A stretch of DNA of 64,000 nt from Mesaphorura yosii (lineage: Eukaryota; Arthropoda; Collembola; Poduromorpha; Tullbergiidae), in NCBI GenBank assembly GCA_009869945.1, contig WIXG01000002.1, forward strand, positions 620,001-684,000, in the 5' to 3' direction. Under the pieces are notes generated by a model, which saw only the letters and a list, made by a program, of their open reading frames with translations, searched no databases and had not been told where the DNA came from. Below are positions 1 to 64,000 of this stretch, in pieces (the stretch's first letter is position 1; each line of letters starts with the position of its first letter). The position numbers and the translations under genes were made by a program.

Positions 1-3000
1 AACAGCAGCAGAAGATTGTCGGAATCCCGTGCGTGGCAGCCGCGTCGCGATACACGGCACCAGTCCACATCGATGTGGGTGGAAAAATTTATACGTCTTC
101 GTTGGAGACGCTGACAAAGTAAGTTTGCAGTTTGTATTCTTAGCTGGGCCTTCGTTTTCTGAGTTTTTCCAGATAGATGCTTAAGGCTGTAAAATTCGCG
201 AGATTCCTAACACGCAAAATATTTATTGATAAAATCAATTTGAGAAGGAATGCGAAGAATTCGGGACAAAGAGGCTTCACCCACCCATTATTGTTCAATA
301 AATCGCTTCCATGTATCATGTAACTCACAAATCAACTTGTTGATCAGTGCAAGCATTGCAAAGGTCGTTGGAAATCGCGATCATTACTAATTTGTGGGCA
401 CAGAAGCCATTAAAAGTGACTTCATTAGCCACGGCGGTATTGGCAGTAAAAATTTCACTTACGCTACGTGCCTTGGCAAGTGCGCATCTTAAACGTGAAT
501 CAATTGATTGCTCAAGGCTAGGATAAAAGAAAGGCAAAGGCGAGAGAAGAAAGAAGAAAGACGTCTGCGGCAGGCACTGAAAGCGTCGGCGAACGCGGAG
601 GTTGGGCGATGACTGCGGGTTATGACGATGTTTTACGGTTTAAGAGCCCAATTTCCTCTGCGTATAAATTTTAATAGTATTTTTACGCTTTGTAAAGTGG
701 TTACTTATTACTTTATTTCATTATAATTGATCACTTGAGGCTGGACTGGTTTGACTTGCACCTTGCACAGCCTTTGAAGTTGCTGTCGCTGCACCTTTCT
801 TCCTACTCGTCTTGTCTTGCTGTTGTGAGTTTTATTTCTTAATAATAAAGTCAGCCAACGCCAATTCACACTCATGTAAACATGAATACATTGTTCAAAA
901 TTTTATGAAGGCTGTGCGCGGCTTCAGTTCAGATTTGTAACGATTTGTGAAAGATGCGACGGCGGCGGTCGGTGGTGTTACATTTTAATGACTTCACGCA
1001 TGCACACGATCTTTAAGCAATTACTATGAGATTACATGAGAGGAAAGCCAACAAAGCTTTGGTGAGTGTGAATTCGAAACATAAGGCACAATTGCCGATG
1101 TTCAGTGTGCAGTGAAATGCATAATGTAGATTGGAGATGGAGATTGCGCCGAAGGTGCACACCAACACAATATAATACAGGCTCATTTCCTTCTGTGCTA
1201 TGCTAAGTTTCGTTCGCATCCGTTACAATGACAAGAATGACCTCCGGCTTCTGTTTTTTGTCATTTCTGGGCTGCGAGATAAGAAAATCTAAATTTCCTT
1301 CCATCTGCCCCACGGACAATTGACGACGATAAGAATTTAAAGTACCAGTTTCTTGCTCAGGGCGAATGCGAAGAAGTTTGTAGTCTGGTATTATGTTCGT
1401 TGTTTAGCTACAGGCTGGACGCGCGATTGCACGAGAACCACACATACAGCTTGTAGAGACGACTAAAATTGACCACGTTTTATTAAGTGTTCGGTCCGAA
1501 ACAATAAAATGACAACAATTTACAAATTAAGAGACAGAGCATTCCAATGTGCACGGCATTGTTATACTGTTATGATGCCGGGGAAAGGCACGATGGAATG
1601 AAAGGTGTTAATGAGGCACTCACGCGTGAAATTTATGCTCCTCTTTTGACAGAAAGCGCTACCGGATTTAACAAGGCGAGAAAGAACCAGAGCAAAGCGA
1701 AGGTTCAGGCGTTTTGAGTTCAGTCTTAATGTCTTAATCCTTTGTTTCAGATTTCCCGAGTCACGCTTGGCGAAGATGTTCAATGGCAGCATCCCGATCG
1801 TGTTGGACAGTCTGAAGCAGCACTACTTCATAGATCGTGACGGCGACATGTTTCGGCACATTCTCAATTTCATGAGAAACAATAAACTCCTCATCCCGGC
1901 CAATTTCGCAGACATCGAGCTCCTGCTGGAGGAAGCACGCTTCTTCGACATTGCAGGTACAGCGAAGAAACAAAGAGAAGCAATGCAAAGATGATCTTCG
2001 GATTATTAGCAGCAGCATGGCATTTGCAACATAGCGTGCAAAAATTAGCTCAATCTGCCGAAGCAGAGCAAAGCAATATAAAGTTCATGACTCTAATTGT
2101 TGCCGAGCGTCGCACTCGGGCGGCCCAGGGCGATGAGGGGTTTAAAACTAAAAAGAGACGTCGATGAACGAGTTGGTCACTCAAGCGAGAATTCGAGAAG
2201 TCAACTGCTCGCAAACTTTTGCGGCTCTGCTCGAGCTCTGATGAAATCTCTGCGTTGAAGCATTTATTACAGGAGTAACCTGCAGCAAGAGCAAATAAAG
2301 ACGGAACGGAGCAGGCAGGGCGCAGAGAAATAAATGAAAATGTGTTTTCTACGATGCTGAGTGTCTGCGTCTTTTTTAAAACTGCCAACTACTCGACGCG
2401 ACTAGACTTGCCTTGCCACGACTAAAACTAAGCTGAGACTTCTTATCAACTGCCATCACACGGTCTGGCCTTAAAGCTACCCGCCTGGAAAGACGAGATG
2501 CCGAGATGAGACGAAAAAGTTTTCGCCGAATTTTTCTCCAGTATAAAAATTTTAACTGCACAATTGCTATTACTTTTACCTGGGTCGAGTATGATAATTC
2601 GATGCGAAGATGATGACGAGCACCGGATTGCCCAGCCAAGAGCTGGTTTGGCTAATTGCGACGATGGCGATGACGACAAGCGAAACTGCTCGAAACTCTC
2701 TGGCGTCTTGTCAGGTAGTTCATACACACCGCTGTCGTGCGTACGTAGAGTACGTAGGTGGTGGTGGTTTAAGTTTAAGATGAAAATTATTCGCCTCGAG
2801 ACCTTTTCTAAACCTCCTTTCCTTTTCTTTCTTCCTCCGTGCTCCGGTCGTCTTTCGCGCACTCACTCGCGTTGTCTCATAGCTTCTCCTCCATTCAATT
2901 GTCCCCGAGCGAAAAAACTGAGAGACTGTTTGAATGTTTGTTACGTTATTAAATGCCTCCTGTCGGCGTCGACCGACTCGGCTCCGCTCACAGTGCTCGT

Positions 3001-4354
3001 TCCTCGCAGATTTAACCCATCACAGAGAATTCCACGCCTGTCCGAACAAATGAGGCATTAATCTGCGGCGGATGAGAATTCCTTATCAAATACGGCGAAC
3101 TAACGTGAAGCCGCCCTTACGCTTAAAAATGGTGAATAAAAACTCAATCCCGCTATGCGTGCGATTAGTGCGATACAACATTATCATTATCGTATTCGTA
3201 TCTTCATTTGTGGCTAATTTCATGCTTCATCTTCCACCTCCATTTTTCTTTCAGAGATGTGCTCGGAGTTGGAGCAATTAAAGAGAGAATCTCGCGAACA
3301 GGATCACCTTCTCAGACTAGGTCGCAAGAGGAGCAGCAGCATCAATCTCAGCGGGGCTGGTTCCGGGATATCCAATTGCATCGATGGGAGCCCCAACGTT
3401 GGAACGACTGGGATCGCGATTCCTTTGCTGAACAACAAACACTTTCATCATCATCCTTCCAAACACGTGACTCTGAACAACAACAATAACTCGCTTGCAG
3501 CGGTGATGGAAGAGTTTGGAAATTCGAGCAATAAGGAGTCGATTAATAAGCGATACCGCGGAGGAGGCGCCGTCGTAACACCGGCAGCTGCAGCAACGAT
3601 TCGACTCACAAATCACACAATGGACAATGACTACCCCGAAGACATGTCGATGGCAAGTAACAACAGCAGCAGTAACAACAATGCATCCTCAACCATGGCG
3701 AACGAGAACGTGGGGGTGAGAAAAGATGGTGCAAATTCAAGCAACAAAGCCGTGGGCATGTCAGACTCGATGCTGGTGATGAGCGAAGGGGGTAGATCTA
3801 ACAGCACATTATCGTCATCAAACCGAATCAGCACAAGCATCCATCATCGTCAACATCTTGACCATCTTCGTCGGAGCCGCGTAGTTGGAGTGGAGAATGA
3901 GAGCGACGAAGAACTGGACATGGAACCACGCAACGACAGCTCGCCCTCTTCGTCTTCGGTTCGAACCACGACAGTGGATCCGGCGAGCGGAGACGGGGAC
4001 TTTATTTACGAGTGCTTGGCACTCAACATCAGCCCTGACCTTGGCGAGAGGATCATGCTGTCCGGAGAAAGAAGTTTAGTCGAACAGGTGTTCCCGGAAA
4101 TCTGTCACGTAATGACCGACGGGAGAAGTCCCGGCGTGGGAAGCGGAAACACAAACGCAGCCGTCGCATGGCACCAAGACTCGCGGCACGTCATTCGCTT
4201 TCCACTCAACGGATACTGTAAACTGAACTCTATTCAAGTAATTACAAGGCTGTTTAGTGCAAAGTACCAGTTAATTGCGAGCCACGGAGGCGGTGTCGAT
4301 AGTCAGCAGTTTTCGGAGTATCTTTTCATGAGGAAAGTCCATGCGCCAGTATAG
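1..4354 (+). CDS. KCTD1/KCTD15: KCTD1/KCTD15-type BTB/POZ protein (5' partial)
   Basis: Coding exons are 1-118 (open at the window edge), 1751-1956 and 3255-4354, with matching splice phases. Exons 1 and 2 encode a BTB/T1 tetramerisation domain ([13 protein letters not shown], then [16 protein letters not shown] and [13 protein letters not shown]). The end of exon 3 encodes the family-specific C-terminal domain ([36 protein letters not shown]). Vertebrate KCTD1 and KCTD15 are non-channel BTB proteins that oligomerise and repress AP-2 transcription factors; a similar role here is inference. Exon 3 also holds a long Ser/Asn-rich, low-complexity stretch of roughly 230 residues between the two domains, absent from the vertebrate proteins. 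The initiator codon lies upstream of the window. Confidence 0.92.
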
Positions 4355-4758
4355 AGACGAACGAAAGAGGAGCCTGTCACGTGGTCACTGTCAAAGAATT
4401 TCGCTTGTTATTTGTTGTGTGAGTCTCATTCAGCTTGTAGTAAAGGTAGAGCTTAATGAATTCTTAAAATAGACCACCAAAATTGTAAAGTTGTTAATTG
4501 TTTCGATTGCGGAGTCCCCTTGCATCGTGGAATTATAGATTCCTCTGGCCCGTGGTCAACATCGCCCTGTTGATCAGATTCCAGGTCCGTTGCGCTGAAA
4601 TCTGGAATCTATTCAGAAGAGACATTTGGTGTTTTGCTAAATGAGCTTTTAATAAGTAAACCTGTAGCAATTAATTAGTGAAGTCAATTTAAGAGGCTGT
4701 CAAGTGTGTGTTTATGGCACCTCCGTGACCCGATTTGTAGTACGCCATTTGGATCATG

Positions 4759-4764
4759 AATAAA
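4759..4764 (+). terminator. Polyadenylation signal AATAAA, KCTD gene
   Basis: This is the first clear AATAAA after the KCTD stop codon and gives a 3'UTR of about 400 nt. It was assigned by position only. Confidence 0.5.
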
Positions 4765-6104
4765 ACGTGCACACTAGAAACATAAAGAATTCAAAGATTT
4801 AGTTCATTTCCAACACGATCATGATCGATCGAGCAAGAAACTCAAAGCGGTCAGTGTCGTGCCACGGTCATCTTTGGACCTCCTTCACGTTGTTGGCCTG
4901 CCCGCGTGCCCGACCCATAAAGGGCTTTTTGCAGTTTACGCCTAAATCTTGGTTGTGACTGCGTTGCGTTGTTATTGTGTGTTCAGTGTTCATTCATCTT
5001 TCTGTGCTTGCAGGCACTAATCCCACATTACGACGATGATGACAAGCCAAGATGAGAATTCCACACTGCAAAGTTGTTGTATTGTTAAGAAAAAGTTCTT
5101 GTTGCATTATTTGTAGTTTAAATATAATATTTCAGGCATGTAGGCATCCAAGATAGAATTCGCCAGCGGGAGTAATATCAAACTATTTCAGCTGAGCTGC
5201 GTACATGGCCACGATACCATTTTCGGCTTTCTGGGATTGCCAGCCAGCGGGCATATTTTCGTTTTTATATTACGAGAAAAGTGTGCTGTGTCGGCTGCTT
5301 CATCATTTGCGAGAAAAATCCTCTTCATCTTTCTCCAAAAGAAATAAAAAAGCTGGAGGGTGTCATCTTGAAAGGTAGAAATGGGAAATACATAATAACC
5401 AGAAGAATGATAAAGTTAAACACAGGAAAAGTTTAAGACAAGATGCACAGCGGAGGAAACACTGAAATATTTAGCCGAGGCACGTCAGTGCTCGGGTTCA
5501 GCCGGCAACTCTGTGCTCGCAGTCAGGAAAGTTTCCTGAGTAAAATTAAAGGTGCTAGGCGAGGGTTCGGCCAAGACAAGTGGAAAGCTCATTTACAAAT
5601 ACAAAGCAGAAAGTCAAATTGTGACCTGGCGTGCTCTGATTTGATTCTCCTTTCCAATTGCAGTGATCAGCAGATCAGAAAGTACAATAATTCAAATGCG
5701 CCGGAAGCCCAAGCCAAGCCAAATGCAACGGACTCGACTAGAGTCGCATATCGCATTTAATTCGAAATGCGGTCCACCAAATCGCTTCCAGGTTTTAATT
5801 ATTCTTTTTTAATATTATTGAACTAGTTTCAATTCTTTCCTGTCTCGCCTCCAACCATTTTTAATGCTACCCTAATGCTAATGAAGTTATGATCCGTGCA
5901 GTGCACAAGTACAACTGTACACATGTAACGTATTGAACAAAACAATAATACGAATACGTGTTTGCAGCGTGAAATCAACATTTTCTATTCTGAATGCCCG
6001 ACAGCCTTGAATTAATTAATTTTCTCAACACAATTATTTCTTGTCCTCTGGCAGCAAAAGGCTTGACTAATAAATATTTCACTGCTCTCTTTCTACAAGA
6101 ATTT
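4765..6104. other. Intergenic region between KCTD gene and secreted-protein gene
   Basis: I see no convincing gene. A 105-codon open frame (5443-5760, +) has no recognisable domain, splice context or homology that I know of. A second AATAAA-like run occurs near 5345. The right part probably contains the 3'UTR of the minus-strand gene that ends at 6105. Confidence 0.4.
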
Positions 6105-6912
6105 TTAAACCTGCTGGCAAATGCACACGAAGTCGGCAGCGCTCGAGTCCTCCGCTCTTTTGCTTCGAGTGCACTCGCAATTCAGTGCCCGGCTCGAATT
6201 GTCAAGCAGGAGTCCGTCGTACACATTGTTGACCGTGAAAATGCAATTGGTCGAGACCTCGTCGTCTTCCTCCTCGCTCTCCTCGTACTCGTAGCCATGA
6301 TGTGGACGCGGAGGATGATGGTGCTTGTGAAAATGGTGCAAGTACGGTGGCAACGGCGGCGGCGGGCCATGGAAGTATCGTTTGAATGGAAGACTCCGGA
6401 ATGTGGCGCAGTTTGCTGAGCAGCTGCACTTTGATTTCCTGCTCGACCCGCCGACGATCGCGCAGGTACACCGCGGTCTTGAGTGCTCCTTCGATGACTC
6501 GTTGATCCAGCACCGACTCCCACACGAATTGCAGTCGTAGAACCATTCTTCACTGCTGCTCAGCAGATCGCTTTCTGTCCAATTCTGTTTCGGCCAACAT
6601 GACAACTCACACCAGCACTCCGTCGCGTTTGTGGCGTTGGTCGGCCGCGCGGTGGTGGTCGATGAAAGTCCTTTCAGGACGCAGACAATTGGACGAACGT
6701 CGGCGGTGAAGAAGTCGCAGTACTCTGCAGTTAAAATGACAGGTCGTTAGAGACATACGAGCAATAACAAACGAATCGGATCCCAACACTCGACTTGACT
6801 CACCTTCCAGGGAAAATGCGCTAATCACGATGTTCCAGTGACACAGCATGGCAGAGCAGGAGACAAGAATTCCAACCCAACCAAAATTCCAGGAAGAAAC
6901 TGAATTAGTCAT
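6105..6912 (-). CDS. Secreted Cys- and His-rich protein of unknown function
   Basis: The model has two exons, 6912-6804 and 6724-6105 (GT-AG, phase 1), giving 242 residues. Exon 1 is a signal peptide (MTNSVSSWNFGW... to about residue 33). The mature part begins with EEYCDFFTADVR, has paired cysteines (CWCELSC, CNSCGSRC, CTC, CSCSANC, CEC, CIC), several N-glycosylation sequons (NAT, NWT, NES, NSS), a proline/histidine run (HHFHKHHHPPRPHH) and a short acidic block (EESEEEDDE). I recognise no family. Histidine and acidic clusters could bind metal, but that is inference. Two other minus-strand frames are also open over 6200-6546, and a good donor (GTGAGT) lies near 6614, so the true 3' part may differ. 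Confidence 0.5.
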
Positions 6913-8194
6913 CCTTCAAAGCACGTAGATTTGCGAGCTGAAGCAGAAATCGACTGTTGTGAAAATGGTTGCGGCTTTCCAAAATTCTAAAGCAGGTCAT
7001 CTCGCACACGCTTAATTTTCCGTCGCGTCATTCGATTTTTGGAAATTGAAATGCGACAATGCGTGTGTTCAATAGCCCCATAACTGGACCTCGTCACGAA
7101 TAATGGGAATCAGTTTAAGGTCTTTACGCTTCACATCTGTACCATATGAGAATAGGTTCGTCGTTTTAATGAGAATCTACATAACTCCATCATTCTGTTC
7201 AGCATCTGCGCTTTCAATTGACAATTGGCAACAATCGCAGTTTCGCAGCAAGCGACTTTCTCTTTTTAATGATGGAACCATCAACAAGTTCCACTCTCAA
7301 TTCTCCGATGCGATGCATGCGGCTGGGAGCTGACAACATCAGACATGCAAAATGCAAATCCAAAGTTCGATTTTAGAAGAGCTAAACTACACGAATCTGC
7401 CCATTATATTCACGTAGCCTCACGTAAAATGAATGTCAATCAATACTGCATGAACATAAGATAAGATACGAGTTGACTGACTGACGCTATTGCTTGCAAT
7501 TGCTGCATTAGGTTTTCAAGTGTTTACCTAAAAAAAAGAACAAGGTGACATAAGCATGTAGAGCCTCCAATTAAATTGAGCCCAACAGGTAGAATGGTAG
7601 AAGTGACAGTGGCATCGCAGGTGGTGGAGCTAATTAACTGCAAGTGACATAAATGCTTGCGATGACGCATAGTCAACTCAAGTAGCGGTCGCCCTCTTTT
7701 TCACTGCATTCGAACTTGGTCGGTGGTGTTATGCTGAGCTGGCTCCACTGCACTGGCTTCGTCCACTTGGTGCGGTGGTGGTAGGTTGGGGTACAGCCAT
7801 GGAGTAAGCAAGTTAGCAGAAACGAAATTATAGTACACGTACGGAAAGGGTTGAGTTGAAGGTTGTTGTTTTCGTGCTAAGAACGTTCGTTTATGCTTGA
7901 AAGTATGAATCACGCGTCCCATCACATGACGATCCCCAGCTCGCTACTCACCATGCTGGGCGGTTTTCAATGCACTGCATTGAATGGGGTCTTGGGACCA
8001 AGTCACACGGCACGCAACTGAAATTCGTATACAAGAATTGCATCATCCACTTTCTCGCTCTCCTCCCGCAGTTCTTCCATTCAGCCATATGCATGCATCA
8101 AAGTAACAAGGAGAATTTAACCACTGCTCGTTTAACCCAATTTAATCACGGTTTTACTTAATTTTTTGAACGGTGAACAATAACCGAACGAAAA
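6913..8194. other. Divergent intergenic region upstream of the secreted-protein gene and ATF4
   Basis: It presumably contains both promoters. A 74-codon minus-strand open frame (7701-7925) has no recognisable features. No TATA box or other site can be assigned with confidence. Confidence 0.35.
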
Positions 8195-8203
8195 ATGGAG
8201 TAG
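8195..8203 (+). promoter_or_regulatory. ATF4 uORF1 (Met-Glu-stop)
   Basis: ATG GAG TAG forms a minimal upstream ORF with purine at -3 and G at +4. It lies 96 nt before the uORF2 start codon, with no other ATG between. ATF4 mRNAs of vertebrates and insects begin with a very short uORF that lets ribosomes resume scanning. The assignment assumes that the transcript starts upstream of this point. Confidence 0.7.
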
Positions 8204-8299
8204 TCCAGCGGTCAGCAAGCGGAATTTTTCTTCCTCTACCTCCACCAGCCAACAAACCTCCACGCACTCTCGAGTGCCCAGTACAACTTTGAATTCAAC

Positions 8300-9913
8300 A
8301 TGGCGTAAGTTACTTTTAACTAGTTGTAACTTGTAGATGTCTATCGTGATGTTATGTATGGATCATGAGAATCATGACTCTCGTCTTGATGCCTCGATGT
8401 GTAGAAGCACTGAGTTGCTTAGGACCTTGGTTTGACCTTTGAACTAATAGCTCCCTACTCCAGAATGCACAAAAGTTAACTCTATGTCATGCCTGATGCC
8501 ATGATTATGAGCGGCACTGTAAATTTTTAAAGGACTTGGGTGGCTTGGGTTGACAGGTGTTAACAGCAAGAGCTATCCTTTAGGGGCGATGTGAACGCAG
8601 GATAGGGCAGAACAGAGGGAGAGAGAAGGTGCCCTTCAAAACCTCAGGGGAGGTCAACGTGGGGCAAATCGAGAGAGTGAAGGGCAGCTGTACTTTTTGT
8701 CAACTTTGAAAGATTTCACATGGTCATTCGCCATGCTTCAGTGGTATGACCAGAAGGAGGTCATAATTCGTGAGCTTGCATTTTCTGTGATGCCCTCATA
8801 TTGTGTTTAAAGCGTTGGAATTCCAGATTATGAGATAATCTGAAATGAAGGGTTCTATAGCAATTACAGTGATGTGCAATATGCAACCGCTTAACAATAA
8901 TATTGAATTGAATATTGAAACCGATAAATAACATGGCTAACGCTAAGGAAAGGAAACCCAACCCCCAAATTAAATTCCAAAGAACGCATATTGGTGTTTA
9001 TCTTCTCTTCACACAGAAAGAACAGGCTGCAGAAGCTAATTATAAGATGTATTCTCAGTGACGAACTTTGCCCTTGTCATGCGTTACTGGTTACTGTTTG
9101 CTGATGTGTTTAAGAAATCTTGCCCGAAACGCGGCATGCTTTTCTTTCGCAATGGAATATTGTGGACGAAAGCCTAGCCAATCAAATTTTTGAATGGGCT
9201 GATAAGTGATCATCATGAGGAAAGATGACCAGAGTGTAGGCACATCTGGCTTTTGGCTTCTTATAACGTTACAAATATCGCAGGATATAAACATACTACT
9301 ACAAAATACAACGAAGCATTTACTAATCGGATATACCTTCAAAGTTCGAAGAAGAGAATGTACGAAATTGTGGCATATTTAAAATGACGAGGGGTCGGAA
9401 CGGTCAACTGGGCAGAAGACCCTCCCACCATCTTTGTGATCGTAGTCGACTTCAAGGAAGATAAGAAAGAAGGGATCGCAATTGAAGTACTCAGTCTACA
9501 GTCTCACTTAAACCACCTAGTTTGTCCATTTCCAAGCAAAACATTTCCCAGAGCAAACTTCTCACCTTTCCTGTCGGACATCTTTAAAAATTGATTGTAT
9601 TAGTAGTAGAAGAGTATGGATCAGTATGGGGAGAGTTCAGAGATTGAGGTTAAAATTCTACGTAACTTAACAATACGAGGTTCTAAAATGGGCTCTTTAT
9701 ATTTGCAGGTTTTTACAAACAAATATCGAGCTGCAAGCTCTAATTATCAACAACGTGAAATCCTTTGACGAACCAAGCCTAATTAACCAAGACAGCATTA
9801 TTATCGCTGGAAACCATATTGACTTGCGAGAAGAATCAATATTCAGGCAACAGCAAATCAGCCATGGAGTCGTTCATGTCAACGACTTCTTGGCAGACCT
9901 CGTCGTCTGCTAA
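8300..9913 (+). promoter_or_regulatory. ATF4 uORF2, overlapping the main start codon out of frame
   Basis: The ATG at 8300 is followed after five bases by a GTAAGT donor (8305). The frame resumes at 9709 and ends with TAA at 9911-9913, giving 69 codons. It overlaps the ATF4 coding sequence (ATG 9864) by 50 nt in another frame, and no other ATG lies between. In other animals such an inhibitory uORF blocks ATF4 translation unless eIF2 is phosphorylated, when scanning ribosomes bypass it. The uORF spans a 1.4-kb intron, so the arrangement exists only in the spliced mRNA. Confidence 0.75.
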
Positions 9914-11559
9914 GTACTACAACTGCATCTCTCCAAACTCACCAGGATCACCTGTTGCGTCCCCATCGAGCCCAACTTTGTACCAGCACGTCGGGCAAGA
10001 TGACGGACTCCTTCCACAAAATGGAGGGCTTGCCTCTCCCATTTTCAAGAACGGCAACAATATCGCCACAAATCGTTCTCAAGTTGCAACAACGCTTCTC
10101 AAAAACTTAGAAGAATACAGTCTGGAGCAATTTCTAACTCAGAATGGTAAGCCCAGCCCCTAGCTGATCAGCTCGAAGTAGCTTATTGTTTCCCATCGAA
10201 AGCTCATGATGATTAATTGTTCCGAATTTGAGTAGTAAAATACAATGAAATTAAGCCAAAAGGATGCTGAAACAAAATTCCAAATACAGCTTTGATTTCA
10301 AATTGAATAGCCAAAATGCAAGCATATTTTCTATAAAGAACTTTTCCTGTCTGTTATTCGCAGAGTTTGGAACTGACTCTACTGACTGGAATGAGGAGAA
10401 TGCAAACTTGGAGCTCTTCAACGAACTTTCTGCGCTTGAATTTACTCCACCAGCGGCACAACATTTGGAGAATGAAAACATCGCTTCTGTCTCTGTCGGC
10501 CAGGGCCCGGACGGAGATACCGAAATTGTGATCCGGAGTGAGAATGAGTCGTTCGATGAACTTTCTGCCGAGTTCCAAAATATTCTAGACTCCTTACCCA
10601 GAACAGCAACAGCATGGGGAGAGGAGCTGATTGACTTCACTGACCTAATCTACAGTAGTCCTGCTGAGGCTCAAGAATACCAACCAATAGCAACGGTAGA
10701 AATTACATCGATTGCGCTTAATGATGGCAGTGACAACACTGGACAGGCGCAGGAGATCATTGACGTGTCCGACTCGAGTACCGACGAAAGCGAGAGTGAA
10801 GACGACATCTTTATGGAAACTGATGTGACAAGAGCTGCATCGGAATTGGGCACTTCATACCAATACTTGTCTGCTGAAGAAACATCATCCATGCTGTCCA
10901 TGCCAATGAGTGAAGAGGATGATCACAACTTACTGGTTGGCGAGAAAATGTTGGATGCGCTTCTGGTTGGAAATCTGGACGAGGCAGTAACATTTTTGCC
11001 AGGCATTGTCCAGCCCTTTGGCTGTGAGGATGTTAAGCCGAAAGTTAGCAAGCCAACCAAGGCTCCAAGGTGAGAAATTGTAACTTGACCTTGGCGAAGT
11101 AGCCTGCCAAGCCAAAGAATATCATGATGAGCCAAATTTATTCTTCTTTCCCCGACTGACTTCAAACATTGATGGATTCTTATTATAACTGAGAACTTAA
11201 CGTAAAAATAATTGGCTCCGTCTTACAAAAGCGTATCAACGTATTCAAGTTAGTAATTAAAAACGTCCCTTCTTTTCAGAAAACCGGCAAACCAGCGCCG
11301 TGGAAAGAAGGCCAAGACTCCCAAGATCGAGAAGATTATCCGGAAGAAAGAACAGAACAAAACTGCTGCATTGCGCTACCGAATGAAGAAAAAAATGGAG
11401 GTGGAAGTCACTCTTGAGCGTGAGGCCGAACTCCAAGCTGAGCACGACGGCTTGATGAAGCAAAGGGACGAAGTGCACAAAGAAATTCAGATGGTGAAGC
11501 AGCTTTTGCGAGCAGTATTTTCCAACCGAAAGAGCAAGTCGCAAGCTGGGAAGTATTGA
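9864..11559 (+). CDS. ATF4: ATF4/cryptocephal-type bZIP transcription factor
   Basis: Coding exons are 9864-10146, 10364-11069 and 11280-11559 (422 residues), and the splice phases agree. The start ATG sits in a good context (GCCATGG). The last exon encodes the bZIP: the basic region KKEQNKTAALRYRMKKK, the near-identical ATF4 signature, at about residues 352-368, followed by a leucine-zipper helix. The middle is acidic and serine-rich. SDSSTDESESEDD near the centre resembles the phosphodegron region of ATF4 but lacks the exact DSGxxS. ATF4 drives amino-acid biosynthesis, redox and ER-stress genes in the integrated stress response. Regulation by the two upstream ORFs is visible in the leader. 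The gene is convergent with UFD1. Confidence 0.93.
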
Positions 11560-12042
11560 ACAAGATAATTGGCATTGGCAAGCGGGCAGTCTTAATGTAA
11601 CAGCAGCGTGAAATTGTACCGTTCTACTTCTAAATTATAGATTGTAATCTAGAATCTTACACTTGCAATTGCAAATGACTTGGGTTAGTGAACTCGGGGA
11701 GTGGGACAGCATAATTTTGGTGAATTTGTAGGTTTGTTTTGTAGTACTTTGCAAACAAACTAGTTAAGGTACTGTTTGAATTTCATGACGTACATCTTGT
11801 ACCGATTTTCTTGTTCAAGCAACAATTTTTAATTACGAAATATCTCTAGTTCGCTTAATTTTTCATACTTTATTTCACTACTCACTTCGATTTTAGCAAG
11901 AAAAAGAAATGAAAGGTAGTTTGACGATAACCAGAATCGGCACGAATTGTGGAATTATTTTACGTCTACTGTCTAACGGATCTATTGTAGAATCTGCGCT
12001 CTCGCGCCTAGAAACTCTTTACCGGTCTTTTGGTTATTCTGA

Positions 12043-12048
12043 AATAAA
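12043..12048 (+). terminator. Polyadenylation signal AATAAA, ATF4
   Basis: The AATAAA lies about 480 nt after the ATF4 stop codon, just before the opposing UFD1 signal at 12092-12101. Confidence 0.6.
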
Positions 12049-12091
12049 TAGTGCATGACTTTACTTTAGAACCAAACCATAATAAGTCACT

Positions 12092-12101
12092 TTTATTTAT
12101 T
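12092..12101 (-). terminator. Two overlapping polyadenylation signals, UFD1
   Basis: AATAAATAAA reads on the minus strand about 100 nt after the UFD1 stop codon. Confidence 0.6.
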
Positions 12102-12195
12102 CGATTTGCGAGTCTTGTGCGTCGAAAAGGAATGCTATCAATTTAATGTCGAGTTTCGGGAAATCGAACCCGTGCATATTTGAACGAAGTTGTGG

Positions 12196-13318
12196 TCAGT
12201 CTTCATGCTGCACAGCTTTGGGACGGAAAAAGTCAATTTTCCCAAATTTCCAGTCATGATCTGGTTGGCCTCGTTGTCCGTTCGCTCTTGGAGTGATTGC
12301 TGCTTGGCTGGCAGTAAATACCTTTCCATCAAGTCTGAACACAGGTTAGGAGATTAGGTAACAATTTGTTATGTCCTGGTAATTTGCGTTGTTCATAGCT
12401 GTTGCAACTTTAAATTACAAACCTGCAACCGGCGCCTGCGAAAGGCACAAATCCGTTGAGCTCTGTTGATGCTTCGGTCCCAGAATCTGACCGCACATCT
12501 TGCGACTCGGTCTTCTTTTGTTTCTTCGGTTCGACGTATCCCACAGGCGGTGCAAAATCAACCTACAATTTAGATTTTAAGTTAGACCAGCATTCGTCAT
12601 TTAACTTAGATGCGACTGACTTCTGGTGGCGACCTACCTTCATATCACATTCAATGCAACAAACAGCAGGTTGTGGCTGTGTTTCTAAAACTCGTAGCTC
12701 GTACAAATGATCGTTGTAAGTTATTCCGATTACATCCCCCGTAGTCAATGTGGCAAAATAGCGAAGAGAGTTCTCCAGCATAGCTTTTGGATTTGAAATT
12801 TCCAGAAAATCGACAGATTGAGGTTCGAACTTTGCGTAAGTGGCGGTGCGAAGAGTGGCACTGGTAAATCGAACGAAGTCACCTTCTTGTAGCCCAAGAT
12901 TCTTCATCATCTGGACAAGCATGGTATTAATTCAAGCGAACGGTCAATGTATTCGGTCTGTCGTCAATCTTACCCATCTCGGAGCATAGCATCGACCCTC
13001 GGGAGCGATGAATTCTAAAACCCCACCGTACGAATCGCGTCCATTTTGCACATTGGTAACATGAAACAGCATTGGGTACGTAATATTGAGTCGTGTCAAC
13101 TGGCTCAGAATCGATGGTGGAAGAATAACTGGGTTGTCAAAAATCGTAAATAAATATCGCAATGTTCCATGGCAAACATGTACCTCAGTTACAGCATTTT
13201 ACTTACATTTGCCTCCGCTGTCGAGATTAGCGGCCGTGTCTGGTCCATTTGCTCCTGACAGCGACGAATAACATCGGAGTAAAGCGTCCAGGGGTTCCGA
13301 GTGGCCATGTGGGAACAT
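12196..13318 (-). CDS. UFD1: UFD1, ubiquitin recognition factor of the p97/Cdc48 complex
   Basis: Five exons (13318-13207, 13128-12974, 12910-12638, 12562-12423, 12334-12196) give 272 residues with consistent phases. Family blocks include [84 protein letters not shown] and [18 protein letters not shown]; the C-terminal block GAGCRLDGK is followed by [12 protein letters not shown]1 with NPL4 recruits p97 to ubiquitylated proteins, for example in ER-associated degradation. The N-terminus is short and diverged: [13 protein letters not shown] replaces the usual phenylalanine-rich start, and the first domain segment is poorly conserved. Length is a little below the human protein (307). Confidence 0.93.
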
Positions 13319-15581
13319 TTCACCAGCAACAAAATGAAACTGTGTAATGAGAAAATGGCAATTAGTACATACTGATACTGACTGGCCAAACGGTTGAATT
13401 GGAATTAAGGGTGAGCAAAGTCCCACTTGCCCGCTGTGCGTTCTATTGAACAATGTAACCTATGTTGTGCTGGTGAACACAACACAACCTATCCTATCCC
13501 ATGCAGTCCCGTATGTGCTGGGACTTAGAATTTTCTGCTCACGCTTAATTCCAATCCAACCAGCCAAGGCCCTGCCTATTTATACATACGGATTCGTTTC
13601 AAAATAGGAGTCTGTCACTAATTTGCGGAATAAAACTGTGAAGTCATTAAAAGTATTGAAAGAAAGAAATGAGAATCAAATGCCTAAAACTGTACCATTT
13701 TTAATTGTGACAGGTGCCCAGCTCTAGCAGGTAGATACGTCAGCTAATTATGTGAGAATAGTTTCCGTTGTCAATTTGCTCTAGTATTCAACAACTTACA
13801 ATAATGTTGCACACTAATTAAATTAATGAAACTTTTTGAAACTTTATTCCAGTATTAATTACAAAACTGCTTCGTGGAGTGGAAAAAGTTGCAAGTTCAT
13901 TGCAAGTGCTACTGACTTTGGATGAAAGATCTCCGAATCTCGCGGTCTGTTTGTGTTGAAACAAAGATCAATCCGAATCTCAAATCTCAAATGTTTGCCT
14001 AGTTTGTCAGTTGCAAGATTCTCAAGTTAATTTTTGGAAATTACGGTTTAGTACGGAGATCTCGATACTGAAATCTGCATGTTTTGGTGAGCGAGTCAGA
14101 TTAGTCAAAATAAGCAATAAGCCCACGAGTATAAGTCACAAGGTGAGGTTCTTTCCTGTATTCTCGCAGAAAATTTAATACTTACCCGAATCTTTTTGTT
14201 TCTCATATCTCGAGTCTGTTTCTTGTGCCGTCGATCGCATGGGAAGCCAAAACAAGGAGCCGTAATGAGGAGCTAGCTGGTTAATTTAATTTATTGGGCT
14301 GAATGTGCGGCAACAATCAACATTCCTTGAGAATAAAAAAAGTCTAACGAATTGTTTCATCATTCCATTTTAGTTCTAAATTAAGTTAGTTTATTCTATG
14401 AATTGAGGAAAATTCCAGGTAATTGGTTCATTTAAAGAAAAGAAATATGTGAAACTTGAAAATAACATTTCAATTCGCACTCGTGCTTCGAGCGGATGAT
14501 TGATTGGCCAATTTTTTTCGAAATAAATCTTAGAATCCTAGGACATTCGAGACAAATGAGTAAAATGACAATGCTAATGTAACATCTAGCTAGATGAGGC
14601 GTGTGACGTGTGGAAAGTTACAGGTAGCGAATATACTTTAAAGTTTTCCCCCACAATAAAAGTAGCTTGAGGAAGAAACTTCAGAAAGGCACTTAAGAAA
14701 CACATTTTCTGTCAACGGAAGTCTGAAGTAAGTAGTTTCTTTTACTTCTAGAAAAACAATCATTTCTCATTCAATTGTAACCCGAATGACTGACACCTCT
14801 GTAAAGTATCCGATCCTCGCCTTGCTTTAATCAAAGATATGGTGAATTTGAATACAAAAATCTGAGCAAGCTTCTCTGTCAGCTTCTTTCTACAACATGT
14901 ACGTTAACCACTCACAGGTGTACAAAAGATGAAGGAGCTCTTTCTCCGGTGGTTCTGGCTCCTGACTCCAAAACTGCAGGTTAAAGGAAGGAGCACTCGT
15001 AGCATTCAGAACAAGTAAAAAGGAAGAAAGTCGAGAGTGAACTCCTCATTTTCAGTTTGTTGACTGAAAGAGACGCATGCAGAGAGTCGGTATATTTTCT
15101 CCGGATGCGAATCATCTCAACTTTAGTCCCAGTCTAGCACCAAACCTGTCCCGAAACGTACACGCCACATGCATCACGCACTGAATCTGAGAATTTACTC
15201 TCCCTAGTTTTATCTGTAAACAAAACTGTGCTGTGCTTTCAATTTCCGTTGAAAATAGAAAATAGAAGTGTGAAACAAAACTGTTCGGCCGTAGTCAAAG
15301 TCAATTAAAAGTTTAAATGAGAGAAGGGAGGTTGTGAAACGTGAAATTTTAAAGCCTGATCATCGACGTAAGTAAACGAGAACATCGAGAAGGATTGTGA
15401 TCGTGAGACTCGTGAGACCTACGGTACAATAAATGTAGTGATAAGCTGAAACAAAATACCTGAAACTTGAACCTGAACCACCGAACCCAAAGCGGAATCG
15501 TGCTTTCTATTTTCTACTATTTTTTAATCTGTCCTTCTATTTCTGGTTGCGTTGCGTTAACAAAGACGGGAAACGTGAGAC
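13319..15581. other. Divergent intergenic region, UFD1 / GPCR
   Basis: Head-to-head spacer of about 2.3 kb that should carry the UFD1 promoter and the GPCR promoter and 5'UTR. No long open frame, RNA gene or repeat was recognised. Confidence 0.4.
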
Positions 15582-18500
15582 ATGGCGGATCTTGATCTCA
15601 ACATCCAAGTGCTGTTCATGAACAGCACTTTCGAGAACCTCACCCTCAACGACTACCCGACGCAGTTGTTCACGTACATCTACGACCAACCAGTCAATGC
15701 CATTTTGATATCAACTTACATTCCACTCTTCTTGATTGCTCTGCTCAGTAATACGCTGATAATCCTCGTAGTCACAAGATACCGGTACCTGCGTAGGTAA
15801 GCTGGCGTTACGGGGGCCCTTTCTTGGAAAGGGTTAAAGTTTTGTTAATCACTATAATCACACACTCCGATCTCGAATCTCTTCCGTAAAGCTCGCGGCT
15901 GTTAACCCGAGGTCAATGCTCATCTACTAATTAGATAAACAATGAAAGGCAACGACGTGCGGATGACGAAATCGTTTTCTGAGCTAATGAAATCGTGTGG
16001 GATCGTCAGATTAGATTTCGAACTTGGTTGAGAGACGGAGAAAGCAATAATAATTATATCCTTTATGCTTCTTTCGTTCTTTCTTTCTCTTTAATTAACT
16101 TATTGAGTTGGACTCTGATAAACTAATCGTTTTTGGAACGCTAATAAACACATTCGTAAACAATTTTGCAATAAATAAATATTATTATTTGTAACTTTGT
16201 ATGGATGCAACCCGAGAAGAGCTACCCAATTTCGGAGTTATCATGTTGTTTGTCAAGGTCCAATCTGTTTCCATGTTCTGTTTTCTACCTAAGACAAAAG
16301 CCAAAGGTATTTTCACTTCCCTGAAAATATGGATAACGGGAAATTGACATTGCGTAGGCGAGTTACGTAAAGTATATAAAGTATATATGGTACTCTCCGT
16401 CACTACTCACATCGTCACATTAATCATGCCTTCTCGCGAAAGTTTGAAGCCGCTCTCAGGCGTTCAAGGGGGTTGTAATTACTTCTTACTTTACGTTTTC
16501 GGTGCCCACGTTCTTTTCCGCAGGCCACCCGACAATAAATGATAATGACAAGTCGCCATTTGCGAGCTCCTCAGTCTTCGGAGTTCGAAGATATGACATA
16601 AAGATAAGCTGAAATTCGTGTGTCAGATCCATTACAGCTAACATAGAATCCAGTTTAATTATTGCGAAACGAAGATTTACTGTTCAGTAGCTTCGAATAA
16701 GACGACCCGCACCCGTGGCTGGAGGTTCTGAATAATATACTCTGTTAATTACACCCCGTGGCTCATTACCACAATTTCACCCTTTCCTGAAATGTGGTGT
16801 TTTAAAGTTTTAATTCTTTAGAAGTTTATCAATACATTAGAATTAATAATATGGACAATGTACGAACCTCTGCGACGCAACCTTCGGCTCACTTCTCCAA
16901 CCAACGCAGTGAAGACGACATAGATTATCCACACCCATAATTAAAGTGAAATATGCACTGCTCGAAAATGACAATTATCTCATTCCACACGAAAACATTT
17001 AATTCCTTTTTCTTGATCTTTGAAACTTTAGCGTAAGGATTTCGGAAGAAATGCACGCCATACCCCACGCGCCACTTCCGAAGAAGCACACTAATTAACA
17101 GCTCAGGTTGACATGAATGGTCAATTTTTCCTGAAGTGAGACCTCAAACGCAACTTTTCCTGCTCAAAATTAACGACTTTGGGTTATAAATTTTAGAGCG
17201 TCATTCATTCTGAAAATCTTTACCACGCGCACAAGCATTGGTTTCATTGAAAATTTGCCTGGCATGAGTATCCCCACATAAATTCGCAGCACTCTCCTCC
17301 CGCTGTGAAATTGTTCTTGACGTAATTAATTTTTAATCAGCGCAGTCAAAAGTTTCAACTTTCTTGGCGTGAGTGCCGGTAATTTTATACGCTCTTCTAA
17401 AATTCTGAAGCACACTCTGTCATGTTCTGAGTCAATAAAGATTAAAGGGTTTAATTTTGTAAAGAAATGTTTCCACGCTCGTATCTCTTCTCACACGCTA
17501 CGACGCAGCAGTGAAGACAAGGTCGGCCAAGACCAAACGTCTTTGTAAATTTTATGGCCAACTCATTCATGCTAGACATGATATCGTGATGCGACTTAAG
17601 AAAACACGCTAAGTAAATAAACGCGGTCCCTAAATTTAGCAAGTTGAAACTTTCCTGGCGTCCTCGACTCAGCCAACTATGCAAAAGTAAATTTAGACAT
17701 GCTCGGCCGCGGAATTTGTTCTGCTTGTTAGGTCTTAGGCTCCAAGATCTGTCACATGTAAATAATTTTTGCGTCTTCAAATCTTTGCTACTTGAGTATA
17801 CTAACAGAGTTGGACGTTGATTTTTGCGATCAGGTCACAAAGAAGAATATAAGAGGATTTTCAATCTAGGAGTCAAGGTCTTGTGTTTACTTTCCCGAGA
17901 ATTAATCTATTCCTGGCTAATAAATTGCAAAATTGATCATTCTTCAATAATAAGACGAAACGGGGGGCTGCAGTGCTTTGGTGCATGCGATGCGACGGGT
18001 TCCTGTTCAAATTAAAGTAAACATAAATTGCCATAAACAAAAGGAGTCAGGTGCTCTTTCTATTCTGAGCAAAAATTTCTGCCTGGCTGGCCAGACCTGA
18101 TCTCTCCTGACAAAACCGTCTTTCAAAACATGAGTAATTTGCCATGTACCTCTACAACTCACTCTCCTGTCAATGCTCCTCCTGCGGAAAGATGAAGTGT
18201 AGCAGCAAGTTTAAAAGAAAAGAAGGTTTCCGCGGGTGCGGCTTCGTGTTGATGAGACAGCCGAAACAAACCCAGAGTCACAAAAATAGGGTCCCAGATT
18301 TTGTGGTGATGATCCGGGCCACTGCCACCGGTTCATGCTTTCCGTATTAACGCAAGCTGAATTCTGAGAAATGCTGGAATCAAATTGAACAGACGCATAA
18401 CAAAATTTGCAGGTATGGTGAGATTAGATTCACGTTCCGCATGCCCTACTTTGCTATGTTTGAAGAAAATCTTCAGATAATCGAATCTTTTCACAGATCT

Positions 18501-21500
18501 CTGCTTACTTTTTTTCATTCTTCGTCTCTTGAATGTCAGTCACGTGCTGTCACAGCGAAAATCTTGTCTTCGTGCTATTAAATGAAAGGACGGAAAATTT
18601 GAAACAAAGAACCTACGCCATGCCGGGTTCGCGGAAATTGATAAAGAAAATTGCTTGCGCTCGTTCACGACTGCGAGCGCGAGGCTACAAACACTTTCAC
18701 GACGATTCTTCATCCGAGTCCAGCTATTCCTGCTGGCAATTTGCATTTTAATGAATGACGACCTTCACAAATTGATGGCAACCGCCAAACACATGCGTGC
18801 ACTCCTTTTAATCAGATGTTTCTTGTTTTCCCTCTTACAGCGTCACAAACTACTTTTTGGTCAACTTGTCCGTGGCTGATCTCCTCGTGACTCTGATCTG
18901 CATGCCTGTCGCCGTTGGACAGGCCGTCCATTCGCTCTGGCTTTATGGCGAAGTCATGTGCAAACTGTCATTCTACCTTCAAGGTAAGTCTGACAAAGCT
19001 CCTTTAATGCAACGTAATCCCTTCACTTTCGCTGACTGTGGACAGAACAGGAGAAAGTAAGTTCTAAATCTGCAGACAGAACTTGTGACTGTGACAATTG
19101 AGGACGGCAATTAGGAAAGTCGGAATTAATTTAACGAGCAAGCCACAAGAAACACGCACTGTCGCACTTGCATCGTGGAGACCGAGGCAATCAGACAATG
19201 CCTTAGAAGCTAAATAAAATGTAGGCAAAGACATGAAAAAGCAATAATCCAAAGTTAATACTGTTAACAATAAAAACACCTGCTTGCTGAACCAGCACCT
19301 CTTTGTTGAGAGAAAAGAATGGCGATCCTTTATTGGACGTTATTGAACTTCAGCCGACTGCAACGAAACATGCTTCGAGTCTGGAGCAGCTTCATTTGTT
19401 CCGCCTTTATTAGGCCGGAGTTATTTCTATACTTTCGACTTCCGAGTTTTCCACATTGAATATAATGACGTTTGAAGAACTTCGCCCAATTATTGAAAGT
19501 GTTTTCAATTATAGCGATTCGAATCTCACTATAATTATAGGGCGAAAGAAATGCAAGCGTCAAATCGCATGTGACAATGACTCGACTCTTCATATCCTGA
19601 CTCTGACTCGAATCGCTTTATTATTAGGAGTTTTAGTGTGTATTCGTATAGGAAAAGTCTGCTTTCTTGTTATATTGTCTCAAACACGCGCTTGATATGT
19701 AAAACTTCAGTGCGAAAATCAATAGTCCATTGTTTCCGAATCAAAAGCGTTTTCCATCATGGCCACGTCATGGTGCAAATCCAAGGGCAGACATAGGCTT
19801 GCAATATTTCAAATGTAATTCCACTGCGTCTTCCACTAGTTCGACTAAATTCTAAGAGTGAATTAAAGCGACCAGATTCATTTAGTAAATTAAAATTTCA
19901 TTCATAATATTCCATAAAGCATAGCTGAAATACAGGGAATCTACCGTCTTACCTAGATATTCACCGAGGAAAAAGCCAGGTTGGCAATGTCGAAATCTGA
20001 AATACGGGCCCGTGTCGCGGAATTCGCTCAATTTTGTTGAACTTGACCGCTGAAGTTATTTATGTTACAAATTATGAAACAAGCATGACACGAGTTGTTG
20101 ACGCTGTTGAGTAACAGAATCAATTAATTAAAGCAAACCTTGACAGTCTTTGTCTGATATCTCTCAATTCTTTTTCCTTAACGGTAGTGTGCTGCGTTTT
20201 AGCCATTGCCTATACTACCTTTGACGTGGGACCGAAAGTGGATTACCATTTGCCAACTTACAGTATATAAAAAAATGGATCATACCCCTCAAAAATTTTA
20301 AATTATTTCACAATATCTCCGCCAATGCTCAATCAATTTACACAAAACTTCTCGTGCGTATCACTTGCAATGTATTACGTCTAACAAAATACTTTCACCG
20401 TGCCAAAACGATTAATACAAGCAGACCACACATCAGATATAATTTCGCCCGTTAAAAAATTAACATACCTTTCGATGAAGTTGTGGCAAGGTGAAGCCGT
20501 AATTTGAGCGCTGGGAACATTTCATTGGATTTCGTACATTACTCACGGAATTATCGAGCTAATATTGAAATTTTTGGAGGGGTATGATCAATTTTTTTAT
20601 ATACTGTAGATGAAGAGAAAGCAGAAGTAACCCTGGCACGTGTGCTGCCGCTACGTCGATAATTCGGATGGGCTTAGGTATTTAATTAGCATTTACGAGT
20701 TTAAAAAGTAAATAGTGCAGTCTTCCTAGGACGCACCTAATTGTAACTAAATAAAAGTGGCATTTGGATCAATATTTACTTTGCGAAACGAAAATTCCCA
20801 TTTCTGCTATTTACACTTGCTAACGGCTGTAACCATTCTTTATCTTTCCTTTCGTTTAGGTGTGGCAGTGAGCGCCGGCGTCTTCACGATAACAGCAGTC
20901 TCAATTGAAAGGTGTCTGGCAATTCGGCATCCCATGTCGAGGAAAATATTCAACAGAAGAACGACCAGAAAGGCAAGTGAATTAAATTACGGGACGAATG
21001 TGGAAGAGAAAGCATGCGGTTTTATTTGCTAGAAATGATGATGATGAAATTGGAGGACGCGAAACGTTATGTGATGCGATTCTTTTGCATAATTGCCATC
21101 GATGCATCATTATCGTCTTCTTCTGCATTACACTGCACTATGTTATGTTATGACACGTTTTGTATTCAGACTCCGCTTCAATTTCATCATATGAAAATGG
21201 AGATTTATTGTTCCATTTCATTTCTCTTAATATTAGGTGATTCTCGCCGTGTGGAGCGTGTCACTTTTCCTCTTTGCTCCCCTGCTGCTCATCAGAAAGA
21301 CAGTACAACTAACCATAAATGGTTCTTCGTTCGAGTTTTGCATTGAGGTACGGAAAACTACCAAAACTAACATCCGGCTTATTGAATTCTGTGACACGAA
21401 GCACTTTGAGAGCCTTGCCGTACAGTACATTGCTGGAAGCAATTTGTAAATATGGCACGGGCAGCCGAGCTCTTGCGATATCCTATTCTAAAGTGAGTCT

Positions 21501-23864
21501 ATTAATATTCTTGGCACGCAGAGCTGGCCGGACAATCTTTCCCGTAAATCATTTGGAAGCTTCTGCTTCGTTGTCGTGTATGCGATTCCAGGATTTATCG
21601 TCGTCCTTGGTAAGAATTCGAATCAAGCTTATTCTGTATACACACCCTCGGCTTAAAATTGAGCGTTGTTTCCTTTTACAACCAGAGCAACTTGCACAAT
21701 TTAAGAATTTAGAGAGCTCATTCTCATTCATGCTTTCTTTATTGTCTCTTGCAGCTTACTCACTCATGGGCTTAAGGCTTTGTTCGCGAAATCTCCTGCC
21801 CGAATACCAGCTCAGCCATGGCGGTGGGAGTCCAACTGGATTCAGCCTAACTCAGGCTGACTCCTCCGGCAACTCTGCATGGCAGGTGAGTAAAGGAGTC
21901 TCGAGCCTGTAGCAGCCTTTCGCTGCGTCAACCTACTCGTACGACGACGTTGACCTCGAAACGTGACAGATTGAATTGCACTATAAATAGACCAGACACT
22001 ATCGCCCAACAGAATCAGCAAGCTCCTCAAATTTCGCGAGTAGGGGCAGATCAGTTACATTTCGCCTACGTGAGCGAGAATGTCCTCTGCATTTGTGCCT
22101 GAGATTGCGGTGACAGATGGGATAGGCTTCCAGTAATAATTAAATTCTGACAAGCCAATCTCGCAGACTCGCACATGAAACCATCCTTTAATTAGAGATG
22201 TCAAAGGCAGACAGATGAAATTGAATAAGTGGAAATTCGACTGCGATAACGGAATTTCATGTTTTGAAATGGTGGTATGGTGTTTAGTATGCTTATTCGA
22301 TTGCTTTGCCTTGAATTTCAGGTGTCATCAGCTGGTGGGCGACTAATTCGTGAGAGAAGACGAGTTGCGAAAATTCTATTAGTGCTAGGTAAAGTCTCTC
22401 GTGGAAAGGCAAATTAAGGCATAATTTGATTATGACATTGGTCTCACCCTTTATCTTTTGCAGCCTTGGTGTTTGCTTTCTGCTGGTTCCCATACAGCGT
22501 GCTGAGCCTGATCCTCGACCTCAAATCTAAATCTCAGGCCGAAATTGATCCTGATTTTGCTAAAGTGACCGCAGAAATTGATAACGATGACATTGTCGAA
22601 ATTGCGTCCTTTCTGCTCCCGTTTGCTCTTCTGCTTGGACACGTTAATTCAGCTGTAAATCCTCTTTTATGCTGCCTGCTCAGCAAGAACTTTCGACGCA
22701 GTGTCGCTGAGATGATTCGCCATCCGACAAGAGCGGCAAGAAGCAGACCGCATTGCAAGGTAAGCTACGAAACATTCCATTGCACTTACTTTCCAGGAGA
22801 CGAGGCCGCGGCGTGGCCTTGGCGATTTACTGCTTCTCAGAAACTTAGACAGCACAAAGTGCAGCATTTTCAAGATAAACATCGCATTGAGAAGTTCAGG
22901 AAAGGTTTCTATCTCTTGAGACGGTACAGGAAGAAAAATTAGGCCATCAATCTAAGTGACAATGATACCACTTCCTACATTAATTTCTAATTTCTTCAAT
23001 CTCTTTCGTATCACTCGTTTCTGTTAAATTGAAAAAGTTCTGATCTGCAAACATCAACTTTTTCCATTACAAAATCTCAACATGTTGGTTTCCTTGTCTG
23101 ACTGGCAGCACGCTTCTCGGAATTCATGGATTGCATTGCAGAAAATTTTGCGCTTTGAGCAAGTTGCAGAGAAAATATCTCATCATCACAACTTCGAAGC
23201 GCTAGTAATTGTACGGGTTATATAATTAGTGTGTGTCTGCGTTTTTTTTTAGATCCGCATGAACTTTCGGAGGGACACGCCGGACTCTCGTGACAAGTAC
23301 AACAGCAGGGACCAAGTGAACAGCAACCGCCCAAGAAATCACCACGCGCCAGAACCACCGCCGCCACAACCTTCCGAATCTCACGACTCGCACAGCGGCG
23401 GCCCAAGCAACCTGAGCAATCGTGTGGCAAACGATATTGCTAAAGTTCCTGCATGCGACCCGAACATTCCGCTCACTGTGCTTGTTGCTTGCGTTCCGTA
23501 CATCAATCAGGAGTCGTCCATCGTGTCCTCCCCAACTTCAAGCGGGTACGGATCGCTCCCTCATTCTGCCGACACGCTCGCAATCGCACACTTCAGGAAA
23601 GACAGTGGACACGTCAGCGTTCAATCCACTTCTTGCCAGCAGCAGCGACAGTTTGAATCAATCAGCTCTCCCGTGCACCATCGCGGAATATTTGGGTTTG
23701 GATTCACAGCTCGGTCATTCTGTGTGAACCACAAGAAGTCAGCAGAGTGCAAAAGAGTCCAAGTTCCGTCCACGATTTGCGAGGAATCCGACACTAGTCA
23801 GAAGTTGAAAGGACGTCACGTCATTTTCCAAGACACCTGCTTCGGGGAAAGGAATTCGTATTAG
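15582..23864 (+). CDS. Class A (rhodopsin family) neuropeptide-type GPCR
   Basis: Nine exons: 15582-15796, 18841-18983, 20860-20972, 21237-21347, 21522-21609, 21755-21885, 22322-22388, 22464-22759, 23253-23864 (591 residues; phases agree). The N-terminus has sequons (NST, NLT). TM1 is ISTYIPLFLIALLSNTLIIL; TM2 is SVTNYFLVNLSVADLLVTL; C-K before TM3; ECL2 has FCIESWPD; TM6 has FAFCWFPYS; TM7 has GHVNSAVNPLLCCLL. The overall pattern is closest to the orexin/allatotropin/cholecystokinin-like peptide receptors, but I cannot name the ligand. The TM3 motif is ERC and the TM7 motif NPLLC. The 200-residue tail is Ser/Pro-rich. Exon 3 ends at a GC donor (AAG|GCAAGT). Introns 1 and 2 are 3.0 and 1.9 kb and hold no other gene that I can see. 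Confidence 0.88.
20261..20606. mobile_element. MITE-like element with terminal inverted repeats, TA duplication
   Basis: A 346-bp element starts CAGTATATAAAAAAATGGAT and ends with the inverse of nearly the same sequence. The arms match over about 40 bp, continuing through CATACCCCTC and an A/T run. It is flanked by TA on both sides (20259-20260, 20607-20608), as expected for a Tc1/mariner-superfamily insertion. It has no transposase frame, so it is non-autonomous. It lies in intron 2 of the GPCR gene. Confidence 0.85.
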
Positions 23865-23957
23865 TCGGCCATGAGCACGGCTAGGGCGTTTCTCCTTGCG
23901 TAAGTTGGTGTAATGATCTCGTGTACAAACTACGGCATAAAAATGTAAACGACTACG

Positions 23958-23963
23958 AATAAA
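23958..23963 (+). terminator. Polyadenylation signal AATAAA, GPCR gene
   Basis: First AATAAA, about 95 nt after the GPCR stop codon. Confidence 0.55.
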
Positions 23964-24619
23964 TGGGATCATGAGATCTGAATGACATCTCCCTGTCTAA
24001 ATTGGTATTCGGCGTTGCATTACGTAAAGATAATGACGCGCATTATACCGTCTATTTGGAATGTTTATTGTATTTCCAAGCCGTAGGAGTTAACTTCAAA
24101 GTCCAAATTTTTCCGAATTGAAATTTAAGCAGTGCGTCAATGCTGGGAACAGTTTTTTGTTACTCAATCGCTATTTTCTCAATATAATATAGCAAATTCT
24201 GTAATAAAAGAATTTATGTAATAAAAAATATTTTACTCTTCCACACAGAACAAAAAGATTTTTAGCCTTTAGCTCTCTACGCACAGAAATGTCTTCGTCA
24301 TAAGCAGGAGCTGAAACACAAACGCTAGCTGACATCAGTTTGTAATTAGGGTAAAAGGAATTTGCAACGCTGAAGTCAGTGCAGCCGGAACTTTAGGGTT
24401 CTTCAATCTCAAACCTCAAGAATGGTCGCCTTTTTCTAAGCACGCGTGCCAGTGGGTGTCATCACTGTGGAGAAATTTCCCGTCCGATCTTTTATTGATG
24501 CCACCAGTGGGCTTGTGCTGCCTTATCCAAATACTCTTTGATAATGAGCTGCATGCTGTCAGTCGCATGGCGTGAAAGTATATCGAAGAGCCGTGGTGAA
24601 AGCATTCACTTATTCGTAT

Positions 24620-24625
24620 TTTATT
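24620..24625 (-). terminator. Polyadenylation signal AATAAA, DSCC1
   Basis: AATAAA on the minus strand, about 55 nt after the DSCC1 stop codon. Confidence 0.55.
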
Positions 24626-24658
24626 TACACAAGACTCGCAAAAGGCAATTTATATTAC

Positions 24659-24682
24659 ATTATTATTATTACTATTATTATT
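24659..24682. repeat. ATT trinucleotide microsatellite
   Basis: A run of ATT/TTA units broken by one ACT, in the short 3'UTR of DSCC1 and abutting its stop codon. Confidence 0.8.
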
Positions 24683-27030
24683 TAACGGCATGCCTTGAGA
24701 CGTAAAACTTGACGTTGCCATTTGTTTGAACCCGAGCGTGCTTCGTCAGTAGAGTCGACGCGTTCAGAGACGGTGTAACAAAGTTCTGTACGTAGGGAAG
24801 CATTTCATCCTCTCTCCATTTCCTTTTCTCGTGGAACAGCATCATAAATCTTTCGGTAATGCTGTCAGGTAGATTTTCTTCAGGAAAGTAGCGAATGACT
24901 GATGGTGTACATTCTTTGTCGCACAATGCGATTCCGTCCAATTGTTTAAGGTTGACTTTCAGACCTGATATTTATGGACAAAATCCAATTTAGAAAGTAA
25001 CAGTGAAATATGCACGTAGAGTGCATTAAGAACAATGTAAGTAGTAAAAGAATGAGCGAATCCATCAAACTACGACGCTCCTGAGCCAAATTGAGCGCAT
25101 GAAAGGGGAAATGCTCAAAAGGAGAAAGCACTCGCGATTCGAGACATTCTTAAAGCAGTACGTTTATTCGCGATAATGTGCTTGAGTGCATTTGCCTTAC
25201 CTGTTGGCACACACTCTTGCCAGGCGGAGAGGAAATCTTTCAGGCAGTGTTTTTTGTTCACTGTTCGAAGGAGCGCAGCCCCGAGAAACCGACAAATTTC
25301 ATACTCATTCATTTTACGGACGTCGCCTACACATAAATTTACTAATGAACCAAATGCAGCAGTCAAAGTTCTTTTCATTTCTTATTGAACAATTAGACGA
25401 ACCTGAAGTGGTATCGCGCGTCATCGTCTCTGTAAAGAACCACTTCATGATGCTTCGCAAAATAATTTCAGAGTATTCAAAATTAAGTAGCGTTACAATC
25501 GTGTCTGTTGGAATCTTGTCATTAGGCCAGTGATTTTCGTCGATGCACATCAGCACGTCGTTGACGGCTGTAAGCAAGTACTCGGCATCGATGACTCGAA
25601 CCTTCCCTGGAATGAATGAGGTTAAAGAATGACGAGAACGCTAGACTCCTGAGATACATTCTCATATCCTGCACAAAGAGAGCATGGCACTGCATGGAAA
25701 TACCACCCGCTGTTAAAATTAGGCCACAAGTTACGGTTCTCAGGAAAGCAATTGAAATTTCTTCGTCGTGGAGAATGTCTGTCGTTGTTCAAATGGAGGA
25801 AGAGGCACCGAATCTCGGTTCACGAGAAAAAGCACAAAGCACGAGCCCACTTGTCGTCACTTACCATTCAGTTCCACACATCTCATCTTTCGTTCAAGGT
25901 AGTCTCGAATCTGTTGGTGACTGGCTGGAACTTGGTCTAGCAGCATATCAAAGGTAAGAGGTTCTGGTTCCAATCTGCTGGTGTCCTCCTGCAATTTGAG
26001 TGTGAAATAAAAGTTGTACGAGGAATGAGTACCCTTTCCGAATATTTGCACACCAAGCGTAAAAGGCATAAGATGATTTGCCCTCGTTTATCATTTTCTT
26101 AGACTCGTACATAAAGACACCTGAAGGTCGCCAATATTAATTTACACTTGGCCAGACTAACTTTACTTATTGCATTTTCTATTCTCACTTAAACTAAAAC
26201 TATGAACTACAAAACTGAAGCTGAGGGTTTGGTTAACTTACCGCCTGTCCTTTGTAAGCGCTTGTTAGCAGAATTCGGTGAAGGCATGTTAAACTGGGAT
26301 TAATTTTTTTGACTTCGAAGTAAGAATGAATCACACGAAGAATCTGCGCAAAAATAGGAGCCTCTGAACCTGAAGCTTTGAGGGTCAACCCAAAGGAGGG
26401 AACAAGAAATGGGCTGATAATTTACCGATCTGTTTGTCACTGTCATCTCCTCAGTCTCCACACCACTATTTTCCAAGTCCATGGGGTCGGTTTCCAACTC
26501 GGAGGTTGTATTGATCTTTTTCGACGGACTTTCAGGAAATGACAAGGAATTCATTACCAGCAGCGAGTTCGATGTGTCTGCTTCTTTCATTTCGTACGTA
26601 GAATTCTCTGTGCACAAAACTGGAAAATCATTTACTCCACCTCTTATCACAAGCCTGCAAAAAAAATTTTGCTAATCATTTTTTCCTGGGTGTTGGCTTC
26701 ATGATATAATTAATTTACCTGCTTCCCACGTTTATAGAACCCAAGATGTCATCATTCAACTCCAGAAGACGTAATTCTGTTTCGGAGAAATCGAATGCGA
26801 ACGAAATTACCTGTCAAGAAAGAAGCAAGAACGTATCGGTTCGAGTGTAATCTCTGGATTCCTGTCAGATACGATCTGACACGATGGCCTGATGGGCATA
26901 CCTGTGACAGCTGTCCCTGTAGATCTCGAGGGTTTAATTTGGCATTTTCCAACGTAGTTTTGACATCACTCAATGTTTTTACTGTCAATGACAATGGATC
27001 TCCATTACGATCACCCGCATCAAGTCCCAT
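24678..27030 (-). CDS. DSCC1: DSCC1/DCC1, sister chromatid cohesion subunit of CTF18-RFC
   Basis: Eight exons: 27030-26902, 26810-26719, 26654-26426, 26343-26242, 25988-25865, 25606-25403, 25326-25201, 24964-24678 (430 residues; all phases agree). Family blocks seen: FDFSETELRLLELNDDI, SRLVIRGGVNDFPVLC, TYEMKEADTSNSLLVM, ILRVIHSYFEVKKINPSL, FDMLLDQVPASHQQI, and the C-terminal winged-helix part (FPEENLPDSITERF, KWREDEMLPYVQNF, STLLTKHARV, KFYVSRHAVK). DCC1 with CTF8 and CTF18 forms an alternative clamp loader for PCNA and promotes cohesion at replication forks in the nucleus. An acidic, serine-rich insert follows the N-terminal domain. The protein is slightly longer than human DSCC1 (393). Confidence 0.93.
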
Positions 27031-29784
27031 TTTATTGGTTTGTTGAATCTCGATCCAAATTCGATTACTGGGTACTTTGCACGCACTTCGCGCTTTTGCA
27101 CTTTAAGTACTAACCACCAAAAGAGCAAATCAGCACGCTCATTAATGACGTGGACGTGACATGAAACTTGGACATCAGCAATCAGCAAAGTTCGGGGAAA
27201 TTTGTTGTCTAATTATTGTGTACTGCACCAACATTCATCACAGCACAGCCGTGCCGAAGTCATTGTCTCGCTTCCCGCAACGTGTTTCCCTCCTGATGAG
27301 CATGTAAACACGGCGAACAAAGAGTTGATCAGTTAACCAGCTGCATCTTTAAAAGTAATCATGATATGCGTAGAACTAAGCTGCATACTTTGACGCCTGC
27401 GAAATTTGATATATCCTAACCTCAAATTCGGTTCTAATTAACCAAGGGCTATGTAGCGAGTAGCGAGAATTTTGGAACGTTTGTCTGCTTCCATATTCTT
27501 CCAAGGACTTCTAAGAAAGATCATCGTAGTGCAAGCATAGGTACGCGGCACGACAGCTTAGTGCTTTAATTAAAGTCTTCTTCAGATGTAATGATTATTC
27601 TCTCCACCATAGTTAATAACATACTAATCTAATTAACTCATATTGAAGTGCACTGCAGTGCAATGGCTTTTGGTGTAATTCTAGCCGAGGCGACGTTGCC
27701 TCATGATAGAGTTGATCCTCCTCTCCAAGTCTGTCAGCATTCACTATTTTCATTTTCACGTGTTGCATTCGGGTTTTGCCCAACCGGTCCAACGGAAAAT
27801 TGAAATTGCGGTTGCGAAAGATCTTATTATTTTGCAACTGTATTGACTAATTAATCTGACATTCTCAGGTTAATTGACGATCGACTTGGCTTGTGCAGCA
27901 CAACAAAAGTAAGCGAAAAGCGAAAAGTAATTACGATGAGACCATTAAGTAAAGGTCACTACTTACGTGCTTTATCTTTAATGCAATCGATATGTTTCAA
28001 TCCAAACAATAATACAAGAAAAAATCAAGTACAAAATAAGAGAGACCCTAAAACACTTATAAGATGTCTCCAGCTCTCGCTAAAAGCATGATTATGATTA
28101 CTTAGTAAATTGAAAAACCATTTTCGACCGCTGCTGTATGTGTTGAGTGCACTTTTCTCCCTCGCAGCCAACATTATTTATTTTATTGCAATTTTCAGAG
28201 TCATTTTGGAAATGCGAGTGAAATAAACAGAACGGGAAAACGGAAGATATGAAGTTTCATTTCATTTTTGTTCCGGTTGTTTTATGGTCTCAGTTTCATC
28301 TTTCGCCTTCGCGTCCTCCAGCAAAGTCACCAGCGAGCTACGGCGGTGTATGGCACATGACTCCGAACGATCCTAACTTTGGATTGTGGTCGTGTGCGTA
28401 TGCATAGGCACCTTGCTTTGTGTATTATTGATGAAATGAAAGAAGGGGGATGATAAAACCCGAAAACGGAAGCTTTCTGCATTGCTCTTGCTCCCTTGTG
28501 TTTTGTTCCAAGTTGTGTATTGTGTCTTCATATCAGCCTGGGATTGGGATTTCCGATTTCTATGTTACAAATAAGCACAATGCAATGCAGCGAACATCTC
28601 ATATGTAAGCTATCATGAGCAAGCTCAGTGATCACGTTGTTCAATGCTAACCCAGCCACTGCCACTGCTACTGCTGATGCGGGCACTGGAACGTGGTACG
28701 TGCCACTCGACAAACATAACCGAATCATCGTCTGCAGTTTTTTCAACCCTCATCTCATGATATAATTTGGGGAAGTTGGACGGGCAAGTTTCGGAGTAAG
28801 TAAGTGCGTGTAAGTATGAGCGAGATTTCTTCTACCTTGTCCTGGGGATGGCAGTGGGAATGGAAATGGTAATGGAAATTGTATGCGAACCCTCTTCAAT
28901 CTGAACCCAGTCTCCGAGGCTTCGGTTCGATTTCATTCTTGGCAAGTTGGTCGCCGAGCTCTGGTATGGTTGCACTGCTCCGAGTCCGGGAGAACTGTCG
29001 CGTACTTGTCACCCTTTCTGTGCGGAGTCGAAAATTTGTCGATTTTAAAAGGATACATTAAGAGACAGTAAAAATAGGAGACCAGAGACTCTTGAATTCC
29101 TTTTGAATACACGCATGCATTTCCTAGAAGTTTAACTTACGCTCTGTGGAGCTGAGCTCCAGGTTATAATTGAGATACCTTCCGTGTTTACTTCTTTTGT
29201 TTTTGTGAGAGTAGGCGAATTCCCGTGCGAGATGTGTAATGAATAGCAGCTGGACACTGCGTAAACAAAAGTTGAAAAAATATTTGGAAGGTTGGATGTT
29301 GCAAGTGAAAGTGAACTGCAACTTCCTCGCAGCCGCAGTTTTTACCGTGTATTTGTGAATACTGCAAATCCTGCGTCTCTGCACGCAAAGTACGCGCATT
29401 GAGTGTCTCTCCAATAGTGTACGATAACATGCAAAACAATGCAGATCCAGATCTGTGCCGAATTAAGTCAAGAAAATATTGCCATGTTCGTTGAGTAGTA
29501 ATCGCGGAGTTTCAGCGAGATTCTTTGGGATGAGCGTGAGCTAATGAACTATGAACGACTTAGCAGCTACATAGGAACTTGTGTCAATGTGAAGCTTCTA
29601 CACCTTCAACATGGTAACGAAGGACGTATACCAGGAAACTCTCGTGGAATGCTCGCCAGCTCCCTGATGTTGGTTCCCAGCGCGAGAGCAAGCGTGTGCC
29701 GTCCGCGTCCATCGGCCGGTTCATACCACAGAGAATAAAAGTTTAATTTGCTTTCTCCGACAACGATGCGAACTTTAATCTGTG
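27031..29784. other. Divergent intergenic region, DSCC1 / SUEL-CUB receptor
   Basis: It presumably holds both promoters. It contains short GGAAAT/GGTAAT-like repeats near 28850-28880 and GCCACT/GCTACT units near 28657-28678. A 52-codon frame at 28249 begins with a hydrophobic stretch, but I could not link it to a gene. Confidence 0.35.
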
Positions 29785-32700
29785 ATGGTATTTTCTGGAA
29801 CCACATTCTTCTCTTTGTCAGTCTTCATCACAGTTCTACAACAAACAAGCCCTGAATTTGGTAAGGCAAACGTCTTTGTTGCTTGTTCTAAAGTTTACGA
29901 ACGCTGATATATGCTTTACACTTGTCTTGTCAAGCGAATCTCTTCTTCTTAAAAGAATTGTAAATGAGATGAGCACGCGTTGCGTAAAAGCGTTGATGTT
30001 GATCTGCCATGCGAAATTAATTTACGACCACGCTTCTTCTTTCTGCTTCTGCAGTTGTGCAGGAAGTCGTGGCATGTTGTCATCACGAAGTGACTCTCAA
30101 GTGTTCTGACGACTCTCTTAAAATTGGAATCGTTCAAGCTCGCTACCTCGTGCCTGGTTCTGAGTACAAGTACATGGAAAGCCGGCTGGATAGTCCTTGG
30201 TCGTCAGAGAATGGCGAGTCGGAAAGCAGACCGCAAGAAACGTACACACATCCGAGCTTCGTCTCGTAAGTCAGTTTTGTTTATCGCACCAGGCGAGACT
30301 CTGCGTTTCTGCGTATGAATAAATAACTTGTCAATGTCAATGCTAATGCTAATGCTAATGCCAATGCAACCCAATTTGTGTCCAGACTCTGGGACATGGA
30401 CGTGACATTCGTCCACGAAATCCTCCATTCTGAGAATAAACTCATTAATCTGAATGAGCCAGAATGGATGCGATACTTTCAAAGAATTGACTCCTTCCCG
30501 GCCTACACAACTCCGAACCCCGTTCCAGCCGGTTTCAACTTCAGCCAGGACAAGTTGCTGGAGATGCCGCTGTACAGAAAGCAGTTTCTCGATAAGAACA
30601 CGATCTGGACACAGCCTCTCTTTCCACTCAAGTACCAGAATAATCACTCGTCTAGTCATGTCGCCCGCAGAGAACCGTACTCGCGTGCGTACCGCGACGA
30701 AGAATACTTCCCGCCGTGTCTCTCCTACGAAGCTTTACTCAGTCGAGGTCAAATTAGCACCAATGTACCATTAGGTCGCAGTCGGAATAAAAGTCGCTAC
30801 TTTTGGGCGAACGTGTTTCGGAGAAGACAGGAAGAGTCGGACAGGAAGCGGAAACCGACTTGGCATTATACAGATCTCAGACCTGTTTTCAATCAGAGGT
30901 AATACTGTCCACAGTCCACCCTTATTAGATTTTAGTGTCCTGCTGCTGTATTTGCTCTCTGTCCTGTAACATCATTACGTATAATACGTTTTTCTTGGGT
31001 AAATCTAATGAACCGTGGGACGTGAAAGGCTTTCCTGGCACATATAAATTTTGAGAAAGTTGTTGCTGCGTTGTGCGTGCATGTCGAACTGTGTCAAGTG
31101 CGTTAGTGTCAAGCCAATACAGAATATGTCTGGAACAGAACTGCTGAGAGGACTTGACAAGTGACTCTTGACAATGAATCTACTTGACAAAAACAGTTAA
31201 AATATGTAAATGTGTCAGGCGTCTGGAGTCTGGACTTCAATGGGACTACACTTGTGAGTACTTCACACGTCTAGCGAGAAGTGCAAAGAAAGCAGTGTGA
31301 AAGCAGATTCCAAGCAAGCACTTCTTGAACTCGTGAAGCTCTGAACTCATGTTCACGATTTCCACGAAGTTGTACTGGTTGACGCATCCCGTCGTGATTT
31401 CATGCGTCGACGCGTCTTGATGCATGACCGTGGCGGTCGCCGAGCCGAATTTATGTCGACGTAAATTTTGTTTGATGGCCATAACCGACAATAGATCAAT
31501 CATCAAGCAATTGCGTGACGCCAAGCAATTACCACTAGTTCGTTCAAAGGGACGTCCCGGGTTCATAAATTATGTATTGTACCGTGCGACGAGCGACGCA
31601 CAAAAGAACAAACAAGTTCCACGAGATGATACACCGATGAAATCAGGGAAGGGTTGATAGTCATCTCATTATAAAATCAGTGCCATGCAGTGCTGTATGT
31701 ATTCAGTTTACGGTTTGAAGTCATGGGAAAGTCGCCTGGTAGGGTAGGACGGTTCAATTTGGGCTTCAAAGACAGGCTAACTTCCACTTTGTTATTTTTC
31801 ATATTTGAGACGTGAATTTCACAGAAAAGTTTTCTAAAAGAGACGAACCACTACGGCTATTTCGTTACACTAATTGCTACATTAATGAATATTGACTGTG
31901 GCAAGGCCAGCTTAAAATTTTAATGGTATTCTTAGGTTTAGATTGTTACTTTGAAACGTTTTCACTTTGCATTTACTCACGAATCTGTTTTGTTGGTTTC
32001 TTTTTGGTTTCGCTTATTTCAAATAAGTATAAAAAAAATTCACATCGATAATTGCGCTTCCTATAAAATTGACTACGATGATAGTAGCTTTTCTCCAAAA
32101 TATTAAAGGAAAATCTTAGTCTGACACGCTCAACTGAAAGCTTGTTGAGAGTATCGCGTATTTCTGAGTATTCCTTGAATCTTCCGTTCGGAGGACATAA
32201 GTGAGACCATACGTAAGCTCTTCTCATCGTGCTCAGACGACGCGCATGTAGTTTTGCATCACTTTTAAGCATTTCTTTTTGAACTACTTGAACTTCAAGG
32301 AACTTACTATTTTCGCACCCTCTGAACTTTTCCATAAAATATCACGTATCAAAGTATTCGCAAAATACGTTCTCAAAACGAATTTGGGACTTCTGAGAAG
32401 ATTTTGTTTCAATTTCGCTGAGTTCCAAGGGTTATGTTAACGCTTCGGTGTCGGTGTCAATGATCAAACACAATCTCTGTGCCCAAATAAATCTCATGTG
32501 GAGGGACTCTTTACTAGTACTCCAAATCCGTTGACGTGTAAAGATTACTTGAGAATGATGCTAGGTTTCTGTATTAACTTTAGCGCATAGCATAATTTTT
32601 ATCTTCACGTGTGCTCTTGATTCTCTCTGGATTCGTGACCATTTCCCTGCAAACAGATTTGACCTTGGCCATTCCCTCATTTCTTGCACTTTACCCGAAA

Positions 32701-35700
32701 CTGAGATCCATCCGAGGCAAGATTAACAAGATTTATACTGATTATTAATCCCATGGCATACCCACATGCCCTCTGTCCATTGATGCTATATTCAAAATGC
32801 AGGCACAGGTTACTAACCTGTGTTTCGTTTGAAAACCAATTATAGTTAGCGCACAGATTGGAAGAGTTTAATTACTTTTAAAAGTGTCTAAAAACTTCAG
32901 ATTATTCATCAAAGTAATAAACGATGAACAAAGGCGTGTGTATCTTGCGCCAGTGGTTGCGGTGTAGAAATGAGTGTAAAACCAAGAAAACATAAAACAA
33001 GCCGAGCATAAAAATATAAAAGTAAAATAAAATGTTTCATTTGCTTCAGCGGCAACAGCAGCAGCTGAACTTTCTTCCCGTCTCTAATAAATATTTGACT
33101 TTAGCTTCAGACCAGAAGTGTGCTAGAAGCAGAAATTACAGCCCAAGTCAAGATTTTATACTTGCGTTCTCGCCCCTTCTCGCTCGCTTGCTTTTCTTCA
33201 CCGTATGCGCAGTCAGTTTTGTTTGCTGAATTATAAAATAGTGGAAGTGGGATTGGACGCGGTTGAGTTTCATATTCATAAAGGATTCACGGAGCGTTCT
33301 CGTCTTTTTCAGCAAAAACGCGTCTGAAGCGCGCGCGGCGCGATGCGGTGTCGAAGGATCAGTTGCAGTTGCAGTAGCTCCGAGTGCGGGCTGACGACGC
33401 GTAGTAAAGTTGTAACTTTTTACGACTTTTGCTCCACTCTTTCATTCATGAATGAAAAGACAGGCAGGCAGGGGCAGACGTGAGCCAGACGCTGAAAGGA
33501 AATAAGGAAAGGGGATGAAGCAAGCACACATGTTCGGGTCTCGACCCGGGTTGTTATTACCTTTCGTTGCGCTGTAAGCATTAAGTTGCCATGAAATGAA
33601 CATTTGCCGTGTGCCCAATTCTGCTGCGTCTGCTCACAATTCCCCATTGTTCTGCTCTGCTTTTCAGCATCAGCCCATGACTTATTTTCATTTTACGTAT
33701 TTACTGACCCTTTACGGTTTTTGATAACATATTTTATATGGTTATTACTCGGGATTATTTATGCCTTGCTCGATGTGGCATATGTGCGCCTGCACGCGGG
33801 CGAGAACAGAGCGCTTGCGAAATCCATACTCGCAGCTTATAGTTTTGCAACTCAGGGATTCTTTTGTGCATTATTTGCGGAATGCTGGCAAAATACTGTG
33901 CAGCTGCCCAACGCAGAATTCCCCTCTCTCTTCGGCTCGCAAATTCAGTCCGTATTTAAGAATAGGCAGAAGCTTAATGGTATGCATCGGCCGAAATGAC
34001 AGTCGAATAGCGCATTTATCAGCCCAGCGCTGCTGCGATGTCTCTCGGGAATTTGCTTTAGAGATAATTCATCTCGTAACTGTGAGCCTTGTGTGAGCCC
34101 GATGTCCAGAATGTAGTGAACGCAAACAACCAACTCAAGTAAGCGCCATAGTGAGTAGGCTCTGGATTGCTCATTGTAGCCTCGTGAAGTCAAGGCAAAG
34201 TGTCGAAAGCAGAAGGAAACAAAAAGGTTGTGCCATTTTTCATCATTTCATTGCCAAATGTTCGCAGATGGCCATGTAAATTGCACCTTTCAATTTTCAT
34301 CGCATTTGTCATGCTGAGAGAAACAAAAACTTTCCCATAAATTGAATTATTCAGCATTCTACATTCTGCAGAAATTGCTCTGGAATGTTGATTGGAAATT
34401 TTGTTTGTCACGGCAGACGACTGATTTAATGTATGATTTACAGTTCGCGTAGGGCCAATTGCTTTACCGTTTCGTTGAAGAGCTTTCGCAATTTTCACTG
34501 AAATTGATCTGTTGACATTCGACTGAAATTACTATTTAATTGAAGCCATACGCGCATAATTACTGCACAAATCTCTGTCAGCTTTGACGCTCAGCTAATG
34601 TTAACTATTTTAAAAAGCGTACAGACAGAGAAAAAGCATTGCCGGGAGTTACGACGCAATAGGCAATGCAGGCTGGATTTATCTTGTTTAGCTTGAGTCT
34701 TATTAAAATTTTTCCTTTGAAGGAATGCAAAAATGCAATCTATTTCCTTCTTCAATTATGTGGGTCTCCATTCGTTTACTTTTTCTTTGACAATGGGAGC
34801 AAGCACACAAATAAGCTTCTTTCGCCTTCGGGTTCGGTGCGGTAGTGGCCGTGGTGCATAGACGGACGGATATGATAACCCTGCCAAAATGACCTATGGA
34901 TGCTCGGAAGAAATTCATTCGGGCAATTTCTTGCAAATATTTTAGTTGGAAAGGGCAGCAATAATCCGGCCACGTGGTGGCGTGTACACAAAAATTCTTT
35001 CCGAGCTTCAAGTTTTTCCTCCAACGTGCACGAGTGGTGCACGAGTGCCAGACGAAAGAGGGATGAGTCCCAGGTGGCAAGGCGACTAATACTGTCTTTA
35101 CTAAGTTCAGGCAAAACGTTTTAAAAAGTTTTGAGCCTTGTGTCGACTTTTAAAAATTCATTTTCTTAACCTTTTCTCCGTCCAGATGTTTTAGCGCGGG
35201 CGCAGAGACCATAATTCTCAATGGAATGTAATATGTTGTCTGATTCCAATTCCAGATGCAGCGGGAGGACGCAATGCACAGTGGATTTGCTTCGAAATAA
35301 GCTCAGAGACCAGGACCTTACTCGTGTGTGTAATAAATGGCCGGATGGGAGAATTGTTGTGAAATATTTATGCTACGACTCGTCCTCAAGTAAGTACTTA
35401 AGTAGTATTTGGATTTGTTCTCACTCTATTCGCATGGACCAGCCTGGCCATCCACTTTTTCGGTTTCTGCAACTGTTTAATTATGCATAAAGGCATACTC
35501 GCCAGAGCCGCAGAAAAGCGGCAGTGAATTTAGTCATTAGAATCTGATTTCATGAGTGAATGAATGGTTTCCTGCTCATATTCACAGAATTACGTCCATC
35601 AGGATTTAATTTTCGATTTAATCCTGAAATCCAATCATTTAGCAGTGCTCTTCATTGCACCAAACTTCTATAATCGGTTTGAAATAATGCTGACGTCATT

Positions 35701-38700
35701 TGCCCACGTATTAGCAAAGACCACCTTGACATCTTGGATGTTACCAATTTATTGTCAGTATTCCCGAAAATAAGAGCAAAGAAAGACAAAAGGGTAACTA
35801 GCTTTTTCGCCCAGGAACTGAAAATAATAACAGAAAGACAGGAGAAAGGGACAACGATGTCTTTTTCATTTGCAAAAGCCATAAAACTAAACCCATCGAG
35901 TGAATTAATGTTAGTCTGAATAGAAAATTGATGGAATTCGACTCTTTTGTGATGTCTGAATGTCTTTTGTGATTTTTAATAATTCATTACATCTCATTTC
36001 TTCTCCTCCCCAGTCACTGATTCTGAGAATTCTGATTCTCTGTAATGCAATTGTGTAGAATGCAGAAAGAGAAAGGCTGTGACTTTAATCAGAGCTCAGA
36101 GTCTTGTGCGTTTACAAAAGTCCAACTTCATTGGGACGAATATAATGCGACAGTGATGAACAAGAAGTAAAGCTCCCACGTACCATTTTCATACAATCGG
36201 CAGCTTTCCGACTGGCAAACATTTTTGAAGGTCTCTAATTGAATCTGTGCCTACACGTACTATAAGATAAAAAGAGAGAGAGGATTCGACAAGGCATTCA
36301 CTTTATTGATTTCCCAGGCTATGAAAGAACAAATCAAAGCTGAGTTTTTCTCGGATTTTTGGAGCCATGCAATATGCCTAATTGGCCACTCATTAAAGGC
36401 AACATAATCATAAATGAAATATGGCAAAGAGTTCCGTAAACAATCCCACGGAATGTGTTTCAAAATACAAAATCTCGTTCCCCGTATTTTAATTAATACT
36501 TAAAACAAGAAGGTGAACTATAAGTATTGCGAAACTGGAATAATAAAGCAAATGCGTCCTTCTTAGAAGGAAAACGAAAATAGGCACCCTCATTAGATTG
36601 TGATTTGATTCGGTAATGTGATGTGATATTATCGCCTTGCGACGGTTTCATTTCATCATTTCTATTTTGAGTCGATCTCTTAACTCAAATTGGATCAAAA
36701 CTTACGCTACGGCAAAGAAAACGAGATCTTTCTTTTGTGTGTGCGTGGAGTGAATCAGAATATTGGATTATTTTCCATCCTACTTCAAACAAAGTGCAAG
36801 GTTCTGAAAATGTGGCCGCTCCAAAATATGCATCTTCTTTCAGGTTGGGTGTCACAAAACACTTGTGTTTGATTTTTTAAGGCTTTTTCGCTTGAATTAC
36901 CAAATTGAAAGATTTCCAATGTTTTGACAAGATCAGGGAAAGTTCTCAAGATAACTAAAGCACAGCACTACAAAACAAGTACAGCAACTTTGAACTTGGC
37001 TCGTGATATTAAAAGGCTTCAATACAAATTGCTACAAACCCCGTGCTTCGCTAGCATGAAACGTTTTATTAAGATCTGATTGAGTAATGTAATCTTTCGA
37101 TAGTATGTTTGCAGGGTAATTGCGTAATGCACAAATGAAAGGAAACGTCATTTCACATTGAAAAACGAGTCATAAATAAATATGATCATGTCAAGATCAT
37201 TGATATTTATGTATGGCTGACTGGCCTGGGATTGAATGAATACGAAGTTCGTCTCTGAAGAAATACGTGGTGTCTCTCAGGACACATCGTAAAGGCAAGC
37301 TATCATTCGCTTCGAGCTCACCTAAATCAGATTGGCAGACGCTCAAGCGCCAAAACAATTTCCCTTTAATTATCAAATTACCAGGAACTAGAAATTACGT
37401 CAAACCACACAGCAGATTTGAAGTTGGAGCTGTACTTTGTGTGAACACCACCATCAATTCCAATGAAGCCGAGAAAATTAAGCTTTCTCCTTCTGAGCAT
37501 TGAATTTTGCACAATGAGAACCGAATTCCGAACTGTGATTTAGCATTCGCACATGAATTAAAAGCGCTTGATAAAGTTTAAAATGAAAATGACGCCTATT
37601 CTGGCTTCAGTTTAGCTTACGGTTTGCGTTGAGTATGTTCTCGGAAGAGAAAGATCAAAAGCTTCCTCGAGCAGAGCTGATTCATGTCGCTGTCGCTCTC
37701 TTCTTCGTCTTTTATGGCTCTTCTGGGAATTAAAGTAAGGGTTCACTTAGTTCACTAAATTCACCCAAAACAGTTTAACAGCAGTTGCACGGATAATTTG
37801 TTGTCGATCGCATTTCCTCCGTCCGGATGCGGAACCGTCGGCCAGAGATCTTTCACGTTTGAAAGAACTTGCTCCGGTCAGCTGCATCGAACCGATAAAC
37901 CAGGGTCAGGATAACACGAATACGCGTGCTAGTCTCGAAACCTTTTAGAGTACGGATTTTTGCGATATTTGCAAGAACCGTAGGTGGAAAGACTCGAAGC
38001 TCGCTTTTTATGCTGTTCAATTCGTAGATTGACTTTTCCATGTACTACTCGTTCCAAATTGGTATTGGATTTAGAGTGCGGAGGTGCAGGTTTGATCCAA
38101 GGTCGAAGGACTCTTGTGGCTTGTGTCCTCTGCGTCTATCCGTCAGTGGAAAGTAGATTGCTAACCTAAACTTACGACGGCTGGGTAAATCAAAGCGGCA
38201 CTTCCATGCAAGATGTCAGAATTTGAAGTGTCAAAATAATGAAGTTCAGAGTTACCAGTTTTATTAATTAATGTTTCCCGACTCAATTGCACTCGGCCAT
38301 GTTCTCGAGACTTATTAAGGTTGGCAGACCAAAAGTAAACCTTGAATTCACTACTGGAGCACCAAAGACTTAATTAAACGGAACATGAGGCATGAATCAT
38401 GCCGTAGTATTTACTGTACTCAAGCGTGTCACATCCGATTTGTTTTCATTTTTAGTGCTTTAAGCTTGAAAATATGATAGAAAATAGGTCGTCCTATATA
38501 TCCATTTTTTGCAATTTGTTTAGACTGCTGGAATAATCCAATTTCATCCGTGTGTACCAACGCCAAACTCGGCTTGCTACTCACGGCGTCATGTGTGTCG
38601 TATGTGCTCATTAGGCCGAGAATCAGGAATCAGTTTCAATCGATCACACTCGGAATTGATCTGATTTCTGTCTCCCTTTTCTGTAAGGCCGAAACTCGCT

Positions 38701-41700
38701 CTTAAACATCTGGCACTAAAAGGGCCATGGGTTGAGCCATGGAACCTGGGAGCGTGCACTTTATTCCATTAATCCTTCACATTCGTTCAGAGTACACGGT
38801 GCACTTTGCTTTTCCGTTAATTTAAACCATGCAGTTGTGGTCTGACGAGGGCACATGACGTGCATGACCCAAAAATGCACGCTCTGACAATGACAAGCCG
38901 TGTCCCGAGCCAGCGTTTGAGCTGAGTAGAGGGAAAGTGAAAAATGATAAATTATGATTATAATGCATTACTCGCGCACAAGGGCCGGGCTTACCGGAAA
39001 ATGTAATAAACCTTTCACTTACATCGGACTCCGACCGTCAGTAAAGGCTGCTGGACAGAATCGCATGTGAACATGTGCATGTGAATCGAAGAATCGATGC
39101 GCACTGGGAATTTATCAACTTTTTCAAATTCTGGGCAAATAGATCCCCCGCAGCCAGCGAATGATTTCCGACAAAATGAACGTGAAAGTAATGAGCTTAC
39201 ACACCAAAGCAAACACGCCACGAGCGAACTGAGCCAATTTATTTACGTCGCGAGTCCATGCCCAATAATAAGCTTATTATTTCAAACTCAATCTTGTCCG
39301 CCCGCAGGCACGCTGATTGTTGTCTTTGTGCGTCTGTGATTGTCAACAAGAAAACACGATCGATCGGATACTTGCGAAAGTTAGACCATAGACAATTTGT
39401 AATTACGAACAGCTTCAAAGTTCAATCTTTGAAATCCAGAAGACCTTGAGCTTGGTCAAAGGCTTTCAGCCAGCTTTCAGATTCAGCCTATCAAGAGGAC
39501 CGAATCTGTCTGGATGGCTGGAAACGTTGACCAGCTGGGCTAGCTCAACCCAACCAAGTTTGTTTAATGAGGATCAGGTGCATGCAACCAGTCATAATAA
39601 TGACTCGCAGAAATAGCATCTGTTTTGTTCTACCTGATCCTGATCCTGGCATTAATTAACGACATTTTTACAGGAAATGTCCATGCGAACTGTAATGAAG
39701 ATATGGAAACCGCGAGGGAAGGCTTCATTGTGAATCCGGGCTACCCGAGCATTTATCCTGGAGGTCTCATTTGTCAGTGGAAGCTCCAAGTCTCACAACA
39801 GCGAATACTTCTCGTATTTCTGGATGTATCCCTCCGAGGTAAGATTATTTGCAAGTATTCAACTTGTTCAAACCACAACTACCTTCCTCCTCCGCATTTT
39901 CCCTTACAAATTGGAAATTATTAACCATGCAACCAAAATTCTCGGAATACTTTACTCAAGACAGCGTCTGAACGGATACTAATTCATGCTACACACTGTT
40001 TAAGACTCTTTCATTTTCCCTGAACTCATTCACCGGAATCAATTTCGCATTGGTATTCCTGAAACTGTAAAAATACGCCAGTTATTCGGTAAAAGTGGGT
40101 GATCAAAACATGAATTTTGTGAGCTGTAAAGGTCAGGGTCGAGTGAAATGAAAATATTGCATCGTCTTTTTCGTTCTTGGAGCGTCAGAGACAAAATGCT
40201 AAAATAATATCGACATCGACAAACACCATAATTATTATTGCATTCCATTTCTGAGATAGTCAATAAGTTTTTTAATTAACCGTGTTTCTTCAATGTCTTC
40301 TTCTTTCATTTACAAATTAAATTCTAATATCTGTCTCAATTTTATGGAAGCTTATTTTTACCGCTCGTCTCTTTATTTGGACGAGGTAAACTTTGTTTAG
40401 AGACACTTTTTCGTTTCCACCCGCCTCAGTCGCATTTTCTTTTGAAGTTTGAAAACTTTAATTTAAATATATAGTACTTAACATTGTCAATAGTAAATTA
40501 CACCGAAACTTTCGTTGGCTTCAATGCCATTTCCACCTGCCGCCCTGCATATCAAAAAGAGTAGTAACGCTGTACTCCAGAGACTTTATTGCAAACTGCG
40601 CCAACGTATAACACGTGGACCACACACTTCCTTTCTAATCAGCAAATTGTTCGGGCAGCGCAGCGCTACGAATTACAAATAAGGCGGCATGACCGAATTT
40701 TTGCACAAAGCAGTGGGGTCGAATTACGTGCGTGCAAACGCAGGCACAAACAATGCATGACATAAGCCATGAGCATGAGAAAGGAAGAAAGGACAGCTAC
40801 CCAGAAACAACTTGCGGTTATGCTCATTTTGGCTTCTTGTCTTTATGTTGTTGCAAGCGTCTAGTCTTCGTGGTGCCTGTTGAGTCAGCGCAGCGGGCTG
40901 ACGAAACTTCTTAATTCCCAAACTTCTCATCTTGCTCTTACTACAACGTACTGCTTTCATTGCAAAATTCTGCTCGGTGTTGGTTTCGCGTCTCGCGTTT
41001 CGCCCTCGCATTACAAAAATAGAACAGTTCCTTTGACTTGAGACTACGGCATGCAAAGTCTTAATGCCAACGGTAATGGTAATGTGCGTATGTACATGCA
41101 AGTTTGTGGTCTAAAGTCCTTAGACAATGCATAATCTCTAATGATGTAATGATGCAACGTGCTGTGTTGCTTGCACTGGAATTACGTTCGATTTGGGATG
41201 GAATAACAAGTAATTGAGCTTCTGTTGTGTTTCAGGGCAAGACAAGTCTTCGTGTCGTGATGAGTTGGTAATCAGCGAGCAAGGGAGCAAAATCCTGAGT
41301 ACATGCGGTGATCACAAAAGTGCCATCGCCGTTTTATCGTTCTCCTCGTCTCTCAACGTTACATTCGCACCACGCAGCCGTGTCGCGTTTCCCAAAAGAG
41401 GATTTCTTTTGTACTTTCGGGGTAAGATCCTTTGAAGTTGAAGTATTAATTTTTAATTAACTCGCCAAGGTTACTTAGAGTCAAGTCCAACAGGTTATGG
41501 TAGGGAAGAGATTCTAGCCCACGTATCATGTGACAAGAGAAAATCTCCCACGGTTGACTATTATTTATACTTCGAAAATCTCATTCTAATGACAGCAAAA
41601 CGTACTTCTCGGTGAAAGTAAAGTAAATAAGCTTTTATTAAACAAATTGCTTTCCCTTTGTTCAACTCAGAGAAAATGAATCGAATTCTCTTAAAAACTT

Positions 41701-43884
41701 TTCCCCACTTGCTTCGGTCCGCCTACTGAGAAATGAACACTAAATTGAGCCTTAGGGTAGGACAAGAATTAGAACGACGTATTTAGGCCTAGTTTCCCGT
41801 TGAATAAAACAGTGTCATATTCCAACGATTTGAACAAGAAGCAACAGAGCGTTAATTAACGCATAATTTCACGTCATGTTTCAGCTCTCGGATGCAATGA
41901 GCCCACGGAACTGAGCAACTCGTACATTGTTTCCAGAAACGCGTCGCACATTCATCTTCACTGCGTACTTGGATGCCTGTTTCCTGATAGCCTGACCAAC
42001 TCACGCTGGTTGTCCTGCAACTCACTCGATAACACCTGGGTTAGTGGAGTCACGTTCTGCCAAGGTGAGCAATGTAGAATATATTGACGTGCAGTGCATG
42101 AGTTCGGCTCTAGCGCTTCATTGTGCATTGGGTGATGAGAGACAAGTTGATTAATTTTCCACGAAATAGTTTACACACATTTCGAGAGTGGAATCAAGTA
42201 CTTGCTTGTACAACAAGTGGCATGTACTGCTATGTCTGCCATTTATTTGCAGCTTTTAGCCCTAGACTTTCACAGAACATTTCCCAGTAAAAGCGAAGGT
42301 TAAGGGTGATATTCGTCCGATGCGATGGTGGAAAGTGCGATGTTGGCTGTGGCGAACCGCGAAAGACACTCATGAGTGACGGATTAAAGCCTATTTTCCA
42401 AGAATCTGCAGATACTTAGCGCCTCGCCTAGGGTTACATAGTCTTGCTGTATAAGAAACAATTTCTTATGGAATCCGGGTTTCAGACTTTAGTGTTGTCT
42501 GCCACTTGTGGCGGCGGGTGCCGATTAGAGTAGAATGTTGCATGAGAACCAGTGGCCAGGCATTTTATGATGGAGAGCCTGAGAAATGAAAGGATAAATT
42601 ATTCAACACAGCACATTGAGTTCTCAGAATTACTCTCCAAAATCACTTCATCACATTTCCTCGACAGTAAACTAACAACGAGAATCTGTCGAAGCTACTG
42701 GGAATTACAATCAGCCTTTTGTTGGGAAGAAAATGCATTTGAACAGCACAAGGTCGGTCCCGGCCACATATCACAGTCTTGACCCTCAGGCCAAGACTGC
42801 AGCTTCAGGATAAAGTGGGTTGATTGAACCGGGCCTGCGTGGGGTCTGTGGTGCAAAGGACACGTGCAAAGGGTGTACCTTTGATGTACCACAAGTCAAA
42901 GTATCAACGTAACACTTTCTTTCTACTTTCCTCTGCAGACATTCGAAGCATTATGGCAACTTCGACTAATGGCACGATTAATCTTCGACCAGTATTTGAC
43001 AAGGATACAAGAGTCAGCGTTATTGTGGGTAAGTAAACAGTGATCGATCCGAGTCAATTCTATTGTTCGCTCTTGTAACTATTCACACAGTATTTGAGCG
43101 GATCCATTTCTTTGATTTGATATTTCGCGCATGCATGGTAGGAATAGTTGGGACAGCACAGCAGGAATCGTAAATGTTCTCCGAAACCTCGTTAATAAAC
43201 ACCATTTGCATTTTTTGACTTACAGATTACATCGTTCCTGCATGCATCATGTTAGTTCTGCTCGTTCTGAACGGATTCGTGCTTCTGTGGATACGCAAGA
43301 TGAAACAAAGGTATCGGGATTAGGTTTCTCCTTACTTTCTTGGAATTGTGAAAGTGACATGCCTCTTTCATCTGCCAATGTGTCAATTCCTTTATTGTTA
43401 TTTTCTTGATCTCGCGCCCGCGCGTTCTGTGAAGTTATCTTTTCAAGTCAGAATAAATGTGATTAAATTCCACTAACAAGACAGCGAGATGTCAACCATA
43501 ACCCAAGGCTCAACCTTTGAAACTCGGTTTTGTTCTGTTTCCAGGAGACGAAGCGTAGAGGAAGAAATCCAAGACAAGCAAGAGATAGATGACATCTTAA
43601 AGACAAAAGTCATCACTCCGGAAGAAAGCACGTATACACTCTCGAGTGATGGAACTGAAGGTGCCTTGATCGGCCCCACCATTAAGAGCACATGGATGCA
43701 GGATGACGAGTCCGTGACAGGAAAAAACCAGCCCGGCCCTATCACTCTCACAATGATCAAGAGTAACTACGCGAACGGCCAAGCTAAGACAACCAACGGC
43801 GGGATGGCGTACACTCCGATTCCAACAAACACCAATGGGAATCCGCAGTTTCCTTACGGCTTCGCACGCTCGACGGCAGTCTGA
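29785..43884 (+). CDS. SUEL lectin - CUB - sushi-like single-pass membrane protein
   Basis: Eleven exons: 29785-29860, 30055-30265, 30386-30898, 35186-35227, 35256-35389, 39674-39838, 41236-41421, 41885-42064, 42939-43028, 43226-43310, 43545-43884 (673 residues). Order: signal peptide (about 1-25); a SUEL/rhamnose-binding-lectin domain starting at about 30 (VVACCHHEVTLKC, IGIVQARY) and ending at about 325 (CSGRTQCTV, VVKYLCYD), interrupted by about 200 residues; CUB (about 332-442; NPGYPSIYPGG, CRDEL); a Cys-rich sushi-like module (about 446-502); membrane segment (about 534-557); a tail of about 110 residues ending STAV, a class I PDZ-ligand pattern. Introns 3 and 5 each exceed 4 kb. I know no named gene with this order; surface carbohydrate or matrix binding is inference. 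Exon 4 and the 28-nt intron after it rest on domain fit only. Confidence 0.8.
30332..30368. repeat. AATGCT-type hexanucleotide repeat
   Basis: Tandem AATGTC/AATGCT/AATGCC units in the short intron 2 of the SUEL-CUB receptor gene, close to the acceptor of exon 3. Confidence 0.75.
30899..35185. other. Large intron 3 of the SUEL-CUB receptor gene
   Basis: A 4.3-kb intron with a GTAATA donor and a pyrimidine-rich CCAG acceptor. A 120-codon minus-strand frame (31973-32335) has no recognisable domain. I see no nested gene, RNA or transposon. Confidence 0.55.
35228..35255 (+). other. Putative 28-nt intron 4 of the SUEL-CUB receptor gene
   Basis: It begins GTAATATG and ends AATTCCAG, with flanks in phase 2. 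Removing it joins CFSAGAETIILNG to CSGRTQC, giving the C-x(11-14)-C-x4-C spacing of SUEL domains. Reading through gives an immediate stop (TAA at 35229-35231). Confidence 0.5.
35390..39673. other. Large intron 5 of the SUEL-CUB receptor gene
   Basis: A 4.3-kb intron from GTAAGT to TTTTTACAG, containing only short unsupported open frames. The last 50 bases translate in frame with the CUB exon as a hydrophobic stretch but contain no ATG. Confidence 0.55.
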
Positions 43885-44182
43885 CCTCGTCCTGCCTGGA
43901 ACCAATAAGACAAATGCATTAAGCAATGACCACTGCTCTAAAACTTAAACATTTGCAATCCTTGCCTTTTGGGTGTATCTAAAGGACAATTTTCATGCGA
44001 AAAACACGTACGAACTATACTTTGGTATTCTTTTTATTATTTCAAATTGCTTTAAATGATATGTGCCATATTGCCTATGTATATTATGCAGAGCTTCTGA
44101 TACTACAGCATGAAATGAAGGGAATGAAGGTTGCTACAAGAGCATGAGCACAGCCAAAATATAGTACTATTTAATAATTGTA

Positions 44183-44188
44183 TTTATT
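44183..44188 (-). terminator. Polyadenylation signal AATAAA, 26/29-kDa proteinase gene
   Basis: First minus-strand AATAAA after the stop codon at 44510, giving a 3'UTR of about 330-350 nt. It lies inside the predicted 3'UTR of the opposing receptor gene. Confidence 0.5.
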
Positions 44189-44281
44189 TTTATTGGTTAA
44201 TGAAACGAGATACATAAACTAGTAGTACAAGCAATGGAAACTCCTGAAACATGAAGAACGAAATTGTAACTTGAAAGCGAA

Positions 44282-44287
44282 AATAAA
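44282..44287 (+). terminator. Polyadenylation signal AATAAA, SUEL-CUB receptor gene
   Basis: First plus-strand AATAAA after the stop codon at 43884. A second candidate lies near 44391. Confidence 0.5.
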
Positions 44288-44509
44288 GACAGTGTATCAT
44301 TACTCGGTTTAAGAACGGTTGTTTACAAAACTTTAGACCAAATTGTGGTAAAACAATTCCAGACTCGTGCAGCACATCAACCGAGAATCAAATAAAAATC
44401 TTGAGCTGCTTCAAGGCTAAAACACTACATATGTAAATTACTAGTTGATTTAGACAACATCGGTTTCCATCAAGAACAAAGTCTCCGAGGTTTTTAGAGA
44501 GTTTGCCTG

Positions 44510-48198
<3,689 letters not shown>

Positions 48199-48276
48199 TT
48201 TAGGAGCTGAAATTCAATGAATCTTGGCGAAAATAATCTGCACTGGCGTCTATTGAAGAAGAATGATGAGGATCTC

Positions 48277-48296
48277 TTATTATTATTATTATTATT
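48277..48296. repeat. TTA trinucleotide microsatellite
   Basis: A perfect run of six to seven TTA units in the 5' region of the cysteine proteinase gene. Confidence 0.85.
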
Positions 48297-49878
48297 GCAG
48301 TACAATTTACTGCAATGAACAACTTCTGTCCTGTTTTCAAGGTTGCAACTTCTACTGCGCTGTCTCTTGCTTTGATCCTCCTAAAGTCGCGATGACGAAG
48401 ATTAGGCATGGACTTTGTATATACGAGTACACTTTTAAATCATGTACCAAGAAATATTGCGTCTCAGTTGAATGTCGTGTGATTATGATAAACGCAATCA
48501 CAAGCAAACAAGTCAACGGATAAGACACCAGTCTTGTTAAAGGAGGTCAAGTCATGAAAAATGAATCACTGCAGAGGTCGACAGTCTCAAGCTCGGCCTC
48601 TGATGATTCAGCCTGTTCGTGATCATCTCGTTTTTGTCTTAGTTTCAGGCTGGTTGGTTTACAACGTGCATTACGTATTTATGGCTTGATGCTAGTCTAC
48701 TTGCGACCGTGTTATCGTGCTGTCCGAGGGTTAAAGCTGAAGTTTTTCTAGGAGAACTTGGAGCTCAGCAAGATCGGAGAACAAAACTTTAACACTGAAC
48801 TGAATATTGTCGTGTCCAGTCTGGGCTGAACCTGGTGAAGACAAACATGACAAAGAGGCGAAAAATGAATCATTTGAGATACGAGGTCGTTGTTTATCAT
48901 TGAAATGCAAAAAATTGCAAATGTCACGATTTGCTTGTTAGTTTGCGGTTGTCTAGTTTGGAAAGAGAATTGCTGTTTATCAAATGACATTTGCATTGGG
49001 ATTGAGGCAGCGGATTTAGATTTTGGCGACTTTTGGTCGTGGTGCTGTTGGATTCTTCCACTCCTCGTGCCGTAGTGAATTGTGAATGCGCAAAAAACTT
49101 CAGGTTAGCGTGAGAATCATATTTCAAGGTGTTAAATAACCCATTTGAATTGGCTTGGATGCCCGTACCCCTTGCTTGCCTTGATGAGCAAAATTTTGCA
49201 AAAAGACATGGAGCATACATACAATAATGCCATTTACGCGGAGGTACTCGTATATACCAACAGGCTCAGATCACAGGTTCCCCCAATTGCTGAGATACCA
49301 ACCCACCTGGTGATTTTCTAGGCTAACCCGTCCTGGTATAAGTTTTGATGAAAGGGTGCAGAATGGGAAATAGGAAGTAGCCCTTCAACTCCTTTGATCT
49401 ACTGAAGAGCTGTTCTGAAATTACTGGTAACCAGATTAATTTTACTGTACAAAATTTAGAAGATGCTTTTCTCATTCATTGCCAAATTCCACTTCCTCGA
49501 AAGGGGAGATTGGTAAAATTAGTTGATTAGCTGTATTTGAAAAAAACTCAAAACAAAAGTGCAAACGAAGGATTGGATGTATACGTGACGTACAGGAGTA
49601 AGCTTAAAAGATGCTTTTCGAGATAATTGTTGATTACTTGCTTCGCTACCGGTTCAAGAACTTTAAATTCATCCAATATTCAGAGCGGAAGAGAAAGAAT
49701 TTCGTTAAAACTTTACTTTAAGTACGGCTTGTTTATCACATTTTAATTCTTTTAATGAATACACGAGAGGAATTTGTTCTAAATTTGTGAATTCTCTTCC
49801 GGAGGCGCGTTGCGTTCGAGTTAAGTTGTTACCTTGATGTGAGGGGATAATAAAATATTCATATTTTCGTGAACAAGT

Positions 49879-49884
49879 TTTATT
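49879..49884 (-). terminator. Polyadenylation signal AATAAA for the gene ending at 49985
   Basis: AATAAA on the minus strand about 100 nt after the stop codon. Confidence 0.55.
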
Positions 49885-49984
49885 ACATTTTCCCAATAAC
49901 ATTACTTATTATACAGCTTGGGTTGATATCCTCCTCGCAGATCTCCTCCGGGCATTACCAGATTAGTTGGGCGGCCCGTTCACC

Positions 49985-50383
49985 TCAGAATCCAGTCGTC
50001 ACTTTCCTCGCGTACGATTTGGTGTGGGCAATGTACTTGCTCGACGTGGATCTCAGAGTCTGGAGCAGCATCGCGTCACGGCTGCTCTTCATCGACTGCC
50101 CGCGCTGATTGCGGTCCAAGTACGACTTGAGAGCGCGTTCTTCCCAGAGCATCGGCCGAGGAGCCTCGACGCGTCGATCGCCTCGTGCTCGTGAGTCGAG
50201 ATAGTCGACCATGGGCCTGTAGTAGTTGGAGCCGTAGTCGTAGTTATACTCGTACACTTGAGATCTTGGCCTTTGCCAATGCACAAAAGTTGTTGGTCTT
50301 TTTCGCAAAAGTTGTTCAGCAGCAGTTGGAGCGGTCCCAACAAAAGTTCCTTCGGATTTCTCCAAAACTTCTGCGTCACCCAT
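49985..50383 (-). CDS. Small YxYNYxxGxxYYxP-motif protein, thick-filament (myofilin-like?) candidate
   Basis: A single coding exon of 132 residues, starting at 50383 (MGDAEVLEKSEG). A pyrimidine-rich acceptor (TTTATTCTGCAG) lies just upstream, with the exon starting at 50404, so a non-coding first exon is likely. The core is SQVYEYNYDYGSNYYRPMV followed by DYLDSRARG; the rest is basic and polar with no membrane segment. The gene at 54405-55546 shares the motif and the 5'UTR intron position. From memory this motif recalls insect muscle thick-filament proteins (myofilin or the head of short paramyosin), but I cannot verify that. Expression in muscle would support it. Confidence 0.65.
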   Translation of the reverse strand: MGDAEVLEKSEGTFVGTAPTAAEQLLRKRPTTFVHWQRPRSQVYEYNYDYGSNYYRPMVDYLDSRARGDRRVEAPRPMLWEERALKSYLDRNQRGQSMKSSRDAMLLQTLRSTSSKYIAHTKSYARKVTTGF

Positions 50384-50404
50384 TGTTATTTATATCTGTC
50401 GGAT

Positions 50405-53400
50405 CTGCAGAATAAATCGAGACACTCGAGTTAGAAGTTTCGGAGCAGAGGACGAGGACGCTTATTCATCAATGCACTTTATATCTCAATCATGAGACAA
50501 TTTGTCTCGAACAGTTTCAGGTACGAGATGCAATGAGTAACAGTCACCAGAAACCACAATACCAGACAGTTGAGGAGAATTATGAGATATCGTTTTGATT
50601 CTTTTGTATGGTTGAAGTCCTGCTTAAGATTAAGAGTCTGGAAGTTGGAGAGTATCACTACTGATATTAAATGGCTGACGAATTCAATTTACAATTGGAA
50701 TCGAAAGAAACTGTCATTTATAATACGAATGGAAGCATTTACAACAAATAAACATATTTTCTCGTATTCCATGAAGCTTTATTTACATTTCCAATGTACA
50801 CGGATTCGTGTGTGGAAAAATCCTAATATCCCAATCGAAGTATTCTGATGTATAATATTGGATTCGGATGTTGACATTTTCAGAGTCTGCGTCTTTGAAT
50901 TCAGTCACTTAGACATTCGACCTTTCTTTGAAATAAAGGAAGGTATTTTATTTTATTTCCGTACTAAATGGAGCTGACAGATACGTTGCAGATTTCAGTC
51001 CTGCGCGAGTATCGTAGCAACATCTATCTGAAGCCCATTCGTTTTATCCATGCCAAAATCTATATTAATCACGCGTATGGAAGCCCGTGCCCGTACCAAA
51101 TTGGGCCAAGGCAAAAATTGGCATTGGTAAATTGGCAGGTTATTAAGTTAGACTCCCTTTTAGTGAATAAGAAAAACAATGAGCAAAATGGCATGACGCA
51201 ACAGAACAGAGAATGGCTTTGGCTTTGTTGTACGAATCAAAGAATCAATTCCTATTTCCTCTCAGTAAATTCTGGGAATTTTTGTGTTTGGAAATGAAAA
51301 CAGGCATTAGTAACATGCTCACCTATGGTAAGTATCCGAAAAACAGAGCAACAAAGGTGAGCTGAAGTCCAAAGTCCGACCAGAAGACGCTTGTTTTGTG
51401 CTGGAAGCTCGCCTTGATTTTAATCGTACTTCTTCAAAGGAATGAATTACAGCAAATTGTCGAGAAGAACAAAAGAGGATTTCTTTTGTTTACTGGATCT
51501 TTTCCGCAATTATTCTAATCTAATGCTCAGGTTGTTTCTTGTTCTACTTCAAGCACGTTCTGAATGCGATATGATTGCGATGCTGTTTATGACCAACTGT
51601 TTTCTTTCTTTCTGTACTCGCTCGTAATGTTTTAAAATGTTCCAAGTGCAAGCGGAACAGATAAGACCAGCGTGACAGTGGCAACCTTCCTCGTTCCGAC
51701 AAGACTTTAAAACGATACTAATTTATCCGAGACCGAGAACAAACAAGCGGCTGCTGCAAAGGCAAAGGCAACAGTAATTTAAGAGGCTCGGAGCAGAAAG
51801 ACTGTGAGTGTAGTTGAAAAATGTTTGCTGTTGAAGAGAACAAAATGACAAGGACAAATAAAATGTATCCCAAATGTAATGCCAAATGAAAATGTGATAC
51901 TTTAGAAACCCACGGGAAGAGAAGAGAGCTCTCATCTTCATCTTGATCTCCTGTTCCTATTATTGTTATAACGCGAAAATTGGCTCAGATGCCGGAGAAC
52001 TTTCATCTCTTATTTTTAAACTCGGGCAAATGCAAATACCAGTGGTAGGCGAGGCACGGCAGTGGCAAATGCATCCAAGGCACATCCGCACTCATTTGCG
52101 CTCACCGTTCGCTTTCCACGTAGGTGTTTTGTGCGGAAATTTGAGAGCCCGTATCGTGCTTTCGTGAATTGTATAATCATAACTCAAACCTGCCTAGCAT
52201 GGATTAAGGATTAATGTTCCAAAGTGCTCATTCTTGTTTTTCAAAGTAGTAGTAAAATTTTCCATCTTTCTTTCTTGTGGCTCGACGCGAATGCGAATGC
52301 AAACACGAAACCGTATTCTATATTCTCTTTTATAACTTGGCACCCTGTGGCTGTGGCATTCACACGATGTCGTGGTGGTCGCGGTCGAAATTATGTCTGT
52401 AGACATGTCGGAGCTCACGCTTACTAATTTAAACGGCTGGAACATTAGTTCGTTGCCAAATCTTCTGCTACACAAATTGCGAAGACAAGGGAAAGAAATC
52501 CCATTATCGACGAGCGAGTAGCGTGAGAATGCGAATGCGAATTTCATTCTGATCTTTTAATTCCTCGTGTGACTTGTGATTTGCAATGACGCTCTTCGAG
52601 TACGTAGAGCACAGGACGGATGAAACAACGAAATCCATCCGTCGAGCACCGTATTGCTAATGTCTCGTTTTTGCTAATGAACGCGGCATTTTGGCACAGG
52701 ACGAAATCGAGACGCGATTGCTATGGGTATTTAAAATTAGGTCTGAGATTATAGAGCTCATTACAATCTGTCACCTTCATCCTGCACATACGTCATTGTC
52801 TTCTTCAATTTCAAAACGGCTTATTGTTAGAGTTGCTAGTCGCATCCTTGAGCTCGAGCACTCCGACTTCACCTCTGCGGACACACGCTCGCTCTTCTTT
52901 CAAGGTTGACGAAAACTATTATTACACGATACGATCACAATGACGACGAGGTTTGTTCTTTCATCTCAACGGCGCATCGTCGATGTCCAATTAGCTTGCC
53001 TGACATCTTTCTGTTTCCTTTCGCGAGCAATTGACACGAGGCAACTCTGTGAAAACGAGCCGTTTCTTTGATACTCAATTTCTCACAGAAAATTTTAATG
53101 CGAATCAAATGAATAGATTAAAGGGGTTGAAGAACACACATGTGAGTATTTGCTAAAAATCTCGTCCTCCATTCATTAGTGAAAGTTGTTGTGAAAGCTC
53201 AAGGGTCAAGAATAGTTACACGATTGTAAAGTAAATTGAAAAAAGAACCTTGCAATACCAGGAAGGAAAAGTAAAATTCGCTAATTGAAACTTTAGGCAA
53301 TTAAAATTGAAATCACTTGAATGCTAAATTCTCTTTAATTGCAAACTCAACTATATTGAAAACTCAAATATGACTTGTCTATATTATTACTGTCATATTA

Positions 53401-54404
53401 CACAATTAAGACCCACAATGTCTTTTTGTCAGTATTCAGAAGAAGTTGATCCTTGAGATTTTGTTTTTCGTGAGAGAAAGCAATTCAAGCAACGAAACGA
53501 TATCAAATTAACAAGGTTCGGGGAAATATTCCATTGATTATTATTGCATTCCAAGCACGGCTCCGACAAGTGATACGAACAATCTAAGTTACTATTTCGC
53601 AGTGCGTGTAGGACGTAAGATGATTCATGACATTTGAAGCAAGCACACTAAATGCTGAACAAGTATTGGTGGTTGACAGACGATATTCTCGATATGCACT
53701 TTGTTCCATGTTCGCCCAAGTTCAGTTTTCGGTTACAGTTAGTTAACCTAAATGCTGAAGAAACTTTTATGAAAAATAACTACTGACTAAATTCATGCTA
53801 AAACAATAATCAGCGATGAAAGTCGCGAACTGGGAACAACCAGAGTTTTGCTGTTATTTATTCTGTCATTACGCTAATTACGCGCAACACAAAAAAACAA
53901 TTTATACCTTATTCGAATCAGAACATGTGTCTTTGCTTTGAGTTCTTAACCAGCAAGAGTTATACTGATAGATGAAACGCCGAAAATGATGACGCCAATG
54001 ATCGGCAAGAGCAATAAATATTACCGTACGTAATGAAAAGAGAGATGAATGACGCATGTGAGAAGCGTGGACAAAAACAAAATTTCTTCGATTCCAGAAA
54101 TAATTAAAGGTAACAGATACAGGCAGACCAGAAATGAACAAAATAGGATAACACGTCAACAAGTAATTACAAATGAATGGTAAAGGTTACAACTCCAGTT
54201 AAACCTACAAAATTTTGGAAGGTCAACTCTCGGCCTCTGAGCAATGAATTATTACAGCTTTTGTTGTTTCGTCGTGAAATATTAGAATATGACTAGGGAG
54301 TAAACGATTTTGAGGGAACCCTGAAACCTAAATTTTAGACCATAAATCCTCTTAAAAAATTCACAATCTCGTACTCGGTTGCAGCAGGAGGTGCTTCGCT
54401 TCAC
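50405..54404. other. Intergenic or 5' region between the two motif-sharing genes
   Basis: About 4 kb with only short unsupported open frames. It should include the promoter and non-coding first exon of the gene at 49985-50383 and the 3'UTR of the gene at 54405-55546; a minus-strand AATAAA lies at 53857-53862. Tandem GAATGC units occur near 52291 and 52528. Confidence 0.4.
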
Positions 54405-55546
54405 CTAATCTGAATCAACTGTAGTTCTTACGGTTCTTTTCTTGATATGAATTGATCGTGATCCACTTCCAGAGTCCGAATCGTTCCCGTACTTGGAGCT
54501 CAAATTGCTGAGAGTGTCATTGCCAGTTGTACGTCGTGGTTTGATGCTAAACTCAGCGAAGTCGTCATCCAACTCGGCCATTCGAGCTTTAGCCTTTGAT
54601 CGTAGTTGATCGAGACGAGACGGCCCAAAGTCGTCGTTCAGATCATTTGCAGCAGACGCGGATGTAGTCAAGCCCTCTTCCTTCTCTCGCCTGGCACGGA
54701 GTTTGGAGCGAATGCGACCAACCACCGCCTCCGCGTCGCGACTGAATTCGTCGTCCATGTCGTCAACCATTCCATATGCTTTGGAGTTTCTTAATTTGAA
54801 CGGATCTTCCATTCGAGAGTCTGGATCGGCCGTCCTCGACCCCGGCTTCGGTCGTCGACTGAAAAAGTCGTCCTCGAATGGATCATCCAACACACGAGCT
54901 GATCGTGGAGTGTTGCCACCGGCTCCTGTCCTGAACGGAGATGGACTCGCACGACCTCTTCCGCTGCGTGCTCCAACTGCGTCCAACAACTTCTCTCCGA
55001 AATCAAATTTTGGTCTTGGCCGTCTGATCGGTTCGTCATCTCCACCTGTGTTGAATCTCAAGTCATCATCGTCCAAAGGCCTCCGACGAAAGAATTCTTC
55101 TTCGTCAAACGGCTTCCGCCCAAAGCCTTCCCTTCCAGGCCCAGGTCTTCGACGTCCAATTCCAAAATCTTCATCGTCCGCCGCAGGACGTCTGCTGCTT
55201 CCCAACCCCAAGTCGTCCCCTAATGACTCCCGTCGCGGGTAACCGAAAGCCAAACCAGTGGCCGAAGTTCTCCATTTTGGTGGGCCGTAATCTCCTGCAG
55301 CACGAAACCGGCTTGAGTGACACAGCTTGAAATCAAGCCTTTCATGAGTAGAATATAAATATTACCGTAGACTGGATCTTCAGCGAATCTTTCTGCAAAT
55401 GTCTTTGCCTTTGGCGGTGAACCAGCTCTACCGCTAAATCGTTTTTCCGCGTAATTCAGTTGTGGGTTGTAATAGTGCTCCCCAATCTTGTAATTGTAGT
55501 CATAAACGTGGGTGGTTGGACGCCTCCAATTCGAGCGACCAGACAT
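54405..55546 (-). CDS. Charged Arg/Asp-rich protein with the same N-terminal tyrosine motif (myofilin-like?)
   Basis: Coding exons 55546-55366 and 55294-54405 give 356 residues. A non-coding first exon ends at 55680 (GTAAGT donor) and splices to 55554. The N-terminus RRPTTHVYDYNYKIGEHYYN followed by PQLNYAEKR matches the core of the neighbouring 132-residue protein. The remainder is low in hydrophobics and built of Arg-Arg-Pro and Asp-Asp-Glu blocks (FFRRRPLDDDDLRF, DDPFEDDFFSRRPK), with a Ser-rich basic C-terminus. This composition suits an intrinsically disordered filament-associated protein. Insect myofilin or short paramyosin is the best guess, from memory only. Confidence 0.75.
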
Positions 55547-55680
55547 GCTTCAGCCTGGCGAAATAAATAGATACAAACAATAAACTACTGTTTGTACGCC
55601 ACGGCGCACCAGCACCGGACCCGGATTGGGCTCCCGGGCACCGGGCTGGTCTAAACGGATATTGAAATTTGAAACTTACT

Positions 55681-57258
55681 ACAGGTAGAGAAGCGGACCC
55701 GGAACTTGAACTGCTACTTCAACTAAGAAAAGCTTCAAATCTTGCTTGCTGGAAGTGTGACTTGAACTTCTAAGGCGCCTTATGGAGTTAAGCACAATTT
55801 TCCGGTTGATGCACTCAGACAAGAATCTAGAAGAATCACCGCCGCTGAGATCTCACCGAGCCGAGTGCGGCATCCTCGAACACACACGCGTCCATATCGT
55901 TAGCACCAAGCAAAGCACAACACAGCCACAGCCAAGCGTCTTCTTGTAGGCAATTTGGGCGTTCTTTCAAAAATTTTCGAAATGGAACAAGTGAATAAAA
56001 GTTTAATGCTTCTTTGCCATGAACGTATCGTTGTTCGTTCAGCACTCAGCCATGCTGCAGGGGTGTAGACGGCACGAAGCGGATGTTGAAATCTTCCTGC
56101 TCGACTGTTTTATCAACAGAATAGATTTCGCACAAACAGGCTGAAGAAACGTTAAGATTCTAAAAGGCATTTTCGTTACTATTTTTAGATCTCCACGTTA
56201 TTTATGATACGATAAACTACACTTGCTGTATCGTCCTCCTCACAATGCATCTGTTTTGGCTCCAACCATTTTGAGTTCATCGTCAAGTTTAACATCCAGA
56301 TGCTCTCATTTTTGCCGAGACTGGGACGCAACCTCAGCGTAGGCTAGACAGTACATTGACTGATATGATCGACTATAGTGAGCATGACCAGTAAACCGGA
56401 TTTTGCTGGTCCGCCAGTATAGGAACCAATTCTTCCTTCCTAAAAATGGCTGATAAGCCCATTCAACCGATATTGAAACGGATGCCGATGCTTATTTTGG
56501 TCAAATAAATAGACTACCTGGAAGCTTGGCATCTCATCAATCCTCTATTGAGGCTGAATATCCTGCAATCAGTGCTCGGGGCCATTCCTTAGCGTGATAA
56601 CAAACTTGGATTGATAGCACCACGACTCATGATGTCAAGAGGGAATGAAATATCATTACCACTGACATTATGGAACCTGTACGGCGATCGCACCCACTAG
56701 ACCAGATGAAAATCTGTAAATCATGAATCTTGATATTTTGCAGGAGTTCAAGGCTACCCGGACTCTTGGCTGGTATCAACATTCTCATGCATGGACTGAG
56801 AACATTTGCACACTGCACTGTATCTTCGTCTTCCTTCGAGACATAAATCTGTCCATCGATGCAGTTGTCATGGAGTTGGTAATCCGATTTTTCTACAACT
56901 ACTCTGGCACTGCATCACCCACAAGTGATGCCGTGATGCCGTCAAGAAAGTCAAGATCCATCTAGTCAACGAGCTCCACACTCAGAGAGTTTATTTCATC
57001 TCTTTTCTTCCCTCTGTTACCTCTGATCTGGCTTTGGTTGTGTAGTAGGTAGCACGTGCGCTGTTTTTGAAGCCAAGTCAAATCATTGCAGTGGGAAAGA
57101 CGTCCGCCGAGATTTAGTAAAAGCGCATCCCGGATTCCTTCACAAGTTTAAGTCCAAGTTGCCTAATTTTCCTTAATTAATACTACAATAAAAGCACTTG
57201 AGTAGGCGAGAACATACCCACTCCAAGACGTTTGGCTGAATTATTCGAACATCCTAAA
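55681..57258. other. Divergent intergenic region upstream of PRMT5
   Basis: It holds the promoters of the minus-strand gene at 54405-55546 and of PRMT5. Short fragments around 56200-56360 (-) and 56720-56960 (+) are open but interrupted and cannot be tied to a gene; decayed coding sequence is possible but unproven. Confidence 0.35.
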
Positions 57259-60038
57259 ATGGGGAAAAATGGTACTAGTAATTCCGAATTGAGCGTCGGA
57301 ATACACTACAATTATGTCAAGGACATTAGAGAGAAACTCGACCTAGTCGTTGAGAAGAAGTAAGTTTTTTCAATTTCAAAAAGAAAGGTCTAACATGCAT
57401 TAGATTCAAATGCACGGTTTAATTACAGTATCAACTACGTATGCTCAAGATTGGTTCCCGAGAGCTCGTTTAATCACAGTGTTGAAACGGGGACTCCTGT
57501 TCCCTGTGATGAGTTTTGGCAGGATACCCAACTAACCACGAAAGGTACAGGTTTTTCGAAGCTATTTGTTTATTGTCCAGGATAAGTTTGATAAGTAATT
57601 AATTATTATTATGATCATTCGATGGTTTTAGAATGGAGTTTAGGATTGGTTGGTGTGCTGCCAAATCCACCAGAATTGGAGAGCGTTGATTTACTTATTG
57701 TGAAACGTGCTACCAAGGCTCTGTACAAGCAACTTGAATATTCTCATCATCTTAGCCTATCAGCGATAATGTTTGAATTGACATATCCTTCCAATCACCT
57801 GGCTCAGATTATTCAGGGAAGGTTGCACCAAGCTGCTCAACATTTCACAGTAAGTGCTAAGATTTTGAAAAAGAACTGATATAAATAAGGAATGACTTTG
57901 ATGTCTGCTCTATCGTTTCAGTTCTGGGTCAAAGTAAGATACGGAGCATCTGGCCCTGATGGCGACATGGATGAGGACACCGATTATGCGTGGAAATGGT
58001 AGGTCTTACGCTATATGCTGCTAGTTAACTTTCATGAATCAAATGAATCCCTTATCGAAGGTTTAGTGGGATCTTTTTTCACGCTCCAGTTTCAACACTT
58101 TCCGTAAACTCTGTGGCGCTGAGAGGAAGCTCATGGTTGTGTTGCAGATTGGAGCCGATATCCCAGATGACGAGTCTAAGCTTGATCGTTGGAAGGGCGA
58201 AATGGTCACTGCATTGAGCCTTCCTCTAAGTAAGGAGTTGATGTTGATGTTTTTCTGCTCAAGATGCAAAGAGCCATTGTGTCACGTGAAACTTTCGCAG
58301 GCATCTTTCTAACAAACGACAAAGGGTTTCCTGTCCTATCGAAACTCCATCAAGCAGTGGTCCGGAAATTTTTAGCTCTTGGAGCCCACATGATTCTAGA
58401 AGCGGATATCGATGTTGATGAAAGTACTTTAGAATTTTATGCACAGTATTTGAGGCATATTCACTTGGCTCAAATAGTAAGAACGAGTTGTATTTACGTA
58501 AGTTAAGTTTTATTTAATCTGAACTACATTCGACAATTTCTCCTTCAGGAGTCTTTTAGAGATCCGGCAAGTGAGGAGAGATATTACATGCCGGGCTGGG
58601 AGAATTATTTACAATGTCCACTGCAACCATGTAAGCAAACAGCAGCAAACTTCATGGTAGTATTAACCATTCTTTGATTAAATACAAGGAAATAACTTAC
58701 GCTACAAAATTCCAGTGATGGACAATTTGGAGTATCAAACGTATGCTACATTTGAAGTTGATCCAGTTAAATATAAACTATATCGCGACGCTTTGGCGTT
58801 GGCCTTTCGGAAGAAGCTTCCTTCAGCAGAAAAACGAGCCGTCACTGAATTGTAAAGTATTAAATAATGTAACTCTCTGGAGAGTGGCAGCTCACAATCT
58901 TTTTGACTCTTAGGGTCGTAGTTGTTGCTGGCGCAGGACGCGGGCCGTTGGTGAATATGACCTTCGAGGCTGCTAGCTTAGAAGGAGCAAAAGTTCGAAT
59001 CTACGCGTTGGAGAAGAATTGCAGTGCAGAAACAAGGCTGAACGACTTAAACAAGACAAAGTGGGGAGAGAAAGTTACCATTGTTATTGCCGATATGAGG
59101 TATTGGAGTCCACCAGAGCAGGCCGATATCATCGTCTCAGAACTACTGGGATCGTTTGGTGACAATGAACTTTCACCCGAGTGCCTGGATGGGGCTCAAC
59201 GCTTTCTTAAAGGCGAGTCAAGTCAATATTACAGGAATGACCATAGAATGCACGTCCAGGCTACTAAATAGGTGTTTATGGTATCTGTCAGATGATGGAA
59301 TTATAATTCCGGAAGAGTACACGTCGTTCCTTGCTCCAATAATGTCCCACACATTGCACGCAGAAGCAAACAAGTATCGTGAGATTGAAAAGCCTTACCA
59401 CTCGCCATACGAAACGAGCTACGTGTGTCTGATGACAAGGAAGTACGACATTGCTCAGCCGAAGGAGTTATTCAAGTTCAGTCATCCGGCTAAAAAGCTC
59501 GGTAAGCGGCAGAGTTTCAGAATTGGCGAGATGGTGATAGTCAAATAGATGTAAGCTCGCGCTACTTCCTCAGCAGGTTCAACTCCTGACGAAAATTGGA
59601 CAAACGATAGGTACAAAACTTTGGAATTTGCTGTGAAGCAGGATTGCGACTGTCATGGATTTGTTGGGTACTTCGACTCAGTTTTGATGTCTGGTACTGA
59701 TGCAAAAATAACCATGAGCATTCACCCCGACACGTACTCTGGAAAGATGCAAAGTTGGTTCCCGTTGTACATTCCAATCAAGGTAAGTTTAATATAAGGC
59801 CAATATGAATGGATGATTGATTGGAGCTGAGTGTACCTCATTTGTCACTTTGTCACCTGTTTACCAGGATGGTATTTCACTAAGGAAAGGTGATAAACTG
59901 GTGGTGAGTTTCTGGAGAAAAAGTACTTCCACCAAAGTCTGGTACGAATGGACAGTCGTCGCACCGCAGGCCCTGCCGGTTCATAACGTGAATGGAAGGT
60001 CCTCGTTTCTGGGACTTGATTTGGCCTCGGCAGAATAG
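57259..60038 (+). CDS. PRMT5: PRMT5, protein arginine N-methyltransferase 5
   Basis: Twelve exons: 57259-57359, 57429-57544, 57632-57849, 57922-57998, 58090-58229, 58301-58476, 58549-58630, 58716-58851, 58914-59212, 59292-59501, 59577-59782, 59868-60038 (643 residues; human 637). It makes symmetric dimethylarginine on histones and Sm proteins with MEP50. Visible: the TIM-barrel segment [15 protein letters not shown], the type II-specific phenylalanine in TYATFEVDP (F316), SAM motif [12 protein letters not shown], and the double-E loop [11 protein letters not shown] (E425, E434); the C-terminal beta-barrel has [18 protein letters not shown] and KVWYEWTV. Exon 9 ends at a GC donor (AAAG|GCGAGT). 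Exon 11 has a tandem CAGCAG acceptor (start 59574 or 59577). Confidence 0.95.
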
Positions 60039-60755
60039 TCCAGGTACGACTTCTCAACTTTAATTAGTGTCATAAGATTTATTTGCTTCAACTAAGCGTT
60101 TTAAACAGAGCACATAAGAGATTTGTGATAACATAGCGGCTTAACACTTGTTGGCTAAAGGTTAAAGAAAACAACAAGAGCGCGAGCGGTTTCATACACA
60201 CTTCATTTTTTTGATCAAATTGTTAAGCTATGAGTGCTTTCGCAAGTAGAGGGCGAACTATTTCTGATCATAACTGTAAAATTTTATACAAAGCACTAAC
60301 TTATGTTGATATGTTCCTTTAAGGCTCGAGTTTTAATCCATAAGGTCAAACGAAAATTAAGATGGCCCGTGATCAACCATGACATGAGAACCTTCCGGCT
60401 TCCTCCACGCAGTGCAATCGAAAAAATAAACGATTTTCAAAATATATGAGTATTTCTCCACTTCTACAATTCTGGAATCACTAGGCTAAAATCAAATAGA
60501 GAATACTTTCTTTAGGTACTAGGTACATCTTCTAATACAATTCTTTTCTCTTTCAAGTACCACTTTCAGCATCCAGGACCCAATGGAGTCGTGACTATAA
60601 AACTAGTTCTAAAATCCTTCCACTGATTTCGTTATCATCGAGTTCGGTTTTTCTTTTTTCACCTCCTAATTAATTTAGTTCGCAACTACAAGAAGCCCTA
60701 AACATCTGCTTCGAGGAGTTTTCCTTGAAATGACTAGAATGTAGCAGCAGTTTTT

Positions 60756-63683
60756 CTACTTCTTTGGTTTATGATCCAACAGGACTTTGATGACACTCTC
60801 GTCTGCCAACGTGGATATGTCACCGAAGTTTGAGTCATCTGCTGCTATTTTTCTCAAGATTCTTCGCATTATTTTCCCCGATCTTGTCTTCGGGAGGCCC
60901 GGAGCCAGTTGGAGGACATCGGGAGTGGCGAAACCTCCGATTTTTTCCCGAACTGTAGTTAATGATAATGCTAATTAATATGATCTAGAAGAACAAAATT
61001 AAACTAAATGTATGAAAGCACTCTCACCAATCAACTTCAACTCATTAATGATTTTGTCGTTCCATTCAAAACCTTCCCTTAAAGTTACAAAGCAATAGAC
61101 TGCCTCTCCTTTTATGGCGTGATTCATGCCGACAGCTGCCGATTCTGCCACAGCTGAACAAGGAAACATAAAATATGAAGTAGTTTCAAATGAGATGAAT
61201 TGCCAATTGCCACGATTGCGATTGCTCGCTCACCTTTGTGTTCAATCAGAGCAGATTCGATTTGTGCCGTGGAAAGTAAGTGCCCCGAGACATTGAGCAT
61301 GTCGTCGACACGGCCAGTTATCCAAATATAGCCATCTTCATCTCTTCTAGCACCTGCACAAAGATTCCCACGTGAAGCAAAAGGAGTCGAGTCACACGCA
61401 GAGGTTAATTACCGTCTCCCGTGCAGTAGTAGCCCGGAAATTTTGAGAAGTACGTAGTTTCGAATCGTTCATGCGAGCCGTACACCGTCCTCATCAAGCC
61501 CGGCCAGGGTTGGCTAAAAACCAGGTATCCTTCACCAGGCCCTTCAATGACCTTTCCTTCTTCGTTTAGCAGCACAGGCACAACTCCAAAGAAAGGAAAC
61601 GTCTGCAGTACGAGAAAGTGTTCTTCGTTGACCCATTGTCAATTTTGTTCTCCGTAATTATCTTACCGCAGAACCGGGTTTGGTTCTTGTCGCAAATGGA
61701 AGCGGCGTCACAACGTGACCTCCGGTCTCGGTCTAGACACAAGTACAAATTCATACCATATTATTCATTGCAAAAATACAAAAGCAATTGGCACTGGAAG
61801 CGTGCAACAGAGTTCAATTTGCTTGGTGTCGAATCTCGTACCTGCCAGAATGTGTCAACTGAAAAAGCAAGAATTAAAGTTTTTTTTATCTTGCACAGGC
61901 GCTAAATATTAATGAATTGAATATTAATGCTGTACCGATTGGACATTTAGAATTCCCCACAATTTTGTGATACCACAACCATGCTTCGGGATTGATCGGT
62001 TCTCCAACAGTTCCAAGAACCTTCAGCGAGTCGCGATTATACCTGAAACCGAACATGATTAAATGCTTAGTCAATAAAAATGAAGCCGAAAAACGCCACA
62101 GAATCCAACGCTTACTTGAGTACTGGAGAGTCACCAAACTTCATGAGAGATCGGATTGCAGTTGGAGCAGTGTAGAATTGATTAACTTTGTATTTTTCCA
62201 CAATAGCCCAGAACCTGGAGTTGTCCGGGTAGAATGGCGTCCCTTCAAACTGTACAGGCGCAAGCAGAAGACGACATGAATATGAATGCAAAGGAAAATC
62301 TTTCCGCATGATTAGTTTAGTCATACCATGATTGAAGTGCTTCCATTCAGAAGCGGCCCGTAAAGTAAATAAGTGTGTCCTGTAATCCAGCCCACGTCGG
62401 CGGTGCACCAATAAACATCCCCAGGATGATAGTCAAAGACGTACTTGAACGTTGTCGCTGCGTAGATCATGTATCCCGCGGTTGTGTGCAAAACTCCCTT
62501 TGGCTTCCCAGTTGACCCGCTAAAACCAGCAGTGAACCAATTACAATTACAAGCACTGATTAAAGATCAGTGATCATGAGCGTGCTATGTGCAGTGGTGC
62601 AGTCACAATGAAATTTAGCTGTACCTTGTGTACAGCATGAAAAGAGGAGTTTCTGCATCAACCCACTCTGGAGGACAATCGTCACTGGCACCTTCCATCA
62701 AGTCGTGGTACCATTTGTCCTGCTCAGGATGGAACGGGACCTGCCAAGTCGAAGTCGTCAGTATCCGTCAGTACGTGATAACGGCTTCATTTCAATCAAG
62801 AGCTTACACTGAAGTCGTATTGCTTCTTCTTTGTTGGTGATTCTTCTTTATCTGCCTGGCTCTCGTGGTATTTGATAACGATGCAGTGCTCGACCTTGTG
62901 ACCTTCCTGTTCACTATGCTTCAGCGCCTGCGAGCAGTACGGAAACGCAGTGTCAGGTGAGAATACTGATTGGCCAAATCTTAACTGTCATTCGCTTACA
63001 TCGTCCGCAATTTCCTTCAAATGCAGCAATTTGTCTCCTCGCATAGCCACCGAACCAGTCACAAGAACCTTACATTTGGCGTCGGCCATTCTGCCTCCGA
63101 GTGAAGCAGCTGAGAATCCTCCAAAGACGACGGAATGCATTGCTCCAATCCGAGCACATGCCAGCATGACGACGGCGACTTCAGGAACCATTGGCATATA
63201 GACGCCCACGCGGTCGCCCTTCTGCACACCCAACGATTTAAGCACATTCGAAAATTTGCATACTTGCTTCAGCAATCCTCCGTATGTAATTGATGACGAG
63301 TCCTTCGGGTCGTTTCCCTCCCAGTAGTACGCCACGGTATCTTTCCGCCCGTGCTTCATGATATTATAATCCAAGAGATTATAGCAGATGTTCGTTTTCG
63401 CTCCTTCCATGAATTTGATGGAAATAGGTCCATTCTTGACATTGAAATTGTAGTCCAACAGTTTGCTACTCTTCGGCGGGGGCGTCTCGAAATAAAAGTT
63501 GTCCGCAATGTCTTTCCAAAACCCGTCCGGATCTTGTATCGATTTTGCATATTTGGTTTTATAATCTTCCATCGATTTGATATGAGCATCTTTTGATAAT
63601 CCAGCCGGCGGATCGAATATCTGAAAAGCAATCATTCGTTCAGTAATGTCACTGGAATTGAAACGGCTTCTTCCACTTCCCAT
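60756..63683 (-). CDS. ACSS2: Acetyl-CoA synthetase (AMP-forming)
   Basis: Twelve exons: 63683-63000, 62927-62808, 62740-62625, 62519-62327, 62249-62116, 62042-61936, 61858-61842, 61732-61667, 61602-61413, 61353-61234, 61153-61028, 60952-60756 (689 residues). It converts acetate, ATP and CoA to acetyl-CoA in cytosol and nucleus. Visible: [35 protein letters not shown] loop [16 protein letters not shown] (split between exons 3 and 4), [37 protein letters not shown] and [12 protein letters not shown] with the catalytic, acetylation-regulated lysine (K651). No mitochondrial presequence is evident. Exon 7 has only 17 nt. TTGCTTTTCAG at about residue 21 resembles an acceptor, so the first 21 residues may instead be intron, with a start further upstream. 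Confidence 0.94.
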
Positions 63684-64000
63684 CCATTAGTTCTGTCTTA
63701 AATTCGTAAACCGCTTGTTTACTTTGGTTAATGAGGAGGTTGACCTTGACACACAAGCGGCATGTACAATACAAAAAGCGGTGGTGCCTTTCACAATCGG
63801 CGAATTACGAATTGACTTTAATGGACTTTGCATGCCCATGTCAATTTTATTCATATCAAATTCTGCCTGAATTCTGAGTGACACTTTAGCTTTAACCTGA
63901 GGTCTGTCACACTTTTTTGGCTATTCGGTTCTCAAGAATTCAACATCAAGGCCAAAGCCAAACGCTTTTTCTTAAGACAAACGGCAACCTAATCAAAGCT
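63684..64000. other. Region upstream of acetyl-CoA synthetase
   Basis: Probable promoter and 5'UTR, or an upstream first exon of the synthetase gene on the minus strand. A short minus frame (63687-63884) contains no recognised motif. Confidence 0.35.

What the first reader, a model, noticed from the sequence alone, without database searches (positions are those of the whole stretch)
8195..9913. ATF4 leader has exactly two uORFs, a 2-codon uORF1 and an overlapping uORF2 split by an intron
The spliced leader from 8195 has only two ATGs before the main start: Met-Glu-stop, then 96 nt later a 69-codon ORF that overlaps the ATF4 start by 50 nt out of frame. This is the integrated-stress-response logic known from mammals and flies. 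Here the uORF2 ATG is only five bases before a 1.4-kb intron, so retention or alternative splicing of that intron would alter the switch.
Basis: partly seen in the sequence, partly recalled or inferred. Interest (0 to 1): 0.72.

Follow-up and report, generated by a model that had tools for sequence, protein, structure and literature searches.

The report
ATF4 stress switch with overlap hairpins
This is the stress-response gene ATF4 of an unidentified small-genome animal, with the usual pair of tiny upstream reading frames that hold it off until stress; the one unusual extra is a predicted pair of RNA hairpins in the stretch where the second upstream frame overlaps the gene.

Summary
The predicted 422-aa protein is ATF4: its only PDB match at E 0.001 is ATF-4. 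The genome also holds a GCN2-like kinase, a PP1c-binding (GADD34-type) exon and 5MP. 'Exactly two' depends on an unproven transcription start: weak-context ATGs lie at 8089 and 8093. The logic is known: paired ATF4 uORFs are reported in metazoa except nematodes, including a mite (PMC4176352). Intron retention would turn uORF2 into Met-Ala-stop and leave no overlapping uORF, but nothing shows that it happens. Human ATF4 has a ribosome-queuing stem-loop in the same overlap (PMC11058473). New member of a known kind, with a possible variant feature.

The parts
8195..8203 (+). uORF1, Met-Glu-stop, strong start context (A at -3, G at +4)
8300..8304 (+). uORF2 5' piece (ATGGC), last 5 nt of exon 1, strong start context
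8305..9708 (+). intron 1, GTAAGT...TTTGCAG, 1,404 nt, 37 ATGs inside
9709..9913 (+). uORF2 3' piece, TAA at 9911-9913; 69 codons in all; no second in-frame ATG
9864..10146 (+). ATF4 coding exon A (starts at main ATG; second in-frame ATG at 9876)
10364..11069 (+). ATF4 coding exon B
11280..11559 (+). ATF4 coding exon C with bZIP domain and stop; 422 aa in all
9866..9889 (+). predicted hairpin 1: 9-bp stem, loop CAUGUC holding the second in-frame ATF4 AUG (9876); -9.7 kcal/mol
   Evidence: inner pairs mostly 0.8-1.0 in four of six fold contexts, about 0.4 in one, 0.01 in one
9890..9913 (+). predicted hairpin 2: 8-bp stem (9 with the 9890-9913 pair) ending at the uORF2 stop codon; -11.5 kcal/mol
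   Evidence: pair probability 0.57-1.0 in five of six contexts, 0.02-0.41 in the whole-mRNA context
8089..8161 (+). two further ATGs (8089, 5 codons; 8093, 22 codons) in weak context; in the leader only if transcription starts upstream of them

Best explanation
The 5' leader of an animal (probably invertebrate) ATF4 gene, working as the metazoan paired-uORF switch. Ribosomes translate the 2-codon uORF1 and keep scanning. When eIF2 is active they regain initiator tRNA within the 96 nt and initiate at uORF2, which carries them past the ATF4 start. When eIF2 is phosphorylated (a GCN2-like kinase is present) they rearm late, miss the uORF2 AUG and initiate at ATF4. Shown: sequence anatomy, ATF4 identity, presence of GCN2-like, PP1c-binding and 5MP genes. 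Inferred: that the mRNA starts and splices as drawn, and the translational behaviour. A further inferred layer, less sure: two tandem hairpins in the uORF2/ATF4 overlap slow scanning and elongating ribosomes there, as human SL3 does, lowering basal output and affecting the choice between the AUGs at 9864 and 9876.
For: Exact anatomy. Only PDB match at E 0.001 is ATF-4, 1ci6, E 1.3e-6; none of the 10 other bZIP_1 hits of the genome resembles it closely (seven, best 36% over 44 aa, E 0.12; three). The leader query found one place in the genome. Kinase exon best matches GCN2 structures, E about 1e-13, on the same strand as an RWD match 2-3 kb away. PP1c_bdg exon. 5MP HEAT pieces, E 3.2e-35 and 6.5e-7; PMC4176352 reports 5MP and paired ATF4 uORFs as conserved together. 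Hairpins: lowest-energy windows of 2,031 in the predicted mRNA start at 9865-9866 (9864 ranks 4th), and the 9864 window has the most negative z (-5.0) of 204 scored; as stable are 1 of 20,000 synonymous recodings in the ATF4 frame and 70 of 20,000 in the uORF2 frame, and 24 of 42,634 window tiles (8 of 12,868 GC-matched), the tile at 9865 being among the 24; first of 121 ATG-ORF starts.
Against: No RNA data: neither start site nor junction is proven, and the 8305 donor is not clearly separated from neighbours by the matrix used. The pattern alone occurs in 1.3-1.8% of shuffles. uORF2 lacks the second in-frame strong AUG reported for all insects and a mite (PMC4176352). The GCN2 C-terminal family PF12745 matched only one exon, which I read as histidyl-tRNA synthetase, not the GCN2 locus; three further frames at that locus gave no Pfam match. 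Hairpins are single-sequence predictions without covariation; in a wider stretch z is weaker (-2.4 for 9840-9990, 4 of 200 shuffles; -3.1 for 9850-9930, 11 of 2,000), and each hairpin is lost in one longer-context fold, hairpin 1 also weakened in another. uORF2 peptide has no Pfam match.
Confidence: 0.82

Rival explanations
1. The real mRNA starts or splices differently, so uORF2 is absent from most transcripts (for example a start inside intron 1 after 9688, or a donor at 8211 that skips the uORF2 ATG). ATF4 is then controlled by transcription or by other uORFs.
For: A transcript starting at 9700 has no uORF and one starting at 9650 has a single non-overlapping one; donor scores at 8173, 8211 and 8744 are within 0.15 bit of 8305; no start site is known.
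Against: 8305 is the only one of these with a full GTAAGT; the two-uORF pattern would be a 1-2% coincidence in just the gene known for it.
Confidence: 0.1
2. Intron 1 is a regulated element: its retention or alternative splicing is used to change the inhibitory uORF. (Not exclusive of the best explanation.)
For: Retention gives ATG GCG TAA and no overlapping uORF; a splice to 9847 would keep a 23-codon overlapping uORF2. Infection-induced retention of 5' introns overlapping uORFs is reported in Drosophila (PMC6966827, passages).
Against: Retention adds 37 further ATGs, which should block ATF4 (inference); any phase-2 GTAA donor makes a stop; only two imperfect inverted repeats and no direct repeats were found in 7900-10000. 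Searches (18 of 18 and 15 of 32 papers listed) showed no title or abstract start on ATF4 intron retention; one search was badly worded and found none.
Confidence: 0.07
3. The overlap hairpins are chance, a by-product of a dual-coding stretch, and do nothing. (Concerns only the added layer.)
For: One sequence, no covariation; 24 of 42,634 window tiles reach the same energy (the tile at 9865 included) and uORF2-frame recoding reaches it in 70 of 20,000; context-sensitive.
Against: The boundaries match the overlap almost to the base, it is the energy minimum of the predicted mRNA, and human ATF4 has a functional stem-loop in the same overlap (PMC11058473).
Confidence: 0.4

Closest known systems
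Metazoan ATF4 paired-uORF leader: mammals, Tribolium, other insects, a mite, Aplysia, Hydra (PMC4176352, passages and one section read); Drosophila crc-RA (PMC4433282, passages read)
   Same: Short uORF1 (2 or 3 codons in PMC4176352, 2 here) and a long uORF2 overlapping the ATF4 start in another frame; uORF1-uORF2 distance near the mammalian one (the mammalian figure is recalled).
   Different: uORF2 here has no second in-frame AUG, reported as conserved in all insects and a mite. Overlap 50 nt here, 125 nt in Drosophila. uORF2 starts 5 nt before an intron; intron positions in other species were not in the text read. The weak-context ATGs at 8089 and 8093 may match the weak upstream uORF described there.
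Human ATF4 SL3 stem-loop in the uORF2/ATF4 overlap (PMC11058473, passages read)
   Same: Stable predicted structure inside the overlap; a later in-frame ATF4 AUG sits in a hairpin loop.
   Different: Two tandem hairpins (-9.7, -11.5) instead of one (-15.4); they begin at the main AUG and end at the uORF2 stop; the AUG in the loop is codon 5, not codon 17; no in-frame CUG 20 nt upstream of either hairpin. SL3 is described as conserved among vertebrates; the words invertebrate, insect, Drosophila and metazoa do not occur in that text. Homology is not claimed.
Sindbis subgenomic mRNA downstream stable hairpin (PMC5850377, passages read)
   Same: Hairpin 2 begins at +27 or +28 of the first ATF4 AUG, the spacing given there, and 14-15 nt after the A of the AUG at 9876.
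   Different: A much smaller hairpin; that review argues against spacing alone as the mechanism. A resemblance of distance only.

Membership tests
ATF4 (CREB/ATF bZIP) protein | ATF4-type basic region and zipper | tested here: met
   Only PDB match at E 0.001 is 1ci6 ATF-4, E 1.3e-6; bZIP_1 E 6e-6, 26.7 bits, slightly under the 27.6 cut-off for the whole protein, 31.7 bits and over it in the genome scan.
ATF4 paired-uORF leader | Short uORF1 closed before uORF2 | tested here: met
   8195-8203, 2 codons.
ATF4 paired-uORF leader | Long uORF2 overlapping the ATF4 start in another frame | tested here: met
   69 codons, 50-nt overlap in the predicted splice form.
ATF4 paired-uORF leader | Both uORFs are in the mature mRNA | not testable with these tools
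   No RNA data; acceptor strong, donor best locally but not clearly separated.
ATF4 paired-uORF leader | Opposite effects of uORF1 and uORF2 on output under eIF2 phosphorylation | not testable with these tools
   Needs reporters; a GCN2-like kinase is present.
Arthropod-type ATF4 leader (PMC4176352) | Second in-frame strong AUG within uORF2 | tested here: not met
   No in-frame ATG inside uORF2. The organism was not identified, so it may simply not be an arthropod.
SL3-type overlap stem-loop | Stable hairpin inside the uORF2/ATF4 overlap | tested here: met
   Predicted only: -22.4 kcal/mol over 50 nt, z about -5; context-sensitive.
SL3-type overlap stem-loop | In-frame near-cognate CUG 20 nt upstream | tested here: not met
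   ATF4-frame codons; the nearest in-frame CTG is at 9807.
SL3-type overlap stem-loop | Conserved pairing among relatives | not testable with these tools
   No relative's leader was available; membership in a family with human SL3 is not claimed.

The most novel reading that the evidence does not exclude
An invertebrate ATF4 mRNA has its own structured barrier in the uORF2/ATF4 overlap: two tandem hairpins running from the main AUG to the uORF2 stop, with the second in-frame AUG in the first loop and the second hairpin 14-15 nt past it and at +27/+28 from the main AUG. It would act like vertebrate SL3 (queuing) and also steer initiation to the AUG at 9876 under stress, so that overlap structure is a general, perhaps repeatedly evolved, part of the ATF4 switch.
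Probability: 0.3. Interest if true: 0.6.

Novelty: new member of a known kind. Interest (0 to 1): 0.38.

Why it matters
It adds one more animal to the ATF4 paired-uORF rule and, more usefully, offers a place where the newer human idea of a stem-loop in the overlap can be tested outside vertebrates. If such hairpins recur in other invertebrates, the two-uORF model would need a structural third part more widely. The splice detail also means that a gene model which misses exon 1 would miss the switch.

Tried and rejected
Regulated intron 1: only two imperfect inverted repeats and no direct repeats in 7900-10000; no Rfam match at gathering score and no tRNA in the window. Functional uORF2 peptide: no Pfam match; codon-position GC before the overlap is 0.46/0.25/0.45 against 0.53/0.39/0.51 in the ATF4 CDS, too short to decide. 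ATF4 paralog with its own leader: none seen. A bacterial-type promoter scan is irrelevant to an animal gene. GCN2 by its C-terminal family: the one match I read as histidyl-tRNA synthetase. Naming the organism: eight requests for 18S rRNA did not complete and no COX1 was found; the taxon stays unknown. Literature on an intron inside ATF4 uORF2: searches (18 of 18 listed; 10 of 11; 9 of 9) showed no title or abstract start on it, and the passages read gave none. Overlap structure in invertebrate ATF4: the rows listed by searches (15 of 36; 6 of 6; 10 of 271) showed none. Figures and supplements are not held, so neither set of searches proves that it is unpublished.

Full report
What was checked. 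I read 6500-12500 and rebuilt the transcript by script. Every coordinate in the finding holds: uORF1 8195-8203 reads Met-Glu-stop; 96 nt follow; uORF2 starts at 8300, is cut after 5 nt by a 1,404-nt GT-AG intron (8305-9708), and ends at 9913 after 69 codons; the main ATG is at 9864; the overlap is 50 nt in another frame. The full reading frame needs two more introns (10147-10363 and 11070-11279) and ends at 11559, 422 aa.

Identity. At E 0.001 the protein has one PDB match, the ATF-4 zipper 1ci6 (E 1.3e-6, residues 348-408). It has a bZIP_1 match (E 6e-6, 26.7 bits against a cut-off of 27.6 for the whole protein; 31.7 bits and over the cut-off in the genome scan). Of the 10 other bZIP_1 matches in the genome, none is a close relative: seven were compared (best 36% over 44 residues, E 0.12; two gave no row) and three (two chance-level rows, one none). 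A query of 8100-8304 found one place in the genome.

Pathway. On contig C9 an RWD match and, 2-3 kb away on the same strand, a kinase exon whose best PDB matches are GCN2 structures (E about 1e-13; eIF2-alpha kinases 3 and 1 follow) look like a GCN2 gene. A further frame there I read as its HisRS-like part, but Pfam gave no match for it or for two other frames. Against this, the GCN2 C-terminal family PF12745 matched only one exon elsewhere, which I read as histidyl-tRNA synthetase. A PP1c_bdg exon, the family of GADD34/CReP (naming recalled), is present, as are two pieces of 5MP. These are parts of the integrated stress response. PERK was not sought.

How unusual is the pattern? With the exons fixed and assumed starts at 8095, 8150, 8180 or 8195, the strict two-uORF pattern appears in 1.3-1.8% of 5,000 dinucleotide shuffles each, and a loose version in 20-22%. 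So the case rests on finding the pattern in ATF4, with good contexts at all three AUGs, more than on its rarity. 'Exactly two' needs a transcription start between about 8094 and 8195. ATGs at 8089 and 8093, both in weak context, would be added by a longer transcript. PMC4176352 describes a weak-context uORF upstream of uORF1 in such mRNAs and says that it must be bypassed or that transcription must start after it (section read).

Splice sites. Its intron side is a perfect GTAAGT. A retained intron gives ATG GCG TAA, 39 ATGs before the main start, and no uORF that overlaps ATF4; a splice to 9847 would leave a 23-codon overlapping uORF2; a transcript starting at 9700 would have no uORF. Infection-induced retention of 5' introns that overlap uORFs is reported in Drosophila; in the passages seen ATF4 is mentioned there only as an mRNA whose uORFs promote translation (PMC6966827). 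Here retention would swap one barrier for many, and nothing in the sequence suggests regulation.

I folded 9840-9990 because I recalled a stem-loop in the human uORF2/ATF4 overlap; z was -2.4, with 4 of 200 shuffles as stable. The overlap alone (9864-9913) folds as two tandem hairpins, 9866-9889 and 9890-9913, -22.4 kcal/mol together, z about -5, 0 of 2,000 shuffles as stable; hairpin 1 alone is matched by 10 of 2,000 and hairpin 2 alone by 1 of 2,000; 9850-9930 gives z -3.1, 11 of 2,000. In the predicted mRNA (8150 to 12060, both ends assumed) the lowest of 2,031 50-nt windows start at 9865-9866, the 9864 window ranks fourth, and of 204 windows given a z-score it is the most negative. Controls: 24 of 42,634 tiles of the window on both strands, and 8 of 12,868 GC-matched tiles, are as stable (the tile at 9865 is among the 24); 1 of 20,000 synonymous recodings in the ATF4 frame and 70 of 20,000 in the uORF2 frame; the ATF4 start ranks first of 121 ATG-started ORFs of 60 aa or more in the window, most of which are probably not genes. 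Against it: one sequence, no covariation. In six contexts (one, five) hairpin 1 is well formed in four, about 0.4 in one and 0.01 in one; hairpin 2 is 0.57-1.0 in five and 0.02-0.41 in the whole mRNA.

Mechanism. Core (anatomy shown, function inferred): delayed reinitiation after uORF1, with uORF2 as the trap; in Drosophila, reporters with either uORF AUG changed behave as this predicts (PMC4433282, passages read). Extra (inferred): hairpins in the overlap delay ribosomes. In human ATF4 the stem-loop SL3 (-15.4 kcal/mol) lies in the same overlap, has an in-frame AUG in its loop, and unpairing it raises output about 1.3-1.8-fold (PMC11058473, passages read). Here the second in-frame AUG (9876) is likewise in a loop; the in-frame CUG 20 nt upstream of human SL3 has no counterpart. 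Hairpin 2 starts 14-15 nt after the A of that AUG, close to the distance given for a hairpin that helps initiation, and at +27 or +28 from the first AUG, the distance of the Sindbis hairpin used when eIF2 is inactive (PMC5850377, passages read; that review argues against a mechanical reading). These spacings are leads. The uORF2 stop is 233 nt upstream of the next exon junction, so uORF2 translation could expose the mRNA to decay (inference from general rules).

Known or new. PMC4176352 reports paired ATF4 uORFs as conserved in all metazoa except nematodes, so the finding is a new member of a known kind. Differences from what I read: no second in-frame AUG in uORF2 (against insects and a mite), the tandem hairpins, and the intron 5 nt into uORF2, whose position in other species I could not learn. 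No relative's leader could be compared. The organism was not identified; 93 Mb is far below any vertebrate genome (recalled), and 5MP speaks against a nematode by the rule in PMC4176352.

Verdict. Observation correct; interpretation largely correct but already known; the intron idea unproven; the overlap hairpins are the part worth a test.

Noticed in passing
9864-9913: Two tandem predicted hairpins fill the uORF2/ATF4 overlap, with an in-frame AUG in the first loop.
   Followed up: yes
8089-8161: Two weak-context ATGs upstream of uORF1 that resemble the weak upstream uORF described in PMC4176352.
   Followed up: partly
9783-9863: The ATF4 frame is open for 27 codons upstream of the main ATG, with in-frame CTG at 9807 and TTG at 9819; a near-cognate N-terminal extension is possible.
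   Followed up: no
12566-12931 (-): UFD1 exon (UFD1_N2, E 1.2e-30) downstream on the opposite strand.
   Followed up: no
1650-1991 (+), 22436-22936 (+), 46525-46905 (-), 59099-59545 (+), 62991-63686 (-): Neighbouring gene pieces: BTB_2 domain, rhodopsin-type receptor (below cut-off), cathepsin propeptide, PRMT5 C-terminal domain, acetyl-CoA synthetase.
   Followed up: no
50-nt tiles starting 55572-55609: Most stable 50-nt folds of the window, down to -30.1 kcal/mol on the minus strand and -26.8 on the plus strand; unexplained.
   Followed up: no
10901-10950: Another structured stretch inside the ATF4 coding region, z about -4.2.
   Followed up: no
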